A stretch of 58,763 nt of DNA. Origin: a virus. Positions 1 through 58,763 of this stretch are shown one piece after another. Both the position numbers and the translations under genes were made by a program. The DNA lies in IMG/VR virus record IMGVR_UViG_3300031673_000048, positions 1-58,763 of that record; one strand, written 5' to 3'. Below the pieces are notes generated by a model that had not been told where the DNA came from, did not search any database, and was given only the letters and a program-made list of their open reading frames with translations. Position 1 is the first letter of the stretch; every line of letters starts with the position of its first letter.

Positions 1-155
1 AGATACAGCTTTATAAATCAAAAACAAGTCCCCCTGTTTCGGTACGTTTCTTTCTTTTTTTCTCCCACCCCACGCTCTTTACTTTCTTTTATTTCTTGTA
101 TTCTTGTTAAGTCTATAAATAGTAAGAAGATAGAACAACACTCTAATTATGAAAA

Positions 156-170
156 AACAAGAATCTTGTT
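156..170. promoter_or_regulatory. 15-bp palindrome AACAAGA-A-TCTTGTT
   Basis: Perfect 7-bp inverted repeat around one central base, in an AT-rich non-coding stretch. It could be a dimeric repressor site or a small hairpin. The assignment is structural only. Confidence 0.35.
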
Positions 171-225
171 CTAATTATACACGTTCGACTAAACAACTGG
201 TATACCACCCTTTTCTTGTATTTTT

Positions 226-433
226 GTAACCACTTACCCGATAACAAGTTATGGCCTATTGAGACTCATTATTATCTGATTATTGGTCTAAAACCATGTT
301 CACCATACCTACCCACCCGTTCAGATGGGTCAACTATTTCGTTTATTTCCGCAACTACCTGTTTTAATTTAACCGCTTACCCAGTAACGGGTTACGACCT
401 CCTGAGACTCACTATCAACGATTATTGGTACAA
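226..433. repeat. Diverged 66-bp direct repeat pair
   Basis: Copies at 226-291 and 368-433 align without gaps over 66 bases at roughly 70 percent identity by eye. Each contains TTACCC followed within about 12 bases by a GTTA block, then TGAGACTCA and GATTATTGGT. The sequence between them contains ACCC and GGGT arms around 312-329. The function is unknown; repeats of this size in a non-coding end suggest a replication or control element. Confidence 0.55.
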
Positions 434-495
434 TGATCACAAAAAACTAATGATACCGGCTCCGCCGCTGTTCGGGTGATATGAATGTGTATAGT

Positions 496-513
496 ATACC
501 TCTTGAGGGGTAT
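496..513 (-). terminator. Weak hairpin downstream of the leftward operon
   Basis: ATACCTC and GGGGTAT form a 7-bp stem (one G-T pair) around a TTGA loop, 52 bases past the last leftward stop codon at 565. No U-tract follows on the minus strand, so it would be a poor intrinsic terminator. I list it as the best candidate in this interval. Confidence 0.25.
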
Positions 514-564
514 GTAACCACCTAAACGAGTGTAGTCAATCTGATCCGTGGGCCAAAGTTAAGA

Positions 565-924
565 TCAAGTAAATAGCTTCGACCAAACCCATTTACAGAA
601 TGAAATTGTCCATGATTTCAAAATCAAAAGAATCTTATAAGTCCATAAGAAAACCGAGAATAACCACTTCAGGATAATAACAATATTACTACTTATCAGT
701 GTAGCAACAGCACTTATTACCGAGGCAACAGTAAGTATCACCGTCCCGATGCCTTTAATAATTAGCCCTATCCCTGATAAAATTAACGACAATGCCCCAT
801 TGCACATTATCGCTAGGACTATCAGAGCAATAGCCATAAATGACCACTTCCTATGACTAGCTAGTTCAATCCGCTTATCTAAACGATCTCTAAGAAAAGA
901 ACCATCGCCTTTAAATAATCCCAT
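565..924 (-). CDS. Small multi-pass membrane protein, unknown
   Basis: 119 residues. About 27 charged N-terminal residues precede hydrophobic segments near residues 28-53, 56-80 and 82-103, so it should cross the inner membrane two or three times. The C-terminus is rich in Trp and Lys. ATG at 924 follows AAGGAAGAAGAT, a good ribosome site. It overlaps the upstream acetyltransferase gene by 14 bases and is the last gene of the leftward run. Position and size would fit a holin, but no lysin lies beside it, so the function is left open. Confidence 0.7.
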   Translation of the reverse strand: MGLFKGDGSFLRDRLDKRIELASHRKWSFMAIALIVLAIMCNGALSLILSGIGLIIKGIGTVILTVASVISAVATLISSNIVIILKWLFSVFLWTYKILLILKSWTISFCKWVWSKLFT

Positions 925-1351
925 TATCTTCTTCCTTCTTCTTCGTTAAAAGTTCCATTACCAAAGCGTCTCTACCATCAGGAAAGAACTCCCTTTTTAA
1001 CGCAGTGCATCGCCAATTCCACGCCTTTGCCCACCCCAGAAACTTATTCTCCTCGTGAAGAAAAGTCACTATCCTTGTACCGTTTGCTATTAAAATCAAA
1101 TCATTCATCAATCGAGAACCGAGACTCTGGCTACGATAGATCGGCCTAATTGCTAGCTTCGCTAGAAACAACGTATTTTTATCAAAAACTCGGAAACAGC
1201 TATACCCTAAAGCTAGGCCATCGGTAGCTAGTATTCTCCAACGATATTCTTTAGCGGTGAGCCAGCCTTGATCATACCATGACCAGATATAGCTCTGAGC
1301 ATCAATGACTTTTAACTGCTCGATAAAAGTGGTATAGTCTGTTACTATCAT
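911..1351 (-). CDS. GNAT-family N-acetyltransferase
   Basis: 146 residues. The central segment LAIRPIYRSQSLGSRL matches GNAT motif A: a beta strand leading into the R/Q-x-x-G-x-G/A pyrophosphate loop that binds acetyl-CoA, here RSQSLG. The N-terminal part (IWSWYDQGWLTAKEYRWRI) and the later strand LVMELLTK fit the fold and its usual size. The substrate cannot be predicted. It is translationally coupled to the following membrane protein. Phage GNATs may modify host or phage proteins; that role is inference. Confidence 0.75.
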   Translation of the reverse strand: MIVTDYTTFIEQLKVIDAQSYIWSWYDQGWLTAKEYRWRILATDGLALGYSCFRVFDKNTLFLAKLAIRPIYRSQSLGSRLMNDLILIANGTRIVTFLHEENKFLGWAKAWNWRCTALKREFFPDGRDALVMELLTKKKEEDNGII

Positions 1352-1361
1352 AGCTTTTGTC

Positions 1362-1538
1362 TTAAAGAACCTCCCCTACGCATTCTACTCTTGGAAGAGC
1401 ATGACTATCTTTTTTAGTTAAATGATCTACACCATCAGGATAAACATTATTCACGAGGCATAATTTTATAATCAAATCACTAAAGTGGAGTTGATACAGC
1501 GATTGTCCAATTTTTGAAACCTTTTTGTCAATAGCCAC
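1362..1538 (-). CDS. Possible small protein starting inside the tandem repeat
   Basis: A 58-residue frame opens with GTG at 1538, inside the first unit of the 17-bp tandem repeat, and closes at TAA 1362. The translation looks protein-like (SLYQLHFSDLIIKLCLV, then HALPRVECVGEVL), but the start is doubtful because the repeat may have replaced the original 5' end. No homologue is recognised. It could be the truncated remnant of a longer gene. Confidence 0.35.
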   Translation of the reverse strand: MAIDKKVSKIGQSLYQLHFSDLIIKLCLVNNVYPDGVDHLTKKDSHALPRVECVGEVL

Positions 1539-1727
1539 TTACCGTCAATAGCCACTTACCGTCAATAGCCACTTACCGTCAATAGCCACTTACCTTCAAT
1601 AGCCCCTTACCGTCAATAGCCCCTTACCGTCAATAGCCCCTTACCGTCAATAGCCCCTTACCGTCAATAGCCCCTTACCGTCAATAGCCCCTTACCGTCA
1701 ATAGCCCCTTACCGTCAATAGCCCCTT
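1527..1727. repeat. 12-copy, 17-bp tandem repeat (iteron-like)
   Basis: Unit GTCAATAGCCMCTTACC repeats with an exact 17-base period from 1527. Units one to four carry GCCACTT and the later units GCCCCTT; unit five has T for the leading G. A period of 17 is not a multiple of three and every frame meets stops, so the array is non-coding. Length, head-to-tail order and strict spacing resemble replication iterons or a multimeric protein-binding site. It sits between leftward genes at 1351 and 1755. There are no unique spacers, so it is not a CRISPR array. Confidence 0.95.
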
Positions 1728-1754
1728 GAACGACGGCGATAATTTCTTCGTTAG

Positions 1755-2240
1755 TCATAGTAATAGTTCTACCACATCTTTCGGCGTAAACGAGTTAGCA
1801 TTTTCATTAAGAAACAAACCACCAGCCTGTAATGCAAAAATATGGCTGGCTGAACAGAAAAGTTTATCATCAGCCTTCGGCCCTTGTGGCACCCGGAACC
1901 CTGCCCGAACCCCACCTATCACATTATAAGGTGCCCCGAGCTTCTTCAAGCAGTAATCCGTTAGCTCCTTTTCCCCGAGCTTTTCTCTATTCTCTTTCGA
2001 TAATGGTATCCATCTATGATAAGCCCAATGCTCTCCTCTCGCAGTAGCTAATCTGCTACTAAGAAGATGTAAGCATTGGCCCCAAGCCATACTTTCCCAG
2101 AGATAGACCACATCGTCGATGACTATTACCGTAGAAATATGTGTCGGTTGTCCAGCGACAACTTTTATTCCTTGAACGTATAGCCATTCTATAATAGAGT
2201 GCCAACCACCGTGCCAAATTACTGCATCACCTGTACGCAT
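1755..2240 (-). CDS. YiiX/C92-like permuted papain-fold amidase or peptidase
   Basis: 161 residues. The N-terminus begins with a GDAVIWHGG block, then TPTHISTVIVID-type sequence with the expected catalytic His (PTHIST), and near the C-terminus KLFCSASHIFAL carries the candidate nucleophilic Cys. The order His first, Cys later, with LGAPYNVIGG between, is the circular permutation of the NlpC/P60 fold seen in YiiX/YaeF-like proteins. The likely activity is hydrolysis of an amide or thioester; the substrate is unknown. ATG at 2240. It lies immediately upstream, in transcription, of the tandem repeat. Confidence 0.7.
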   Translation of the reverse strand: MRTGDAVIWHGGWHSIIEWLYVQGIKVVAGQPTHISTVIVIDDVVYLWESMAWGQCLHLLSSRLATARGEHWAYHRWIPLSKENREKLGEKELTDYCLKKLGAPYNVIGGVRAGFRVPQGPKADDKLFCSASHIFALQAGGLFLNENANSFTPKDVVELLL

Positions 2241-2264
2241 TCTTCTACCCTATATGTTTCCAAG

Positions 2265-2642
2265 TCATTCTTTAATTAGTTTATCAAATTTATCACAGAG
2301 TTTACCCCAAATAGCGACTTTAGGGCCATCCCAATTGAGACCTTCGTCGTCTCGCACGCTATAAATCAAATCACTAAATGGTATTATGTTATTAAAATCA
2401 ATTAGTAATTGCTTTGCATTAACAGTTTCTTTAACAGTTAATTCAAGGTCAAAGCTAGCAAATTCATTACCATTTTCCCAGAACCCCATTTCTCCGGTAG
2501 CACAGTTAATAAATATTTGCGGTAACTTATAACCAATAGGATAATCTCCGATCGCCCTAACTAGAGTACAATCATAATAAAGGAACCCTATTGTCTCAAC
2601 CTGTTCAAAAGTACCATCATTAGTAAAAATTTTATCAAGCAT
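2265..2642 (-). CDS. Small phage protein, YYDC paralogue 1
   Basis: 125 residues, not recognised. It is the longest of three adjacent paralogues (with 2635-2853 and 2883-3086). Shared pattern: MxDKxFT near the start, then FxYYDCxLVxAIGDYPxG, then an IN...T...M-F-EN strand. The conserved D-C-x-L and strand pattern suggests a small beta-rich fold. Its ATG overlaps the end of the preceding gene by 8 bases. The C-terminal 50 residues are unique to this copy. Confidence 0.7.
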   Translation of the reverse strand: MLDKIFTNDGTFEQVETIGFLYYDCTLVRAIGDYPIGYKLPQIFINCATGEMGFWENGNEFASFDLELTVKETVNAKQLLIDFNNIIPFSDLIYSVRDDEGLNWDGPKVAIWGKLCDKFDKLIKE

Positions 2643-2853
2643 TTGCTATTTCCATTACGTTTAAAGAAAAGCTAACACGTTCATTTTCACAGAAATTCAT
2701 TTTCTTAGTATCGTAGTTTATAATAACTTTAGAGAAAAAGCTACCAGAAGGGTAGTCGCCAATTGCTTTAACTAAAACACAATCGTAGTAAACAAACTCC
2801 ATTGTATCAGGATGATCACGACTACCGCTGGTAGTAAATAATTTGTCAATCAT
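2635..2853 (-). CDS. Small phage protein, YYDC paralogue 2
   Basis: 72 residues, clearly related to the next gene: MIDKLFTTSG, then FVYYDCVLVKAIGDYPSG, then INYDTKKMNFCENE. It stops about 50 residues earlier than paralogue 1, at EIANA. ATG at 2853 follows GAAGAAGCT. The function is unknown; the arrangement indicates tandem duplication followed by C-terminal divergence. Confidence 0.7.
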   Translation of the reverse strand: MIDKLFTTSGSRDHPDTMEFVYYDCVLVKAIGDYPSGSFFSKVIINYDTKKMNFCENERVSFSLNVMEIANA

Positions 2854-2882
2854 AGCTTCTTCACTACATGGACATTTTTTCT

Positions 2883-3086
2883 CTACTTTTTGATAAATTC
2901 ACAATTAATGATTTTAGTATCAATTAGTTCAAAGAAATCATCGTAAAACTTCGCCTCCATATCCCAGAAATTAATAATGATGAGAGGTATTTTACTCCCG
3001 TCTTTTAAAACACAATCCCTGCATTCATATACAAATGGACTTAATTGCACTGTATATTTAGTTTCAAATAATTTATTTTCATCCAT
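2883..3086 (-). CDS. Small phage protein, YYDC paralogue 3
   Basis: 67 residues from ATG 3086, chosen because this start overlaps the end of the nuclease gene by 8 bases like other junctions here; a longer frame upstream is only a shadow of the nuclease gene. MDENKLFETKY, then ECRDCVLKDGSKIPLIIIN, gives a weaker match to the same D-C-x-L and I-I-N strand pattern. Unknown function. Confidence 0.6.
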   Translation of the reverse strand: MDENKLFETKYTVQLSPFVYECRDCVLKDGSKIPLIIINFWDMEAKFYDDFFELIDTKIINCEFIKK

Positions 3087-4023
3087 AGAATCTCGAGCTC
3101 TCTTTAGTAAGATTATTAAAAGCACTATCACTTGGAGCAGAGCTATCAAGAATAGCACATCGTCGAATAGAATCTTCTTCCGATAGTTCCCTGAATATCC
3201 ATCCACTGAGAATAATATCCCAGGCATTAGTGATGTTATTAACTAACCCATATTGATAGTCCGGCGATACTCTCAAACGATGAGTAGCGAACCGCAGTTT
3301 ATTAGCTGATCCGGTAATCTGGTCGATTCCTACAATAAGTTGCTCAGAGCCCACCGCTTCACCGAGAAGCCAACCATAAATTGAGAGTTGATCTGCCCAA
3401 CTATCGTTACCTTCTTCGAGGAACATACTGATATTAATATCAATACCATTATGGTTGATAATTAAACAATCCTTGTGCTTCTTCGTCCACTTGCAATTAT
3501 AGCCCCGTAATTTAATATACCCCTTCATTGGTGAAGTCATACTTTTCGAGCAATAACCATTTACTTTCCAGTCATAAATAACTCGGGCACCTTCTTTGCT
3601 AATAAAGAAAACATCAGGTTTACCGAGTAGCGGCACGCCCTCTATTTCCCCGCGAACATCGAACTCGAAACGAGGCGGCCCAATGGCTTGGCTAAGTTCT
3701 AGCATAAGATCGGCTAAACAGCCCTCGCTTTTGTATTGATCGAAAACCAGCTTTCCATTTTCCCAAGCCCAATCACGATTGTGTTCATCTACTTGAGCCT
3801 CGAAAATAGTAGTTAAATCGTAGCGTTTATCAGCATTTTTACCAAACAGCTTCTCGTAGAGATAGCTTTTTACAAAGGCATCGAACGCACTACCGATAGA
3901 CATTGGCTTAGTTTGCAACTCTCTTTCAGGCTTATTATCAGAAAGATACCGCTGATAGAATAATTCCACATCGTCATAGAATAGTTTAATTGATGTGGGC
4001 GACATGTATTCAGGAATTCTCAT
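3079..4023 (-). CDS. RecB/Cas4-like PD-(D/E)XK nuclease
   Basis: 314 residues from ATG 4023. MSPTSIKLFYDDVELFYQRY is the usual N-terminal helix of RecB-type nucleases. GIPLLGKPD-type sequence (here VPLLGKPDVFF, around residue 135) supplies the catalytic Asp, and VIYDWKVNG supplies the D-x-K core. It probably acts as a DNA exonuclease or recombination nuclease of the PDDEXK_1 group. The ATG sits in TAATG with the stop of the upstream HNH frame after that frame is repaired, so I prefer it to a TTG 15 bases earlier. Confidence 0.8.
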   Translation of the reverse strand: MRIPEYMSPTSIKLFYDDVELFYQRYLSDNKPERELQTKPMSIGSAFDAFVKSYLYEKLFGKNADKRYDLTTIFEAQVDEHNRDWAWENGKLVFDQYKSEGCLADLMLELSQAIGPPRFEFDVRGEIEGVPLLGKPDVFFISKEGARVIYDWKVNGYCSKSMTSPMKGYIKLRGYNCKWTKKHKDCLIINHNGIDINISMFLEEGNDSWADQLSIYGWLLGEAVGSEQLIVGIDQITGSANKLRFATHRLRVSPDYQYGLVNNITNAWDIILSGWIFRELSEEDSIRRCAILDSSAPSDSAFNNLTKESSRFYG

Positions 4024-4501
4024 TAGATGTGTTTCCAACTTCTTAGATTAATAACATGCTCGATTACACTTTTACTTACATTAAACTTTTTTTCTAATTG
4101 CTGACGAGTTTTACTACTAGCTCTTATGAGTTTAATATCATTTTCTGTTAATTTAGCCGTGAATTATTCACACCTTTTGATAAATCAGGATTATCCTTAT
4201 GCCTGTTTTTCATGTTATCAGATTGAGTTCCAAGATAAAAATGATCTGGGTTTACACATTTGATATTATTACATTTATGTAAAACTAATAACTTATTTGG
4301 GTCAATACTGTGGATTATTTTCCATAGAACTCTTGCTGCTTTGTAGTGCTGATAATTTATCGTAAATGACGGTCTGGCATATCCTGTTGATCCTTTACCA
4401 CCTGTACTTACCCAATCCCAGCAGCCATCTTTCTTCAAGACATAGCACCAGAACCTATAAATATCTAGTTCTGTTAAATCTGGAATTGGTAAGAATCTCA
4501 T
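4023..4501 (-). pseudogene. HNH homing-type endonuclease, frameshifted near its 3' end
   Basis: From ATG 4501 the frame reads MRFLPIPDLTELDIYRFW, then CWDWVSTGGKGSTGYARPSF, then the HNH core ARVLWKI...LVLHKCNNIKCVNPDHFYLG with the phage-typical L-H-x-C-x-N-x-x-C-x-N-P-x-H pattern, and stops at 4148 after NNSRLN. One base is missing near 4157-4160: shifting frame gives AKLTENDIKLIRAS, a helix-turn-helix tail and final WKHI, ending at 4023 in TAATG with the next gene. That tail is the normal DNA-binding end of this family. Catalytic residues remain, so the truncated protein might still cut. Confidence 0.75.
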
Positions 4502-4511
4502 AGTTAATCTT

Positions 4512-4763
4512 TTATAGGTTGTTGCTACGCACAATTCTGTTTACCATTTCAACTAGCCACTCATGATATAATTCCATAGCGGGATTAACAAAAAACTTTT
4601 GTTCAATTTGTCTTATCTGTGTATTCAATGACGAAAGTAATACAGAGTATTTTTCTTTCCAATGTTCTGTTTCTGCTCTAATACTTTCTTCGTATTTAGG
4701 GCAATTAAGTTTTGTCAATGGAATTTCTATATTTCGATTGTAACAAGGGCAATATAACTGCAT
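4512..4763 (-). CDS. Small unknown protein with N-terminal Cys pair and coiled coil
   Basis: 83 residues. MQLYCPCYNRN carries a C-x-C, followed by NCPKYEE, so a small metal site is possible. Residues 25-60 are helix-forming and charged. ATG at 4763. No family recognised. It is separated by 10 bases from the downstream HNH gene, so that endonuclease may have been inserted between this gene and the nuclease. Confidence 0.55.
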   Translation of the reverse strand: MQLYCPCYNRNIEIPLTKLNCPKYEESIRAETEHWKEKYSVLLSSLNTQIRQIEQKFFVNPAMELYHEWLVEMVNRIVRSNNL

Positions 4764-4831
4764 AATAATAGTTGGATTATCAACTATAAAATCATCTTAG
4801 TGCTTAATGGTGTGATAATGAAAACAAGGCA

Positions 4832-5062
4832 TTATTCGACCTTATCTAAAATGATGCTAACATCACAGAAATATTCTACTGTGAATACAGTTTCACTAAA
4901 GATAAAATTCTTTCCTGTTTTAACACAATATAGACTATCTTTACCTATAAAATATAAATGCCCATTGCTATCTACAAACGCATTTTTACCGCTGTCAAGT
5001 AACTGATCAACTTTTAGAATTTGCGGGTTGTAACATTGCCTTAGTTTTATTTGTATAGCCAT
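4832..5062 (-). CDS. Small phage protein, YFCD paralogue 1
   Basis: 76 residues, function unknown. It belongs to a local family with 5773-6015 and 6709-6918: an N-terminal strand, a middle FVDSNGHLYFI-like segment, and a C-terminal signature VFTVEYFCDVSI. ATG 5062 follows GAAAGA and overlaps nothing; the upstream gene ends in TAATATG next to it. Confidence 0.65.
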   Translation of the reverse strand: MAIQIKLRQCYNPQILKVDQLLDSGKNAFVDSNGHLYFIGKDSLYCVKTGKNFIFSETVFTVEYFCDVSIILDKVE

Positions 5063-5063
5063 A

Positions 5064-5237
5064 TTAATCTTTCGGTAAAAGATATTCTAACTCTGGTGAA
5101 CAAACGAAAATGATTACATTTTTCTCAGGAACAAAGTTTATTAATGGTTTATGTCCATGTTTAATAATTAGCTTAGCCTCTAAGATTCTAACACCGACGG
5201 CAGCAGCGGCCTTAATTATTAATGATTCTACGTCCAT
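5064..5237 (-). CDS. Small unknown protein, 57 aa
   Basis: MDVESLIIKAAAAVGVRILE continues as an amphipathic helix, then strands HKPLINFVPEKN and VIIFVCSPELEYLLPKD. ATG 5237 lies inside CTATGGACGTAG, overlapping the previous gene's stop, and its own TAA lies two bases before the next ATG. This tight packing is the main evidence that it is real. No family recognised. Confidence 0.6.
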   Translation of the reverse strand: MDVESLIIKAAAAVGVRILEAKLIIKHGHKPLINFVPEKNVIIFVCSPELEYLLPKD

Positions 5238-5779
5238 AGGTAAGGCATGATTTCAATAATCCGATGCAGATTATCCTTTAGTTCTTGATTCATTCGACCT
5301 TCTAATTCCTTAATTTCATCGAGGTACAGTTTATATATCTGCTCATCTTTTTCTGTTGCCCATTCAGGTTTATATTCTGTATAATCATTACCAATATCAA
5401 CCCAATCCCTAATCGGGCTATGCTTAAATGCTCGTTCCCAGAGTCTATCGCATAGCCCAGGATATAGTTTATTATAGACTTGATGCCACCAATCATACAG
5501 CTCTTGCATTTCATCACGAACGTACTTGTCACCGATCTTATGGCTATATTCGCCATACCATTCAATACGTTCTTCCGGTTCACATTCTCGTTCAATGAAC
5601 TGCGAAAGAATCTCGAACATTGTTTCTGGCAATATTGCACAACGATCATGCCAAGTATGGTCAAGATACCGAGATTTTACAGTGGTGTAACGATGCCAAC
5701 AAAAGCATTTAATCCTGTACCAAACCCGCCCAGGTCGCCAATCATAAGGAAGAATTTTCCAGTATAGTTCTCTTAACAT
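5228..5779 (-). CDS. Conserved-looking phage protein of unknown function
   Basis: 183 residues, rich in Trp, Tyr and charged residues. The segment SRYLDHTWHDRCAILPE followed by FEILSQFIERE resembles a widespread uncharacterised phage protein (RYL-x-x-TW-x-DRD-x-x-x-L-x-x-N pattern), but I cannot name a function. The C-terminal half is strongly helical. It has 10-base and 7-base overlaps with its neighbours. Confidence 0.65.
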   Translation of the reverse strand: MLRELYWKILPYDWRPGRVWYRIKCFCWHRYTTVKSRYLDHTWHDRCAILPETMFEILSQFIERECEPEERIEWYGEYSHKIGDKYVRDEMQELYDWWHQVYNKLYPGLCDRLWERAFKHSPIRDWVDIGNDYTEYKPEWATEKDEQIYKLYLDEIKELEGRMNQELKDNLHRIIEIMPYLWT

Positions 5780-6015
5780 TTTGGTATTACCTTAATTTCA
5801 AGGTCACAAAAGTATTTAACTGTGAATGTAGCATCCCTATATTGATGTACTATACCATCACAGACACGCACAACACGTAATTGTGTAATTAAATGTAGTT
5901 TATTAGCACAGTCCACAAAAGCATCAACACCTTCGATTCGACGTAACTCAATTAAGTCTCTTAAATTAAAATTACTTTTACACTTTCTAGGCGGGTTAAT
6001 TACTTTAATAATCAT
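5773..6015 (-). CDS. Small phage protein, YFCD paralogue 2
   Basis: 80 residues from ATG 6015, which forms ATGA with the preceding stop and has GGAG eight bases upstream. The C-terminus ATFTVKYFCDLEIKV matches the family signature, and VDAFVDCANKLHLI aligns with the middle segment of paralogue 1. Unknown function. Confidence 0.65.
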   Translation of the reverse strand: MIIKVINPPRKCKSNFNLRDLIELRRIEGVDAFVDCANKLHLITQLRVVRVCDGIVHQYRDATFTVKYFCDLEIKVIPKC

Positions 6016-6245
6016 GCTAGTCTCCAAACACAAAGATTATGATTTAATGATATTAAAATCTTCGATAAATTTTCATCTTGTAAAACGGTCTCCACTATAG
6101 GCATAATATCGACCTCGATGACGGTGTATTTCGGCAAGCACATTAATAAATTCGGCTGATCACCGTCATTATTATTATAGTAATCTTTAATATCACCAAA
6201 CATGATATTACGTGCTTCACAATATGCTTTTATATAATTTTCCAT
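6012..6245 (-). CDS. Small unknown protein, 77 aa
   Basis: MENYIKAYCEARNIMFGD opens with an acidic helix; the rest mixes strands (YTVIEVDIMPIVETV) and a final LNHNLCVWRLA. ATG 6245 follows AAGAAAG. It is coupled to the next gene by ATGA. No homologue recognised. Confidence 0.55.
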   Translation of the reverse strand: MENYIKAYCEARNIMFGDIKDYYNNNDGDQPNLLMCLPKYTVIEVDIMPIVETVLQDENLSKILISLNHNLCVWRLA

Positions 6246-6300
6246 TTTACTTTCTTCTAGCAGTAATTTCTATATTGCAAAAATAGTATTAAAAAGTTTT

Positions 6301-6540
6301 TCATTGGCGTTTGAACCATTCTAATCGTAGCCACCAAGTTACAGCATAACCACCAGTTTTGGTACGTTTATCTCTCAACACCATTGCACCATAGCGATAA
6401 TAGTCACTCCATACCATAATTTGTAGTATTCCACCCCTAGTGCTTATAGTATGGTCACCAATACGGCTACTATAATACGGAGTACCAAAAATTACCCATA
6501 ACAATATTAAAGTGACAGCCAAGTATACTAGTTTTCTCAT
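6301..6540 (-). CDS. Small membrane-anchored protein
   Basis: 79 residues from ATG 6540 (MRKLVYLAVTLILLWVIFG), giving one N-terminal hydrophobic helix that could be a signal anchor. The remaining 55 residues are aromatic and basic, with TISTRGGILQIMVWSDYYR. The start overlaps the preceding stop by one base. Unknown function. Confidence 0.6.
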   Translation of the reverse strand: MRKLVYLAVTLILLWVIFGTPYYSSRIGDHTISTRGGILQIMVWSDYYRYGAMVLRDKRTKTGGYAVTWWLRLEWFKRQ

Positions 6541-6689
6541 TAGCTTTTCTTGGTAAAGATGGCAACGATATACTTGTAAATGTAATATGGCCAAATAGCT
6601 GATTCCTTGAGCATAGCAGTCGGATTAACATCGTTCCGATACCAATAAACGCCAAGGCCGACGAGAAGATAAGTTGCTACGTAAGTCAT
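6540..6689 (-). CDS. Small membrane protein, 49 aa
   Basis: MTYVATYLLVGLGVYWYRN is a single predicted transmembrane helix; the tail is WPYYIYKYIVAIFTKKS. ATG 6689 follows AAAGAGATTAAAATC. A longer open frame upstream lies over the YFCD paralogue on the same strand and is unlikely to be used. Unknown function. Confidence 0.55.
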   Translation of the reverse strand: MTYVATYLLVGLGVYWYRNDVNPTAMLKESAIWPYYIYKYIVAIFTKKS

Positions 6690-6708
6690 GATTTTAATCT
6701 CTTTCTTG

Positions 6709-6918
6709 TTATTCTCTTTGTACGTCGATTTTAACATCACAGAAGTAATCCACTGTAAATACATCCATTTTATCAATATAGCAGATACCTGATTTAGTGT
6801 CAATAACGGTGCCATTTATAATAATGTGCAACACGCCTAATCGAACGAAACCAGATTTATTATTGTTTACTAAGTCTTCTAGTAAAAAAGTTCTTACTGG
6901 TAAATTAATAGTTAGCGT
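6709..6918 (-). CDS. YFCD paralogue 3, no standard start codon
   Basis: The frame continues for 71 codons after a stop and ends VFTVDYFCDVKIDVQRE, matching the signature of paralogues 1 and 2, so it is coding. There is no ATG, GTG or TTG at the right place. GGAG at 6926-6929 stands seven bases before ACG 6918, which aligns with the paralogue start, so a mutated ATG (ATG to ACG) is the simplest reading. It may be silent or weakly translated. Confidence 0.5.
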   Translation of the reverse strand, partial: TLTINLPVRTFLLEDLVNNNKSGFVRLGVLHIIINGTVIDTKSGICYIDKMDVFTVDYFCDVKIDVQRE

Positions 6919-6920
6919 CT

Positions 6921-7585
6921 CTATTCTCCGAAAAGGTTATAGCCATTATCACTGTCATCAATTAATTTCAAACAATAATCAATTACCTTATCAATGCCAT
7001 CGTAATCGAGAGTATCAGGGACATCCGATGGTTGATGATAATACTTGTTCTGACCAGTATGTATAAACACTGTTTCACAGTTGAAGGAACTTTGGTCACT
7101 CGCCCCTGTGCCGATCATACTACCACGATAATGTCCGATCATATCAAGATTTATCATAAAATCAATTTTCTCTTTATTGTTCTTTACCCAGTATCTTGAT
7201 CCAACTAAACCCTGCTCCTCCCCGGAAAACAGAATGAAAATGATCTTGCTACCTTTACCTCGACAGGCCCTTTTTGCTAGCTCTAGGACACCTGCCACCC
7301 CGGAAGCATTATCGTCGGCTCCGGGACTCCGAGAAACGCTATCATAGTGTGCACCAATAACAATAGTTTTATTGCTACCAGGACGCACAGCGACAATATT
7401 CTCAACTGTCATACTGCCAGAAGTGAAACTCTGTACCGTTGGCTTATATCCATTATTCTTGAGATCGTTGATAATAAAATCACGAGCAGCTTCACAATTA
7501 CCAGTTGGTCGTGGTGATATAGCTAGTTTCTCAACGGTATTAATCGGAGAAAAACAAGTACCAAGAGTAGGATCAATTTAATCAT
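6921..7585 (-). pseudogene. Secreted M28-family metallopeptidase, frameshifted after the signal peptide
   Basis: ATG 7585 starts MIKLILLLVLVF, a signal peptide. The mature frame, one base off, reads SPINTVEKLAISPRPTGN, then HYDSV, PGADDNASG, FSGEEQGLVGSR, NLDMIG and a final YHQPSD, supplying all five metal ligands (H, D, E, D, H) and the catalytic Glu of M28 aminopeptidases. The shift lies at a run of five A (7550-7554); six would join signal and enzyme perfectly. Without repair, only an internal ATG at 7412 gives a protein that keeps the ligands but lacks the export signal and about 45 residues. Confidence 0.8.
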
Positions 7586-7736
7586 TATACCATACCTCAT
7601 AATCTGGAAACGTCGTATCAATACGTAGTAATGCAACAAATTGGCCATCTTCTAATGATTCCAGAAACTTTGCTACTTTACTTTGTACTAACAAGCGGTC
7701 AGCAGTTTCGCTTTCAAATGATTTTATTTTTATCAT
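7578..7736 (-). CDS. Small unknown protein, 52 aa
   Basis: MIKIKSFESETADRLLVQSK, then KVAKFLESLEDGQFVALL and a Tyr/Trp-rich end. Its stop overlaps the M28 start (ATGATTAA) and its ATG overlaps the preceding micro-gene stop, so the junctions support it. Function unknown. Confidence 0.6.
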   Translation of the reverse strand: MIKIKSFESETADRLLVQSKVAKFLESLEDGQFVALLRIDTTFPDYEVWYND

Positions 7737-7798
7737 TTTATTGCCCAAAGTAGTATAAATATTCCAACAATTATGATTAAGGTTACTAACATTACCAT
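7733..7798 (-). CDS. Transmembrane micro-protein, 21 aa
   Basis: MVMLVTLIIIVGIFILLWAI plus Lys is one complete membrane helix. ATG 7798 overlaps the upstream stop (ATGGTAA) and its TGA overlaps the downstream ATG (ATGA). Double coupling and the clean hydrophobic profile are the evidence. It could be a very small holin-like or regulatory membrane peptide; that is speculation. Confidence 0.45.
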   Translation of the reverse strand: MVMLVTLIIIVGIFILLWAIK

Positions 7799-8061
7799 TT
7801 TTTCTTTCGCCAAATGCAATAAATAATTAATACCATTATGAAAGGAATAAATAGTAACTTAACGATTATACAAATACTAAGTAACGCTGGCAAACAAAAC
7901 AAGAAGATAGGGATAGCTAAATATTTTGGATAATATTTTCCAAAGCAAAGAAGTGGTATTGAAACAAGTAAGTATAACAATATTATATTTATCATTATCT
8001 TGTTACCCAAATTAACAACGCTATTCCAGTAAGTATTATTAATGCTATTATCATGTTTCAT
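7792..8061 (-). CDS. Small membrane protein, about three helices
   Basis: 89 residues from ATG 8061 with GACGGG upstream. Hydrophobic stretches run from about residue 22 (MINIILLYLLVSIPLLCFG), through LAIPIFLFCLPALLSICIIV, to FIPFIMVLIIYCIW, ending in basic RKKKW. Unknown function. It follows another membrane protein and precedes the 21-residue micro-protein. Confidence 0.6.
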   Translation of the reverse strand: MKHDNSINNTYWNSVVNLGNKIMINIILLYLLVSIPLLCFGKYYPKYLAIPIFLFCLPALLSICIIVKLLFIPFIMVLIIYCIWRKKKW

Positions 8062-8066
8062 ACCCG

Positions 8067-8237
8067 TCAATTTTTCTTTAGTACTGAAAGTATACCCTTT
8101 ATACCAAGGATAACAATTATCAATGGCCAAAAAAGAAGAAAAGCACAAACATTTTTACTATTAAAAGTGTATTCACTATTATTTCCAATAACAAAACCAA
8201 TAGCAGCATAAGTTAAAAGGTAAGGAATGTAAATCAT
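8067..8237 (-). CDS. Small membrane protein, two helices
   Basis: 56 residues from ATG 8237 in an ATGA junction. MIYIPYLLTYAAIGFVIG and AFLLFWPLIIVILGIKGIL are predicted membrane helices separated by a polar hairpin. Unknown function; part of a run of membrane genes 7733-8237. Confidence 0.6.
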   Translation of the reverse strand: MIYIPYLLTYAAIGFVIGNNSEYTFNSKNVCAFLLFWPLIIVILGIKGILSVLKKN

Positions 8238-8479
8238 TGTTCTTTTCTTTCCAATTGATACCATTGAGTAATAGCTGACCGTAGTATAACCCAAAACTTC
8301 ACGTTACTGTCTCTTATGATTTTAGTATCAAAGTATGCCCACGATTCCACAATAATGAACTTCCTTTGTACGTCAACTAATCGACCATAGGCCGTAAAAG
8401 CTATTGGTTCATTACCATCTTCAACGTGATCGAGAAACTCTACCTCGACAATCATACCTTTCCGAAATCGTTTTCTCAT
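8234..8479 (-). CDS. Small unknown protein, 81 aa
   Basis: MRKRFRKGMIVEVEFLDHVE and following alternating strands (AYGRLVDVQRKFIIVESWAY) suggest a small SH3-like barrel. No family recognised. ATG 8479. Confidence 0.6.
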   Translation of the reverse strand: MRKRFRKGMIVEVEFLDHVEDGNEPIAFTAYGRLVDVQRKFIIVESWAYFDTKIIRDSNVKFWVILRSAITQWYQLERKEQ

Positions 8480-8481
8480 AA

Positions 8482-8628
8482 TTATTTCCTACTAAGATAC
8501 CGAAATGCTTGTGATCCAACAAACAAAACAGCACCAGCTATCGCACATTGTGGGTCAAAGTAATTTACAATTGAAGCCACAATAAAGGCATAACCCATAA
8601 GCAACATCCAAATTTGTGGTAGACTCAT
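8482..8628 (-). CDS. Small membrane protein, 48 aa
   Basis: MSLPQIWMLLMGYAFIVASI and CAIAGAVLFVGSQAF give two hydrophobic segments. The start is in ATGA with the preceding gene. Unknown function. Confidence 0.55.
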   Translation of the reverse strand: MSLPQIWMLLMGYAFIVASIVNYFDPQCAIAGAVLFVGSQAFRYLSRK

Positions 8629-8801
8629 AATTCATCATTTCCAATTGAAGTAAAATCACCATCAGTTAACTCTTCCACCGCTCTACCCAATGCTAAAATT
8701 AATTTTCTTCTTGCAGTTAACAATTCTCCTGCGTTACTTTTATATGTAGAACGATATACTTCTTGTGCTGCCTCGGCTTTATCAATAATTGAATGAAGCA
8801 T
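8625..8801 (-). CDS. Small helical protein, 58 aa
   Basis: MLHSIIDKAEAAQEVYRSTY then LLTARRKLILALGRAVEEL: predominantly amphipathic helix, with an acidic tail. AGAGGG precedes ATG 8801. Unknown function. Confidence 0.6.
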   Translation of the reverse strand: MLHSIIDKAEAAQEVYRSTYKSNAGELLTARRKLILALGRAVEELTDGDFTSIGNDEL

Positions 8802-8804
8802 TTT

Positions 8805-9005
8805 CTACCCTCTAATTTGTTTATCAATATCATAAGTGAAAACCATTTCACCACATTCTCGACAAATCGGTATAACTAAATCCTTTACAAGTAATTCTCC
8901 AAACATATAATCAATAGTTTTAGATATTACTGCTTTCTTTCCACAATGATTACATCGCCAAGGAAATGGTTCAACCTCATCTTTACCAATAAATTTAGCT
9001 ACCAA
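8805..9005 (-). CDS. Zinc-ribbon protein (YgiT-like)
   Basis: 66 residues from a TTG at 9005. WRCNHCGKKA and IPICRECGEM provide two C-x-x-C knuckles with a strand segment between, the pattern of YgiT-type zinc ribbons. A strong GGGAGG lies only three bases before the TTG, so the exact start is uncertain. Role unknown. Confidence 0.6.
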   Translation of the reverse strand: MVAKFIGKDEVEPFPWRCNHCGKKAVISKTIDYMFGELLVKDLVIPICRECGEMVFTYDIDKQIRG

Positions 9006-9225
9006 ATGCCTCCCGATCTAAAGCATGTTTAATGGAAAGAAATGTTATCAATGCGGTACAAGCAGATTTATCACCATTGACTGCTAGTACTTGACTAATA
9101 TAACTATAAAAAAGTGGTTGCTCTTCTTGAATAGCAATAATATTTTCATTTACCCAAATTTTGAGATCAATATCATTATCTGGTATTATCAACAAGTCTT
9201 CGACTAGTATTTCTGGTATTAGCAT
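8995..9225 (-). CDS. Small unknown protein, 76 aa
   Basis: MLIPEILVEDLLIIPDNDID then an Ile/Gln/Glu-rich helix and TALITFLSIKHALDREA. ATG 9225 overlaps the stop of the repaired upstream gene (ATGCTAA). No homologue recognised. Confidence 0.55.
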   Translation of the reverse strand: MLIPEILVEDLLIIPDNDIDLKIWVNENIIAIQEEQPLFYSYISQVLAVNGDKSACTALITFLSIKHALDREAFGS

Positions 9226-9435
9226 AGTTTACTTTCTACTGATAGAAACTCATTTTTTATTTCATAATGTACAACTAAATCCCCATCTTTATTACAACTG
9301 CCAATACGTTCATGCCCATCTATTGTCAAAATTCTTTTTCAGGATAAGGAACGGTTCTTTTCCTACAATAAATACTAAAAACTTTTGATCATAATTACCT
9401 TTAGCTAAATACACTCCTGGCTCAGTAATTTTCAT
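9219..9435 (-). pseudogene. Small unknown gene with a frameshift in a run of five A
   Basis: ATG 9435 (ATGA junction) reads MKITEPGVYLAKGNYDQKFL and VFIVGKEPFLILK, then stops at 9310. Removing one base from the A5/T5 run at 9335-9339 continues ILTIDGHERIGSCNKDGDLV to a stop at 9219 that overlaps the next ATG. The repaired length is about 71 residues. Unknown function; strand-rich. Confidence 0.55.
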
Positions 9436-9494
9436 CGTAGCTCCCTTATCGCAATATTATAGTAATGATCCGGCTTTTTAGTTATGACTTTCAT
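9432..9494 (-). CDS. Micro-protein, 20 aa
   Basis: MKVITKKPDHYYNIAIRELR, basic. ATG 9494 overlaps the ligase stop in ATGA and its own TGA forms ATGA with the next gene. The only evidence is this double coupling, so it may be merely a translational bridge. Confidence 0.35.
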   Translation of the reverse strand: MKVITKKPDHYYNIAIRELR

Positions 9495-10534
9495 TTTATT
9501 CTATCGAACCTCGCTTCTTTTGGAATCCCATCGTCCGATAACTCACGGTACTTGAACTCAACCACAGTTCCTTTCGGAAAAAGATGATGGCTATAATAGT
9601 CTTCTAGTCTATCACCGGGAAAAGTTTCAGCGAAAGCTTTAGTAATATCGTTTTTTATTTCCCGCTGTAAGTGTGTCAGCCCCGATAATTTTAGCTCCTT
9701 ACCATTCTCTAATCGCAGAATCAGGGCTCCGAGCTTCCCGAGAAGTTGTCCTGTCTTGCCCTCTTCCCCGGCAGTGTAACCGATAACAGTTCCATCCATT
9801 GTATTAATAGGCTTGTGCTTCAAAAGACAATGACTTCGTTCTGTTACCCAACTGCTACTGCCCCACCGCAGCATCACACCTTCACCACCATCTTTTACTG
9901 TTTGGGTTAAATGAAAACTAATTTCTTCTAATGCTCCAATATTAGTCAATGGCAATCGGTATTGAACCAACGGCTTAACAACATTATTCTTGAGATTCTT
10001 TAAGAAAATAGTCCGTAGCTCGAAATTCCAATTAGGGCTAACTAGCCTAACACCTCGGTCTAAAGCCCATTGATAAGCATTAGCTTTTACAAAGAAACTA
10101 TATTCATTCCTGATTTTAATCCCACGATGATTAAAGAAGCTAGTCGGGCTATCGAACACCTGAAAAGTAACATCTGTCCAACCATCACCAGGAGTGTTAC
10201 TGGAAACGATTGTTCTTAGTTCCTGGAATCGCCCGTTACCAATCCATAGCTCCCCATCAAGCACTACATTCGGTAGCTCATTAAGCCACCAATCCGGAGC
10301 ATGGATAACTTTACCGGCTCGGGACCATAGCCCTGTAGCAATCGGTTCGTCAACGAATCGTTTGTCTTTGACGGTATTAGCATACGGTACTTCACTGGCT
10401 GGAAGACCTCGGCTTATCCCACCATCCCATATAGCTCGGCAACCATCTAGTTTTTCAGAGAGCCACCATCCACCTACCCGATCTTTATCAGGATTGAAAG
10501 TGTGAGCTAGCATCACGTATTCAGATTTACTCAT
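9491..10534 (-). CDS. ATP-dependent DNA ligase
   Basis: 347 residues. SEKLDGCRAIWDGG is nucleotidyltransferase motif I with the adenylated Lys (K-x-D-G-x-R); LDGELW is motif III, DGGEGVMLR motif IV and LLKHKP motif V. The C-terminal 90 residues (VIGYTAGEEGKTGQLLGKLG) form the OB domain. It joins nicks during phage replication and repair. Size and motif order match compact viral ligases. The gene sits in the accessory arm rather than in the replication cluster. ATG at 10534. Confidence 0.9.
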   Translation of the reverse strand: MSKSEYVMLAHTFNPDKDRVGGWWLSEKLDGCRAIWDGGISRGLPASEVPYANTVKDKRFVDEPIATGLWSRAGKVIHAPDWWLNELPNVVLDGELWIGNGRFQELRTIVSSNTPGDGWTDVTFQVFDSPTSFFNHRGIKIRNEYSFFVKANAYQWALDRGVRLVSPNWNFELRTIFLKNLKNNVVKPLVQYRLPLTNIGALEEISFHLTQTVKDGGEGVMLRWGSSSWVTERSHCLLKHKPINTMDGTVIGYTAGEEGKTGQLLGKLGALILRLENGKELKLSGLTHLQREIKNDITKAFAETFPGDRLEDYYSHHLFPKGTVVEFKYRELSDDGIPKEARFDRIK

Positions 10535-10719
10535 AGTTCTACTGCTGCTATTAAGTGATTAGGATATATAGCTTCGATAGCCTGTATTGATGAATAGCAT
10601 TTACCTTGAAGCGTAAAAGATGCTTCTGTTTTCGCTATAATTACATATTGTTGGATAACATCCATAATTAAGTATATAATAGAACCGTATTCTACTTCTA
10701 CCTCATTAGTTGTTTTCAT
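10531..10719 (-). CDS. Small unknown protein, YSSI paralogue 1
   Basis: 62 residues from ATG 10719. MKTTNEVEVEYGSIIYLIMD ... KCYSSIQAIEAIY matches the neighbouring gene (MKT...YSSIAAIREKY), so the two are tandem duplicates. Both begin MKT and are coupled by ATGA. Unknown function. Confidence 0.6.
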   Translation of the reverse strand: MKTTNEVEVEYGSIIYLIMDVIQQYVIIAKTEASFTLQGKCYSSIQAIEAIYPNHLIAAVEL

Positions 10720-10985
10720 AACAATAAATGCCTCCCGCCTTCTACTTCTTTTACCCACTCATTTAATCGTTTTAAAGTGAAAACCATATCTCCACCATAA
10801 TCATCCACTATCAGAGAAATTTTCGCTTTACGGTATTTCTCTCGAATCGCTGCTATTGATGAGTAATAGGCGAAGTCTAATTGATCTCTTACTTCACTGA
10901 TAATGATATGCTCGCTGCCACTATCATAAATAATATAATCAATCGAGTAGGCCACTTTAACGATTTTATTATCAATTGTCTTCAT
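10716..10985 (-). CDS. Small unknown protein, YSSI paralogue 2
   Basis: 89 residues from ATG 10985 (MKTIDNKIVKVAYSIDYIIY). It shares MKT, a central strand region and YYSSIAAIREKY with paralogue 1, then adds a C-terminal extension LIVDDYGGDMVFTLKRLNEW. Unknown function. Confidence 0.6.
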   Translation of the reverse strand: MKTIDNKIVKVAYSIDYIIYDSGSEHIIISEVRDQLDFAYYSSIAAIREKYRKAKISLIVDDYGGDMVFTLKRLNEWVKEVEGGRHLLL

Positions 10986-11197
10986 CGTTGATCCTTTCCA
11001 CAAATATCGCATACACAGCTATCGGCTGCCACATGGCCGCCACAGTATTTACAAGCATAGCATAACGGCAACCCCATCTGAGCGAACTCTGGGTCTTCAC
11101 AAATATAGCAATCATCTTTATATACTGTCGGAGTGCTGGTAAAACCATCTTTCAATAAAAAGTACGCTGGGTCAAACGGGTCTAATGGCTTACTCAT
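10982..11197 (-). CDS. Cys-rich zinc-binding phage protein
   Basis: 71 residues. DDCYICEDPEFAQMGLPLCY, then CKYCGGHVAADSCVCDICG, gives at least four C-x-x-C-type pairs. The pattern CYICEDPEFAQMGLPLC is one I associate with a widespread small phage protein of unknown role. It probably binds two zinc ions. Confidence 0.7.
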   Translation of the reverse strand: MSKPLDPFDPAYFLLKDGFTSTPTVYKDDCYICEDPEFAQMGLPLCYACKYCGGHVAADSCVCDICGKDQR

Positions 11198-11474
11198 TAA
11201 TTAGCTGCTTATAATAGGTGCTATCGTAATGGGTGATTTCTTTCTCAACGATGCCGATTAACCAGGCTTCCCAGAAAGGATGCTTATCAAACCATTTGCG
11301 ATTGATGAAACTATTATCGAAATGCACTTCAATGATTTTAATATCGTTGACGATAATTTCGTCGGGTATCCCCTGATGATAGCTGCCATCCTTATAACTG
11401 CATCCCGGCTCACCTTTGTCAACAGTGAATCGAACGTCACAGAGAATGTCACAGCGGTTCAGTTCAATAATCAT
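11190..11474 (-). CDS. Small unknown protein, 94 aa
   Basis: MIIELNRCDILCDVRFTVDK, then DEIIVNDIKIIEVHFDNSF and an aromatic helix FDKHPFWEAWLIGIVEKE. It overlaps both neighbours. No family recognised. Confidence 0.6.
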   Translation of the reverse strand: MIIELNRCDILCDVRFTVDKGEPGCSYKDGSYHQGIPDEIIVNDIKIIEVHFDNSFINRKWFDKHPFWEAWLIGIVEKEITHYDSTYYKQLINE

Positions 11475-11809
11475 AGCTTAATAACTCCATAACTATTATC
11501 ATTTATTGAATAATAACACTTTTTCACCCCGCTGTTCCGCATCACCGCTATGCAATTCTTGCAAGGTCTAGCTAAAGCAAAAGTACCATTTCTCAATACT
11601 CGAACAACGTAGACTACTCCACCCCAATCCATTTTTTTACAAACTCGTGTTTCGGCATGAGCTTGTGGCTCTGGGAGTCTGTTTGGAAGATTTGGTGATT
11701 TTACTATTGTTCCGTCGCTTCTTACACCGAGGGCACCTATTCGATGTCTTCGTATTGCACTTCCCCGAATCGCTACTTCCTTAACCATCCTGAAATGTTT
11801 GCTGCTCAT
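11471..11809 (-). CDS. Cytidine/deoxycytidylate deaminase-fold protein
   Basis: 112 residues from ATG 11809. QAHAETRVCKKM carries the H-A-E zinc and proton-shuttle motif, and RPCKNCIAVMRNSGVKKCYY the P-C-x-x-C zinc motif, followed by the expected helix and strand. The short N-terminus with GALGVRSDG and GTIVKSP differs from the dCMP deaminase at 19509, so this is a second, divergent deaminase. Substrate unknown: free nucleotide, nucleic acid or a modified base. Confidence 0.7.
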   Translation of the reverse strand: MSSKHFRMVKEVAIRGSAIRRHRIGALGVRSDGTIVKSPNLPNRLPEPQAHAETRVCKKMDWGGVVYVVRVLRNGTFALARPCKNCIAVMRNSGVKKCYYSINDNSYGVIKL

Positions 11810-12146
11810 TTTCAATCTCAATATTTGCAATCCAAGACTCAAAAAGATAAGTCAAATGTTTTGGCATCATCGTGTACATAAGATACTCAGGGAGAAAATC
11901 GTCTATCTTATAGGACTCACTAAGTATTTCTTTTCCGAAAAGTGCCTCCGTCATAGGCCGTTTCCTGTTACAATCACAATTTTTTGCGGCAAATCTCAAT
12001 TTATTGCCGTAATTTGAAACCAATTCATTAAATTTGGTAGCAAAATCAATCTCTAATGCAACAACACTATTTGATTCAGCTACTACTGTTGCTTCATTGA
12101 TTTTAACATCACCCAGTTCGACGATTTCAATTCTTGTGTTTCTCAT
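11781..12146 (-). CDS. Unknown protein, 121 aa
   Basis: Starts MRNTRIEIVELGDVKINEAT. A C-x-C followed by basic residues (NCDCNRKRP) lies mid-protein; the C-terminus is acidic and overlaps the deaminase start by 29 bases. No family recognised. Confidence 0.55.
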   Translation of the reverse strand: MRNTRIEIVELGDVKINEATVVAESNSVVALEIDFATKFNELVSNYGNKLRFAAKNCDCNRKRPMTEALFGKEILSESYKIDDFLPEYLMYTMMPKHLTYLFESWIANIEIENEQQTFQDG

Positions 12147-12149
12147 TTT

Positions 12150-12257
12150 TCAATCAGGTAAAAAAGAAAGTAATTCTCTAAACGAAAGAATTGCATATTG
12201 CTTGCCATTGAAACCAGAAAATACAATACCGCCTCGACTAGCAGCATATTGTTTCAT
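12150..12257 (-). CDS. Small unknown protein, 35 aa
   Basis: MKQYAASRGGIVFSGFNGKQ then YAILSFRELLSFLPD. ATG 12257 is only two bases from AGGA and four bases from the previous stop. Plausible but weakly supported. Confidence 0.4.
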   Translation of the reverse strand: MKQYAASRGGIVFSGFNGKQYAILSFRELLSFLPD

Positions 12258-12260
12258 TTC

Positions 12261-12395
12261 CTAGCATTCAATTAATCCAAGAAACTCCATTGCTATAGCT
12301 AAAGTAGATGATTGTAAGATTTTATAACCATTAGTTAAGCCATTCACTCCAAAATGATCACTAACAACCATTTTACACAATTCAGTTTTTGCCAT
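12261..12395 (-). CDS. Small unknown protein, 44 aa
   Basis: MAKTELCKMVVSDHFGVNGL then LQSSTLAIAMEFLGLIEC. GGAGGATTAA precedes ATG 12395, the strongest ribosome site in this stretch. It is the first gene after the tRNA pair. Unknown function. Confidence 0.55.
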   Translation of the reverse strand: MAKTELCKMVVSDHFGVNGLTNGYKILQSSTLAIAMEFLGLIEC

Positions 12396-12411
12396 TTAAT
12401 CCTCCAGTTAG

Positions 12412-12494
12412 TAGCATCGGTGGGACTCGAACCCGCAAGGGCTGTGCCCGACGAATTTTAAGTCCATTGCGTATGCCAATTCCGCCACGACGCC
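12412..12494 (-). tRNA. tRNA-Leu (UAA)
   Basis: 83 bases. Acceptor GGCGTCG pairs with CGATGCT (two G-U pairs); the D arm is GCGG...; anticodon loop CTTAAAA gives UAA; a long variable arm CGGGCACAGCCCTTG marks class II; the T loop is TTCGAGT. CCA is not encoded. It decodes UUA, which should be frequent in an AT-rich phage. Confidence 0.85.
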
Positions 12495-12498
12495 ATAG

Positions 12499-12573
12499 TG
12501 ACTCCGATTGGACTCGAACCACCGGCCTCGGGCTTATAAGACTCGCGTTCTAACCAACTGAACTACCGGCGGA
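12499..12573 (-). tRNA. Degenerate tRNA, probably Ile with UAU anticodon
   Basis: The D arm GTTC...GAAC, loop CTTATAA and T loop TTCGAGT are tRNA-like, with anticodon UAU (reads AUA). The acceptor does not close normally: the 3' strand is CGGAGTC but the 5' side reads GATCCG followed by CCGG, as if one base were lost and extra bases gained. The anticodon stem has one mismatch. It is four bases from tRNA-Leu. It could be a decaying tRNA or one needing 5' editing. Confidence 0.5.
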
Positions 12574-12873
12574 TCATTCCAATTCATCTTCTGACCAAAG
12601 AATCTCTTTTTCACCTATTCTTAGACCAAGATATATCATTGGCCCAGAGTCCCAAATCGCTGCTTGAACAAACTCATCAGCACAATTACCATCTTTTAAT
12701 TGATGTCTATAAAGAGGATATCCGTTCCCAAACATTCCTTCGTAATGACCAATGATTTCCAATTCTTGAAGAAATAGTCGTTCGCAACAAGGACAAAATT
12801 GTCTTAGTATTTCATGGTTTGATAGAAAATTTAAAGCCTCCTGGCATAAACCCATCGGTTGGTCACATCGCAT
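12574..12873 (-). CDS. Unknown protein with a C-x-C-C metal motif
   Basis: 99 residues. RQFCPCCERLFLQELE suggests a zinc knuckle; the rest (GHYEGMFGNGYPLYRH, AAIWDSGPMIYLGLRIGEKE) is strand-rich. The stop abuts the tRNA pair. No family recognised. Confidence 0.55.
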   Translation of the reverse strand: MRCDQPMGLCQEALNFLSNHEILRQFCPCCERLFLQELEIIGHYEGMFGNGYPLYRHQLKDGNCADEFVQAAIWDSGPMIYLGLRIGEKEILWSEDELE

Positions 12874-12911
12874 TTTAGTTTTCTTATTCTATCGGAATCA
12901 ACTATTACTGT

Positions 12912-13061
12912 TCAAAAATCATCGTCGTCATCGTAGTCATCATCAAAATCATCATCAAAAAGACCACTATTTTCAAAACCATCATTGTAAAAATCATCAT
13001 AGAGATCATTATCGTAGTCATCGCCATCTAAATCATCCCAGTGATATTCTTTGTTAATCAT
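12912..13061 (-). CDS. Extremely acidic small protein, 49 aa
   Basis: From ATG 13061 after GGAGGAAATTG. About half the residues are Asp or Glu, with D-rich runs such as FDDDFDDDYDDDDDF at the C-terminus and aromatic residues spaced between. Such composition is typical of DNA-mimic proteins that block nucleases or DNA-binding proteins, but also of disordered linkers; the role here is inference. Confidence 0.6.
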   Translation of the reverse strand: MINKEYHWDDLDGDDYDNDLYDDFYNDGFENSGLFDDDFDDDYDDDDDF

Positions 13062-13122
13062 CAATTTCCTCCAATAGTTTAATTAGTCTATCTGCTTTAA
13101 GGTTAATATTCGTATCAGCCAC
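13054..13122 (-). CDS. Micro-protein, 22 aa
   Basis: GTG start: VADTNINLKADRLIKLLEEI then DD, a helix whose stop overlaps the acidic protein's ATG (ATGATTAA). The start is weak. Possibly only a coupling peptide. Confidence 0.35.
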   Translation of the reverse strand: MADTNINLKADRLIKLLEEIDD

Positions 13123-13419
13123 CTATCCATGTTTCTTTCTTGCTTTAGCAAACGATATTAATGAATGAAACACCTTTCTTTGTTTAGTTCCGATTTTAAC
13201 AGCAAAAACTGTATAATTATCATAGAACTCAGGATAACACGCTACACATGGTGGTATAACTAAACCTCCGCAAATCTTACACCGTCTATTCTTTAATAAC
13301 CTTTTCTTGTTTTTAAGCTTTTTCCGTTCCTCAATTCTTTCAGGCATCCATTCCAATCGCATATCTTTATAATGATAGAGCCGTAGATCACAGAATTCTG
13401 CATCACGTAATTTACCCAT
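13123..13419 (-). CDS. Basic protein with a zinc-ribbon pair
   Basis: 98 residues. A highly basic helix (MPERIEERKKLKNKKRLLKN) leads into RRCKICGGLVIPPCVACY, two C-x-x-C knuckles seven residues apart. This resembles a small nucleic-acid-binding zinc finger. Unknown function. Confidence 0.6.
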   Translation of the reverse strand: MGKLRDAEFCDLRLYHYKDMRLEWMPERIEERKKLKNKKRLLKNRRCKICGGLVIPPCVACYPEFYDNYTVFAVKIGTKQRKVFHSLISFAKARKKHG

Positions 13420-13622
13420 TAGGAATAACTTTTACCTGGATATTAGTAAATCCAAGAAATTGACAAGCACGAAGTCGTCGTAAACCATCAACTAGTACAA
13501 AAACCATTACCGAACTTAGATACCACTATCGGTTCTTCTAAACCATTGATTTTAATATCTTTGATCATGCCGTCTGAATCATGGCAAGGTCTTAATGGTG
13601 CAACCAATTTAGAAATTTTCAT
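13412..13622 (-). pseudogene. Minimal ParB-type protein, frameshifted
   Basis: ATG 13622 reads MKISKLVAPLRPCHDSDGMI, then INGLEEPIVVSKFGNG, and hits a stop. Removing one base from the five-A run at 13499-13503 restores FVLVDGLRRLRACQFLGFTN and IQVKVIPNG, ending in ATGGGTAA with the next gene. The rebuilt 69 residues form just the ParB nuclease-like fold, with the D-G-x-R-R motif in place of G-E-R-R. It would be the third ParB-like protein here. Confidence 0.6.
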
Positions 13623-13764
13623 TGATTTTTCCAATATAAACAGGCCACAAACAAGCATATACTGCTAACTTCCAAGGATTGCTGTATGGTGTAACCCAAG
13701 AGGACCAGCAGAACACACTGACAAATAAATATCCTACAATTGCTAAGGCTATAAAATTAAACAT
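13609..13764 (-). CDS. Small membrane protein, 51 aa
   Basis: MFNFIALAIVGYLFVSVFCW is a membrane helix, followed by YSNPWKLAVYACLWPVYIG. The ATG overlaps the preceding stop (ATGTTTAA). Unknown function. Confidence 0.55.
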   Translation of the reverse strand: MFNFIALAIVGYLFVSVFCWSSWVTPYSNPWKLAVYACLWPVYIGKINENF

Positions 13765-14149
13765 AGCTTTCTACCTCACAAAGAAGTGATTTGCCACTTT
13801 GACTTTGCTTCACAACTCTCAAACTTTTTACTCTAACAGTATCACCATCTAAACCGATTTTTTTAATAAGTTCTGCTCTAGCCCTAGCCATCAAAATACA
13901 TTTCCATCCGTTATGCGACTTATGCTCATCATTTTGAAGATACCATCTTGGCTTTATATCAGGTATTTCTGGGACAAAAGCCTTTCCATAAATAAACGGG
14001 GGTTTTCCGTCTTGAGTTTCAACAATCAAAACAACATCACCGTCAATTGGACGCAATATTGCTCCATTATCTGGTGGGCTATCAATGATTTGCTTGTACT
14101 TTTCTGACCACTCAGCCAAACCAACTAACACTTTTTCTAATTCACTCAC
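13757..14149 (-). CDS. Unknown protein, 130 aa
   Basis: Start taken as GTG 14149 (VSELEKVLVGLAEW) because GGAG stands eight bases upstream and the codon overlaps the sigma-like gene's stop. Contains ILRPIDGDVVLIVETQDGKP and a C-terminal strand pair VRVKSLRVVKQ. No family recognised. Confidence 0.55.
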   Translation of the reverse strand: MSELEKVLVGLAEWSEKYKQIIDSPPDNGAILRPIDGDVVLIVETQDGKPPFIYGKAFVPEIPDIKPRWYLQNDEHKSHNGWKCILMARARAELIKKIGLDGDTVRVKSLRVVKQSQSGKSLLCEVESYV

Positions 14150-14690
14150 TAGATAATCTCCTGTAACGATCAAAAAGAATTTTACGAATATGCCAAACGT
14201 ATTGACGGCTCCCCCCAAAAATTTCTCCTATTTGTAAATCATTTAAACCCTCTATTCTTAGTTTTATAGTTTTTCGCTCAATTTCAGTTTTGACTATAGA
14301 ATCAAGAATATCAAATAAAATTATACTATCAAAGAATATGCCTCGTTTGTGTACCATATTATCAATTAATGGTACGTTTTTTTGTGTAAATCGCTTTATA
14401 AATTTTCTACAATGTTGGTGAACATATCTATTAATGTAGCCCCCAATATTATTATGCTTAATATTATGAAACCTATTAACTGCATCGACTACTCCAAGTA
14501 ATGCTTCACCTTGTAAATCATCTTGATCTAACCCAGTTATCTTATGATAATGTGAAGCTATAGCAGAAGCCGGTATAACGAAAGCCATAGTTAGTTCGTC
14601 TTTAATGATTTTATTATCTGGATCAACTTTTAACTTAATAGCTAATTCTGCAATATCATCATCAGATAGCTTTGTTTGATCGAAGTGCAT
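14142..14690 (-). CDS. Sigma-70-like transcription factor
   Basis: 182 residues. Residues about 33-100 resemble region 2 (DLQGEALLGVVDAVNRF, then YINRYVHQHCRKFIKRF), including the core-binding D-x-x-x-E-x-x-x-x-x-A-x-x-x-F pattern. Residues about 135-175 resemble region 4 (IEGLNDLQIGEIFGGS then VWHIRKIL), a helix-turn-helix for the -35 box. It would redirect host RNA polymerase to phage promoters. The 10-mer array at 37.7-38.2 kb is a candidate target, by inference. Confidence 0.7.
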   Translation of the reverse strand: MHFDQTKLSDDDIAELAIKLKVDPDNKIIKDELTMAFVIPASAIASHYHKITGLDQDDLQGEALLGVVDAVNRFHNIKHNNIGGYINRYVHQHCRKFIKRFTQKNVPLIDNMVHKRGIFFDSIILFDILDSIVKTEIERKTIKLRIEGLNDLQIGEIFGGSRQYVWHIRKILFDRYRRLSSE

Positions 14691-14955
14691 ATTTTACCTC
14701 TGCAATTTTTGCCTTATAATAATCTATTTCATTATGATTATTTCCTCTCATTGCTTTTAACATCAAATCATAATAAATAAGATATAGTTTATGTAGTTGA
14801 TCGTTGTCACCAGTTGGGCCTAATAACCCCAAAAGAAAATCATTTCGTTCCTTTTGTAATCTTCTTACATCGGCGGTCAGATTCCGTCCCCATGATTCAT
14901 TAAATTGTGATTGACATTTTCTTAACTTGCTGCGGATGACTGACTTGCTGCTCAT
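14662..14955 (-). CDS. Small helical protein, 97 aa
   Basis: MSSKSVIRSKLRKCQSQFNE, mainly charged helix (VRRLQKERNDFLLGLLG, YYKAKIAEVKYALRSNK). ATG 14955 follows GGAGTGAAA. It overlaps the sigma-like gene by 29 bases, so the two are probably co-translated; an accessory or anti-sigma role is only a guess. Confidence 0.55.
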   Translation of the reverse strand: MSSKSVIRSKLRKCQSQFNESWGRNLTADVRRLQKERNDFLLGLLGPTGDNDQLHKLYLIYYDLMLKAMRGNNHNEIDYYKAKIAEVKYALRSNKAI

Positions 14956-14964
14956 TTTCACTCC

Positions 14965-14978
14965 TGATTTTAAAATCA
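14965..14978. promoter_or_regulatory. 14-bp palindrome TGATTTTAAAATCA
   Basis: A perfect palindrome just upstream of the ribosome site of the 14955 gene. The identical 14-mer occurs at 45408-45421. It could be an operator for a dimeric regulator. Confidence 0.35.
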
Positions 14979-15044
14979 AATCATCGTTTTTAACAAAATC
15001 AATATCATTTTACTTTTTTCTAGTCTATTCAGTTTTTCTTTTTC

Positions 15045-15104
<60 letters not shown>

Positions 15105-15198
15105 GTGGGGGCATATATTATATTATAACCTATATTTTCAAGCTGTCAACCATAATTATTTAACGAATTATGAAATGGTATTGATTTTATTAATCTTA

Positions 15199-15684
15199 TT
15201 AATTTGATTTTGATTTTATTGGAATGAATAACCAGTACAATTGAACAGCGATTTTAATATCATCTAATGGGTAAATCATACCCCTTGGGTCATAAACTGT
15301 ACCGTCATCATGAGCAACAGCGTGCCAATAACCAGACGGTGCTTTACCCATTAAAATTCCTTTGGTCCCAGCTAAATAATGATCGAAACGCTCTTCATTA
15401 CTATCAAAATTAGCAAATTTGATCCCATACTTATCTACCCCAGTAGCAGTTTGAATCGAAACAGCCTCAATAGGAATCATGGCATAATTCAAAGCTAAAG
15501 CAGCATCAATCAATTCCTGAGTATGAAAACCTTTTCTATTCCCAGGCGACTTTAATTTTTCATTGATTACCTCGCTTCCATCATGCCCTATCAATTTCTC
15601 TAACCATTCTATAGGTTCATCAACTACCATTGCCATTGCAGCTAAAGAACAGTTCCAATAATTAGTTGACTTTATTAATTTCAT
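15199..15684 (-). CDS. C39-like papain-fold peptidase
   Basis: 161 residues from ATG 15684. NYWNCSLAAMAMVVDEP carries the N-terminal Cys in the N-C-x-x-A-x-x-A-M pattern, LIGHDGSEVI follows, and GYWHAVAHDDGTVYDPRG contains the His and the D-P segment of peptidase C39-like proteins. This is a recurrent uncharacterised phage protein. Substrate unknown. It is separated from the following gene by the microsatellite gap. Confidence 0.7.
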   Translation of the reverse strand: MKLIKSTNYWNCSLAAMAMVVDEPIEWLEKLIGHDGSEVINEKLKSPGNRKGFHTQELIDAALALNYAMIPIEAVSIQTATGVDKYGIKFANFDSNEERFDHYLAGTKGILMGKAPSGYWHAVAHDDGTVYDPRGMIYPLDDIKIAVQLYWLFIPIKSKSN

Positions 15685-15686
15685 TA

Positions 15687-15878
15687 TTATCCTTGCATTG
15701 ATACTATAGTTATTGTTGATTCTAACAATTTTATATTTTCGCATATTTTACAAATAAAATCAAAGGATAAATGCTCTGGCGGTGAAAAATCTGGGGGTGC
15801 AATAGTAGTAAGTAGGCTACCACACTTTGAGCAATAATGTTTCATAGTTTTACATTCTTCTTTGATAAAAGTTTTCAT
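15687..15878 (-). CDS. Small zinc-ribbon protein
   Basis: 63 residues from ATG 15878 (ATGA junction) or 52 from ATG 15845. MKHYCSKCGSLL and FICKICENIKLL give two C-x-x-C knuckles. Unknown function. Confidence 0.6.
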   Translation of the reverse strand: MKTFIKEECKTMKHYCSKCGSLLTTIAPPDFSPPEHLSFDFICKICENIKLLESTITIVSMQG

Positions 15879-16036
15879 TGTATTAGCCAATTCATTAACG
15901 GTTTAACAATAGAATATTCTATTGTCTGTGCTACCCCAGTATAATTAAAATGGCCAAGAACCATAATTAATACTGAGTCAATTATATTCATTACTGTGTG
16001 GCAATAAATTGCTCTTTTTATATAAATCTTAAACAT
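15875..16036 (-). CDS. Small membrane-associated protein, 53 aa
   Basis: MFKIYIKRAIYCHTVMNIID, then SVLIMVLGHFNYTGVAQTIE and KPLMNWLIQ. ATG 16036 overlaps the upstream stop (ATGTTTAA). Size and layout are reminiscent of DUF2061-type two-helix membrane proteins, but the match is weak. Confidence 0.5.
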   Translation of the reverse strand: MFKIYIKRAIYCHTVMNIIDSVLIMVLGHFNYTGVAQTIEYSIVKPLMNWLIQ

Positions 16037-16517
16037 CTTTTTTATTTTCTAATAAATCTTCAGTTATTTCTATACAAGTCGTTAATTTTTGTAAACTGGC
16101 CGGGATATTACAAGCAAAAATCGTTACCGATACGCTTTTTTCTTTAAGATATTTTACCAGAGGAATAATATCTGGATTAGATACTCCAATAATAATATTA
16201 GTATCATCATTTTCAAAAATTTCTTTAAAAATATCAACAGAAATACCAACAAGCCAATTGCATCGTTTAATATCTCTATTACCTATTTTCAAAACATACG
16301 GACACTTATATTTTGTAATACATCCAAGTGATTGAATATATTTAATAAATGAACTAGCTTCATTACCCTCCTGGCACCCATAAGCTATAATTTTTGGGTC
16401 ACTAAAATCAAGAATCTTTTTAGCTTCTTCTAAATATTTACCATAATCTAGTTTACCAGAGCCAAATTTCTTTAATAACTTATAATAAAGATCAGTAATG
16501 TCAACAAATAAAGCCAT
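16029..16517 (-). CDS. NYN/LabA-like PIN-fold protein (possible RNase)
   Basis: 162 residues. ALFVDITDLYYKL supplies the first Asp, CNWLVGISVDIFKEI a second, and IIIGVSNPDIIPLVKYLKEK, then VSVTIFA, the S-x-D-x-D-like third block followed by the typical helix and strand of NYN domains. Active members are metal-dependent RNases. Acidic residue spacing is approximate, so activity is not certain. Confidence 0.6.
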   Translation of the reverse strand: MALFVDITDLYYKLLKKFGSGKLDYGKYLEEAKKILDFSDPKIIAYGCQEGNEASSFIKYIQSLGCITKYKCPYVLKIGNRDIKRCNWLVGISVDIFKEIFENDDTNIIIGVSNPDIIPLVKYLKEKSVSVTIFACNIPASLQKLTTCIEITEDLLENKKDV

Positions 16518-16520
16518 TGT

Positions 16521-16925
16521 TTAATTCCTATTTTGTTCTAGTGACCATTGCCTATTCAATTTAATATTTCTTGGAGAAACTTTTGATCTTAATATTATAA
16601 CAGGCTTTTTAATCATATAGTGCCAAGCCTTTATAGAAAAGTTAATAGTAATTTTTAATGAATCTAAATCACTGTATGCCTTAATACATTCATCTGTGTT
16701 ATATTCAACTTTTAATTCACAAATATCTTGACATCTTAATAATGCCATCCAATGTAACTGCATTCCTAATAATTCTTCCCCAGCTAATTCTAAGGTATGT
16801 AACCAAATACCATATTTGTCTGGGGTCACTCTGCGTATAGATTCTTCCACGATTAATCCCGGAAACAATCCTATTTTTTGTATATTTGTCCAATTTTCTA
16901 ATGATGTGAAATGATAGCCTATCAT
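16521..16925 (-). CDS. Possible ADP-ribosyltransferase-fold protein
   Basis: 134 residues. The opening MIGYHFTSLENWTNIQKIGL matches the H-x-T block plus helix and 'I-x-x-x-G-L' of ART-fold enzymes and KptA-like RNA 2'-phosphotransferases; PDKYGIWLHTLE would be the next strand. The rest is divergent and I see no clear catalytic Glu motif. Phage ARTs typically modify host proteins, RNA or DNA. Function is inference. Confidence 0.45.
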   Translation of the reverse strand: MIGYHFTSLENWTNIQKIGLFPGLIVEESIRRVTPDKYGIWLHTLELAGEELLGMQLHWMALLRCQDICELKVEYNTDECIKAYSDLDSLKITINFSIKAWHYMIKKPVIILRSKVSPRNIKLNRQWSLEQNRN

Positions 16926-16937
16926 GTCTAAATAACT

Positions 16938-17582
16938 CTATAACCTTGATGCTATAGCTACCCCGCTTCCTGTACCAATAATATCGGCACCTGCTTCAAT
17001 AAACAATAATGACTGCTCGGTAGTTTTAATACCTCCGGCTGCCTTGATTTTAATATCTTTGCTACCACTCTTCCACAGCTTTACAGTATCTAATGTCGCA
17101 CCGCCAAAACCATACCCCGTTGACGTTTTGATACACCAGGCACCACTATCACAAACAATTTGTAAAGCAATCAACAATTGAGCTATGTTAAGATAGCATT
17201 CTTCAACTATAACTTTAATTGGGATATTCGGAAAATGTCTAACTAACCATGAAAGTTCTTCAACTACTTTAATATATTCTTTGTTAAGAAAAGCCCCAAG
17301 ATTCCAAACTACATCGAACTCATTCGCACCCTCTTCCAAAGCATTATCCATTTCGTGCAGTTTTACCGGACAGCGATTATATCCGAAAGGGAACCCAATA
17401 ACTGAACTTACTTTTAATCCGGTATCTTTTAATAAATTACTGGCTACATGAACTAAACTAGGCGGTACACAAACCCCTCTGAACCCTAATTCTAATGCTT
17501 CTAAACAAAGTTGCCTAATAATTTTTCCATTAGCATCTGGCTTTAGATATGTATGATCAATAGTATCAAGTAAATTCACCAT
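16938..17582 (-). CDS. deoC: Deoxyribose-phosphate aldolase
   Basis: About 214 residues from ATG 17582 (GGAG three bases upstream) or GTG 17579. IDHTYLKPDA, FRGVCVPPSLV, SSVIGFPFGY, NEFDVVWNLGAF, KVIVEECYL, IKTSTGYGFGGATLD and KIKAAGGIKT follow DeoC order; the Schiff-base Lys is in WCIKTSTGYG and the proton-relay Lys in IKAAGGIKT. It splits 2-deoxyribose-5-phosphate into acetaldehyde and glyceraldehyde-3-phosphate, ending deoxynucleoside breakdown. Unusual in phages; its overlap with ndk ties it to the nucleotide operon. Confidence 0.9.
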   Translation of the reverse strand: MVNLLDTIDHTYLKPDANGKIIRQLCLEALELGFRGVCVPPSLVHVASNLLKDTGLKVSSVIGFPFGYNRCPVKLHEMDNALEEGANEFDVVWNLGAFLNKEYIKVVEELSWLVRHFPNIPIKVIVEECYLNIAQLLIALQIVCDSGAWCIKTSTGYGFGGATLDTVKLWKSGSKDIKIKAAGGIKTTEQSLLFIEAGADIIGTGSGVAIASRL

Positions 17583-17982
17583 CAACTCCAAAGAAAAGTG
17601 ATGATTCATTGTTCACAGCCACAAGACTATCACTGGCATGAATGCAGTTACGCATTACCGGATATGATCCGAAATTCCCTCTGATAGTCCCAGGTAACGC
17701 TTCAAAGCTATTTGTTGGACCTATAATATCTCTCACTCGATCAATGGCATGATGCCCTTCTATAATTATACCGATCACTGGAGCACTCATCATAAATTTA
17801 GCTAAATTATTAAATACGTTTTTTGGCACATGCTTATACATTTCCCAACACCATTCTCTATCAACTTGCTTGATACCAATATCAATGATTTTGAAATCTT
17901 TATCCTCGAACATACTAATAATTCTACCAATAAGACCCCTTTTAATGGCATCTGGTTTAATTATAATAAAGGTTTGTTCCAT
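17566..17982 (-). CDS. ndk: Nucleoside diphosphate kinase
   Basis: 138 residues. FIIIKPDAIKRGLIGRII is the N-terminal Ndk signature, IRGNFGSYPVMRNCIHASDS contains the R-G-D/N-F block and the phosphorylated His (NCIHASDS). Residues expected around the phosphate path are present. It converts dNDPs to dNTPs with ATP, completing supply from the reductase. The start is in TAATG with the preceding gene after a TGA is read through. Confidence 0.93.
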   Translation of the reverse strand: MEQTFIIIKPDAIKRGLIGRIISMFEDKDFKIIDIGIKQVDREWCWEMYKHVPKNVFNNLAKFMMSAPVIGIIIEGHHAIDRVRDIIGPTNSFEALPGTIRGNFGSYPVMRNCIHASDSLVAVNNESSLFFGVDGEFT

Positions 17983-18176
17983 TAAATTTTCTTTAATTTT
18001 TTAAGGATAGTAGTAAAATCATCTATTGCCAATCACAGTTTTAATGGATCAATATCAATGGCATCCTGCCCACGATATACTCCCTTATCCCCATTTAATC
18101 CATAAATTAATCTATCATACCTAGTATTTAATCCCGATTTTAATTGTCTCAGCCTATTTGAATACACTTTAGTCAT
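17982..18176 (-). pseudogene. Small gene with an in-frame TGA
   Basis: ATG 18176 reads MTKVYSNRLRQLKSGLNTRY then IDIDPLKL and TGA (18033-18035). The same frame continues LAIDDFTTILKKLKKI to a TAA that overlaps the ndk ATG. Trp (TGG) at the TGA would restore a 64-residue coupled gene; otherwise a 47-residue protein is made. Unknown function. Confidence 0.5.
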
Positions 18177-18397
18177 TATACACCTTTACCGAAAACTGCA
18201 CCGATTCCGTTTATTACACCAAAAACCGGTTCATCAAGATCAAATGTTACTATCGTATCAACATCGAAAGAGCGTTTCACAGTTTCACTGTAGCTATACT
18301 GTATTAATTTGTCTCTGTCCTGGACAGAACATACAATCATATCTTGTGGTTCAACATGAATAACTTTATTTAATTTATGCCTACTTCGTTCAATCAT
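18176..18397 (-). CDS. Small unknown protein, 73 aa
   Basis: MIERSRHKLNKVIHVEPQDM, strand-rich, with DTIVTFDLDEPVFGVINGIG. It lies directly downstream of thyX and ends in TAATG with the next gene. Unknown function. Confidence 0.6.
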   Translation of the reverse strand: MIERSRHKLNKVIHVEPQDMIVCSVQDRDKLIQYSYSETVKRSFDVDTIVTFDLDEPVFGVINGIGAVFGKGV

Positions 18398-19051
18398 TTA
18401 TAAATCCTCGAAAAGTGCTGGTAATTTGATTCTAATATCGTCAAGTATATTTGCAAATATGCCCCTTATTTCCCATTGTGCATGTGTATTAAGAGCACGC
18501 TCTTGAAAAACATGACGCCACTGACGTACATTGAACGTCACCGCAAGCTCTGTTTTAGTTGCATTAGGAAGGACATACCTAGCATCTTCGGGCCTTACGC
18601 TGTCATCCAATTCGCATAAATACTCTTCGTATGATCTACAAATACAATTTAACCAATTATTCTGTTTGATGGAGTTCACTGATGATATTGCTAAGTATCT
18701 TCCAGGTCCCAAACCGATAGACGGCGGACAAATAACTTTTAAGCTATTATTCTTGCCGTAGTTGCAGTACCTCTGAGATTCTTGAGAATAGGCTGCGATA
18801 CGATGCCTGACCAATTGATGCGAACAAGATCGACTACATATTATGATAGCGGTAAGAGAAACGTGTTCAAGAACACTATGATGCCCGGATTTTATAATCA
18901 TTCTGATGAATTTTTCAGCGGAGTCATCAGTGATTTTATCCTCAGACCGATAACAGATACGCCCGCATCGCTCGATATGCTGGCATATAAATGGAAATGA
19001 CCTTATTGTATACTCAGGCCAATAATAAGAGGGTTTAACGATCTCGATCAT
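18398..19051 (-). CDS. thyX: Flavin-dependent thymidylate synthase
   Basis: 217 residues. SGHHSVLEHVSL and HQLVRHRIAAYSQESQRY contain the ThyX signature R-H-R-x7-S; the C-terminal LNTHAQWEIRGIF matches the conserved end. Uses FAD, NADPH and methylene-tetrahydrofolate to make dTMP from dUMP without a catalytic Cys on the uracil. Length is normal. Its ATG overlaps the stop of the HNH-AP2 gene inserted between it and dCMP deaminase. Confidence 0.93.
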   Translation of the reverse strand: MIEIVKPSYYWPEYTIRSFPFICQHIERCGRICYRSEDKITDDSAEKFIRMIIKSGHHSVLEHVSLTAIIICSRSCSHQLVRHRIAAYSQESQRYCNYGKNNSLKVICPPSIGLGPGRYLAISSVNSIKQNNWLNCICRSYEEYLCELDDSVRPEDARYVLPNATKTELAVTFNVRQWRHVFQERALNTHAQWEIRGIFANILDDIRIKLPALFEDL

Positions 19052-19512
19052 CGTGCAAATTCTCCTCGGTACTTTTTGGCTGCTTCTTGGTAAGCTTTTA
19101 CTGCTTCATTAATATCATCGAAAGTTCCTAAACGTATAGATTTACCATTTATTCTAATTTGGGCAAAATAATTGGACCGCCTTTTATCAAAGAAAACACC
19201 CTTAAATCCGCTGGTATTATTGTTTTGCTTATTTCTATTAAATCCATTCTGGGAGGATGTAGCTGATCTTAAATTTTCTCTTTGATTATTTAATCCATTT
19301 CCATCAATATGATCTATTTGTTCTGATAAATCAAGCCCCATTTTTTCAGCTATTTGTCGATGCATATAAATATTTACCCCTTGTTTTATATTTCTAACTG
19401 CATAATACATAAATCCATTCCAACGGGCTTGCCACCTATATTGAAGAAGATCAAAATAATCTTCATCAGATACATAAGCAGTTTGATTCTTAGTAAGAGC
19501 AATCTTTCTCAT
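19048..19512 (-). CDS. HNH endonuclease with AP2 DNA-binding domain
   Basis: 154 residues from ATG 19512. YAVRNIKQGVNIYMHRQIAE, then IDHIDGNGLNNQRENLR, gives the H-x-x-x ... D-H-x-D-x-N-x-x-N-x-R-x-N-L-R HNH core; SGFKGVFFDKRRSNYFAQIR, then GTFDDINEAVKAYQEAA, is an AP2 domain. This is a homing-type endonuclease. It is seamlessly placed: ATGA with dCMP deaminase and ATGA with thyX, so it does not break the operon. Intact. Confidence 0.88.
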   Translation of the reverse strand: MRKIALTKNQTAYVSDEDYFDLLQYRWQARWNGFMYYAVRNIKQGVNIYMHRQIAEKMGLDLSEQIDHIDGNGLNNQRENLRSATSSQNGFNRNKQNNNTSGFKGVFFDKRRSNYFAQIRINGKSIRLGTFDDINEAVKAYQEAAKKYRGEFAR

Positions 19513-19985
19513 GGTAGCCATTCTTCCCCATTAAATAGATTTGTGCAGCCACCAATTTTACCGTCGTATAATTGGTAATCTACCCCACCAGATTTCAGTA
19601 TTTGCAAACCAAGATTAATATCATCTTTCCATCTATCTGGAGTCCTGTCATAGCATTGCTTATGAGAAATAACTTTCTTTATTCCAGAGAAATAAATGGC
19701 TCTTGCACAATCAGGGCATGCCGCCCAAGTAGATATTAAAATTTTGTCTTTTAGTATGAACCCTATCTTTGCGGATAAAAGGATTGCATTTTCTTCAGCA
19801 TGTTCTACTAATCTATATTTTAATGGTCGTTCTTGCGTGATCATTCCAGGGACAAATACGTTAGTACCGAGTGAGCAGATATAACCATCATTATTGACAA
19901 CTAAAGCTCCTACTTGTGTTGTTTCATCCTGACTATTATCTGTAGCATGATTATATGCTAGTCGCAATAAGTCTTTAATCTGCAC
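19509..19985 (-). CDS. dCMP deaminase
   Basis: 158 residues. VEHAEENAILLSAK holds H-A-E and ISTWAACPDCARAIYFSGIK the P-C-x-x-C zinc ligands; QVGALVVNNDG is the usual N-terminal strand. Converts dCMP to dUMP, the ThyX substrate. Overlaps the reductase by 11 bases. Confidence 0.9.
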   Translation of the reverse strand: MQIKDLLRLAYNHATDNSQDETTQVGALVVNNDGYICSLGTNVFVPGMITQERPLKYRLVEHAEENAILLSAKIGFILKDKILISTWAACPDCARAIYFSGIKKVISHKQCYDRTPDRWKDDINLGLQILKSGGVDYQLYDGKIGGCTNLFNGEEWLP

Positions 19986-21600
19986 AACTGCCCCCTTTCA
20001 GACTACAAATATTAACAGACTCTTCAACACCTTCATTAGCTAATGCCTCTTCATAAGATACCGGAGTCAACGGTTGCCCGGGCCTTCCGCCGTCTGGGTA
20101 AACAGTTATACCTCTTAATTGAGGTAGATAACGCATAAGCATACTACCGAATGGGTGTACCGTGTTACTATTATTAAGTTCGCTGCCCCATGCGAGTAAG
20201 TTGATTGTACTACTAATGCAATGATCGACATACTGCTGCACCCAAGCTTGAAAAGATACACGTCTTTCTACATTACTAGCTAAGCAGTAGGCGTCCTCAA
20301 TTTTACCCGGTTCTATACCACTATCTATTAATCTTCTAGCACATGGGTCTACAACATACTGATAAAATTGCTGGTTTCCTTTAAGATATTGTCTTTTGTA
20401 ACTAATACAAAACAAGGGCTCGATGCCTCCGGTAGTCTCAGCTACTATGCTTGTAGTGCCTCCAGGTGGGATAGCTCTCGTCTTCTTTGGCCGTGTTAAC
20501 TCCCATTCATCGGACCATTTATTAGCGTATCGGCCTGATTTTGAGTAAGCTGTTAGCCATGATCCTAGCTCGTCATCAGGCCCGTATATCTTACCGCGCT
20601 TGAGCAACCACTCGCTGATTCCCATTAATCCGAGACCGAGACGGCGATTCTTCGTCCTGATCTTGTCCACATCGCTATAAGGCACATCTGAATAAACTGT
20701 TCCCGCCAAAAGGAAAGCTATAGCTAAATCAATAATGATTTTGAAATCATCAATAGTCTTGACTTGTGCTAAGTTGATACTACCGAGGCAACAAACATCA
20801 TCGCTAGTTTTACTTGATATTTCGCAGCAAGGATTCCTTAAATCCTCACCCTTATTTTTACCAGTGTCAACTGTGAAACCTGGTTCCCCAGTCCTTAACA
20901 TTTGACCGATAGCCGACCAGTAAACACTATAAGCCAAAGCATGATTACTATGCTCGTCATCGGCATAAGCTTCGAAGAACTCGTCATCAAGCTGCACACT
21001 TATATTAGTATAATCGAGTGTTGCTGGAAAGCTATAGTCCTCTGATTTTAATCTCTTTACATCATTAGACCAATCTTTTATTTTTATGAACTTATGAATA
21101 TCAGGGTGGCTCCATCGTAGTCCAGCCCATACCGCACCTCGGCGATTACCGCCAGCCATTATACCTCTGGAACACTCATTGACCATTTGCATTAATGCAA
21201 TCGGTCCAGTAGCTACCCCATTAGTTCGTCTTATTATCGAACCTTCGTGCCGAATATCACTATAATTTATACCTACCCCACCACCAGACATTAATGCTAG
21301 CGATGACTTATGCAATAATTCTGCCCAACCTTCACGACTATCGTGTACTTTTAATAGAAAGCAATTATTTATTTGCTTAAATTGATTTCCAGCAGCATAA
21401 AGATACCGGCCACCAGGAATGAACTTTTTCTCAGTTATCAATTTACAAATATCTTGTGACAACTTCTGACGCATATCTATACCGACAGCTTTTAATACGT
21501 TTTTAGTTACTCTATTGGCTATCTCTGGCCAAGTCTCTTTACGCCCGTCAACATCATGGGCGTACATTCTATTCATTATTGTTTCAGAGAAGACTGACAT
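19975..21600 (-). CDS. nrdJ: Class II (B12-dependent) ribonucleotide reductase
   Basis: 541 residues. Motifs in order: NNCFLLKV, ALMSGGGVGINYSDIRHEGS, GGNRRGAVWAGLRWSHPDI, LRNPCCEIS (N-P-C-x-E-I active site with the thiyl Cys), CCLGSINL, IPPGGTTSIVAETTGGIEPL and a C-terminal C-x5-C pair (CSLKGGSC) for re-reduction. This pattern and single-chain size match adenosylcobalamin-dependent reductases, which need host B12 but no oxygen or small subunit. It reduces ribonucleotides to deoxyribonucleotides and leads the dNTP operon. Confidence 0.9.
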   Translation of the reverse strand: MSVFSETIMNRMYAHDVDGRKETWPEIANRVTKNVLKAVGIDMRQKLSQDICKLITEKKFIPGGRYLYAAGNQFKQINNCFLLKVHDSREGWAELLHKSSLALMSGGGVGINYSDIRHEGSIIRRTNGVATGPIALMQMVNECSRGIMAGGNRRGAVWAGLRWSHPDIHKFIKIKDWSNDVKRLKSEDYSFPATLDYTNISVQLDDEFFEAYADDEHSNHALAYSVYWSAIGQMLRTGEPGFTVDTGKNKGEDLRNPCCEISSKTSDDVCCLGSINLAQVKTIDDFKIIIDLAIAFLLAGTVYSDVPYSDVDKIRTKNRRLGLGLMGISEWLLKRGKIYGPDDELGSWLTAYSKSGRYANKWSDEWELTRPKKTRAIPPGGTTSIVAETTGGIEPLFCISYKRQYLKGNQQFYQYVVDPCARRLIDSGIEPGKIEDAYCLASNVERRVSFQAWVQQYVDHCISSTINLLAWGSELNNSNTVHPFGSMLMRYLPQLRGITVYPDGGRPGQPLTPVSYEEALANEGVEESVNICSLKGGSCAD

Positions 21601-21841
21601 TATCTTTAGCTTTGTAGAACAAAATTATTAGTATGCAAGCAGCGTTTACAGCGTAATTAGAAAGTATCCACCAAATAAAACCATAATCCATTATTATCGC
21701 AATAGTGCAGAGTATTTCTCCTAATAGCCACAGCAATAAGAATGATAGAGACACACCTTTGGCAGTATTATCTCTGATACATTGGTAAACTTGTGGTATA
21801 CCGCATATCATAAAACAAATTGACCCTAGCCAACCTATCAT
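21584..21841 (-). CDS. SemiSWEET/PQ-loop small membrane transporter
   Basis: 85 residues from ATG 21841. Three predicted helices; helix 1 ends CGIPQVYQCIRDNTAKGVS, the P-Q motif and K-G-V-S loop of SemiSWEET proteins, followed by FLLLWLLGEILCTI. Bacterial SemiSWEETs are homodimeric facilitators of sugar movement. Finding one in a phage operon next to the reductase is unusual. GGAAG precedes the start by nine bases. Confidence 0.7.
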   Translation of the reverse strand: MIGWLGSICFMICGIPQVYQCIRDNTAKGVSLSFLLLWLLGEILCTIAIIMDYGFIWWILSNYAVNAACILIILFYKAKDNVSLL

Positions 21842-21974
21842 TAAATATGCTTCCAACTTATTCTATTAATTATGCCGTAAATAGTGCCGTAGCATACCCC
21901 ATACTCTTTAGCTAACAACGATAAATATCAGTTTCTGATAAGTCAGGTATCGGTAAAAGTCTACTAATATTCAT
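21841..21974 (-). pseudogene. Internally deleted HNH endonuclease remnant
   Basis: ATG 21974 gives MNISRLLPIPDLSETDIYRC, matching the start of the HNH gene at 4501 (LPIPDLTELDIYRFW). In another frame the sequence continues LAKEYGVCYGTIYGIINRIS and WKHI, matching that protein's C-terminal helix-turn-helix and final WKHI. The catalytic core between is gone. It begins in ATGA with the upstream gene and ends in TAATG with the next, as the intact copy does. Confidence 0.75.
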
Positions 21975-22336
21975 TTGTTTTTAGCTGGATTCATATCAGG
22001 CGTCTTTAGGTACACCCACCAGTTCGGATTTGTGAACAGCTTCTGGTACTCCTCTTCCGTAGCTGCTGTTAAAATCCAAATACCAACCCCCTCAGAAGCA
22101 AGTCTCGGGAACGTCTCTAGTTGAGCCGCTGTGAACCTGTAAGCTAAAGGGTTCTTGATTTCGCACCATCTACTACCGTAAGTCCTTTTACAAATATAGA
22201 GATCGGGCATACCAGTCTGAAAGGTACTGCCGTGAATCACCTTTACGAACCACCCACGTATTCGCAGGAACTCGATCACCTTTTGCTGAATAATCCACTC
22301 CGGTCCATGCTTCTTTTTTATTATACCGCGTGGCAT
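21971..22336 (-). CDS. VRR-NUC domain nuclease
   Basis: 121 residues from ATG 22336. GSTFQTGMPDLYICKR gives the P-D, and SRWCEIKNPLAYRFTAAQLE the E-x-K plus the Q of the PD-(D/E)XK core in VRR-NUC domains; LASEGVGIWILTA is the final strand. Standalone viral VRR-NUC proteins are structure-specific DNA nucleases, possibly acting on branched replication or recombination intermediates. Confidence 0.8.
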   Translation of the reverse strand: MPRGIIKKKHGPEWIIQQKVIEFLRIRGWFVKVIHGSTFQTGMPDLYICKRTYGSRWCEIKNPLAYRFTAAQLETFPRLASEGVGIWILTAATEEEYQKLFTNPNWWVYLKTPDMNPAKNK

Positions 22337-22716
22337 ACTTTTATTCCCCACTCTTTACAAAGTATTTCTAACGCTGATTCAGCTATGGAACCATAATTAG
22401 CCGCTTTAATTTCTTCTTTACTTCTTGAATTGTGATGTGGTTTCTGACAATGGCCTAATTCGTGAGCAATAAGATTTAATGCATCAACGAATCTAGCCCG
22501 CCTTGAAATCCATAAATGTAAAATACTTCTATTTTCGCACCAACCCCAACAACCGAACTTTAATATCATACCATAACATTTTTTGCTACTTATACTGATA
22601 AGTTTTCCTTTTTCATTACAAAACTTCCACTTGCCTGGCAGTGGTATCTCCGATGGTCGGCAACCATTAAATGCTGCCAGGCATTGCCTAGCTGTCCGAT
22701 ATTTTATTATTTTCAC
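22321..22716 (-). CDS. Zinc metallopeptidase-like protein (HELGH)
   Basis: 131 residues. LNLIAHELGHCQKPHH contains H-E-x-x-H; GSIAESALE further on could supply the third ligand. The upstream strand SILHLWIS and the helix RARFVDALN fit a minimal zincin. No signal peptide, so it should act in the cytoplasm. Substrate unknown. Confidence 0.65.
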   Translation of the reverse strand: MKIIKYRTARQCLAAFNGCRPSEIPLPGKWKFCNEKGKLISISSKKCYGMILKFGCWGWCENRSILHLWISRRARFVDALNLIAHELGHCQKPHHNSRSKEEIKAANYGSIAESALEILCKEWGIKVCHAV

Positions 22717-22904
22717 ACTTCCGACCTAATGCGACGCCCATCTTTGAGAATCCCACGTACTTCGCTTTTCGGGCTGTAAGGATCGCCATAAACCAGATCA
22801 TGCCGTTCAATCTCTGGTCCTTCGAGCCATAGCTCTTTTTGTCTAGCTAAAGCATTAAATTCTTCGATTGAAATAGTATCGTAGCCTTTGGTGTTTTCAG
22901 CCAT
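22713..22904 (-). CDS. Small unknown protein, 63 aa
   Basis: MAENTKGYDTISIEEFNALA then a charged stretch HDLVYGDPYSPKSEVRG. ATG 22904 is in TAATG with the upstream gene; another ATG lies six bases earlier. No family recognised. Confidence 0.6.
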   Translation of the reverse strand: MAENTKGYDTISIEEFNALARQKELWLEGPEIERHDLVYGDPYSPKSEVRGILKDGRRIRSEV

Positions 22905-23557
22905 TACCATACCTCATAGTCATGATTTTCATTTTTATTCAAGTCTTTAATTAATTCTTTGAACTCAGGGATATCAGCATAATCGAAATATAAGCCAGAT
23001 CGTTTGTAAACCTCTAAGGCCCTTCTGGTCTGCCACTTCCAGAAAATTCTTGAATCAGGTGTCGTAGCTACATAATATGAGTATGCTATCATTTGTAGCA
23101 TTTGCTCAACAGTTTCTGTGCGACCCTCTATCATTAATTGTTCTCTGGCTAACGACCCATTCGTATAGGCAGTAAACTCGTTAAAAATATAGCTAGGTTG
23201 GTTCTTCCACCATCTCTGGCTGCGTATAAGATACAGATTGTACACACTACCGCGAAGTGCGTTTGGAATCTTTTCAGCAGTTTTATCTAATGAGCCCGGT
23301 ATTTCATCGAAAACAAAAGCCTTGTTATTTAGTACATAGAAAGTCGGTTTACCGTAAATTTCACTAAGACGACTATTAACACCGTGAGTGCTTTCGTGAA
23401 CAGCATTTATTTTGTCTTTATTATTATTATAAATATTACCTTCAGGTAAGTAACTTTGGACATCACTAACAATATCATTACCAGGTAGGCTTCTAATAGG
23501 CTTAGGACTTACCCAGCCGCTTATAGCGATCAATGATATTAGAATCAATTTAATCAT
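22904..23557 (-). CDS. Secreted putative zinc peptidase (HESTH)
   Basis: 217 residues. MIKLILISLIAISGWVSPKP is a cleavable signal peptide with the same first six residues as the M28 gene. INAVHESTHGVNSRLSE carries H-E-x-x-H in a helix, and YIFNEFTAYTNGSLAREQ, further on, offers E/D residues for the third ligand. It is therefore probably an exported metallopeptidase acting in the periplasm or outside. Family not named with certainty. Confidence 0.6.
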   Translation of the reverse strand: MIKLILISLIAISGWVSPKPIRSLPGNDIVSDVQSYLPEGNIYNNNKDKINAVHESTHGVNSRLSEIYGKPTFYVLNNKAFVFDEIPGSLDKTAEKIPNALRGSVYNLYLIRSQRWWKNQPSYIFNEFTAYTNGSLAREQLMIEGRTETVEQMLQMIAYSYYVATTPDSRIFWKWQTRRALEVYKRSGLYFDYADIPEFKELIKDLNKNENHDYEVW

Positions 23558-23793
23558 AGCTTTTCACTCAACGCTAATTTAGCTAAAGCCAGTATACTAA
23601 TAGCTTCTGTTATATGGTTAATAGATTTTTCTCTTATAGCAGTTTGTTTTGCTTTAGCAATCTCTTCCATAGCCCTCGCAATATAGTATTCATAATTACC
23701 GACATCAGCAACTATTCCTAAGATTTCGTCATCTCATGGTGAGAAAATTGATTCCCTAAGTATAGCAGCAATATTTCTTTTATTGATTTTCAT
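23554..23793 (-). pseudogene. Small helical gene with an in-frame TGA
   Basis: ATG 23793 reads MKINKRNIAAILRESIFSP, then TGA at 23734-23736, then in the same frame DDEILGIVADVGNYEYYIAR and a long helix ending KLALSEKL at a TGA overlapping the next ATG. A Trp codon at the internal TGA would give 79 residues. Reinitiation at ATG in MEEIAKAKQ is an alternative. Unknown function. Confidence 0.5.
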
Positions 23794-23938
23794 TACATTC
23801 TTTCAAGAATTTATTTAGTTTGTCATACAAATTACTTTTATCATCATCTAAATAAAATAAATCACTTAATGCACTTTTTAATATTTGTGCTTCATATTCA
23901 CTTAAAATAAGTAATGGGTCGCCGTTTATATCTTTCAT
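23780..23938 (-). CDS. Small acidic protein, 52 aa
   Basis: MKDINGDPLLILSEYEAQIL, then SALSDLFYLDDDKSNLYDKL. ATGA junction at the start. Unknown function. Confidence 0.55.
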   Translation of the reverse strand: MKDINGDPLLILSEYEAQILKSALSDLFYLDDDKSNLYDKLNKFLKECNENQ

Positions 23939-24357
23939 GGTCTGCAACTCTCGAATGAAGCGTTATCAATGAAAGGATTATCTTTGACTCGATTTTTACC
24001 GAAAAGTCTAGGACGACTCTTCTTCCACAGTTTAAGCAAATCTTTGCTAGCTGATATTAACATCAATTGTTCTCGTGTATCAGTTAATCCGAATTTTTCA
24101 TATCTTTCCCAAACTTCTTCTGGCAATAATCCCCACACGTATACCATAGCTGCATATTCTGGTGAAATTTTTACATGATGTAGCCAATCAAACGCCGTGT
24201 TACAAGTAGAAATCTTGTGACGACCAGATCGCATATGTATTTGATATTTAGGCACCCCAGCAGCTAATAGTATTGGTTTCATTTCATTTAATAATAATTC
24301 AACACTAGTTCTTGCATCGGTTACTTTGCTTGTTACTGTCTTCCGATTTTCGTTCAT
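23935..24357 (-). CDS. Unknown protein, 140 aa
   Basis: From ATG 24357 after GGGAGGAAGAAA, a strong ribosome site. Segments EMKPILLAAGVPKYQIHMRS and FDWLHHVKISPEYAAMVYVW are helical. It overlaps the upstream gene by 53 bases. It lies within the polymerase cluster, but no family is recognised. Confidence 0.6.
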   Translation of the reverse strand: MNENRKTVTSKVTDARTSVELLLNEMKPILLAAGVPKYQIHMRSGRHKISTCNTAFDWLHHVKISPEYAAMVYVWGLLPEEVWERYEKFGLTDTREQLMLISASKDLLKLWKKSRPRLFGKNRVKDNPFIDNASFESCRP

Positions 24358-24691
24358 TTTCTTCCTCCCTTTCAATTTCAGTTAATAGTTGTTGCCTAGT
24401 CTTCCTACTATAATTCTTAATCCTATAATAACTGGCCTGTCTCCTTAGCTCTAGCATAGACTTGTATTCTAGCTTACCATAGATTTTAGTATCAATTAGC
24501 TCGCGTAACTTACTCGGCTTAATATTCTTTAATAAAAATAGTATTTTCTTACGTTCTTCAATAGTTGATATATTCCACGCCTTAACGAAATCGTCAGATT
24601 GGACAAGTCGCTCTTGGCATCTTGCATCCAATGATTTAAGATGATGGGTTATCTGGAGGTCTATTGATTTTAATATTTTTAACCGGCCCAT
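24305..24691 (-). CDS. Helical protein with SAP/Rho-N-like C-terminus
   Basis: 128 residues. The segment MLELRRQASYYRIKNYSRKT then RQQLLTEIE resembles the SAP or Rho N-terminal helix-extended-helix (L-x-x-x-A-x-x-x-x-I-x-x-Y-S-x-x-x-K-x-x-L-L-x-x-I), a small nucleic-acid-binding fold. The N-terminal part is helical and basic. It is encoded next to the DNA polymerase, overlapping it by 13 bases. Confidence 0.55.
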   Translation of the reverse strand: MGRLKILKSIDLQITHHLKSLDARCQERLVQSDDFVKAWNISTIEERKKILFLLKNIKPSKLRELIDTKIYGKLEYKSMLELRRQASYYRIKNYSRKTRQQLLTEIEREEENERKSEDSNKQSNRCKN

Positions 24692-26901
24692 GATTGTTTA
24701 TCCGTTTCCCAACCGATTTCCAGTAATGGTACTATACTTTTATATTCTTCAACAAAATCTTTTACCCTCAAAGAAAGTTCATCGACAATTAATGGATGGA
24801 TTGGACAAAGAACTTCATCATGTATATTCATAGGCTGAGCCATCCAAGGAGCTACTCCGACTGGTTGGAACCCCCAAACCATTTTTTGTAGTTCTTTGGT
24901 TATTACGGCACCTTTACTCTGTATTTGGTGATTAGCCGCAGCCCTAAGATTTTTCGCTTGAACAGCAAATGCTGATGCATAAAGGGCAGACTGTGCGGCA
25001 CCACTTGCAGTTTGATGCCGATCTCTTCTTACCACTCTGGCTTTAATGTAAGACCAGTTTTTCGGCGGTGTTTGAGCAAGCTCAAAAAGTGCTTTACATA
25101 TTTTATTCTCAAGAGTGAAGTATCTCTTGAAGCCTAATCCGTTATCAGCGTAATCGGCTGGTTCTTTCCAAACAACAGCGGAGCCTATACCCGATGGTTG
25201 AGTCATCGAACAGAAATCATTATGAATTTTATCAAGATAAATAGCGATACCGGGATACTTTTTAAGGAAATTGTTGAAAGCCTTTTCGGCTACCTCTGGT
25301 TTGAGATTAAACTTTTCCGCCATACCTTCCCAACCGCCGCCGTACATCAACCGGAAGAATGATACTTTTCCTTCATTGTATTTATCGTCATCGGTCTTCT
25401 TTGTGGCAACAATATCTTCATAAGTCATACCCGGATATAATTCACACGCAAACATCCCATGCGGCGACTTACCACTAAGAATATCCCTTCTAAGATTAGC
25501 ATCATTATAAACAGCCTCAGCGATGGATACCTCGAAAGATTCAAAGTCACCACCACATAGATTATACCCATCCCTTTTAAGAGTAAAATTCTCTCTTACT
25601 CTAGTTGTCGCTCGTATACCTTGTGGGTTCAGTTTATCAGTCCCAGACATCCTCGATGATAATGCACCGATAACCTTAAACGAAGCATGAAATTTACCAG
25701 CTTTAATTAATTTGTCGTAAAGTTCAATCTCTTTAGTTGCATGTCTAGCATTAATAATATCCTTAGCACGATCCGCAGCTACTTTATTATTATCCCAATC
25801 TACTATTGATAGTAATACCTCTTCTTTTGTGCCATTACGTAGTACCATCTGCTCAGCAGTCGTCATTACCTCCGATAACCATCGCTTCACCGCGTTTGGT
25901 GCTGTTGGTATAGCTTCAATCTTCTTTTTCTCTTCATCCCTCAGTGATTTGAGATTCTTGATATTAATCTCAAACCCCCGCCAACGTACCAAACCAACCA
26001 TTACCGCTAATTCAGAATCAGTATCACCAGATTCTGGGCTTCCCAGATGCTTATAAAGTAATCTGGTATAATCAACATCGTTAGCCGCATACTTTCTAGC
26101 TAATTGATTATACCACCAATGTGCGATATGATGATGTATTACCTCTGGCCATGCACCTTTCCATCGTCCAGGACGACCAACTGCCCTAGCGAATGGAGCA
26201 TAACCAAATTCTTTTGGTCGTGCTTTCTTTGGTACTTCAATATCTGCGAATTTGAGAATAATATCATCTTCTACCCCTAAAGCATATTTAACTAAAACTT
26301 TTAGCTTCATTGACGGATTAAACGATAGCTCAATATTTTTGAACGACGGATTTATATCGCCATTAGGTTGCTTAATATCTTTGATAACCCAACGATCACT
26401 ATTTGGTTTCGCTCTCTGAGAAAAGTAAACGTCGTCTAATTTTATTCTTGATTCTAACTCCTGTTGGACTAATTTAGCTAATTGCGTTGGAACTCGCCTA
26501 ATGATTATAGGCTTCCGACGCATAAGATTCTGATATTTACCCTTTCTAGCGTGAAGCAATAAATCACAAGCACTCTTCGGCCGCAAACATAACGGATAAT
26601 CTCTAGCTTTTTCTTCAGTGATAGCGACCAGATCAATATTATTCTCAGGAATAAAATCTGGTCCTTCGGTATCTAAAAGAATAGAAAAAGTAGACCACGC
26701 TTTATAAATATGAAACCAATCGAAAGCGGCATTGAAAAAGCATAGATCATTCTCTGCTAATTTCTCAATTAAAGCAAGAGTGTCACCAATAGGCTCTTTC
26801 CAGATATTATACAACTTAATAGGACCATCATCTTTTGCGTATTGAAGCAATACTGCAAATCCATGGAATCCGCAAGTCTCCGTGTCAAGGAAAACAGTCA
26901 T
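24679..26901 (-). CDS. Family A DNA polymerase with 3'-5' exonuclease
   Basis: 740 residues. MTVFLDTETCGFHG holds the D-x-E of the exonuclease and FFNAAFDWFHIYKAW a second motif. In the polymerase part, FKVIGALSSRMSG precedes motif A (CGGDFESFEVSIAE), motif B is KVSFFRLMYGGGWEGMAE, and motif C is MNIHDEVL. Motif A has F and S where D-Y-S-Q-I-E is usual, so it is divergent. It is the main replicative polymerase candidate. It lies between the SAP-like gene and a 51-residue gene, all coupled. Confidence 0.93.
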   Translation of the reverse strand: MTVFLDTETCGFHGFAVLLQYAKDDGPIKLYNIWKEPIGDTLALIEKLAENDLCFFNAAFDWFHIYKAWSTFSILLDTEGPDFIPENNIDLVAITEEKARDYPLCLRPKSACDLLLHARKGKYQNLMRRKPIIIRRVPTQLAKLVQQELESRIKLDDVYFSQRAKPNSDRWVIKDIKQPNGDINPSFKNIELSFNPSMKLKVLVKYALGVEDDIILKFADIEVPKKARPKEFGYAPFARAVGRPGRWKGAWPEVIHHHIAHWWYNQLARKYAANDVDYTRLLYKHLGSPESGDTDSELAVMVGLVRWRGFEINIKNLKSLRDEEKKKIEAIPTAPNAVKRWLSEVMTTAEQMVLRNGTKEEVLLSIVDWDNNKVAADRAKDIINARHATKEIELYDKLIKAGKFHASFKVIGALSSRMSGTDKLNPQGIRATTRVRENFTLKRDGYNLCGGDFESFEVSIAEAVYNDANLRRDILSGKSPHGMFACELYPGMTYEDIVATKKTDDDKYNEGKVSFFRLMYGGGWEGMAEKFNLKPEVAEKAFNNFLKKYPGIAIYLDKIHNDFCSMTQPSGIGSAVVWKEPADYADNGLGFKRYFTLENKICKALFELAQTPPKNWSYIKARVVRRDRHQTASGAAQSALYASAFAVQAKNLRAAANHQIQSKGAVITKELQKMVWGFQPVGVAPWMAQPMNIHDEVLCPIHPLIVDELSLRVKDFVEEYKSIVPLLEIGWETDKQSWAG

Positions 26902-27053
26902 TGTCCCTGTACCATTATAAATCTTAAAGAATCATCTAAATTAAAATAGAATTCAATATCATAATCATCTTTAATGACTATTGCATTACTACTATCATAC
27001 TCTGATGATTTTAAATTCAAGCATAATTGTTGCAAGCATTCTTTGTCAGTCAT
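26898..27053 (-). CDS. Small acidic protein, 51 aa
   Basis: MTDKECLQQLCLNLKSSEYD, then VIKDDYDIEFYFNLDDSLRF. It starts in TAATG and ends in ATGA with the polymerase. Unknown function. Confidence 0.55.
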   Translation of the reverse strand: MTDKECLQQLCLNLKSSEYDSSNAIVIKDDYDIEFYFNLDDSLRFIMVQGQ

Positions 27054-28069
27054 TAATGGGAATCCGTTTTACGTTGTTCAAGATAATCTACTGACACTGC
27101 TTTTAATATCAGCCTACCGCCGAGTACATTACTAAATGTCTCCCTAAAAGGAGTAATAACTATACCTTCACGACCCTTAAACTTAGAATTAAGTTTTCCA
27201 ACGGTCGTTGAACCATCGACTAATTGTTCAATTAGTGCATTGCTAAATGGCCCCGAATACAGTAACGGGACGAATGGTATACCAAATTTATCTGCATAAT
27301 AAACTATACTATCCCAATTTAAATAAGTACCATTGACTGATATATCAAAAAGTGCGTACCCACTGTTGCCAGTAACACCATAATCCATGAATTGTACTTT
27401 AGAGCCATAAATTTCACCGAAAGCAATAACATTACCGCCGATATATTGCAACATTTCTTTCATATTATCAGTCAATGGCTGCCAATATAATCCGTCTTTC
27501 TTAATTCGGTTATGAGAGCCACAAATGAATTCACCGTCGATAGAACCAACACGAGAGTTAGTTCCATGAATTTTCTCAGTGATCCTTACTGGTAATCCTA
27601 TTGAAAATGCACCTCTGTACTTAGAATTATGGTAGTTTTGAATATCAGTATATTTATGGAAACAAACATTATCTGGGGGGCTATTACCAGAGGCCGACGA
27701 TTCAACAGGTTCATATTTAACACCATGAAAGCGATCTGTCAAATCTAATCCAACTGGTACATTTACTTTGATAATAAAACCGAAAGACGCTATGCCTCTA
27801 ATGCGTATAGCCCCGACACGACATTTTGTTTTATAGGTATCACCTGGATATACAGCGTCTTTCAGATAATTAACTACACCTAACTGGGCGGCAATATTAA
27901 CTGGAATCAGAATATCTGGAGGAAAATGGGCAACAATATCACCAGAACAATATTTACCTTTTGTCTCACAAACTTGATAAGTGCCTATTTTAATTATATC
28001 TAGTTTATCAGCGTTTGGGTGTGGTCGCACATCATCAACCATTACTGACATGATATTAACATCACTCAT
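27053..28069 (-). CDS. RNA ligase, Rnl5/DraRnl-like
   Basis: 338 residues. The N-terminal 100 residues with VDDVRPHPNADKLDIIKIG form an OB-like module as in the Deinococcus-type ligase; RITEKIHGTNSRVG is nucleotidyltransferase motif I with the adenylated Lys (K-x-H-G-T-N); VIAFGEIYGSKVQ is motif III-like, GREGIVITP motif IV and RLILKAVS motif V. It seals nicks in RNA-containing duplexes and could repair host or phage tRNA cut by defence nucleases. Confidence 0.85.
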   Translation of the reverse strand: MSDVNIMSVMVDDVRPHPNADKLDIIKIGTYQVCETKGKYCSGDIVAHFPPDILIPVNIAAQLGVVNYLKDAVYPGDTYKTKCRVGAIRIRGIASFGFIIKVNVPVGLDLTDRFHGVKYEPVESSASGNSPPDNVCFHKYTDIQNYHNSKYRGAFSIGLPVRITEKIHGTNSRVGSIDGEFICGSHNRIKKDGLYWQPLTDNMKEMLQYIGGNVIAFGEIYGSKVQFMDYGVTGNSGYALFDISVNGTYLNWDSIVYYADKFGIPFVPLLYSGPFSNALIEQLVDGSTTVGKLNSKFKGREGIVITPFRETFSNVLGGRLILKAVSVDYLEQRKTDSH

Positions 28070-28503
28070 TCTGGGCCGCCTGGAGGAAGTGGTGTAATTT
28101 TAAGATCAGTGATTTCAATATTTAACCGGCGTATCTCATTTTTAAGAATATCTATTTCATCACGTAGTACCGTAATAACAGTCCTCATAAAATATATTTC
28201 TTTTTCTAAATTCCTTATTACTTCATCTTTATCGACAACTGTATCCCGTAACTTATTATTAATTACTACTAATTCATCTAATTTCAGTAATACTTCATTA
28301 TTTTTAACTATTAATTCGTCTTTATCTTTTGATAGTGATACCACTAATTTAGATTGTTCTTCAATTAATAGTAAAGTATTATCATAAGTTAATTGAATAT
28401 TACTATTTTTTATTGATACCACATTCTCATACACAGAGGTTGATGAGGCAACAACAATAAATATAAAACAAGATATTACTATAAAAGATGTAAATTTAGC
28501 CAT
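28066..28503 (-). CDS. Membrane-anchored coiled-coil protein
   Basis: 145 residues. SFIVISCFIFIVVASS is an N-terminal membrane anchor; residues about 45-130 form a continuous coiled coil (LVVSLSKDKDELIVKNNEVL onward); the C-terminus is PLPPGGPE. The architecture resembles an inner-membrane spanin, but no outer-membrane partner or lysin is adjacent, so a scaffold role is equally possible. Confidence 0.6.
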   Translation of the reverse strand: MAKFTSFIVISCFIFIVVASSTSVYENVVSIKNSNIQLTYDNTLLLIEEQSKLVVSLSKDKDELIVKNNEVLLKLDELVVINNKLRDTVVDKDEVIRNLEKEIYFMRTVITVLRDEIDILKNEIRRLNIEITDLKITPLPPGGPE

Positions 28504-29341
28504 TTCTTGCCTCTCGGGTTAAAAAAGATAGGTCATACGGTTTGCCTAATTCGTCCATTTCAACTTTAATATCAAAGTATAATTCAGCACTAGTAATTTC
28601 ACCGTTAGCCCAAGCCAAACATCTAGTACATAAACCGAAACCAACATGTTTTCCAATATGGTTAATCATTTCTTGCACAACGACTTTTGGTTGACGTTTT
28701 TTAACAAACGGTTTATTTTCTGGTTTATTTCCAACATCTAGTCCTCGGACACCTTGTAACTTAGCATTCTTAATCCGTTTAACTGCATCATATTGATCTT
28801 CTGTAGAAGTTAAACTATAAATCTGTTTTATTTGAGCTTGATTCAATATACCGGCTGCCGCTTCATTTTGAATTTCAATAGGAAGATCAAGAAGATTAAA
28901 TCGTACCTGGACCCAACCGCGTGACATTCCTAATTCATTAGCAATATTTTCTTGAGTTAAACCAAGATCACGCAATTTCTTGACCGCTCTAGCCTCCTGA
29001 ATAATATTTAATGCTTCACGTTTAAGGTTTTCAGATAAATTAAGAAGTCTAGCCTGTAACTCACTTAGGTTTTCCCTTACCATACAAGGAATAGTTTTTC
29101 GTTCTAATACAGTAAAAGCAGCGAAACGTCGATGACCAGCTATGATTCTATAATCATATTGGCCCGGTATATCCAAATTAGTTCTAGGCTGTACAGAGAT
29201 TGGAAATTGTAAACCATTATCATCAATATCCCTAGCAAGACCAGCAACGTCTATTTTAACAATTTTACCACGGCAATTAAAATCATCATCAGAAAATATT
29301 TTCTCTAATGGAATCTGTAATACTTGATAATCAGCGGTCAT
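28496..29341 (-). CDS. ParB-like DNA-binding protein 1
   Basis: 281 residues. Residues 1-95 form a ParB N-terminal fold (DYRIIAGHRRFAAFTVL with G-H-R-R), followed by the helix-turn-helix LTQENIANELGMSRGWVQVR. In phages these act as DNA-binding regulators, DNA nucleases or CTP-switch partition proteins; no ParA is in the window, so partition is unlikely. Confidence 0.85.
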   Translation of the reverse strand: MTADYQVLQIPLEKIFSDDDFNCRGKIVKIDVAGLARDIDDNGLQFPISVQPRTNLDIPGQYDYRIIAGHRRFAAFTVLERKTIPCMVRENLSELQARLLNLSENLKREALNIIQEARAVKKLRDLGLTQENIANELGMSRGWVQVRFNLLDLPIEIQNEAAAGILNQAQIKQIYSLTSTEDQYDAVKRIKNAKLQGVRGLDVGNKPENKPFVKKRQPKVVVQEMINHIGKHVGFGLCTRCLAWANGEITSAELYFDIKVEMDELGKPYDLSFLTREARNG

Positions 29342-29480
29342 CTTGTAATCCTATAATAATAGTATCAGATTTATTTGAATAAAATTTAATACAAGTATCT
29401 ATATAGTTATCTGTTTCTAACATAACTTCATAACCGCTAGGATATTCTTTTAATTTTTCGATTAATTCTTTTACTGTCAT
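29331..29480 (-). CDS. MTVKEL-family small protein, copy 1
   Basis: 49 residues from ATG 29480: MTVKELIEKLKEYPSGYEVM, then variable. One of five tandem genes (29331-30358) sharing M-T-[VI]-K-E-L-[IV]-E-[KQ]-L-[KE]-x-[YFI]-P at the N-terminus with divergent C-termini. Similar openings are common in small phage proteins of unknown role. Confidence 0.65.
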   Translation of the reverse strand: MTVKELIEKLKEYPSGYEVMLETDNYIDTCIKFYSNKSDTIIIGLQDDR

Positions 29481-29623
29481 TTTGTGCCTCCAATAATTAT
29501 CCCACCACCACTCGCTATAGGATAAATATTTATACACTCATCAATTGTATTATCTAATTCTAAAAGAATATCCCAATCATTAGGATAATCTTTAAGTTTC
29601 TCAATCAATTCTTTAATCGTCAT
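29477..29623 (-). CDS. MTVKEL-family small protein, copy 2
   Basis: 48 residues: MTIKELIEKLKDYPNDWDIL, then LDNTIDECINIYP. ATGA coupling to copy 1. Aligns with copy 1 across the N-terminal 35 residues (LELDNTIDECI versus LETDNYIDTCI). Confidence 0.65.
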   Translation of the reverse strand: MTIKELIEKLKDYPNDWDILLELDNTIDECINIYPIASGGGIIIGGTK

Positions 29624-29772
29624 AATTATTCCCTGAATCTAAAGTAATAGTTTTTGCACTATCACTATACATTTCTATACAATTTTCAGTGACATCATTT
29701 TGTAAACGAAGCTGTACTATCAAAGTATCATGGTATTTTTTCTAACTTTTCAATCAATTCTTTGACTGTCAT
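29613..29772 (-). pseudogene. MTVKEL-family copy 3, frameshifted
   Basis: ATG 29772 reads MTVKELIEKLEKIP and stops. Removing one base from the run of six T at 29736-29741 gives LEKYHDTLIVQLRLQNDVTE, then NCIEMYSDSAKTITL and a stop overlapping copy 2's ATG. The repaired part aligns with copies 1 and 2 (TENCIEMYS versus IDTCIKFYS). Confidence 0.6.
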
Positions 29773-29957
29773 GGCTTACTCCATCTATTGTTACGTATTC
29801 TACCGCAGTCATAGCATTTAAATATAAGAAACGATAAAACATAAAAAGTATATGCTGCACCACATTTGCATATAGAGAAATCAGTCTCTTCTCTAGTGGA
29901 ACATCCACAAGGATTTTTATGATTAACATGATCCATTGGTGTGTGACCTTTTCTCAT
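29769..29957 (-). CDS. Zinc-binding membrane-associated protein, 62 aa
   Basis: HKNPCGCSTREETDFSICKC and FKCYDCGRIR supply C-x-C, C-x-C and C-x-x-C; between them YTFYVLSFLIF is hydrophobic. It sits within the MTVKEL array. Unknown function. Confidence 0.55.
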   Translation of the reverse strand: MRKGHTPMDHVNHKNPCGCSTREETDFSICKCGAAYTFYVLSFLIFKCYDCGRIRNNRWSKP

Positions 29958-30105
29958 TTTAATGGCTCTTTAATTTTTTCGATTTTATTATCTAATTCGA
30001 TGAAATGCTCTTCACCATACGCTTGAGCGAATCCTTTATCACGACGACAATCATTAGCAGCTTTTGCTGCCTCTAATTGCCATGGTGTTCCCTTAATTCT
30101 TGCAT
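29954..30105 (-). pseudogene. Small gene with a frameshift near its start
   Basis: ATG 30105 opens MQELREH; one base added near 30097 gives MQEIKGTPWQLEAAKAANDC, then RRDKGFAQAYGEEHFIELDN and EKIKEPLK, ending in ATGA with the next gene. The long open second frame and the perfect junction support one broken gene. Unknown function. Confidence 0.5.
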
Positions 30106-30236
30106 CTTATAGTCACAGTATTAAAATATTCACAATAAATATTTTTGATTTCATAGTTATAACCATTAGACGATATTTCGACAACAGCATCTTCAGGAAA
30201 TTCTTTTAGTTGTTCAACAAGTTCTTTAATTGTCAT
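30093..30236 (-). CDS. MTVKEL-family small protein, copy 4
   Basis: 47 residues: MTIKELVEQLKEFPEDAVVE, then ISSNGYNYEIKNIYCEYFNT. Its first 56 bases are identical to those of copy 5, indicating very recent duplication or gene conversion, while the rest differs entirely. Confidence 0.65.
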   Translation of the reverse strand: MTIKELVEQLKEFPEDAVVEISSNGYNYEIKNIYCEYFNTVTIRCKN

Positions 30237-30358
30237 TCGATTATAACCTCGTTATTATTGATAAGATATACATCATTACATTCTCCAAATAAAGGACTAA
30301 CTACAACAGCATCTTCAGGAAATTCTTTTAGTTGTTCAACAAGTTCTTTAATTGTCAT
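30233..30358 (-). CDS. MTVKEL-family small protein, copy 5
   Basis: 41 residues: MTIKELVEQLKEFPEDAVVV, then SPLFGECNDVYLINNNEV. Shares an identical 5' end with copy 4. The ATG overlaps the previous gene's stop. Confidence 0.65.
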   Translation of the reverse strand: MTIKELVEQLKEFPEDAVVVSPLFGECNDVYLINNNEVIIE

Positions 30359-30446
30359 ATTTCTCCTCTAAATCTTTTAATTTATTTCTATAATTTGCGT
30401 TATCACTATGCTCCATTTCCTTCATAATCATTAATCTTAAATACAT
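30348..30446 (-). CDS. Small helical protein, start uncertain
   Basis: From ATG 30446, 32 residues: MYLRLMIMKEMEHSDNANYR, then NKLKDLEEKYDN. The same frame is open back to about 30508 (FNLNLLNEGLDNFGDIIKL) without ATG, GTG or TTG; ATA codons stand at the expected start. The true gene may therefore be about 53 residues with a non-standard start. Confidence 0.45.
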   Translation of the reverse strand: MYLRLMIMKEMEHSDNANYRNKLKDLEEKYDN

Positions 30447-30511
30447 CTTAACTAATTTAATAATATCACCAAAATTATCGAGCCCCTCATTTAATAGATT
30501 TAGATTAAATA

Positions 30512-31783
30512 TTATTTCGCCATAATAACCGAATAACGATGTGAACCTCCCTCTTCATTTTCACTTTTAAGTTTCACATGAAGTCGCCAAGTTATACCCC
30601 AGGTACGATGTACCCCAAAGATAACCTGAGCGGGTTCATTGAATGTAGATAAACTGTTATAAGCATAAGGACTAGTTGCTACCCAAGCTCCATTTATCAA
30701 TACTTCCCCTCTTAATACATCCTGAATCGCTATATTATGGAAATGACCAAAAACGTAGTTGTCCACCCGTTTATCGACAGCATTATTAAGAGCAGCTAAT
30801 CTTCGTGTCTTACGTTCAATGCCATACCAAGGGATTCCCATATAGCTACGCACATCGTCACCGTGACTTATGCAGAAACCATGGCCTTCAATATCAACGT
30901 TAGCTGAAAAGCTATCAGGGATTATAAACTCTACGTTTACTAAATCTCTGCAATAAGCGAAAGCTGTTTCAGCAACAAGATAATCGTAATTGTCTCTTGG
31001 ATTCTGATAGTCCTTTTTCGGCGTTTTTCTACCGTGATTGCCAGAAACGCATATTACTTTAATATTCTTGAAATAAGGGGCTAAATCCCTTAACATTAAT
31101 GCCTGCATCTGACCAGTAGCAATACAATTACGGAAAACATTACGATAAGTTGTGTGGTCTACAGCCTTATGTATTTCTCCTGAAACATGATCACCTAAAG
31201 ACAAAACGAAAAGAGTATCAAACTGATAACTACGTAGAATTTTCTGTGTGAATCTAAGAGTTGAGTCAACAAGTGTCTCGGCCCGTTTTAGAGCAATATT
31301 AAAATCATAATGCTCTAACCCACCAACTTGATGCGGTAAAATAATATCAGCAGCATGTTCATCAGAAAGAAGCATAACAAGAGATTCTTGTATCTTCTTT
31401 CCATGATAATTAATCTTCTTTGCCACCGGGAGTGGGCTAATAGGTTTAACAATGTCTTTTATCTCTTCGGCTAATGCTTGAAAAATACCATTACTTCGTT
31501 GTGCCGCTTTATACGCTGCTTTAATATTGGTACGTTCATCTTTTAACGAAACAACTTGTTGCTCTAATTGTAATATTCTTTTATCTGTTGGGTTTAATTT
31601 AACTGAATCAATTGATTCTTTTGTTTCTAATGGCCTAATAATTTTATTTTTTATACAAATATTATGTACTGTTCCTTGCGACACTCCCGTAGCTAATGAT
31701 ATTAATCTCTGTGAATCAGTGGTTTCCGTTAATAGTTTTATAATTTTATCAACAAGTGCCGGGTCTAACTTTTTAGATGCCAT
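30512..31783 (-). CDS. Calcineurin-like metallophosphoesterase with N-terminal HTH
   Basis: 423 residues. Residues 1-45 form a helix-turn-helix (SQRLISLATGVSQGTVHNIC), 65-100 are helical, and from about 130 the phosphoesterase motifs follow: VMLLSDEHAAD, LSLGDHVSGE, CVSGNHGRKTP, FCISHGDD and VFGHFHN, which bind two metals. Phage enzymes of this class cleave DNA or RNA phosphoesters or remove cyclic phosphates. Position beside RNA ligase would fit end healing, by inference. Confidence 0.85.
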   Translation of the reverse strand: MASKKLDPALVDKIIKLLTETTDSQRLISLATGVSQGTVHNICIKNKIIRPLETKESIDSVKLNPTDKRILQLEQQVVSLKDERTNIKAAYKAAQRSNGIFQALAEEIKDIVKPISPLPVAKKINYHGKKIQESLVMLLSDEHAADIILPHQVGGLEHYDFNIALKRAETLVDSTLRFTQKILRSYQFDTLFVLSLGDHVSGEIHKAVDHTTYRNVFRNCIATGQMQALMLRDLAPYFKNIKVICVSGNHGRKTPKKDYQNPRDNYDYLVAETAFAYCRDLVNVEFIIPDSFSANVDIEGHGFCISHGDDVRSYMGIPWYGIERKTRRLAALNNAVDKRVDNYVFGHFHNIAIQDVLRGEVLINGAWVATSPYAYNSLSTFNEPAQVIFGVHRTWGITWRLHVKLKSENEEGGSHRYSVIMAK

Positions 31784-31789
31784 TATTTA

Positions 31790-32095
31790 CTACCTTCTTT
31801 CTATTTGCTTTATTTTTGTTAAAATATCATTTATTAAACATTTTCCTGTTCTCAATTCCTTAAACGTCCCTTTAGCACCAGTATTAAGTAATCTTAAAAT
31901 AGCATCTAATTTGTTTCTTACTTCTCCAACATAATCTATAAAAATATGGTAAGTTAATTCCAAAATATCATTATCATCCATTTCTGGTATTGCTGTACCT
32001 AAAATATATTCAATATCTTTTTTACTAACTACACTTTGCTCTTTATTACAATTAATATAAAAATTAACTGATTCCATATTAGATTTCTTAGTCAT
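31790..32095 (-). CDS. Unknown helical protein, 101 aa
   Basis: MTKKSNMESVNFYINCNKEQ, then acidic and helical segments (DIEYILGTAIPEMDDNDILE, VRNKLDAILRLLN). No motif recognised. Located between the helicase and phosphoesterase genes. Confidence 0.6.
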   Translation of the reverse strand: MTKKSNMESVNFYINCNKEQSVVSKKDIEYILGTAIPEMDDNDILELTYHIFIDYVGEVRNKLDAILRLLNTGAKGTFKELRTGKCLINDILTKIKQIERR

Positions 32096-32131
32096 ACAAA
32101 TCTTTCTAAAATATTTTCAATTATAAAATCA

Positions 32132-34444
32132 TTAATTGCGATTTAACTCCAATGCTTTAGTTACATCACCCATTGTCAATGCTTGTAGTTCACGTTTCTT
32201 TTTAAGATTCTCAAGAATAAGATAATCAGTATTGAGATGTAGCAAATCAATTATAGTGCAACCGCGGTTTATATCCATACCAGGTCTATGGGCACGATCT
32301 TCTGATTGTATACGACTCTCCGCATTAAAATCATTACTATAATAAATAATAACTGGACTTGCTGTGAGGGTCAAACCCATCCCCGCTGCACCAGGTTGGC
32401 CAATGAACGCTATTCTTGGATACTTAACTAATTCTTTTTGGAAATTAGTAAGTTCATCGCCATCAATAGAACTATGCCAACCGCGACCATCTACACGTAT
32501 ATATTCCCAACCGCAATCTTTAACTATTTGCACGCATCTATCAATACTGCCAGTGAAACCAGCATAAATAATAACACGACCAATTTCACTATATTCATCT
32601 AATAATTCTCTTAATGCTTCATCTTTCGGTGTCTCAAATTGCTCAGCAATTTGTGTGTAAGTCTTAATTGTTCCTATCCCGCCACAGCCATCACAAATAA
32701 CAGTCTCATTGAGATTAATATCAATTGGCTGGCTATCTTCTGGTAAATCTGATCCTACTAACGGATTAGGTATAGCTCCTTTACCTGCACAAACAGAACA
32801 TTGTTTCTCACCGCTTTCTTTTTCAATATATTGGAAACCGTCACTTAATTCTCTTAATAATATTAAACCGGCAACAATAGTGTTGGCTCCAGCGACAAGA
32901 GACTTAGCAATATCAAGAATTGATTTAGATGGTTTCAGCTCAATACAACGATATATTTTATCTGGGAGATCAAGACAATCTTTTTTGAATTGAACAAGAA
33001 CAAGCCCAGACATCCTTTTATAGAGTCGTTCACACTCATTTACCGATGGTGTGAATTGATGATCAGCATCTAAGTCGATACTTGAATGGGTATCTTTATA
33101 TTCGCCACAAATCGCACACTTATTACTATCATCGAGCCAAGCAACAACTTTTGGGTACGCTTGGCCAAAAAGATTTTCTTCTTGAGATATAATGGCTAAT
33201 GTATTACGAAATTTAGCATAAGAGCCTTCTTTAATAAATCCAGAACAAGCTGTCTCACACTGATTATACCAATCAAGTGGACTCTTCGGAGCAGGTGAGC
33301 CGCTAGTAAGAATGATATAACCGTTTTTACCGTATTTCTCTCTAATACGATCAGCCATAATTAAAGCTGCTTGTGACCGTTGAGCGGTTGGTGATTTTAT
33401 TCTCGATGATTCATCTAACCATAGCCCTTGTGGGGGGTCAGCATCACTTTTCACTAATTTAACTAATTTCTGATAAGTCATTACTTCTGGTATGACTCGT
33501 GCATCCCATTGATTGAACTCATACTCCACAGCTTTAATTGCTGATTTTGGTCCAACATACCACCAATCCTCAAATCCCGATCGTTCCATGACCTCGATCC
33601 CGACCAATGTTTTACCACAATTATGCACATGAATATTATTAGCAAGAAAATGTCTATAAGGTTCATCGCAAACAATATCATAAACTTCTTGCTCAAACCA
33701 TGTAGAAAATGACTCTATTCTTATAAAATCAATTTTATCTTTTCCGATTTCTACTCTAACTAAATCACCTTCCATTAACTCACTATTCGCAGCAAAATCT
33801 GTAAATCCTATCCCAATCTCGTGGTCTGGTGTAACTGTAATACTATGGCCATTTTCTAAATTAATAGTTCGTACCTGCTTAATACCTTGGCATATAACAT
33901 TATAAACTTTAACATACTTAGACCTAGAACCTACAAGAGTTTTGATTCTAAAATCCATTTCTACTATTTTATGGCGAAAACGGCTATCACCATTATGGAA
34001 ATATAAATAAAAATCTTCTAATTTAATTATTTTGCTGTGATCTTTTTTCCCTGGTAAAATAGTAACAATAGTATCACCAGATAAACATCCCATTTCTGCT
34101 GCAAGAATAGCCTGTTTACGTAATAAAAGAAAATCAACATCTTTCTTTTGATGATCATAAAGTGGACGCTGATAGTCATTCTTAACTGGTTCTTTATCGT
34201 AATCTTTATATGGATTTTTGCCTTGTAAATACTCTAACTGAAAAATATTATGAGGAGAGTTATTAATACGCCATACTTTTCGTGGAGGATTTTCATACCC
34301 TAGCCATCTAGCCCCTTCCATTGATTTTATTTCAGCAATTAATACTTTACTAAAGCCAAATGAAACAAAAATATATTCATCCTCAAATAATAATTTAACT
34401 GGGATTAAATATTTTCCTGCTTTGAGTTTAACATCTATTTTCAT
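32132..34444 (-). CDS. SNF2-type superfamily 2 helicase interrupted by an intein
   Basis: 770 residues including a 156-residue intein (120-275). Extein motifs: DHQKKDVDFLLLRKQAILAAEMG, split here as DHQKKDVDF and AILAAEMG, joined to CGKTLVG to form Walker A; LWLDESSRIK Walker B; LTSGSPAPKS motif III; and in the C-terminal lobe QPGAAGMGLTL and QSEDRAHRPGM motifs V-VI. Two Cys clusters (CSVCAGKG and CDGCGGIG, DnaJ-like; also CAICGEY) should bind zinc. It is a DNA translocase or helicase for replication or recombination, active only after splicing. Confidence 0.9.
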   Translation of the reverse strand: MKIDVKLKAGKYLIPVKLLFEDEYIFVSFGFSKVLIAEIKSMEGARWLGYENPPRKVWRINNSPHNIFQLEYLQGKNPYKDYDKEPVKNDYQRPLYDHQKKDVDFLLLRKQAILAAEMGCLSGDTIVTILPGKKDHSKIIKLEDFYLYFHNGDSRFRHKIVEMDFRIKTLVGSRSKYVKVYNVICQGIKQVRTINLENGHSITVTPDHEIGIGFTDFAANSELMEGDLVRVEIGKDKIDFIRIESFSTWFEQEVYDIVCDEPYRHFLANNIHVHNCGKTLVGIEVMERSGFEDWWYVGPKSAIKAVEYEFNQWDARVIPEVMTYQKLVKLVKSDADPPQGLWLDESSRIKSPTAQRSQAALIMADRIREKYGKNGYIILTSGSPAPKSPLDWYNQCETACSGFIKEGSYAKFRNTLAIISQEENLFGQAYPKVVAWLDDSNKCAICGEYKDTHSSIDLDADHQFTPSVNECERLYKRMSGLVLVQFKKDCLDLPDKIYRCIELKPSKSILDIAKSLVAGANTIVAGLILLRELSDGFQYIEKESGEKQCSVCAGKGAIPNPLVGSDLPEDSQPIDINLNETVICDGCGGIGTIKTYTQIAEQFETPKDEALRELLDEYSEIGRVIIYAGFTGSIDRCVQIVKDCGWEYIRVDGRGWHSSIDGDELTNFQKELVKYPRIAFIGQPGAAGMGLTLTASPVIIYYSNDFNAESRIQSEDRAHRPGMDINRGCTIIDLLHLNTDYLILENLKKKRELQALTMGDVTKALELNRN
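33620..34087 (-). mobile_element. Mini-intein in helicase Walker A motif
   Basis: 156 residues starting CLSGDTIVTI (block A), with TVTPDHEI (block B, T-x-x-H), VYDIVCDEPYRHFLAN (block F) and NNIHVHN followed by Cys (block G, terminal Asn plus Cys +1). No LAGLIDADG or HNH domain is present, so it is a minimal splicing-only intein. The host site is AEMG/CGKT, the ATP-binding loop, a preferred intein position. Confidence 0.93.
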
Positions 34445-34466
34445 TTTATTCTCACAAAAATGATCT

Positions 34467-34979
34467 TCATTTAAAATATGGAGACATTAATTGACGATAT
34501 AATTCTTCAAATGATAATGTTGATTTTAATTTAATCTTTGCTTCCATTAATGTACAAATTTCATCATTATTGTAAACAAATAATTCGTTCCAGTTAGGTG
34601 TTCCTTCGTAACTTAAAAATCGGCAAAATGGATTTAATACAGTCATCGGCCCAGGGCCAATATAATTATTATTAATATACTGAGTTTGATAAGTTTCATA
34701 GCTTTGGGATGAATTTCTTCGGCCAAAATTATTAGAATTTCTACCAAAATTATTAGAACTTCTACCAAAATCATTAGAAAATTTTACACCGATACCATAA
34801 AAGTATTTAGGCTCCCAATCACTTTTTATATGTAAACGAGCTTGTTCATTTTGCCAAAGTGCCCAATCTCTATAGTTGTCATCTGATAACGACTGCACAT
34901 ATTCTGGTAATGTTGCTGGTGTAGAAAAATCAATATTAATTGTAGTAATTGCTAAAAGTATTATAGATATTAATGGCAT
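34467..34979 (-). CDS. Secreted protein with NFGR repeats
   Basis: 170 residues. MPLISIILLAITTINIDFS is a probable signal peptide. Around residues 68-90 there are three near-repeats of S-N-[DN]-F-G-R-x-S, a low-complexity Asn/Gly/Arg/Ser stretch, then a Gln/Tyr/Asn-rich segment. The C-terminus is helical (AKIKLKSTLSFEELYRQ). No family recognised. Confidence 0.55.
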   Translation of the reverse strand: MPLISIILLAITTINIDFSTPATLPEYVQSLSDDNYRDWALWQNEQARLHIKSDWEPKYFYGIGVKFSNDFGRSSNNFGRNSNNFGRRNSSQSYETYQTQYINNNYIGPGPMTVLNPFCRFLSYEGTPNWNELFVYNNDEICTLMEAKIKLKSTLSFEELYRQLMSPYFK

Positions 34980-35008
34980 AACTAGCTCTTTATATTACAT
35001 TGACTATT

Positions 35009-35470
35009 TCATTTCAAAAGCTTTCGTTCAATTATAAAAATTTGTTTAAGCCCGATATTATAAAAAAAAGATAAACAAAGAGAAGCAAGCTCTGATTCTA
35101 TTGATAGAACTTGCTTCCATTTATCTAATGATCCCGAAACGTAAACTAAACGATAATTCTTTTTTCTAGTTTTTGATATTAAAATCTCTAATCCAGATAA
35201 ATCGAGAAGATCGGCTGCTGGGGCGTAGATAAGGAATGAGAAGAATAAATGCCCCAGCAGCCGATCTGATTGTGATAGAATGGTAGACGGTATTACTATT
35301 TCACCTTTATAGAATTCTGCTAAAGATATGATAGCTCTAGCATGATCATTGAATTTGATTTTACAATTATCAAGAGAAAAAGTTGGAGTATGGCCTGTTA
35401 AATTGGCTACTTCTTTAATGAAGATCGGCCAATTCAGGATAGATGTTCCAATAGGCCACACTCTAATCAT
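35009..35470 (-). CDS. Unknown protein, 153 aa, containing a strong hairpin in its gene
   Basis: MIRVWPIGTSILNWPIFIKE onward; alternating strands and helices, including LDLSGLEILISKTRKKNYRL and LVYVSGSLDKWKQVLS. No motif recognised. The gene contains a perfect 17-bp GC-rich inverted repeat at 35208-35267. Stop and start overlap the neighbouring gene's ATG region (ATGA at 35470). Confidence 0.6.
   Translation of the reverse strand: MIRVWPIGTSILNWPIFIKEVANLTGHTPTFSLDNCKIKFNDHARAIISLAEFYKGEIVIPSTILSQSDRLLGHLFFSFLIYAPAADLLDLSGLEILISKTRKKNYRLVYVSGSLDKWKQVLSIESELASLCLSFFYNIGLKQIFIIERKLLK
35208..35267. repeat. Perfect 17-bp inverted repeat inside a gene
   Basis: Arm AGATCGGCTGCTGGGGC (35208-35224) is the exact reverse complement of 35251-35267, with a 26-base AT-rich loop. 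It is GC-rich against its AT-rich surroundings. As RNA it would form a very stable stem within the open reading frame. Confidence 0.95.
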
Positions 35471-36111
35471 TATCGTTCCCGGCTGTCATCATCAGAGGCA
35501 AGCTCAGGAGTACGATCGGGAGGATTAAGAAATTGATTAATCTTAACTTTGATAGTTTCAATCGGTGGTAAATCAATTGGCGTTGAGCAAGCTATAACAA
35601 CCGGACCAGCCCACACAAATTTACCTTTCTTAATAATACGACTCTTCAGGGTCGCTGCACATCGAAGTAATGGTTCAACCTGCCGAGCTTCCCTTCTTGC
35701 GGTCTTCGATGACATAAAGAATGTCAGGAACCGTTCTACTGGTGGCACCCATAATAGGAACTCAGGACCATACATACAACCACTATCTTTAACAGGAGAC
35801 CTTTCTTGAATATCCTTGAAAACATCTGATGTTGGATCAAATGATTCTAAAATCGGGTCTTCATTTGTTGATAAGGCTTTTGAACGCCATGATAGAATAA
35901 CAACATCTACGGTATCACCAAGATCAATAACGCCATCGTCCTCGGGGATGCCATAATGATTGGCAGGTATCTTGCCTTCCTGAACAAGATTGGACTTACT
36001 ACTATAAAGCTGTAAACGATAGAAGAAATTCTCTTCAGAAGCAGTTATTTCAGCTAAACTGCCACCTTGAGGGGCTGCTATTTCGTTTGATGGAATTAAT
36101 TCATTAGACAT
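35470..36111 (-). CDS. Unknown phage protein, 213 aa, possible replication accessory
   Basis: The central region (FFYRLQLYSSKSNLVQEGKI, DLGDTVDVVILSWRSKAL, GPEFLLWVPPVERFLTFFMS) is beta-rich with a conserved look; the C-terminus is acidic (ASDDDSRER), a feature of single-strand-binding proteins. Neighbours are replication genes, so an ssDNA-binding role is possible, but the fold is not recognised. Confidence 0.55.
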   Translation of the reverse strand: MSNELIPSNEIAAPQGGSLAEITASEENFFYRLQLYSSKSNLVQEGKIPANHYGIPEDDGVIDLGDTVDVVILSWRSKALSTNEDPILESFDPTSDVFKDIQERSPVKDSGCMYGPEFLLWVPPVERFLTFFMSSKTARREARQVEPLLRCAATLKSRIIKKGKFVWAGPVVIACSTPIDLPPIETIKVKINQFLNPPDRTPELASDDDSRER

Positions 36112-36158
36112 TAATGATTTACCTTTTAGATAAAATGAAAATAATCTTGATCTTGATA

Positions 36159-36318
36159 TTAAGAATTCATAAAATTATCATGAGCACATTCATCACAAGC
36201 ATAAATTAACAATCGGTTGCCTTTAATTTCACATATAAGCGGCCTATCACACGCTTCACATTTTAATTCTAATAGCTGGCCGCCAATATTAAGAACTGTT
36301 ACTTTTGGTACAAATCAT
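36159..36318 (-). pseudogene. Zinc-ribbon gene with a frameshift at its third codon
   Basis: ATG 36318 (ATGA) is out of frame with VPKVTVLNIGGQLLELKCEA, then CDRPLICEIKGNRLLIYACD and ECAHDNFMNS. Dropping one base of the triplet run at 36312-36314 gives MIVPKVTVLNIGG and a 52-residue protein with two C-x-x-C pairs. Confidence 0.55.
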
Positions 36319-36416
36319 TGATAATGAGGTAGTTTATCAAATTTTATCTTATCAATAACAGCTTGTGGATTAGCACAGTTCTTAACCGATTCTTCAAAAT
36401 ACTTGTCGTTAGTCAT
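36315..36416 (-). CDS. Small unknown protein, 33 aa
   Basis: MTNDKYFEESVKNCANPQAV then IDKIKFDKLPHYQ. AAGGA precedes ATG 36416. A longer frame upstream crosses a hexamer repeat (HFHFHF) and is unlikely to be real. Confidence 0.45.
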   Translation of the reverse strand: MTNDKYFEESVKNCANPQAVIDKIKFDKLPHYQ

Positions 36417-36660
36417 AGTTTTAATCCTTTGATGGAAATGAAAATAAAAATGAAAATGAAAATGAGAATGAAAAATAAATGTGGCTCGTCTTGGTATTCT
36501 TGTAGTAGGTCTTATTCCCAAGCGGCATGATAACAATGGTGTGGCCGCGTATCCACCGTCGTCACATTTAACAGTCGCCAAAGTGAGTTTGCTAAAGAAG
36601 AGGCTACCTAAGTATACTTACTTTAGTAGAGGCCAGACGACTACACTAAAGATATTAAAA
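36417..36660. other. Intergenic region with hexamer repeat and palindromes
   Basis: No gene seen. It holds seven near-copies of GAAAAT (36434-36475), a perfect palindrome TAAGTATACTTA at 36609-36620, and related TTTAGT blocks around it. It separates ParB-like gene 2 from the downstream run and probably contains a promoter. Confidence 0.5.
36609..36620. promoter_or_regulatory. 12-bp palindrome TAAGTATACTTA
   Basis: Perfect palindrome about 40 bases past the ParB-like gene 2 stop, in a non-coding stretch. Candidate operator; no further evidence. Confidence 0.3.
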
Positions 36661-37632
36661 TCAGAGACCAGCTTCCTCAGCCGCCTTAGCAGCTTCGTTT
36701 GCCGCATCGTCTGCCTTCTTCTTTGCACGCTCTGCTGCACGACGCTTTTTTGCGTCATCTAACTTAGTCTTCTTCTCAACATCAGCCGCTTGCTGTGTAG
36801 CAATACTAAGAGGATCAAGATTAATAGCAAAAGCAATACCTAGTGCGAATCCATCTTCTGCCGTCTTAGCACCAGCTTGTCTGCACAATTCCGGTCCAAT
36901 TGCTGGAGAATTATATTCATCCTTCAATTCACCAAAACGACGCAAACTAGATACTGGAGCAAATACAGCCGGCTTCGATTGACGACCTTCTCGTGCAGCA
37001 TCTTTTAGCTCCTTAGCACGAGCTTGGACTGTCGGGGCAAAAACATCAGTAGTCTCCGTCATGGCTTGATCAATATAGTTAAGCTGCTCATTGTGTGGCA
37101 GCTTCGATAAAGCCACAGCATTTGCTACTGTGATTTTATCAGCATCTACTAAAGCCTGAACCGACGGCTCCAGCTTCAATAAATTAAGACGCTGACTTAC
37201 CCATGAAGCACTTCTAGCTATTCTGACTGACATATCAGAAATAGTAAAAGTAGGATTCATCGCAAAAATTCGTTGTAATTGCCTAGTATACTCAACTGGC
37301 TTCGTGTCAACTCGATGAATATTAGCCATAATTTGAGCTTCGAGAAGCTCAACTCTATCTAATGACACAATATTAACAGGAAGTTCAGCAAGACCAACTT
37401 CAACAGCAGCAGTATACCGATGAAGTCCATTGACAATCTCATAAAACTCAACAGTTGATCCGTCGACATCTTCGGTTCGACGACGAACTGAAATTGCATC
37501 TAAAATACCAACACGGGCAATAGAATCACGTAGACCACCATAATTTTCACCTTCAACATCAACGCTACGTAAAGCAACAGGATTTTCACGAATTGCAGAA
37601 ATAGGTACAACTAAAACTTCAGGTTTTGACAT
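36661..37632 (-). CDS. ParB-like DNA-binding protein 2
   Basis: 323 residues. YEIVNGLHRYTAAVEVGLAE has G-x-H-R in place of G-E-R-R; FTISDMSVRIARSASWVSQR is the helix-turn-helix; the C-terminal 60 residues are a Lys/Ala/Glu-rich helix (KKRRAAERAKKKADDAANEA). First leftward gene from the divergent control region, with TTAGGAGAG before ATG 37632. It is a good candidate regulator or origin-binding protein for that region. Confidence 0.85.
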   Translation of the reverse strand: MSKPEVLVVPISAIRENPVALRSVDVEGENYGGLRDSIARVGILDAISVRRRTEDVDGSTVEFYEIVNGLHRYTAAVEVGLAELPVNIVSLDRVELLEAQIMANIHRVDTKPVEYTRQLQRIFAMNPTFTISDMSVRIARSASWVSQRLNLLKLEPSVQALVDADKITVANAVALSKLPHNEQLNYIDQAMTETTDVFAPTVQARAKELKDAAREGRQSKPAVFAPVSSLRRFGELKDEYNSPAIGPELCRQAGAKTAEDGFALGIAFAINLDPLSIATQQAADVEKKTKLDDAKKRRAAERAKKKADDAANEAAKAAEEAGL

Positions 37633-38247
37633 AACCGACTCTCCTAAGTGAGAAATGTAAATAGTTTCAAATCGACTGATAATAAAATCAAACTATAACT
37701 AATAATAAAATCAAACTTTTACTAATAATAACAAATTTTCAATGATAATAATATCAATCTCATAAAATCAATATCAAATGACTCAATCCCATAAAATCAA
37801 TATCACTCGACTCTTACTGGTCTACCACTTATACTACGTGTTTTTTGGACATTTTGTCGGCTGAAAATGCCTTGAAAAGTTGTATTTTCATAAATCGTTT
37901 GGTAATAAGAACTTAACAGGAAAACAGGAAATAATTTGATTCCTATATATCCCTTGTGGAACTATTTTTATACTTTTCGATTCCACGAGAGCTAAAAGTT
38001 GTATAAGTTGTAATCTTGTTAAGTTCTTATTGCCAAACGATATAGATTTTATTGAATCTTTATATTATTGTTGCGTAAAGGACTGATTACTATTGTACAA
38101 ACGACTATGGAAAAACGTAGTATAGGTGGGGATTGTCCCGCACGTACACGCGAAAAGAAAGGACTGAAAGCTGCTTTGATATTGATTTTATGAACTTTAA
38201 CCGAATGATTTTGATTTTATTAAACAAGAAACTTTGATTTTATAATC
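37633..38247. promoter_or_regulatory. Divergent control region with nested inverted repeats and 10-mer array
   Basis: No gene. Three nested inverted repeats centre near 37970: outer 37825-37846 with 38111-38129, middle 37894-37918 with 38017-38041 (24 of 25 bases match), inner near 37953-37962 with 37981-37989. The 10-mer TTGATTTTAT occurs four times on the minus strand (37682-37691, 37705-37714, 37762-37771, 37791-37800) and three times on the plus strand (38182-38191, 38211-38220, 38234-38243), always pointing outward. It drives or organises both gene arms and could be an origin. Confidence 0.8.
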
Positions 38248-38795
38248 ATGGCTCAAACTAAAAAAAATGCAGTTGCTGCGGGTTTGTTAAGTCTGTAGAT
38301 GAATTTTATTTCAATAAAACAAGGCAAGATGGCCCGCAGCACTATTGTAAGATTTGTAAAGAAAAGTTAAGAGGGAGGAATAAACAAATTTTATCTACTG
38401 AATACTTACCAAAAGAAAAAAGATGTTCTGTTTGTGATAAAATTAAACAACAAATTGATTTCCATCTTAATACCGGGAAAAAAGATGGGTTAAGTTGTCA
38501 ATGTATTGAATGCTATAAAAAAAGACGAACTTATAATAAACAATATAAAAAATCATATCATCGGTTAAATAAATATGGATTAAATGATTTTCAATATAGT
38601 CAATTATTAGAGAAACAAAATAATGTTTGTGCTATTTGTGGTAAAACAGTTAAATTATATGTTGACCATAATCATAAAACCAATAAAGTAAGAGGATTAC
38701 TTTGTAGCAGTTGTAATAAAATGCTGGGTTTTACAAAAGATAATCCACAAATACTGAGAGACGGTGCTGATTATGCTGGGGATAATATCAAATGA
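38248..38795 (+). pseudogene. Endonuclease VII-like gene, frameshifted in an A8 run
   Basis: ATG 38248 reads MAQTKK, then a run of eight A (38260-38267) puts the rest out of frame. The other frame gives CSCCGFVKSVDEFYFNKTRQ, a second C-x-x-C unit (CSVCDKIK), then VCAICGKTVKLYVDHNHKTN and VRGLLCSSCNKMLGF, the H-x-x-x-x-x-x-R-G-L-L-C-x-x-C-N core of recombination endonuclease VII. It ends in ATGA with the primase gene. Nine or six A would restore it. Confidence 0.75.
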
Positions 38796-41700
38796 GCATT
38801 ACCAAAACTGTAGCAATAAAGAATTTTCTCACCGCTTTCGCCCAACCCGATCTTGCAGAACTATATCACTATGGAATAGAAGTACAGGTTAATGCCGCCC
38901 AAGATGACGGTATACAAATTTCTGGTGATTTTAAGGGTCGGCAATGGAGAGGGTTCACTGATGGAGAAACGACTTGGAAATCTTTCAGAATTCCGTGGAA
39001 GGCAGCAACTAAAGCAGAATATACTGATACTGAACTGAAATGGGATTTGCGTGAGCACACAGAATCAATAGGAATGACTGGGTGGAATTGGGAAAAAAGA
39101 GTATCTAAATGGGTTGGCTTCGATTTTGATTCGGTTATAAGCCATAACGATGGCCTTACCGCAAAAGAATTACAAAATGTAACTAACGCCGCTACCGCGA
39201 TCCCTTGGGTAACTACAAGAAAATCAACCTCTGGGAATGGCCTTCATCTTTACGTTTTTGTTAATGATATTAGAACCAGTAATCATACTGAACACGCTGC
39301 TTTAGCTAGAGCAATTATTGGCAAAATGTCAGCTACAACTGGCTTTGATTTCAATAATCACGTTGATATATGTGGTGGAAATCTTTGGGTTTATCATCGT
39401 AAAATGATTGGGACTGATGGACTTGAATTAATTAAGCAAGGCGATATTTTATATGATATACCACCGAACTGGGAAGATCATATTCCTGTTATAAAAGGTA
39501 GACGTAAAAAGATTCTGCCGAGAGCAGTTAAAGAAGAAACACTTTTCGAGCAACTTACTGGCCAATATAATCATATTAAACTAGATTCTGAGCACCAACG
39601 ATTACTTGATTATCTTGAAGAAAAAGGATCATCTTGGTGGTACGATCAAGATAATAATTTATTAGTATGCCATTCATTCGACCTAAAAGAGGCTCATACT
39701 GATCTTAATCTCAGAGGCTTATACGATACAATAGCCACTGGTAAGGATAGGCCAGATCACAATTGTCTTAGCGGCGATACAGAGATTTTAACATCAACTG
39801 GCCCCCGCCAAATAAAAGATGTTGCCGAAGAAGGGCACGCTGAACTATATGTTTATACGCCTGAAGGTTATAAGTGGGTAGACTGTAAAGTACAATCATT
39901 TGGAAAGCAAACAACTATTCCAATCACATTTGGAAATAATGATACCATTCGTACTACTTTAGACCATGAATGGTTAGTTTATAACGACTCTGCTAAAAAG
40001 AATATTGATATTAATAGAAAAAAGAAGACTTTTGAATTAAGATTGGTTGAAAAAATACCGTTAGCACAATTAGAATTGTCTCCTATAGACTATGAGGGCT
40101 ACGCACATGGATTTGTGTTTGGTGACGGGCATGAAGTCTATGATAAAAGGCACATTAACCCAAAATTAACAACTTCAGTTGTATTATATAAGCATGACCA
40201 AGATTTGTTAAAATTATTTTCACAGTACGGTAATATAGGGTCTCGTATTGTTTCTAATTTTGGCAGAATACCAGAAGTACGCCAATTACCTTGGAATTGG
40301 AAATGCCTACCAAAAAATAAAACTAAGGGCTATGCTCTAGGATTCATTCTGGGGTTAATAAGTGCAGATGGGTCTTTGGATAAAAATTTTGGGCATATAA
40401 GATTAGGCCAAAATAATAAAGAGCACATAATTAAAATAAGAGAATTAGCTATTCACGCAGGACTACGTTGTGGAAAAATACATACACAAGTTTGCGAATC
40501 TGTTAATAGAAAAATAACTTTAAGCTATCGTTTTTCTATAAAATCATATAACTTAACTAAAAAACATTTTTTACGTTTAGATCATCAACAAAGATTTGTC
40601 AATAAAAATAATCAGCTTACAAATGTTAAATATATTGATTTTGATGATAAAATCGAAGAAGAAGTATTTTGTGCTATCGTTCCAAAGTGGCACAATTTTA
40701 CATTAGCCAATGGTATTATTACAGGAAATTGCTTTTGTAAGCCCGCTGAGCATCCTTCTGGGTCATGGGTAGTCCGCCGATTCAGCCAAGGCATACAAGA
40801 GACAGATACTTGGTTTCAAGACAATACTGGTTTTACTTGTACCAACTTCAATAGAGAACCTACTCTCGAAATCGCGGCTAGGACTCATGGTGCAGTTGAA
40901 GACGAGAAAGGTGCATACCATTTTCGTGAAGCCGAGGTTGCTACCACAGCCGTCTCAGCAATTGGAGCACATTTGAATCTACCGAGTTGGGCAGCCAATC
41001 GAAAGGCTACTATTAAAAAACACAAAGACGGGAAAAGAGTTATAGTCTCTATTAAAAGAGAACCGTCTGATAATCCGGTAGAAATGATCGGTTGGAAAGA
41101 AGAAAAAGATTGGTGGAAAAAGATTTTTGATGCTAAACTCCCAAAAGATGAGTCACTTGATAATCAAAATTATGATAGTATTGTTAGACATCTTGTTACA
41201 GTAGAACACCAAGATAGCGGTTGGGTTCTAAATGCTAATGATAATTGGCAAGCAGAGCCACTTAACCATTTACGTATAGCTTTAAAATCATTGGGATTAA
41301 ATGATTTTGAAATCAATAATGCTCTTGGCAAGTGCGTATTGGAAAGCTGGAAACTAGTTAATAAACCCTTTGAGCCTGAGTATCCTGGCAGCCGAGAATG
41401 GAATCGTGACGCTGTTCAATTAAAATACTTACCACAACAAGAAGAGCCGTTCGTACATACTAATTGGGATAGGCTACTCAACCAATGCGGGCACGGCCTT
41501 AACGACGCTGTGACCCGTAATGGTTGGTGCCTAGCCAATGGCATACAAACTGGTGCAGACTATTTGCGATTGTGGATAGCCTCATTATTTCAGTTTCCGA
41601 CTAAACACTTACCGTATTTATTCCTTTACTCTTTAGAACAACAAACAGGTAAAACAACATTACATGAATCATTGAAACTGCTTTTAACATCAAAAGGTTA

Positions 41701-42436
41701 TATGGATGTTAAAGCCGCTCTTATTAGCCAAGCTGGTTTTAATGAGGAAATAAAGAATGCTATAATTTGTGCTGTAGATGAATGCGATCTACGACAGAAT
41801 AAATATGCCTATAATAGAATAAAAGATTGGATCACTGGCGAAGATATTTTAATTCACCCAAAAGGTCGCACCCCATATATGGTGCAAAATATTGCTCATT
41901 TTATTCATACTGGGAATAATCCTAATGAGTTACCTGTATTTAGTGGTGATTCCCGGATTGTGGTAATAAAAGTACCACCAATTGAATTAGAAAAAATGAT
42001 ACCAAAAGATACTTTTCTTAAATTATTAGATAAAGAGGCTCCGGCATTCCTTGCTACTCTTTTCCATATAGATATACCCCCATGTAATGACAGATTAAGT
42101 ATACCTGTTATCGAAACCGAAGAGAAAGAGTTAAGTGCTAAATCTAATCGAAATGCGGTTGAAATATTTCTTGATGAGTGCTGTTACTATTCACCTGGTG
42201 ATAGTGTTCTTTACAGTGATCTTTGGGTACAATTTAATGAATGGCTTGATCCAGGAGAAACCATAGCATGGACTAAAATCAAAATGGGACGAACCCTACC
42301 GTCTATTTATCCGAAAGGTCGTTTAGCTACTGACGGTGGACAATTCCATATAGGTAATATCTCATTCGCTAAACCCGAAAAAATAAAATCGAAAAAATAT
42401 ATCCTTAAAAGCGATAATCTTGCTTTGGAGGATTAA
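38792..42436 (+). CDS. Primase-polymerase/superfamily 3 helicase with an intein
   Basis: 1214 residues including a 322-residue intein (325-646). N-terminal AEP primase: WVGFDFDSV (D-x-D), TRKSTSGNGLHLYVFV (S-G-x-G-L-H) and HVDICGGNLWVYH. After the intein, CFCKPAEHPSGSW may complete a Cys-containing finger. C-terminal helicase: LYSLEQQTGKTTLHESLKLL (Walker A), AIICAVDECDL (Walker B) and IAHFIHTGNNPNELPVFSGD (motif C), then an Arg finger region. It starts and unwinds replication forks. It needs protein splicing to work. Confidence 0.9.
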   Translation: MSITKTVAIKNFLTAFAQPDLAELYHYGIEVQVNAAQDDGIQISGDFKGRQWRGFTDGETTWKSFRIPWKAATKAEYTDTELKWDLREHTESIGMTGWNWEKRVSKWVGFDFDSVISHNDGLTAKELQNVTNAATAIPWVTTRKSTSGNGLHLYVFVNDIRTSNHTEHAALARAIIGKMSATTGFDFNNHVDICGGNLWVYHRKMIGTDGLELIKQGDILYDIPPNWEDHIPVIKGRRKKILPRAVKEETLFEQLTGQYNHIKLDSEHQRLLDYLEEKGSSWWYDQDNNLLVCHSFDLKEAHTDLNLRGLYDTIATGKDRPDHNCLSGDTEILTSTGPRQIKDVAEEGHAELYVYTPEGYKWVDCKVQSFGKQTTIPITFGNNDTIRTTLDHEWLVYNDSAKKNIDINRKKKTFELRLVEKIPLAQLELSPIDYEGYAHGFVFGDGHEVYDKRHINPKLTTSVVLYKHDQDLLKLFSQYGNIGSRIVSNFGRIPEVRQLPWNWKCLPKNKTKGYALGFILGLISADGSLDKNFGHIRLGQNNKEHIIKIRELAIHAGLRCGKIHTQVCESVNRKITLSYRFSIKSYNLTKKHFLRLDHQQRFVNKNNQLTNVKYIDFDDKIEEEVFCAIVPKWHNFTLANGIITGNCFCKPAEHPSGSWVVRRFSQGIQETDTWFQDNTGFTCTNFNREPTLEIAARTHGAVEDEKGAYHFREAEVATTAVSAIGAHLNLPSWAANRKATIKKHKDGKRVIVSIKREPSDNPVEMIGWKEEKDWWKKIFDAKLPKDESLDNQNYDSIVRHLVTVEHQDSGWVLNANDNWQAEPLNHLRIALKSLGLNDFEINNALGKCVLESWKLVNKPFEPEYPGSREWNRDAVQLKYLPQQEEPFVHTNWDRLLNQCGHGLNDAVTRNGWCLANGIQTGADYLRLWIASLFQFPTKHLPYLFLYSLEQQTGKTTLHESLKLLLTSKGYMDVKAALISQAGFNEEIKNAIICAVDECDLRQNKYAYNRIKDWITGEDILIHPKGRTPYMVQNIAHFIHTGNNPNELPVFSGDSRIVVIKVPPIELEKMIPKDTFLKLLDKEAPAFLATLFHIDIPPCNDRLSIPVIETEEKELSAKSNRNAVEIFLDECCYYSPGDSVLYSDLWVQFNEWLDPGETIAWTKIKMGRTLPSIYPKGRLATDGGQFHIGNISFAKPEKIKSKKYILKSDNLALED
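39764..40729 (+). mobile_element. Intein with LAGLIDADG-type homing endonuclease
   Basis: 322 residues from CLSGDTEIL to GIITGN, followed by Cys +1. Block B is RTTLDHEW (T-x-x-H) and the C-terminal splice block KWHNFTLANGIITGN. The middle has two dodecapeptide-like motifs: YAHGFVFGDGHE and YALGFILGLISADGS, the signature of DOD endonucleases. The first lacks a perfect consensus but retains G-D-G. Likely still mobile. Confidence 0.93.
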
Positions 42437-42437
42437 T

Positions 42438-42641
42438 ATGATATTAAAATCAATCATTGACTCATTGAAACCAGAAGATCGAGCACGATTATTTCATGCT
42501 TTTGATCATTATTTCTCCCAGTTTGTTATATTACCTAATAACAAGTTCATAGGCGTCAATATGATTTGCAAATCAAATTTCATCGTTGAAGAACAGGTTG
42601 GTGCTTGGAGTTTTGGGTCAACTATAACTAATGATAACTAA
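42438..42641 (+). CDS. Small unknown protein, 67 aa
   Basis: MILKSIIDSLKPEDRARLFH then AFDHYFSQFVILPNNKFIG. Begins one base after the primase stop with GGAGG nearby. No family recognised. Confidence 0.6.
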   Translation: MILKSIIDSLKPEDRARLFHAFDHYFSQFVILPNNKFIGVNMICKSNFIVEEQVGAWSFGSTITNDN

Positions 42642-42783
42642 AAAGTGTTCAAAATGTGGGACCGTTAAATCAGCCGATGAATTTTATAGAAATTCATCTT
42701 CTATGGATTACTTACAGTCATGTTTCAATGATGATCCAATACTAACAGAAAAGGCATCAAAATACTTATGGGAACACCAATAA
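42631..42783 (+). pseudogene. Endonuclease VII-like gene, internally deleted
   Basis: MITKKCSKCGTVKSADEFYR matches the N-terminal zinc unit of the gene at 44255; the next residues DDPILTEKASKYLWEHQ match the family's C-terminal helix. The catalytic core is missing without loss of reading frame, giving a 50-residue protein that may still bind zinc. Confidence 0.65.
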
Positions 42784-42799
42784 CAAGGGAGAATAATAA

Positions 42800-43360
42800 A
42801 TGATCGTTATCGGATTCGGCTATAAAAAATCGTCAGGCAAATCAACTCTTGCCAAGTTTCTTAGCACTCATATCAATTGTACGCATCCTAAGTTACGAGT
42901 TACTGAGGTCAGTTTCGCGTCAAAGTTAAAGGATATTTCTTTTCAACTTTATGGATGGGCTGGTTTGAAGAGAGCGATTTATTATGAAACTCATTACACT
43001 GATAAAGAGATAATACTTCCATTGATTGGCATGTCGCCAAGAGAAATTTGGATAGGTATTGGTAATTCTCTTAGGGCTGTTTATTCTAATACATGGATAG
43101 ATTATGCTCTCAAAAGTATAAAGAGTGATATTATAATTATTAGTGACATGGGTTTCACTAATGAGGCAAGAGCTATTAGAACTAAAGGTGGCAAACTTAT
43201 TAAGTTAATTAGAGATAATCAACCGAAAGGAACCGATCCACGAGAAGTGGAACTGGATTCTTGGGCTGATTGGGATTTGGTTATTAATAATAATGGATCA
43301 TTAGATGATTTGTACAAACATGCTATAAGAATTTGGGAGAACTTTAATGACACCAAATGA
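42800..43360 (+). CDS. Deoxynucleoside monophosphate kinase
   Basis: 186 residues. GFGYKKSSGKSTLAKFL is the P-loop; VSFASKLKDISFQLYG, then MSPREIWIGIGNSLRAV and IIIISDMGFTNEARAI, follow the layout of phage dNMP kinases (nucleotide-binding A-x-x-L-K and D-x-x-F-x-x-E). It converts dNMPs to dNDPs, feeding Ndk. AAGGGAG precedes the ATG. Confidence 0.8.
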   Translation: MIVIGFGYKKSSGKSTLAKFLSTHINCTHPKLRVTEVSFASKLKDISFQLYGWAGLKRAIYYETHYTDKEIILPLIGMSPREIWIGIGNSLRAVYSNTWIDYALKSIKSDIIIISDMGFTNEARAIRTKGGKLIKLIRDNQPKGTDPREVELDSWADWDLVINNNGSLDDLYKHAIRIWENFNDTK

Positions 43361-43610
43361 TAAAAAAATTAGTAAAATTAAAAAGCCCATTATTACAGAA
43401 GTAAAAGATAATACGCTAGTAACTATTTACTGTGCTGATGGGCCACTAAAAGGTAGCACTCATTCATCAGTAATTAGACGACGAAAAGTGCATATACCAA
43501 TACCAACTAATCCGTTCTATAAAACAGCGTGTTATTTAGTTACCGGGACTCTTACCCCGCTTAATGAACGAATCGCTGTATTTTCCCATTGTCAACGTCG
43601 CGATGGTTAA
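43347..43610 (+). CDS. Small unknown protein, 87 aa
   Basis: MTPNDKKISKIKKPIITEVK, then strands TLVTIYCADGPLKGSTHSSV and ACYLVTGTLTPLNERIAVF. Overlaps the kinase end. Possibly a small beta protein; not recognised. Confidence 0.55.
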   Translation: MTPNDKKISKIKKPIITEVKDNTLVTIYCADGPLKGSTHSSVIRRRKVHIPIPTNPFYKTACYLVTGTLTPLNERIAVFSHCQRRDG

Positions 43611-43716
43611 TTATTTACCAGAATCTAAGAAATGTTCTAAGTGCAAAAGAGTATTACCACAATCTGAATTTTATTTTTGTAAATCAAGCAATTAAATATT
43701 TAAAGGATAAACAATG
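43603..43716 (+). pseudogene. Endonuclease VII-like gene remnant
   Basis: MVNYLPESKKCSKCKRVLPQ, then SEFYFCKSSN and stop at 43695; the next frame gives IKYLKDKQ ending in ATGA with the following gene, matching the family's C-terminal helix (AITYIKEH). All of the middle is deleted. Confidence 0.6.
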
Positions 43717-44268
43717 AATAGATTAAAATTCAATAGGGCTTATCTTTGCGGATCAATGGAAAACAGTCCTGATACTGGTCAAGACTGGCGTATACGATTG
43801 CAAAAAGAATTAGAAGATTTGCAAATAGTGTGGTTAGATCCAACAAACAAGCCATCAGTGCATAGTATAGAAGACGAAAACACTATTGGTTTTCTAAATG
43901 AACTTAGGAATAAAGGCAGTTACGATATTATTAGTGACATTATGCGGCCCATACGAAATATGGATTTACGGCTTGTTGATGTAAGTGATTTTCTTGTAGT
44001 TCATATTGATAATACCATCAATTCTACTGGCACATTTGAAGAACTCTTCTGGGCTAATCGACAGAAAAAGCCGATTATAGTTCATTGTGAGCAAGGCAAA
44101 AAAGCTATAGGACTCTGGTTTTTTGGAACACTATCGCATGAATTATTCTTTGATACTTGGGATGAAGTCTATAACTATATTCGATTAGTTGATAGTGATA
44201 AAGCCAATGTTGATGACAGATGGAAGTTCTTTGATTTTAAACTCTGTGGGAAAAATGATGGTAAATAA
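43714..44268 (+). CDS. Nucleoside 2-deoxyribosyltransferase-like protein
   Basis: 184 residues. RAYLCGSMENSPDTGQDWR, then IVWLDPTN, RNMDLRLVDVSDFLVVHID and STGTFEELFWANRQKKPIIV match the family: an N-terminal Y-L-x-G nucleotide loop, a D-x-x-x-x-x-x-D segment, and the G-T-x-x-E catalytic Glu region. Such enzymes exchange bases on deoxyribose or hydrolyse deoxynucleotides. AAAGGAT precedes the ATG. Confidence 0.75.
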   Translation: MNRLKFNRAYLCGSMENSPDTGQDWRIRLQKELEDLQIVWLDPTNKPSVHSIEDENTIGFLNELRNKGSYDIISDIMRPIRNMDLRLVDVSDFLVVHIDNTINSTGTFEELFWANRQKKPIIVHCEQGKKAIGLWFFGTLSHELFFDTWDEVYNYIRLVDSDKANVDDRWKFFDFKLCGKNDGK

Positions 44269-44809
44269 AGTATGCTCCAGTTGTGGTTTAACGAAATTAG
44301 TAAATGAATTTTATAAGGATTCGTCAACAAAATATGGGTATAAATGTTACTGTAAAGATTGCGATAGATTAAAAAGAAACCATAAGAAGCGTACTAATAG
44401 TAGTTATTTACCAATAAAAAAGAAATGTTCAAAATGTGGTTCAATAAAACTACAATCAGAATTTGCCTTTGCTAGTATAAATAGTACAGGATTATACAGT
44501 TGGTGCAAGCAATGTGTCGCCAATTCTCAGAAAGATCACAGTCTTCGCTCTCGTTACGGGATTACAGAGAAAGAATATAATAATTTATTAGTGCAGCAAC
44601 AATGTGTTTGTGTTATTTGTGCTAAAAAGGAAATATCTAAGCACCAAAATGGCAATATTAAAGAATTAGCAGTGGATCACAACCATGTAACTAATGAAAT
44701 CCGTGGACTATTATGCCAAAAATGTAATACGATATTGGGTCTTTGTAATGAGGACATTAATATTCTAGAAAGTGCAATTACATACATAAAGGAGCACAGT
44801 CATAGCTAA
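44255..44809 (+). CDS. Endonuclease VII-like recombination/homing nuclease, intact
   Basis: 184 residues from ATG 44255 (a second ATG follows). Two zinc units, CSSCGLTKLVNEFYKDSSTK and CSKCGSIKLQSEF with their CKDC/CKQC partners, precede the endonuclease VII core VCVICAKKE and LAVDHNHVTNEIRGLLCQKC-N. It is the complete member of a four-gene series. It overlaps the preceding gene by 14 bases. Confidence 0.85.
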   Translation: MMVNKVCSSCGLTKLVNEFYKDSSTKYGYKCYCKDCDRLKRNHKKRTNSSYLPIKKKCSKCGSIKLQSEFAFASINSTGLYSWCKQCVANSQKDHSLRSRYGITEKEYNNLLVQQQCVCVICAKKEISKHQNGNIKELAVDHNHVTNEIRGLLCQKCNTILGLCNEDINILESAITYIKEHSHS

Positions 44810-45410
44810 ATCATCAGTACACTTGAACGGAAATCTTTTATGCGCAGTCGACGTTGAAACAACAGGACTATGTGCTGGATTCCATGAAATATGGCAGTTA
44901 GCTATACTGCCATTAGATTCGGCATATAAACCGTCCAAAGAATTTGCCCCATTCTATCAGGAAATGCGTATACAATATCCTGATCGAATAGACAGCAAAG
45001 CTATAAAACTCAGCCGCAATAATTTTGCTTTAAAACAGCAAAGAGCATTAGATCCATTCACTTGTGCAGATATGTTTGAGGAATGGTTTCATAAACTGGA
45101 CCTACCAATTTATAAGAGAATCGTACCACTAGCACATAATTGGCCTTTTGATAGATCATTTTTATTAGATTGGTTAGGCGAAGCATCATTTTTTGATTTC
45201 TTTCATGCACACTACCGTGACTCAATGGCAGCAGCTATTTTCTTAATGGATTTAGCAAACTATAAATGTGACCAAGTAACATTAGCTAAATTCAGTTTAG
45301 CGTCAATGTGTGGTAAATTTAATGTAACTAATATGAAAGCTCACGATGCACTTCAAGACTGTATAGCTACAGCAGAAGTATATCGACGATTGTTAGGATT
45401 TGCTTCTTGA
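44802..45410 (+). CDS. DnaQ-like 3'-5' exonuclease
   Basis: About 202 residues. AVDVETTGLCAGFHEIWQLA is Exo I (D-x-E), LAHNWPFDRSFLL Exo II, and AHDALQDCIATAEVYRRLL Exo III (H-x-x-x-x-D). The strong AAAGGAG at 44788-44794 is seven bases before ATA 44802; translation from there (AKSSVHLNGNLLC) seems likelier than the TTG at 44823, which has no ribosome site. Proofreading or end-trimming role with the phage polymerase. Confidence 0.85.
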   Translation: MAKSSVHLNGNLLCAVDVETTGLCAGFHEIWQLAILPLDSAYKPSKEFAPFYQEMRIQYPDRIDSKAIKLSRNNFALKQQRALDPFTCADMFEEWFHKLDLPIYKRIVPLAHNWPFDRSFLLDWLGEASFFDFFHAHYRDSMAAAIFLMDLANYKCDQVTLAKFSLASMCGKFNVTNMKAHDALQDCIATAEVYRRLLGFAS

Positions 45411-45421
45411 TTTTAAAATCA
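45408..45421. promoter_or_regulatory. 14-bp palindrome at convergent gene ends
   Basis: TGATTTTAAAATCA includes the exonuclease stop codon and lies between convergent genes. It is identical to 14965-14978. A bidirectional terminator is possible but the stem is pure AT-rich. Confidence 0.35.
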
Positions 45422-45427
45422 TGCTTC

Positions 45428-46036
45428 TTAAAATAAATTTTGTGGGCAATGTTCTGTTGCCATTTTTAATTTATTGGTAAGTGCTAAGCCCTTAGGTACA
45501 ACTCTACATCCACATCCCTTGCATCGGCTGGTTTCCTTATCGTACCAATCACATGATTTACAATGTTTTTCATATATTTCTTTAATTTCGTCATCAGTCC
45601 GTTTTGGTCTACCGGCCTTAATCCACCTAGTTACTGCTAACCTATAATTATTTACTTGTGTAATTAAAGAAGGGTATTCTTTATTTTCTCCACTCTCTAA
45701 TAGTCCCACCTTTTGGAATTCATTATATTCTCTTAATATTTTCTCTGGATCAAGATTATATTTTATTAATTCGTGTAAACAAATCTTGCATTCTTTCAGA
45801 GAAACTATCCCACCAGTACCATTACAGCGAGCCGCTTTATTATCTATTGGTTCGCGTCTAGGGCATTTTCCACACTCGACATCCCAGACATTAAAATCAT
45901 TATTTGATTTATTAAAATGACATTCTTCACAAATAGTAGCAACTATTTGTCCATGAAGATCACTTTTCTTATTGATACAACGGTACTCTTCTTTACCGTT
46001 TGTTATCATTCGTTGTCGTTTCTGGCATGTTATCAT
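45428..46036 (-). CDS. Cys-rich zinc protein downstream of tail genes
   Basis: 202 residues with about 19 Cys. Pairs include CEECHFN, CGKCPRRE, CKICLHE and the C-terminal KSCDWYDKETSRCKGCGCRV, then LTNKLKMATEHCPQNLF. The last block resembles an uncharacterised phage C-terminal motif (C-x-G-C-G-C ... N-K-x-x-M-A-T-x-x-C-P). It also has a GRPKRTDDEI segment. Starts one base after the tail-tip stop, suggesting a tail-related or chaperone role. Confidence 0.6.
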   Translation of the reverse strand: MITCQKRQRMITNGKEEYRCINKKSDLHGQIVATICEECHFNKSNNDFNVWDVECGKCPRREPIDNKAARCNGTGGIVSLKECKICLHELIKYNLDPEKILREYNEFQKVGLLESGENKEYPSLITQVNNYRLAVTRWIKAGRPKRTDDEIKEIYEKHCKSCDWYDKETSRCKGCGCRVVPKGLALTNKLKMATEHCPQNLF

Positions 46037-46037
46037 A

Positions 46038-48968
46038 TTATGATCCTGGTAATACTATATCATCGCATCTTTCTGTAATACTTATATACCTTTGTCCTTC
46101 TGGACACGGATTATTTTGACGACCTTGATTTGGGGCACTTGAATCTCCTGGTGATGTTTCACCATCTTCACCTGGAGGACATACTTTCTGTACACTGCTT
46201 GGACATCCATAAATTTTTGTTTGTCCTGTACAAAAACCACTACAACTGTTTCCACAACCCTCTGACGTTATTTTCTTTTGGTAAGTTTCTGCTGAAAATA
46301 AAGCACCAAAAACATGACACATTTTAGATGGCACTCCAGTACAAACACCCTCACTACAACCTGGTGAGCATGGTCCCCCACAAGTATCAGGTTTAGTTAC
46401 AAGTATTGGAGTAATATAACCTACAATTACTTCATATTTACAACCAGCACTATATGAAACTGACCCACATACCATTGTTGGTTTATCATCTTTATTGCCA
46501 CCTCCTCCTGGGGTCGATGATTCATCCATTTTTGCCTTAGCTATTGCTTTCGCTACTTCAATTTCATAATCAATTTCTTCATATACTTCCTCTAAATCGA
46601 CCAAATCAGAAATTTCACAAGAAACTACAGGTAAAGTGTCATCTAAGTCTGATGGATTTCTATCACCAGTTGATAATACATTGCCAGTAGATTCTCCACC
46701 ACCAAGTAAAAGGTGATTTATTGGTGGTGTGATCTCGAAACTATAACCAGCATTTTGACTTTCATCGTCTGGTGCTGGAAATGTTTCTAGTGCATTTTGA
46801 GCCGCTGGCCATGCCCAAATATATGGTGTTGTTTTTCCAGCTAAAATAGGCGTCCAAACCTCGAAATGTATAGTATTATCTGACCAATTATAATTAATAC
46901 TTGTTACAACACATTTACTTGAAAATTGTGCAGTATTTAGTGTTATGCAATCCCATACATCAATATCTAGTTGGGTTAGTGGAGTATCAAATTCAACTAC
47001 TTTCCAGGAATTAGAGTCTCTTATTAACCAAAATGTTGATGATTTTAATATCGTTGAATATGTATTTTGTGTATAATAATCTTTTGAGTCTTCTCGTATA
47101 CCGTATCTTTCTATATTATGTTTTAATGTAAAACTTAGATCAATTTCATCTTCTTCTTGAATACCGGCACCAGTTTTCTTCCAACTTATAATTTGTTTTG
47201 TAATTACATTATCACTCTCTGTTAATTTTATTTTGAGAGTATTAGTAATAATATTACTTTCAGTTAGAGTACGAACCGAAACCGGTTCTACCGAAAGATA
47301 TTTAATAAACACAATATTATTGCGAATATAGATACCGCAACGTGATTGATAAGCAATATCTTGTATTAAATCATAAACACTTTTTCGTTCTTGTAACCAG
47401 AAATTACTTGGATAATTAGTCAATAATATTTTAACAGCAGCGAAACTTACTGCATCAACAGTGTAGTTTGTATATTTTCCTATTAACCATTCAATAATAT
47501 CTACTGGATTAGGGCCAACAGTAGAAATAAATGATACATATAATTGATTATCCCAATTCTCGTCATACTCACTTAAATTTTTTACTAGACCAATTTCGAC
47601 AACATCATATCCAATATAATTAGTATTATAAACTGTATAGTATCCAGTTGGAACTTCCATCAATAATTTTCTACCTGTTGGCATAGTGTAATAAGCAGCC
47701 ACCATATCAACAACACCTGGTAACAAACTAACAATATTAAGTATTTCTTTCTCTTCTTCAAGTAACACTTCTGAACCTGCTGGGCACCAATGAAAACCAG
47801 CAGATTTCATTTCGTTAAAAGCTTCCCAAGATTCACCTGGACCACCTAAAGATTCTTGACTAATTGTTGATTGGTCATCACATTCTGCTTGTGTTATTGG
47901 TGTTCCAGTATAACGATATGCTGTGCCTGAAGCCGTAGCTGTCCATCCACTTATATCACCACTAACTCGTTTTAGGCCGTAACTACGATCATCTACCGCA
48001 TGACAAGATTGATGTTCCCAATCAGCATAATCTGGATGCTCACGATCAGTTACAGCAAAAGTTGTACCGCTAAAAGTTCCACGAAATCTAGCTCCTTCAA
48101 TATTAATAGTGACTTTAACATTTTGTGGAAATGAGTCGCCATTTCTAATATCAAGAGTAGCGTGTTCATACGCACTTTGTTGCCTATCATATCCTAACAA
48201 ATTACAAATAGCCTCAAAACGTTTTACAACACAATCTAAATCTGGTCCCCATACCATTTCTTTAGCCTCAGTAAATGTATTACTTGGGCCTTGAGCTAAT
48301 GTTGTTGTTTCACCTTTACTTTCAGCAGGGCATTGAATTAATCTCGCCTGGCAAAGGCGTGGTGCGATTGTAAAATCACGTATTCCTTCTCCTCTAAGTA
48401 GAACACCTTTTCTTGGAGAACGAACCACCAATGTAGGCATATTACAAACATGACCAAAAACTAATGGCCATGCTTTACCTAATGCTTCATCGGGGATAGA
48501 AGGAAAATCGCCTTCTTCCATCGAAAAGCCTACATCAATACTGTCCCGATTTGATAAAACATCAAAAGATAATGTGCGTGCTCCTTCGTCCCAGATAATA
48601 GGGCTATTAATCTCGCCATTAAAGAAAAGTGTTTTATAATCTAAATGTAATCCTTTAAATAAGAAATATACAGAAACAGGCTGCTTCTGTATATTATTAT
48701 TATTCAATATCTCTTTGATTTTAGTATCAGTATCATCTAAAGTAACAGAAATAGACTGTGAATCATTAATACTAGATATAGTTTGTGTAGTATCAAAATC
48801 ACCGATCTCAATAATAGTTGGATATGGATAATTTTGACCGCCTATTTTTTGGTCTGAATATAGTTGTACTATACCATCTTTAACCCATTGAATACCGAGC
48901 ACTAAAATAAGTTCGGCACCTCGGTTTTCATTTAATAGAGTCAGAGTTTGTGGTGTTACAGCCCTCAT
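46038..48968 (-). CDS. Distal tail/tail-tip protein with Cys-rich C-terminus
   Basis: 976 residues. The N-terminal 140 residues (LILVLGIQWVKDGIVQLYSD; FDTTQTISSINDSQSISVTL) are beta-rich as in tail hub proteins; the middle segment LTNYPSNFWLQERKSVYDLI then YQSRCGIYIRNNIVFIKYLS resembles baseplate hub folds. The last 200 residues hold about 20 Cys in C-x2-4-C spacing (CGGPCSPGCSEGVC), probably disulphide-bonded, and a Pro/Gly/Ser linker. Likely central tail-tip or receptor-facing protein. Confidence 0.7.
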   Translation of the reverse strand: MRAVTPQTLTLLNENRGAELILVLGIQWVKDGIVQLYSDQKIGGQNYPYPTIIEIGDFDTTQTISSINDSQSISVTLDDTDTKIKEILNNNNIQKQPVSVYFLFKGLHLDYKTLFFNGEINSPIIWDEGARTLSFDVLSNRDSIDVGFSMEEGDFPSIPDEALGKAWPLVFGHVCNMPTLVVRSPRKGVLLRGEGIRDFTIAPRLCQARLIQCPAESKGETTTLAQGPSNTFTEAKEMVWGPDLDCVVKRFEAICNLLGYDRQQSAYEHATLDIRNGDSFPQNVKVTINIEGARFRGTFSGTTFAVTDREHPDYADWEHQSCHAVDDRSYGLKRVSGDISGWTATASGTAYRYTGTPITQAECDDQSTISQESLGGPGESWEAFNEMKSAGFHWCPAGSEVLLEEEKEILNIVSLLPGVVDMVAAYYTMPTGRKLLMEVPTGYYTVYNTNYIGYDVVEIGLVKNLSEYDENWDNQLYVSFISTVGPNPVDIIEWLIGKYTNYTVDAVSFAAVKILLTNYPSNFWLQERKSVYDLIQDIAYQSRCGIYIRNNIVFIKYLSVEPVSVRTLTESNIITNTLKIKLTESDNVITKQIISWKKTGAGIQEEDEIDLSFTLKHNIERYGIREDSKDYYTQNTYSTILKSSTFWLIRDSNSWKVVEFDTPLTQLDIDVWDCITLNTAQFSSKCVVTSINYNWSDNTIHFEVWTPILAGKTTPYIWAWPAAQNALETFPAPDDESQNAGYSFEITPPINHLLLGGGESTGNVLSTGDRNPSDLDDTLPVVSCEISDLVDLEEVYEEIDYEIEVAKAIAKAKMDESSTPGGGGNKDDKPTMVCGSVSYSAGCKYEVIVGYITPILVTKPDTCGGPCSPGCSEGVCTGVPSKMCHVFGALFSAETYQKKITSEGCGNSCSGFCTGQTKIYGCPSSVQKVCPPGEDGETSPGDSSAPNQGRQNNPCPEGQRYISITERCDDIVLPGS

Positions 48969-49348
48969 ATTTTTTCCTCAAACTCTAACGTCGCCCGCTG
49001 TGTTTCATCGCCGGGAAAACTACCGGCTCTTTCGCCACTACCTAACTCAAAAGGGTTATTTAATAAATAAGCAATATAGATATTATTATATGAATCTGTT
49101 ATTCTCATAGCTGAACTATAGTACGATTGTACAAATGATTTTAATTCAATAGATTTATGCCGTGATAACAAAAACGACCATTGTAATTTTCGTCGACCTT
49201 GCTTGTTCTTTTTGTAAGTTTGTGCTAACCCATTCATAGCTCTTAATACTTGAACAGTGCCAACACTATTACTATTATTAGCCCAATCAGGGCTAGGGAG
49301 TACAGTTGTCGTTTGGTATCCAGGATATGGTGCTTCTAATTTAAACAT
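48965..49348 (-). CDS. Small tail protein
   Basis: 127 residues. TTTVLPSPDWANN, then AQTYKKNKQGRRKLQWSFLL and SRHKSIELKSFVQSYYSS, is a pattern seen in small tail proteins next to the tail tip. Overlaps the tail-tip start in ATGA fashion. The role is inferred from position. Confidence 0.6.
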   Translation of the reverse strand: MFKLEAPYPGYQTTTVLPSPDWANNSNSVGTVQVLRAMNGLAQTYKKNKQGRRKLQWSFLLSRHKSIELKSFVQSYYSSAMRITDSYNNIYIAYLLNNPFELGSGERAGSFPGDETQRATLEFEEKI

Positions 49349-49365
49349 TTCTTAGAAAATCTTTC

Positions 49366-50697
49366 TTAAACTACAATCCCTACCGCATCGTCAATTAAAG
49401 CAAGAACATCTCCACACGGGCGATCCCAATCACCCCCGAATACTACTGTATCTATTAACGCAAGAGTATCATCAAGTGCTCGAAGACGGTCCAAAATAAA
49501 TGTAAAAGAATCAATTATTGCAAGACCTGTATCTGGTGTGCAGTAGTCAAGTACCACTCCCTCAAATGAAAATGATGCTGTCCAATTACAATCACCAGTT
49601 TGCGATATAACGTCTTCAGGAGATATAATGACACCAATCCATTCACGTCCTTCCCAATCAGTTAAAAGAATATCCTTACCAAGATGATTAATAATAAAAT
49701 CTTGTAATGCTATTGCTTCTGCCTCAGATAGGCCAATAAATGTAACCTTAATTGTATTAACTTTTGGCCAAGTAGAGTCAGCGAAAATAACAAGATTACC
49801 ACCCCTAGTTTCACGATTAATACGGTTACTTACATTTTGATCTATATTATCTAGTTCTGGTGCTCTTAAAAGTACAGTATCCTCTACTGCACCTAGTGCC
49901 GGATATTCTAGTCGAAACTGTTTGGTACTATCTTGAACAAATGGTAACATACTACCTGGAGGATTAATAGCATTAATTGTGGATTCACCTATAAACGGGG
50001 TATAACTTTTACGTATACAACCTGTATCAAAAAAGTATGTTAATGAATGGCCAATACCCAGCGTTTGTGATATGACTCTTACCCAATCACCGCCGAAAAC
50101 TACACTTGACTCTAATCCTAAATCTTGTATTGGTAGTCCATGATATTTACCTACAGTTATTGACTGATTAAAAGTAATAGTATCATTTATACTATACATT
50201 AACCTATAAGCATGATGTACAAAACTAAGTGTATTACTAACATTTTCTTCAATATATCTTGGCACAACTTGACTAAAAACTAAAATATCTTCAAGAGTAT
50301 GGTAATGATTTCTACTCCTCGCACTATCAGTAAATACAATAGTATGCTCAAGGTCTCTATAAAATGGTGTGTAACCAGATGCTACTTGGCTGAATGGTAT
50401 AACAGATTCACCCCATTCGTAACCATATATTCGTACACTTTGTTGTAGATTAAGAACATTTTGTGTTGGCCAAAAATCATTATAATGAACAAGATGATCA
50501 AGTCTATCTGTAATCTCCAGCTCATTATCAGTTTCACCTGGAACTGGTACTCTGGTTAATATCTCAATGTACTGCCTAGTGATTCTAAGATCACCATCAC
50601 CAGAAGCAAGAATTTCGGCATATTGCCTAGTAACCCTAAGATCACCATCACCGGGGGCAAGAACTTCGGTATATTGTCTTGTGGCTCGTAGAACCAT
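49366..50697 (-). CDS. Tail protein with triple N-terminal repeat
   Basis: 443 residues. The N-terminus has three copies of L-R-[AVI]-T-R-Q-Y-x-E-[VI]-L-A-x-G-D-G-D, about 17 residues each, then beta-rich sequence and a conserved-looking domain near residues 300-380 (TIKVTFIGLSEAEAIALQDF). Probably a tail-tip or fibre-attachment protein; the repeats may be an assembly or docking motif. Confidence 0.6.
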   Translation of the reverse strand: MVLRATRQYTEVLAPGDGDLRVTRQYAEILASGDGDLRITRQYIEILTRVPVPGETDNELEITDRLDHLVHYNDFWPTQNVLNLQQSVRIYGYEWGESVIPFSQVASGYTPFYRDLEHTIVFTDSARSRNHYHTLEDILVFSQVVPRYIEENVSNTLSFVHHAYRLMYSINDTITFNQSITVGKYHGLPIQDLGLESSVVFGGDWVRVISQTLGIGHSLTYFFDTGCIRKSYTPFIGESTINAINPPGSMLPFVQDSTKQFRLEYPALGAVEDTVLLRAPELDNIDQNVSNRINRETRGGNLVIFADSTWPKVNTIKVTFIGLSEAEAIALQDFIINHLGKDILLTDWEGREWIGVIISPEDVISQTGDCNWTASFSFEGVVLDYCTPDTGLAIIDSFTFILDRLRALDDTLALIDTVVFGGDWDRPCGDVLALIDDAVGIVV

Positions 50698-51717
50698 TTA
50701 TCCAACCTTTACTCCGAACTCCGCTGCATTAATAGCAGCAGCTAACCAAGCTGCGGCAGTATCTGGGTCTAATTCAGCAACTCGTCGCTTGGTAACGTAA
50801 TCCGTTGTACCGATAGCTTGAGCAGCATCGTCATCATCTGCTCCATTAGATCGTACAACTGTTATTAAACTAAAAGCAGATGCATCTGTCTCTCGACAGT
50901 CCGTATTAATTTGAAGACCTTTAATATTAATTAATGCACCAACATCATCGTAAGTATATGTATCTTTATTGGCCGGTGTTGAATCCTCAATATAATTGGT
51001 ATCATCATCGACTATTTCTTCACTAACGCAAAACCAATTTGCCCCAGCACTAGGGGTGAAATCAGTAGTATTACCAACACCGTCAGGAAAAATGGCAGTG
51101 ATATGGCAATTACCGAGAAAATCATTATTAATCGCTCCGGCACCATCACAGACATAAAAGTCATCAAACCAAGGATATGTTGCTGAACTACCTAATTGTA
51201 CAATATTATAAAAAGTGTCTACTCCCTCCTGAGTATCTACACCAGCGGCACTAAGGACGTTCGCTCCACCAACTCTTAATTCATAAGTTCCCGCTGCATT
51301 ATCAACAAAAACTTTTAGCTCAATCCAGTACCAATCTCCTATAGTTAAACCAAGACCAACTGTTGTTCCAAGAGTAGTTACACCTCGTCTTAGCCGTAGT
51401 TCGCCCCCAGTTATATATTGTAAATTTATGCCAAGAACAGCATCATCATATAACTCTAAAAAAGCGTCTGTATTATCTAATGTAATTTTAACTGCGAAAC
51501 CGATAATTATAGTCGCATTAATATTTATCGCTGGAGTTTTGAGGGAACAAGCACTAACTACACAATTAATGCCTTTCCCAGATATTCTCCCTGTTATTAC
51601 ATCAATACTACTTTCACTTCCCATAGCATATCGACGAGTCATCACCCCAGACGGCGATGGAGCACTACCGATACTAGTACCATAGCCCTCGAAGCCATCT
51701 ATCCAAAGTAAAGACAT
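50698..51717 (-). CDS. Lectin-like tail protein
   Basis: 339 residues. LLWIDGFEGYG, repeated strands, and WYWIELKVFVDNAAGTYELR with PWFDDFYVCDGAGAINNDFL match a concanavalin-A-like jelly roll used in tail proteins to bind glycans. C-terminus has TTDYVTKRRVAELDPDTAAA. Likely involved in surface binding. Confidence 0.65.
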   Translation of the reverse strand: MSLLWIDGFEGYGTSIGSAPSPSGVMTRRYAMGSESSIDVITGRISGKGINCVVSACSLKTPAININATIIIGFAVKITLDNTDAFLELYDDAVLGINLQYITGGELRLRRGVTTLGTTVGLGLTIGDWYWIELKVFVDNAAGTYELRVGGANVLSAAGVDTQEGVDTFYNIVQLGSSATYPWFDDFYVCDGAGAINNDFLGNCHITAIFPDGVGNTTDFTPSAGANWFCVSEEIVDDDTNYIEDSTPANKDTYTYDDVGALINIKGLQINTDCRETDASAFSLITVVRSNGADDDDAAQAIGTTDYVTKRRVAELDPDTAAAWLAAAINAAEFGVKVG

Positions 51718-51749
51718 AGTCTCACCATTCTTTCCTTTAAAGATTAACT

Positions 51750-52241
51750 TTAACCGCTAACAGTGTAAGTAATCTTAAAGGTATCACCGCCAGAAACAGC
51801 TACAACAGAAGTAAAAGCCGCTGTTGACCAAAGGATGCCTATTGCACCGCCCTTAGTATTATCGCTAACAATAAAGATTCCTTTCATATTTCCTATTGCA
51901 TTGATACTAAAATCAACAGTTACAGCATTAGTAATGGCTCGTGCAGCAGCAGCACCCTCCGTCCATTCAGGCCTGTTAGCTTCTGTGTATGCCACTGATT
52001 CTGCCCAACCAGCGTGTGCAGCCATTGTATCAGCAGCAGCCCAAGCAGTCCATCCTGCATTATCAACTAGACCGATATACCATGTTGCAACTTGAGCAGC
52101 TGCATGGAATTCAGTGTCAAGAATATGATTAAAACCGACATCGACAATACCGTTAGGCATTTCATAAGCACCAATTAATTCACCACTCTTATTACGATGC
52201 TCTACAACAAAGAAGCCTCTTAAACTAAACTTGTCTTTCAT
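51750..52241 (-). CDS. Phage structural protein, 163 aa
   Basis: MKDKFSLRGFFVVEHRNKSG, ILDTEFHAAAQVATWYIGLV, then AHAGWAESVAYTEANRPEW and NMKGIFIVSDNTKGGAIGIL. I recognise this pattern as a widespread phage protein (W-Y-x-G-L-x-D-N ... M-x-x-H-x-G-W-x-E ... R-P-x-W) with unclear function, usually in tail or virion modules. Confidence 0.65.
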   Translation of the reverse strand: MKDKFSLRGFFVVEHRNKSGELIGAYEMPNGIVDVGFNHILDTEFHAAAQVATWYIGLVDNAGWTAWAAADTMAAHAGWAESVAYTEANRPEWTEGAAAARAITNAVTVDFSINAIGNMKGIFIVSDNTKGGAIGILWSTAAFTSVVAVSGGDTFKITYTVSG

Positions 52242-52265
52242 TTTTCTACCTTGTTAAGAAGACTG

Positions 52266-55200
52266 TTAAAACTTACGAATTGTTTTACGACTAATCTCAC
52301 GCCGTATTTGTGTAGCAATTTCTCGTGCTGTCGCTTGGGGCGATTTCGATTCTGTTACATTGATATTAATATCACCAACAGAGCCACCTGTCTCCCGGTA
52401 TACTGGTTGTCTTCCAGAGTTCATAGCAACTAATTGCGAAAAGAACTTTCTTGAAGAGGCAGCATTAACAACAAACTCGCCTGGCGATAACATAGCAGGG
52501 ATAGTGTCTGTGCCTCTTGGAGTGAAACCACCACCGGCTCTATAGATCATTCCGCCGTATGCTTTACCAGTCGCCCCAACACCAGAGCCAATAGAAGCTA
52601 CAGCAGCAGCAGTTACTCTAGCTTGTTCGGCAATAGTCTCCAATGATGATATAATTGAGCTTGACCCACGTGCAACATTAGCCACGGCATTAATAATGCC
52701 AGTTGATAAAGATGTGTCAATATTTTGTCCAGTATTTGTTGCCGCTGCATCTAAAAATGTTAATGCATCTTTAACTGGATCGGTGCTTGCAGCCATTTTA
52801 TCCATAAAGGCTTTACCGACTTCGGCTTTAGCTCCTTCCTCTTTTATAGATACTTCTATCTCTGGCAATTCATTTAGCTTGTCAACTAATTCTTGACCAG
52901 AAACAGCAGCCTCATGTAAACTATCAAATAGTCCAAAAGTACCAAGAATCGCTCCAGCAGTCCATTCAATAAAACCTCCCTTAGTTGCATCCTCACTAGA
53001 TTTGCGCAAAAGAGTATTAAGATTTATAATATTTGTCACTCTAGCTGAATACTCAGTGGTATTAGCTTTTCCTTCTGCTGCTAATTTTAAAGCAGCATCC
53101 AGCTCTACTTTATACGCAGCTTTAATATCATTAGCCATTCTAGCAGTTTGACCGCTTCTTTCATTAGCAGTAATTTTTGCTGATGTGGCTGCTTTATCAA
53201 CTGTTGCTCCAAATTTATCATATGTCTTATCTGCATCTATAATTGCAGTTCTTAGTTTTCCTTGGGCTTCTGCTTGGGATGCCAAAGCCTTAGTAGTTAT
53301 ATCTAGTTGCTTTTTCATTTCTACACCTGATGCTTGTTGTTCAGAAACATCAGGAGTCTTGGCTCTTAAAGCGTTTAACCTACTAATAGAGTTTGTTACC
53401 GCGTGCTCAAATGTGGTTACTTGACCAGTTAAAGCGTCATAAAAACTTTTAGACACAGAAGCAAGTTCATCATGTAGTTCTGGTGTGTTGGCTAGATCAA
53501 TATACATATCTAACTTAAGCATTTCTTTTATCTCACCGACAACACCTTTCATTTTAGCTATAATTTTTTCTCTGTCAATTGGATCACTTGTCTTCTTTAA
53601 TTCTTCTGTCAATTTCTTGAACTCATCTACCGCTGGTCCTATTGCCGCTGAAAATCTATTCATAGACGCAACAGACTCATTAATAGCAGTAGCCTGGTTG
53701 ATAGATTGTTTTTTAATTCTTTCTTGGGTAGATAATTGATTCTGCATAGCAAGTTCTACCTCTTGCTCTGCTTTTCTTATTAATACTCTATTGCCGCTTT
53801 GATCAGCAGTTGCTAATGCTGATTTAGCTTCATTTAAAGCTCTCTCATTAACAGATTTAGCTAGATCATTTTCTCCCCTATTAGAAGCTGCTAATGCTTC
53901 ACTTCTCAATTGCTGTGAACGCTCCAGTCTTTTGTATATTTCTTGTATTGTATTAAGTTTTTGAATACTTCTATCAAATTTCCAATCATTAATATTTGCT
54001 CTTATATTCTTGGTTTCTGAAGCTATTTCCCTTAATTTACTTGGTAAATCAGTAGCAAAATCCCTGAACTTACCAAATAATCCATTTATAGCAGAAACAT
54101 GATCGCCTAATTGATCTTCTAAACTACCAAACATAATCTCTTCATTACGTCTGATATTACTACTAGCGTCATTGTATAATTTCTGCTTAGCGAAAAGCAT
54201 TTTCTGTGCTTCACTAAGAATTTTCTTATTATTTTCTACTTGTTCTTGTAATTCTATTTTATAATTCGCTAATTTAACTGTTTCTTTGCCTGTTGACTCA
54301 GCAACTAAAGCGTCACGAGCCTCTTTAGCTTTCTTAATATACCTATTAAGAGAGTAACTGATAATTGTTACTGCACCAACGACAACAGCCGCCCATAGAA
54401 TAGGTGATTTTACTAATTTCATCCAATCACGATTTAAAACTGCTGTTTTAAGGCCGACAGCTTGTATTCGTGAAATTATTGCTGTTGTCGCTGCCACAAC
54501 ATTACTTCTCATTAATAACCAAGTAGTGGCTCCCAAAGCCAACGCTGTAGTAAATGTTGCAATAGTGCCAGTTGCACCGCCAAAAGAATCGAAGACGACT
54601 TTAGTTACGTCAGTAGCCACTCTACCAAAACCAACTAGTGCTATATTTAATCTATTTAATTCAAGCTCTACTTGGCGTGCATTAGTTTCAAAAACTATAG
54701 TTTTAGCTCCTTTTATAGTTTCTGCAGCAGCTTCCTTTAATTCCTTTAAATCACTTGTATAAGTCTCCATATATTTTGATCCGAGACCTAATGCACCACG
54801 GATAGCACGTACTCTTCCATAAAGATTAGCTAACTCTGAAGCCGTACTACCAGCACTTTTTTCTATTTCTGCTAGTAATCCCTGGAAACCATAGGCTTGT
54901 ATACCAGCTTCAGAAGTAGCGATACCCATTTCCTTGAAAAGATTTTTTAAGTTTTGAGTTGGCTTAATAAGTTTTAATTGAATATTACTAACTAACGTGA
55001 AAGCCTCATCATACTTCATACCACTTCTTGTTAATACAGTTATAGAGGCTAATGTCTCTTCAAGTGAAACACCTAACTGACTAGATAGAACAGTTATTCT
55101 ACCAATAGTATCAGCGATTTCCTCACCACGGAAACGACCTAGCTCAATAGCTCGGAAGAGCTTACCGGAGATTTCAGCGGCATCGGAGGTATTAAGATTA

Positions 55201-56141
55201 TATGAGTTAATGATAGATGACAATAATTCTACCGACGATCCTAGATCAGTTACAGCAGCGATACTAAAATCACTAGCAGTTTGAAGGAACTCAAACGAAT
55301 GGGCGGCATCTGCTACTTGATTAGATAATGTCTGATAAATACCCTCAGTAACAGCAGTAAGCGGCTGGCCTGTTGCAGCAGAAAACTCTTCTACTTTTGC
55401 AGCCAAATTCTCTAAACTACCGAAACCTCCGTCTGCAATAGTTTGTATCTCTGATAATGCTTTAACATATTCTCTTGCATCCTCAGCGGATTGTTTTAAT
55501 GCACCAGATATTTTAGATATTGCTTGGTGAATAACCTGAATAGCGAAAATACGTATAACACTTTTCCAACTAAGAAGCATACTCCCGCTGGCTTTTTTAG
55601 TGGTATCAGTTAGTTTGGTTGTTGAGTTTCTAACACCAGTTAAACTATTAGTATAACTTTTTGCTGAAGTTATTCCTTTGTTTTGTGCTGCACTTAGCTG
55701 GTTAGTGCCACTACTAGCACCTATTATACCAAGACCCATTAAACCAGATGATTGTTTTATGCCAGTAAGAGTATTGACGTACTTTTTTGCTGATGATATT
55801 CCGCTATTTAATGACGAATTTAATGCACGAACACTATTATCTGTACCAGTTAAATTTGCACCAATTTGAACTGCTGCTTGTTTTATGCTAGTTAAACTAT
55901 TAGTATAACTTTTTGCTGAAGTTATTCCTTTGTTTTGTGCGTTGCTAAGAGTATTAGTTGCTGAAGCAGTTGATATTAATCCTGATCGAGTTACACTAGC
56001 AGAAGTATTAAACGTTTTATTAGTAGTAGCAGAACGCATTAATGCTGCTGAATAAACGTCTAATGAAGTAGCTAGCTTCGCTAGTGTGGCAATCGCACCT
56101 GCTGCCTCGAAGCCTAATACAGTCCTTAATTCTTCTGCCAT
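52266..56141 (-). CDS. Tail tape measure protein
   Basis: 1291 residues, the longest structural gene. Residues about 230-450 match the TP901-type tape measure core (SAATGQPLTAVTEGIYQTLS, LSSQLGVSLEETLASITVLT, RVRAIRGALGLGS). A hydrophobic helix near 525-610, long coiled coils to about 1000, and a C-terminal Gly-rich end (MLSPGEFVVNAASSRKFFSQ) are typical. Near the N-terminus a 17-residue unit (NKGITSAKSYTNSLT) is repeated three times. It sets tail length and is ejected with DNA. Confidence 0.92.
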   Translation of the reverse strand: MAEELRTVLGFEAAGAIATLAKLATSLDVYSAALMRSATTNKTFNTSASVTRSGLISTASATNTLSNAQNKGITSAKSYTNSLTSIKQAAVQIGANLTGTDNSVRALNSSLNSGISSAKKYVNTLTGIKQSSGLMGLGIIGASSGTNQLSAAQNKGITSAKSYTNSLTGVRNSTTKLTDTTKKASGSMLLSWKSVIRIFAIQVIHQAISKISGALKQSAEDAREYVKALSEIQTIADGGFGSLENLAAKVEEFSAATGQPLTAVTEGIYQTLSNQVADAAHSFEFLQTASDFSIAAVTDLGSSVELLSSIINSYNLNTSDAAEISGKLFRAIELGRFRGEEIADTIGRITVLSSQLGVSLEETLASITVLTRSGMKYDEAFTLVSNIQLKLIKPTQNLKNLFKEMGIATSEAGIQAYGFQGLLAEIEKSAGSTASELANLYGRVRAIRGALGLGSKYMETYTSDLKELKEAAAETIKGAKTIVFETNARQVELELNRLNIALVGFGRVATDVTKVVFDSFGGATGTIATFTTALALGATTWLLMRSNVVAATTAIISRIQAVGLKTAVLNRDWMKLVKSPILWAAVVVGAVTIISYSLNRYIKKAKEARDALVAESTGKETVKLANYKIELQEQVENNKKILSEAQKMLFAKQKLYNDASSNIRRNEEIMFGSLEDQLGDHVSAINGLFGKFRDFATDLPSKLREIASETKNIRANINDWKFDRSIQKLNTIQEIYKRLERSQQLRSEALAASNRGENDLAKSVNERALNEAKSALATADQSGNRVLIRKAEQEVELAMQNQLSTQERIKKQSINQATAINESVASMNRFSAAIGPAVDEFKKLTEELKKTSDPIDREKIIAKMKGVVGEIKEMLKLDMYIDLANTPELHDELASVSKSFYDALTGQVTTFEHAVTNSISRLNALRAKTPDVSEQQASGVEMKKQLDITTKALASQAEAQGKLRTAIIDADKTYDKFGATVDKAATSAKITANERSGQTARMANDIKAAYKVELDAALKLAAEGKANTTEYSARVTNIINLNTLLRKSSEDATKGGFIEWTAGAILGTFGLFDSLHEAAVSGQELVDKLNELPEIEVSIKEEGAKAEVGKAFMDKMAASTDPVKDALTFLDAAATNTGQNIDTSLSTGIINAVANVARGSSSIISSLETIAEQARVTAAAVASIGSGVGATGKAYGGMIYRAGGGFTPRGTDTIPAMLSPGEFVVNAASSRKFFSQLVAMNSGRQPVYRETGGSVGDININVTESKSPQATAREIATQIRREISRKTIRKF

Positions 56142-56143
56142 TT

Positions 56144-56608
56144 TTAAATCTTTATTTTTGTAATTTTAAGTGTGGGTGCTATTAATCTTACTTTATTGAG
56201 AACAGGCCAAGCCATTTTAGCACCAGCTATTAATGATTGCCATGGGGCGGACTTACTTACACCGACATTAGTATATTCTTGAATATTGTAGTGATCGACG
56301 TTTGTTTTTATAGTGATATTAAAATCACTAAAATCTAGTTTCTCTTTTGCAGTTCCAAGAGACCGCCCCTGAGTAATTCTATTTTTAACACCACTTCTTG
56401 GAGTAATAATTAGTGTGCCGTTAATTAGTTCGGCTAATTCTAATAACGATCCTTGAGATTGCCCAGACCAAACAGGTATTTTACCAACAACACCAAGAAG
56501 CCACGCGTTTGCTACTTTACGCAATTCTTTTTGAAGATGTTTCGTTAGTAATGCCTTATAGGCATTGAGATCAATGGTCGGCAGAATGAACTCACCAGTG
56601 AATCTCAT
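56144..56608 (-). CDS. Tail/neck protein, HK97 gp10-like candidate
   Basis: 154 residues. Segments ELRKVANAWLLGVVGKIPVW, then GQSQGSLLELAE and VDHYNIQEYTNVGVSKSAPW, are consistent with minor tail or tail-completion proteins; identification is by position and layout. ATGA junction with the upstream small gene. Confidence 0.5.
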   Translation of the reverse strand: MRFTGEFILPTIDLNAYKALLTKHLQKELRKVANAWLLGVVGKIPVWSGQSQGSLLELAELINGTLIITPRSGVKNRITQGRSLGTAKEKLDFSDFNITIKTNVDHYNIQEYTNVGVSKSAPWQSLIAGAKMAWPVLNKVRLIAPTLKITKIKI

Positions 56609-56763
56609 TTCTTTTTCTTCTTTTTCTTTTCTTCTTTTTCTTTTTCTTTTTCTTTTTCTTTTTCTTCAATGGACTTGGAGCCATATTTCTTAGTCCATTT
56701 CTTCGCCAATGCTGGTCTATTCGCCCACATCCATTTACGCTGCTTAGAAGAAACAAAAGGCAT
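56605..56763 (-). CDS. Small basic protein with Lys-Glu tail
   Basis: 52 residues from ATG 56763: MPFVSSKQRKWMWANRPALA, then KKWTKKYGSKSIEE and a (KE)n/K tail encoded by a CTTTTT-type microsatellite. The N-terminal S-K-x-Q-x-x-W-M-x-A-x-x-P-x-x-A-K-x-W pattern is common to small phage proteins encoded near structural genes. Tail length is expected to vary by slippage. Confidence 0.65.
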   Translation of the reverse strand: MPFVSSKQRKWMWANRPALAKKWTKKYGSKSIEEKEKEKEKEKEEKKKKKKK

Positions 56764-56765
56764 AA

Positions 56766-57353
56766 TTATACAAACCTTTCATAATATTTATCTTTAGTAT
56801 ATAAATTCCATGCTTCAACAGTTGTCTTTGAACCAAAAAACTGATGAAAATGTTTATGAATAATTTTCTGGACTACTATAACGTTTTTAGGGCCATATTT
56901 TAATTCTGGATGGCTCCAAATTGGGCATATATGGTGGACACATAAATCAACATTAGTTTTATCAGTCAATTCACATGTATAATTTCGTTCCTCTAAAATT
57001 GTTTTAATAAAAAATTTACGTTTACTGCTAAGCGACCACTTTCTAACCTTGGTTCTATCTTTTAACCAACTCCCATTTTTATTACCAAAATTAGATTTAT
57101 TAGAAAGATAACGATTAGAGGTTTTATTCATTAAAATTAAATTATTTATAACCCCTACTTTTTTACCATTTTTAAATGATAGCGAAGCAGCCTCACTTCT
57201 ATTACGTAGTACACCACGTTTCTTTAGTAAATTTTTAATAGACCCATAGCTAAAACCATATTTATCTTCCAAGTCTCTACTACTTAATCCATTTTTATAT
57301 TCATTTATAATTAATAATTTAAATTTATCAGGTATAGTGCTTTTATCTTTCAT
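56766..57353 (-). CDS. HNH endonuclease inserted in the tail operon
   Basis: 195 residues from ATG 57353. N-terminal helix-turn-helix (SSRDLEDKYGFSYGSIKNLL), basic linker with NKNGSWLKDRTK (NUMOD-like), then the HNH core TCELTDKTNVDLCVHHICPI and VIVVQKIIHKHFHQFFG. Homing-type free-standing enzyme between tRNA-Asn and tail genes, and probably mobile. Intact. Confidence 0.8.
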   Translation of the reverse strand: MKDKSTIPDKFKLLIINEYKNGLSSRDLEDKYGFSYGSIKNLLKKRGVLRNRSEAASLSFKNGKKVGVINNLILMNKTSNRYLSNKSNFGNKNGSWLKDRTKVRKWSLSSKRKFFIKTILEERNYTCELTDKTNVDLCVHHICPIWSHPELKYGPKNVIVVQKIIHKHFHQFFGSKTTVEAWNLYTKDKYYERFV

Positions 57354-57376
57354 AATTTCTCCTTTGATTTTAAAAG

Positions 57377-57449
57377 CTCCACAGTCAGGATTCGGACCTG
57401 AAACCAAGTGATTAACAGTCACTCGCTCTACCAATTGAGCTACCGTGGA
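57377..57449 (-). tRNA. tRNA-Asn (GUU)
   Basis: 73 bases. Acceptor TCCACGG/CTGTGGA (one G-U), D arm GCTC...GAGC, anticodon stem AGTGA/TCACT with loop CTGTTAA (GUU), T stem TCAGG/CCTGA with loop TCCGAAT. No encoded CCA. Lies inside the tail gene run, directly upstream of the HNH gene. Confidence 0.92.
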
Positions 57450-57456
57450 GAATCAT

Positions 57457-57567
57457 TTAAACAAACTGCACAACATGCGGTAACATTTCTATCTCTTCTA
57501 ACTCACGCACCTGATTATATGCTATAAGTTCAGCTTGAATTTGCACATTACATTCATCCCAAGTTAT
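57457..57567 (-). CDS. Tail chaperone extension (T-like), reached by -1 frameshift or ATA start
   Basis: The frame reads TWDECNVQIQAELIAYNQVR, then ELEEIEMLPHVVQFV, after a non-standard ATA 57567. It lies in the -1 frame relative to the gene at 57570-58121, joined at a run of five C (57578-57582) two codons before that gene's stop. As in lambda G/GT, occasional slippage would add about 40 residues to the chaperone. GGAG five bases before ATA leaves separate initiation possible. Confidence 0.6.
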   Translation of the reverse strand: MTWDECNVQIQAELIAYNQVRELEEIEMLPHVVQFV

Positions 57568-57569
57568 TT

Positions 57570-58121
57570 CTACTCCTGGGGGTCGGATTCCGTGGCGTTC
57601 ACAACTTCGCCAGACAATGTACTTTTCCGTTCTTCCTTTAGGGAAGATAATATGGCGAGTTGTCGGGACTCTCTGAGTAAAAAAGAGTCACGAGCCTGTT
57701 CAATTCTGGCCTCATTGAGACCTTGGGCTGTTAAACTGCCATTAATAATACGATTCACTTCAAGATCGGAAAATCCTGAACTATTTAGTTCCTGCCTAAA
57801 TAAAAGCCAAGTGCTAGGATCATCTAAGTCAACTTGTTCCCACTCCAATTCAGGAGTTGCTTTTAATGATGTTAAAATCAACCAAGCGGTTTTCTTTTCG
57901 CTATATTTAACGATTTTAGCATTATAGTTTTTGTCTTTGAAATCAGGAACATCTTCCCCGTCTATCTTCTTTAAACGGGGCTTCGGCACAGGACACAACT
58001 TATCAAACGGTTTATGGTCTAATACCGCCTCGGCAATAAAAACAATATCATCACCGTCGCCGCGGGGGATAGCAATAATCTCCCTGTTGGCTCCGGTGAT
58101 CTTTTTTCCTTTAATTCTCAT
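57570..58121 (-). CDS. Tail assembly chaperone candidate (G-like)
   Basis: 183 residues. Between tail tube and tape measure genes, as usual for chaperones. Contains DDIVFIAEAVLDHKPFDKLC, then LDDPSTWLLFRQELNSSGFS and ERKSTLSGEVV. The C-terminus ends TESDPQE just after the five-C run that could allow -1 slippage. Sequence family not named; the call rests on position and the frameshift layout. Confidence 0.6.
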   Translation of the reverse strand: MRIKGKKITGANREIIAIPRGDGDDIVFIAEAVLDHKPFDKLCPVPKPRLKKIDGEDVPDFKDKNYNAKIVKYSEKKTAWLILTSLKATPELEWEQVDLDDPSTWLLFRQELNSSGFSDLEVNRIINGSLTAQGLNEARIEQARDSFLLRESRQLAILSSLKEERKSTLSGEVVNATESDPQE

Positions 58122-58149
58122 AGAAATATCCTTTTATTAATAATTGTTA

Positions 58150-58763
58150 CTAGATACGGGTGGCAGTTGCTTCTACAACATTGCACTTACCAGAACATGA
58201 AATCTGAGAGTCACGTAGATTGTGCTCCAGAGATTCATACCGGAAGTAAGGTAATTCAATCTTTTCGGTATTGTTGCCACCACAACCTGGATCATACCAG
58301 ATAATAATATCAACGCAATAAGGGGCACAGGTATCGGGATCAGATGTCTCCCATGCTGCCGCTTCACCGCGTTTCTTTAATACATCCTCAAGAGTAGGAA
58401 TACCGCTAGCAGTTACAGCAGTAATCCATTCCCATGTGAACTCGAACTTAACATCAACTGGAGCCTCATCACCGTTTCTTACCGAATCGAGACTACCACG
58501 ATCAAGCACGTAATCACGATTAACCGTCTCAGTCCAAACGACGTTTCCTTCACCGACTTTGACTTCAAGCCGACGACCAGTGAACGCTACCGTACCACCA
58601 GCACCAATAGCCATAGCAAGACCGTCTACCAAAGTGATAGTATCAGTGCTAGTATCAGAACTTCCTGTTTCAGTTGCTACCCATGTTGCAGCACCGCCAG
58701 TCGGTAGAGTGCTTAGAGTGAACCGAGTAGCAATAATCTCTTGATTATCATTAAACGTAACAA
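58150..58763 (-). CDS. Tail tube protein, partial
   Basis: The frame is open from the window edge at 58763 to 58150, so the start lies outside. It contains TSTDTITLVDGLAMAIGAGG, TGRRLEVKVGEGNVVWTETV and VDVKFEFTWEWITAVTASGI, then DTCAPYCVDIIIWYDPGCGG. Beta-rich and upstream of the chaperone and tape measure, as a major tail protein should be. A TTG within it is unlikely to be the start. Confidence 0.65.
   Translation of the reverse strand, partial: VTFNDNQEIIATRFTLSTLPTGGAATWVATETGSSDTSTDTITLVDGLAMAIGAGGTVAFTGRRLEVKVGEGNVVWTETVNRDYVLDRGSLDSVRNGDEAPVDVKFEFTWEWITAVTASGIPTLEDVLKKRGEAAAWETSDPDTCAPYCVDIIIWYDPGCGGNNTEKIELPYFRYESLEHNLRDSQISCSGKCNVVEATATRI

Follow-up and report, generated by a model that had tools for sequence, protein, structure and literature searches.

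A perfect hairpin in a phage coding sequence belongs to a pattern of strong stems recurring at one gene junction

A GC-rich stem and loop span positions 35208-35267 of the window, the whole 58,763-nt uncultivated phage record analysed here, on the minus strand and within the coding sequence (CDS) of a gene for a 153-residue protein with a predicted ThyX fold. This coding hairpin is real and non-random, and it is part of a pattern that recurs across this phage group. We give about an even chance to its being a functional mRNA structure, embedded in the CDS, that shields the message of the upstream gene, coding for a 213-residue protein, from decay from the 3' end. The features concerned are listed in Table 1.

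Table 1. Positions of the hairpin elements and of the genes at the junction
Feature	Positions	Strand	Remarks
Stem 5' arm (arm 1), as the mRNA reads	35251-35267	-	AGATCGGCTGCTGGGGC; encodes S-D-R-L-L-G-H; rare codons
Unpaired loop, 26 nt	35225-35250	-	encodes the conserved strand (H)LFFSFLIY
Stem 3' arm (arm 2), as the mRNA reads	35208-35224	-	GCCCCAGCAGCCGATCT; encodes A-P-A-A-D-L
Second strong stem in the 153-residue protein gene	35081-35118	-	13 pairs, one of them G-U; 12-nt loop
Host gene of the hairpin, 153-residue ThyX-fold protein	35009-35470	-	fold by Foldseek; no ThyX sequence-family match
Upstream gene, 213-residue protein	35470-36111	-	family motif GCMYGPEF; weak OB/SSB-like fold

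A perfect stem in ordinary coding sequence

As described in the earlier note, the segments AGATCGGCTGCTGGGGC (35208-35224) and GCCCCAGCAGCCGATCT (35251-35267) match as exact reverse complements at all 17 positions (17/17) and are separated by 26 nt. The note's judgement that such a match goes beyond chance was borne out. The mRNA-strand fold of the hairpin has an energy of -36.6 kcal/mol (z -9.5), and 0 of 200 dinucleotide shuffles were as good. It is the sole perfect stem longer than 12 bp with a loop of at most 60 nt in the record, and the lowest-energy 70-nt window on the minus (coding) strand of the whole record. The codons alone do not require the stem either, in agreement with the note, since its score of 46 compares with 21.6 +/- 2.7 for synonymous-codon shuffles of the 153-residue protein gene (z 9). 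Arm 1 harbours codons that are rare in the genome (CGG 7%, CTG 4%, CTG 4% and GGG 13%), and at the residues encoded by arm 2 conservation is lower than elsewhere in the protein (mean BLOSUM -0.03 versus 0.79). The hairpin starts at nucleotide 204 of the CDS. The second strong stem of the gene coincides with a deficit of ~13 residues in the 153-residue protein relative to its homologues.

Elsewhere in the record, another very stable hairpin, an imperfect one of ~-43 kcal/mol over 90 nt, is found at 41455-41545 (plus strand) in a rightward primase-like gene (38792-42436), and a ~70-nt GCGT repeat tract (15037-15113) represents the most stable plus-strand fold. An Rfam scan returned tRNA and tmRNA only.

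The 153-residue protein aligns with its homologues across the hairpin without insertion, ~4 residues being missing just past arm 2, which indicates that no element was inserted and that the hairpin is part of the normal coding sequence. No further copies of the arms were found in the record, and the paired arms have no match in the genome contigs and viral contigs searched. The one single-arm 17-mer match among the viral contigs, at locus L021, was taken as a chance occurrence; this GC-rich contig encodes EIGCWGI at that site. The suggestion of a mini-element inserted in frame was therefore abandoned: for a palindromic element of the Rickettsia RPE type, there is neither an extra peptide segment relative to the homologues nor a copy elsewhere.

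Gene context and family

A Foldseek search with the AlphaFold model of the 153-residue protein (mean pLDDT 93) matched ThyX structure 4fzb with a probability of 1.00, a TM score of 0.62-0.64 and an E-value of 0.005, and the protein is thus predicted from its model to adopt the fold of ThyX, the flavin-dependent thymidylate synthase. The ThyX models in Pfam matched none of 25 family members. For the 213-residue protein, matches were of the OB-fold/SSB-like type, and as they are weak (E above 0.1) its role is a guess. The stop of the conserved 213-residue protein gene overlaps the start of the ThyX-fold gene by 1 nt. The former gene is preceded by a ribosome-binding-like AAAAGGT motif, and the overlapping start of the latter lacks an equally clear one, a contrast that fits a greater demand for the 213-residue product. 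The hairpin-bearing gene sits in a replication module with genes for ParB-like, helicase, exonuclease and polymerase proteins.

Direct searches with the 153-residue protein and with the helicase returned zero relatives, and a profile made from the ThyX-fold proteins by themselves proved too divergent for scanning. Used as a query, the 213-residue neighbour gave many relatives in IMG/VR and opened the family. A homologue of the 153-residue protein is encoded downstream of the 213-residue protein gene in 49 loci, the record included (48 other phage loci). No named phage with a match to the 58,763-base record was found, and the 213-residue protein gene is absent from the named phages and from the host genome contigs searched.

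Other features of these genomes were recorded. The helicase ORF (32132-34444, minus strand) appears to be split by an in-frame intein (CLSGDTIVTI ... HVHNC), with a weak Pfam Intein_splicing match below the cut-off. A divergent intergenic region beside the ParB-like gene (37677-38250) harbours repeated and inverted TGATTTTA/TGATATTGATTTTAT motifs and resembles an operator, promoter or partition/origin region. Positions 1486-1757 hold a tandem array of about 11 or more copies of the 17-nt unit TCAATAGCCCCTTACCG. At locus L008, a tmRNA gene (5395-5719) is located shortly 3' of the ThyX-fold gene.

Recurrence of stems in the ThyX-fold gene

The sequence of the record's stem is not conserved across the relatives. 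The earlier note had considered that relatives encoding the same protein with no pairing between the two segments would refute its proposals, and such relatives do exist, L022, L024 and others among them. In the closest relative, L022, whose 213-residue protein is 64% identical, strong stems are missing both from the gene and from the gap between the two genes, and the same holds for L024 and L121. Stems in other registers nevertheless recur far above expectation. In-CDS stems with a score of at least 27 are found in 15 of the 49 ThyX-fold genes, compared with 1.55 expected from synonymous shuffles, or in 14 of 48 when the record that prompted the search is set aside. As some loci are sister pairs (L055/L018, L054/L059), the stem-bearing genes represent ~13 independent lineages. 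In the same loci, no such excess was found for the adjacent 213-residue protein gene (3 versus 1.9 expected) or for the other genes (9 versus 6.3 expected). The count of 15 of 49 and those on gap length given below rest on corrected start codons, with L106 assigned a gap stem and the position in L013 shifted. A later-found second set of loci, with uncorrected start codons, showed a weaker in-gene excess (4/18 versus 6/109 at score 28).

Stems range from 11 to 19 bp across the ThyX-fold gene family. The in-gene stem of L004 has 19 pairs out of 19 at nucleotide 210 and that of L003 has 18 pairs at nucleotide 121; further ones are present in L005, L008, L015, L032, L055, L018 and others. The stem is centred on codons 61-80 (record numbering) in 7 genes from five lineages versus 0.32 expected, this bin having been chosen post hoc; the score thresholds were likewise picked after inspection of the data. 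In L004, L008, L013, L099 and L032, conservation of the arm residues is about equal to that of the remaining protein or higher (somewhat lower for arm 1 of L004), indicating that pairing was gained there largely via codon choice.

Exchange between gap and coding sequence

Stems with a score of at least 28 are present within 270 nt after the stop of the 213-residue protein gene at 31 of 54 loci, but at only 9 of 107 control gene ends (Fisher 4e-11). In most of the other relatives, the strong stem is found in the gap that follows the 213-residue protein gene. Gap stems are mostly located 7-60 nt past this stop, before the ThyX-fold gene, and many of them lie directly 5' of its ribosome-binding site and start codon. 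An in-CDS stem is found in 6 of 7 loci with a gap shorter than 20 nt, the record belonging to these short-gap loci, versus 9 of 42 with a gap (p 0.002). This link is what one expects if the transcript requires a strong stem near the junction, which shifts into the CDS where space is lacking elsewhere. The exchange is a loose one: several loci carry both stems, and in eight loci an in-CDS stem is present despite a gap stem or room for one.

The 213-residue protein gene itself often has a stem on either side, with strong hairpins just 5' of it in many relatives (L003, L005, L014, L007, L018).

An RNA-level signal

If the structure forms in sense-strand RNA, G-T oppositions are predicted to outnumber A-C oppositions, whereas equal numbers are predicted for a DNA structure or for a neutral repeat in decay. 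Gap stems have a G-T:A-C count of 12:2 (p 0.013) and in-gene stems one of 14:6 (p 0.12), compared with 69:59 in control segments. This preponderance of G-U pairs over A-C mismatches points to sense-strand RNA.

Compensatory changes, which the earlier note had recommended looking for, were found in part of the family. Between the gap stems of L010 and L012 there are two double changes, both of which preserve the pairing. The in-CDS stem common to L055 and L018, whose genes are 66% identical, has undergone three pair-affecting changes, and its pairing is kept except at the loop end. In these two genes, synonymous codons are identical at 7 of 10 positions in the stem versus 41 of 100 outside (p 0.08), which is suggestive of constraint at wobble sites. 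The record's own stem is absent in L022.

Proposed role in mRNA protection

In our view, the likeliest role of the hairpin at the junction between the 213-residue protein gene and the ThyX-fold gene is to protect mRNA or to allow differential expression, with the chances for and against this role evenly balanced. On the leftward transcript, the hairpin would mark the 3' boundary of the message for the 213-residue protein. The polycistronic mRNA would be cut downstream and the strong stem would halt 3'-to-5' exonucleases, such that the upstream message would persist while the downstream ThyX-fold and helicase portion would decay faster. The stem, its excess over shuffles, its recurrence, the link with gap length and the G-U bias are observed; that the hairpin acts on mRNA decay, and in which direction, is what we infer.

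Hairpins of this kind have been described in Escherichia coli operons. They lack a U-tract and are often located in the downstream CDS, at a mean of 107 +/- 56 nt into it (Dar and Sorek 2018, PMC5927463). Once the transcript has been cut internally, such a stem halts 3' exonucleases and preserves the upstream message, malE-malF being the prototype (PMC5927463). Of the hallmarks of these hairpins, both a stable hairpin at the junction and its embedding in the downstream CDS are found here. The stems of the phage family lie 143 +/- 94 nt into the CDS over 15 genes, and the 204 nt of the record is more than 1 s.d. beyond the published mean (PMC5927463). As a counterpoint to the protection reading, the record's hairpin is 203 nt past the stop of the 213-residue protein gene, versus 7-60 nt for most gap stems. 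The stemless L022, L024 and L121, the eight loci whose in-CDS stem coexists with a gap stem or with room for one, and the weaker excess in the second set of loci likewise weigh against it.

A broader proposal is put forward tentatively, with clearly less confidence. In a broad uncultivated phage group, the ThyX-fold gene might be the preferred site of a strong and obligatory hairpin in the mRNA, by which the ratio of two replication proteins would be set; the sequence and place of the hairpin would turn over freely between gap and CDS, and selection would act solely on a strong fold being present.

Alternative explanations

The main alternative is that the stem is a by-product of template switching without function. 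A polymerase would have used one arm as the template for the other, perfecting an imperfect inverted repeat (quasipalindrome), and the fast-evolving protein would have tolerated the change. A single event could yield arms as perfect as these (17/17); the process has been documented for coding DNA (PMC8604942), and RNA hairpins have been documented to arise from it (PMC8794818). The poorly conserved residues of arm 2, the deletions in the 153-residue protein beside arm 2 and at the second stem, and the missing stem of L022 are also in line with this explanation. We nevertheless consider it rather unlikely. Template switching should hit neighbouring genes too, whereas the excess is limited to the ThyX-fold gene; it does not account for the conserved-residue arms in loci such as L004 and L013, and it predicts neither the G-U bias nor the link with gap length. 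It may well be the origin of the stem, with function then retaining it, an origin made plausible by the poor conservation of the arm 2 residues together with the adjoining deletion.

Termination, DNA-level roles and an artefact are all weaker explanations. That the hairpin is a transcription terminator or attenuator reducing expression of the ThyX-fold gene and the downstream helicase appears improbable to us, even though it follows the 213-residue protein gene and some relatives have U-rich tails (TTTTTTC in L003, TATTATTTT in L040). An intrinsic (Rho-independent) terminator, which needs a short loop and an immediate U-tract, was rejected: the record has a 26-nt loop and an interrupted tail (TCTCGATTTATC / TCTCGATTT; 5 T in 9, no run of four), and a terminator scan with a loop limit of 8 did not list the hairpin. 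Termination of a Rho-dependent or phage-specific kind may still occur. A consistent U-tract is also absent from the family, with four consecutive T within 9 nt in only 5 of 44 strong stems (gap and gene), and a ribosome-binding site and start codon directly after many gap stems argue against termination there. The proposal of attenuation or RNA stabilisation in the earlier note is thus partly supported. The recurrent stems, the gap stems and the G-U excess favour an RNA-level role, that of a 3' boundary hairpin of the upstream message, over a classic attenuator, for which a clean U-tract is missing.

We regard a DNA-level element, be it a cruciform, a single-strand replication initiation site or a packaging signal, as very improbable. 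The location of the gene in a replication module would suit such an element, but a DNA structure does not favour an excess of G-U over A-C, no sequence is shared, and position and register vary; the cruciform or initiation site envisaged earlier thus gained no support. An assembly or amplification artefact, conceivable for a metagenomic record, is hardly credible, with frame and homology intact across both arms and the loop, comparable stems in relatives from independent samples, and only a 7-base coincidence (AGATCGG) between the arms and adapter sequence.

Comparison with known systems and significance

Under the mRNA protection reading, the phage hairpins resemble the protective hairpins of E. 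coli in being very stable, located at a junction between operon genes, in the gap or the downstream CDS at a comparable distance, and devoid of a clean U-tract (PMC5927463). They differ in that they belong to phage genes and vary in stem sequence and place between relatives; the E. coli hairpins are mostly conserved in Salmonella and Enterobacter, with constraint on wobble positions (PMC5927463). The stem-loops of selective RNA processing and stabilisation in the Clostridium cellulolyticum cip-cel operon similarly lie at the 3' terminus of the upstream gene in an operon, but those processing sites are described as intergenic and are measured, while the phage stem is in a CDS (PMC4423207). The coding palindromes of nematomorph mitochondria are also perfect inverted repeats within CDSs, with both arms coding, and are gained and lost between species; they reach 284 bp and affect many genes, unlike the phage stems of 11-19 bp, which are found in one gene family and tolerate G-U pairs (PMC6649704). 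On a brief literature check, this kind of mechanism is already known, and such turnover in phages may be new.

If our reading is correct, programmed mRNA protection by CDS-embedded hairpins would extend from E. coli operons to phage operons. The family would provide a natural series in which one junction is served by a gap or a coding hairpin, so that the trade-off between RNA structure and protein sequence could be put to a direct test. It would also indicate that a structure can be selected without sequence covariation at a single site, and that covariation searches would therefore miss it.

Follow-up and report, generated by a model that had tools for sequence, protein, structure and literature searches.

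An uncultured phage represented by a 58,763-base virus record in IMG/VR, analysed here in its entirety and referred to below as the window, carries four traces of endonuclease VII (endo VII) genes, all of them in a single operon. These traces probably represent free-standing, homing-type endo VII genes that inserted separately at gene borders of the operon and are now found in differing states: one copy is intact, one is full-length with a frameshift, and two are short remnants.

The replication operon and its endo VII traces

The operon lies on the plus strand, in the order primase/helicase, g42438, DNMK, g43347, NDT and RNaseT, and the nearest cultured relatives of the phage, judged by primase, reach only about 25% identity. 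The endo VII traces occupy the border before primase and the g42438/DNMK, g43347/NDT and NDT/RNaseT borders:

38248-38795, plus strand: full-length, frameshifted endo VII copy; open frame 38268-38795, two zinc ribbons, D-H-H-R-N
38792-42436, plus strand: primase/helicase gene containing an intein (about 39763-40732) that has a LAGLIDADG-like domain; the primase halves are separated by a gap of 973 nt
42438-42641, plus strand: g42438, small conserved ORF (67-aa), function unassigned; stop codon within the first codons of the 42631 remnant
42631-42783, plus strand: in-frame internally deleted endo VII, 50 aa; N-terminal half ribbon (one CxxC) and a C-terminal helix-like end
42800-43360, plus strand: DNMK (deoxynucleotide monophosphate kinase); ribosome-binding site like that at the empty L004 junction
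43347-43610, plus strand: g43347, small conserved ORF (87-aa); stop inside the start of the 43603 remnant
43603-43717, plus strand: endo VII remnant; 30-aa ORF with one CxxC (43603-43695) and an out-of-frame C-terminal piece; repeat D1
43714-44268, plus strand: NDT, nucleoside 2-deoxyribosyltransferase-like gene; match below the Pfam cut-off
44255-44809, plus strand: intact nuclease of endo VII type (184 aa) with two zinc ribbons, D-H-H-R-N and PF02945
44802-45410, plus strand: RNaseT, RNase T/DnaQ-like exonuclease gene; ATA where relatives have ATG

A preliminary description of the sequence had proposed these four endo VII features, and all are present; they are also the only significant matches to the endo VII-type zinc ribbon in the window. 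In a six-frame profile scan of 88,343 peptides, covering all loci and the window, the frame opening at 38268 matched the ribbon with E 1.2e-13, the two ribbons of the intact 44255 copy with E 8.8e-15 and 2.7e-17, and the short forms at 42631 and 43603 with E 2.1e-9 and 3.6e-4, respectively; the same scan found no fifth significant endo VII trace in the window. Profiles were used because a strict regular-expression scan for short forms returned a Kayfunavirus match only and missed those of the window itself. The Pfam Endonuclease_7 domain (PF02945, cut-off 23.6 bits) is matched by the two full copies alone, at 76 bits for the 38268 frame and about 73.4-75.6 bits for the 44255 copy. The two short forms have no such match, and they are therefore classed as remnants rather than as members of the family.

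Are both ends of endo VII really present in the short forms? Scored against an N-terminal profile that contains the window's own full copies, the 42631 form reached 38.2 bits and the 43603 form 24.6 bits, values attained by 0 of 1000 shuffles in either case. The C-terminal profile, likewise containing the full copies, gave 11.9 bits for the 43603 remnant (maximum of 1000 shuffles, 7.3) and 4.6 bits for 42631-42783 (shuffle maximum, 4.1), and, taken alone, this second C-terminal match is weak (in blastp, 41% over 17 aa with E 0.056). For these profiles, 7 N-terminal and 5 C-terminal rows were removed as duplicates, core or divergent matches, and 4 loci were excluded from the C-terminal set. PHROGs, an independent virus protein family library, assigns both short forms to endonuclease VII, with E 1.3e-4 and 1.4e-3.

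Both full copies read VDHNH...R...CxxCN, that is, D-H-H-R-N flanked by CxxC pairs. The copy at 38248 loses its reading frame a few codons in, at a run of eight A residues (38260-38267), and its stop overlaps the primase ATG in an ATGA. The preliminary description was thus correct about the frameshift, but to call this copy decayed overstates the case, since there is only one lesion and 175 codons are otherwise open with D-H-H-R-N retained. The intact copy, used as query in a search for close relatives, returned 12 pattern matches, none of which was confirmed as a relative.

The remnant at 43603 had been described as a shorter form spanning 43603-43716. Both endo VII ends are indeed there, but not as a single short ORF: the 30-aa ORF is accompanied by a C-terminal piece in another frame, (V)NQAIKYLKDKQ (about 43679-43717), which ends in a stop that overlaps the ATG of NDT. 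Its start resembles the single-ribbon endo VII of the relative L115 (MIYLPKTKKCRKC) and the second ribbon of the window copies, not the first. The idea that this remnant had lost its first ribbon was rejected, because L115 has a natural single-ribbon start. No full-length parent of the 42631 or the 43603 remnant was found among the sequences searched. ATGA-like junctions had been ascribed to all four features; most ends have them, the exceptions being 42631-42783, which stops 16 nt short of the DNMK start codon, and the intact copy, which overlaps an ATA.

The same borders in relatives

Relatives were collected from IMG/VR by four scans with DNMK, primase and RNaseT proteins or alignments and by one scan with NDT. 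After loci with neither primase nor RNaseT were left out, the rest fell into 132 groups, one of them being that of the window, and 110 of these hold both genes. Among the 131 relative groups, tblastn detected endo VII in the operon in 5 (L081, L084, L110, L115 and L130), and reading of the ORFs added partial endo VII in L047 and L117, for 7 of 131. An endo VII gene stands directly before primase in L110, directly before RNaseT in L115 and shortly before RNaseT in L084; L081 has a frameshifted one directly before DNMK. The partial forms differ in what they have kept: the C-terminal half in L130; a 51-aa zinc ribbon between g42438 and DNMK in L047, with both knuckles of one ribbon and no nuclease domain; and 95 aa in L117, with the catalytic loop gone and the nuclease zinc site and cysteine pairs retained. 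In L163 an endo VII copy at the edge of the available stretch is interrupted by a nonsense codon.

Endo VII or parts of it thus occur in relatives at three of the four window junctions. The fourth, the g43347/NDT border, yielded no endo VII in any relative; L003 has a different ORF there, of 45 aa, whereas its NDT/RNaseT border has no insert. Of the 13 other groups in which the g42438/DNMK border could be measured, 7 are empty there (0-12 nt), so that the insert-free junctions that had been suggested as a check do exist. The remaining 6 of 13 are occupied, and 5 of these 6 occupants are ORFs unrelated to endo VII; borders of this type are general insertion spots, a point that counts against the separate-insertion reading. 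The preliminary description had also named the result that would speak against its account, namely short forms that recur in relatives as independent conserved genes, and none was found at these junctions. In particular, the 13 other measurable g42438/DNMK borders hold no conserved counterpart of the 42631 form; the one endo VII-like occupant, in L047, is no close match. A tree of 25 nuclease rows, from which 5 loci were left out, gave good support to only 3 of its 22 inner branches; in it the copies do not group by junction, and the L110 row is very long.

A Kayfunavirus junction with every step

With the 42631 short form as query, tblastn picked out an annotated 35-aa ORF in Salmonella phage CHRF_10023.2, at a junction next to the RNA polymerase gene in Kayfunavirus, a more densely sampled genus whose phages infect gut bacteria. 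The ends of this ORF are 95% identical to the full endo VII genes of CHRF_10037, CHRF_20041 and IMM-002, and it differs from the CHRF_10037 gene by an in-frame deletion of 315 nt between two copies of CCAGTTC, a 7-bp direct repeat. The flanks of the deletion are nearly the same in the two phages, since the 289 nt compared on the upstream side contain 2 mismatches and the 1400 nt on the downstream side contain 9. A repeat at both break points, with one copy left, was found in CHRF_10023.2 only. The resulting short form retains a single CxxC of the four-cysteine ribbon.

Other alleles of the junction fill in the series; the search that gave most of them matched 222 records, and those it gave were drawn from among 60 of the 222. 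In ST57 and Pisces the border is empty, and the downstream gene begins at the ATG that endo VII takes elsewhere; this gene has 108 codons in the empty allele versus 83 in the occupied allele. Endo VII is frameshifted in CHRF_10022, while AN24P4 keeps both ends around an internal deletion that is out of frame. Only the 3' end remains in KE14, KE18, ST20, KE05 and CR44b. Finally, Monomax and Seyj3-1 have a scar, with no endo VII left and the shortened downstream start persisting. This one junction therefore displays every step, from empty to occupied, to frameshifted or deleted, to scar.

Insertion, decay and the survival of the ends

The account first proposed for the window, in which nuclease genes insert at gene borders and then lose their catalytic core, is well supported because the Kayfunavirus alleles and the relatives show such states: borders are empty in some relatives and occupied in others, and the Kayfunavirus series is stepwise. 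The copies presumably arrived by homing, to judge from their family membership and variable presence. By analogy, the window remnants may have been made by the same deletion mechanism as the CHRF_10023.2 form.

The pathway could run as follows. A nuclease gene would land at a start/stop border, its own ATG replacing the start of the next gene, and from that position it would be translated with the operon. Its 3' end would supply or preserve the ribosome-binding site and start of the next gene. Once established, the nuclease would no longer be needed and could decay through frameshifts and through loss of internal sequence flanked by short direct repeats. The extreme ends would be retained, considering that the upstream stop and often the downstream ribosome-binding site lie there, and the catalytic core would be free to go. 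A broader form of this proposal, which we hold only tentatively and consider somewhat less than an even prospect, is that such nucleases seize the start of the next gene, lose their bodies and keep their ends, so that short end-only ORFs accumulate as translation scars rather than functional proteins; in Kayfunavirus the following gene would have lost about 25 codons to the insert, its new start outlasting the nuclease.

Why should the ends stay? Each window insert from 42631 onward has the stop codon of the upstream gene within its start, and the ribosome-binding sites for primase, NDT and RNaseT lie in the last endo VII codons before these genes (for RNaseT, an AAGGAG in the C-terminal end of the 44255 copy). 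The same arrangement occurs in L110, L081 and L115, the L115 site running into the stop codon, and an AGGAG-like site in the endo VII 3' end is kept in 9 of the 9 Kayfunavirus alleles with endo VII sequence that were compared. A general rule, by which all 3' ends would be retained because they hold the ribosome-binding site of the following gene, was rejected on account of 42631-42783: there the DNMK site comes after the remnant and is similar to the one at the L004 border, which has no insert. With this exception, the ends appear to survive mainly because the neighboring genes use them.

The preliminary description suggested instead that the short forms might persist for a function, as small zinc-ribbon repressors or immunity proteins that block the intact nuclease. 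The ORF at 42631-42783 is open and in frame, with a start that overlaps the upstream gene, as a functional gene might be. Each window short form, however, has one CxxC and one stray Cys, and so only one of the two knuckles needed for a four-cysteine ribbon; the CHRF_10023.2 form is equally limited to a single CxxC, the 43603 form is out of frame beyond its half ribbon, and conservation is lacking at the g42438/DNMK borders (see above). The proposal is consequently not supported for the window forms, and we regard a retained repressor function as very improbable. Better candidates exist among the relatives, namely L047 (51 aa) and L117 (95 aa), and L117 in particular would, from its retained motifs, be a better place than the window short forms to seek a domesticated binding protein. 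Overlap with the stops and ribosome-binding sites of neighboring genes would seem the simpler account of end survival.

Two further alternatives concern the origin of the copies and the state of one of them. That all four traces are confined to 6.6 kb of the window might suggest tandem duplication within this genome rather than separate arrivals. The two full copies, however, are only 35% identical over 179 aa and are thus not recent duplicates; the 43603 start is nearest to the single-ribbon L115 form, whereas the full copies have two ribbons; and relatives have single copies at differing borders. We therefore judge duplication improbable, and separate insertion remains the preferred reading. 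A different question is whether the 38248 copy still works, with ribosomal or transcriptional slippage on the A8 run, or an assembly error there, yielding the full protein. No A or T run in the window is longer than the one at which its single lesion falls, and the 175 codons that are otherwise open include all the catalytic residues. Against this, a second eight-base A/T run occurs at 35062, so that the A8 run by itself tells little, and the C-terminal end of the copy departs from the family (GADYAGDNIK). A working 38248 copy is a reasonable possibility, if one with the balance somewhat against it.

Relation to known systems

DHHRN endo VII-type nucleases are homing enzymes (PMC6083498), and the window copies resemble F-CphI, an enzyme of this type, in having D-H-H-R-N between CxxC pairs, a C-terminal nuclease domain and a free-standing phage gene. 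Cutting by F-CphI has been assayed at a site in psbA, while the window copies are known from sequence alone; they also differ from F-CphI in their replication operon location and in the zinc ribbons in front. The nearest solved sequence to the intact 44255 protein is Hpy99I (PDB 3fc3, 3gox; residues 55-181, E 1.5e-5). Hpy99I is a restriction enzyme, and in the window operon no gene was identified as its methylase.

Decay of phage nuclease genes has been described in several other settings. Xanthomonas oryzae phages carry free-standing HNN-AP2 genes in graded decay (PMC2248197), and Skunavirus has truncated HNH genes (56/268; PMC12724721). As in the window, nuclease genes of one phage are at different stages of loss; unlike in the window, other nuclease families are involved, and retention of both ends at start/stop borders is not described in the portions of those two papers considered here. 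Homing nuclease genes of ICP1 show frameshifts and an in-frame deletion between internal repeats (PMC10448857), but gp174 loses a DNA-binding repeat and not the catalytic core as here. A Kayfunavirus-related Hafnia phage has a polymorphic 397-bp deletion of an HNH gene (PMC8861465). The free-standing seg and mob genes of T4 have start/stop overlaps with the upstream gene, and signals of downstream genes embedded in a nuclease gene favor its retention (PMC2988022). The embedded signals are promoters in T4, whereas those considered here are ribosome-binding sites, which outlast the nuclease. No paper on end-retaining endo VII remnants was found among the open-licence papers searched.

Implications

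The window operon is a clear case of an already known process, the insertion of a nuclease gene followed by its decay. Phage genomes contain many tiny unexplained ORFs between core genes, and the remnants provide a rule for recognizing worn nuclease ends, namely an endo VII ribbon start together with a YL-type C-terminal end at start/stop borders. With this rule, some of the tiny ORFs can be read as nuclease remnants rather than as small functional proteins. In addition, the empty, occupied, deleted and scarred alleles of Kayfunavirus, with their near-identical flanks, offer a set of laboratory phages in which insertion, loss and what that loss costs can be tested.

Primase region and NDT/RNaseT border

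The primase/helicase gene of the window is itself interrupted:
39763-40732, intein with a LAGLIDADG-like domain, within the primase
A gap of more than 400 nt between the primase halves is found in 5 of 116 groups of related loci, the window being counted as one and the others being L184, L186, L189 and L104. In the interval that separates the primase from the ParB-like gene (37677-38250), a TGATAATAAAATCAAA-like motif is repeated on both strands, and a similar stretch, TGATTATAAAATC, is present in L003; these repeats are possibly operators or binding sites.

At the border of the deoxyribosyltransferase-like (NDT) and RNase T-like exonuclease (RNaseT) genes, where the window has its intact nuclease, L003 has the following:
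L003:8417-9276, tandem array of five small ORFs
These are of two alternating types, with ends mostly abutting or overlapping. In L003 and L115 the RNaseT gene begins with ATG; the window gene has ATA in that place (44802-44804), preceded by a good ribosome-binding site. Either ATA is a rare start codon or the gene was weakened after the insertion.

Endonuclease VII-like ORFs in relatives

Related loci contain altered endonuclease VII-like sequences:
L163:252-371, endonuclease VII-like start interrupted by a nonsense codon, close to an edge of the L163 sequence
L117:707-994, ORF of 95 aa, 3' of the primase
The L117 ORF retains the cysteine pairs and lacks the catalytic loop, and its product is a candidate domesticated DNA-binding protein.
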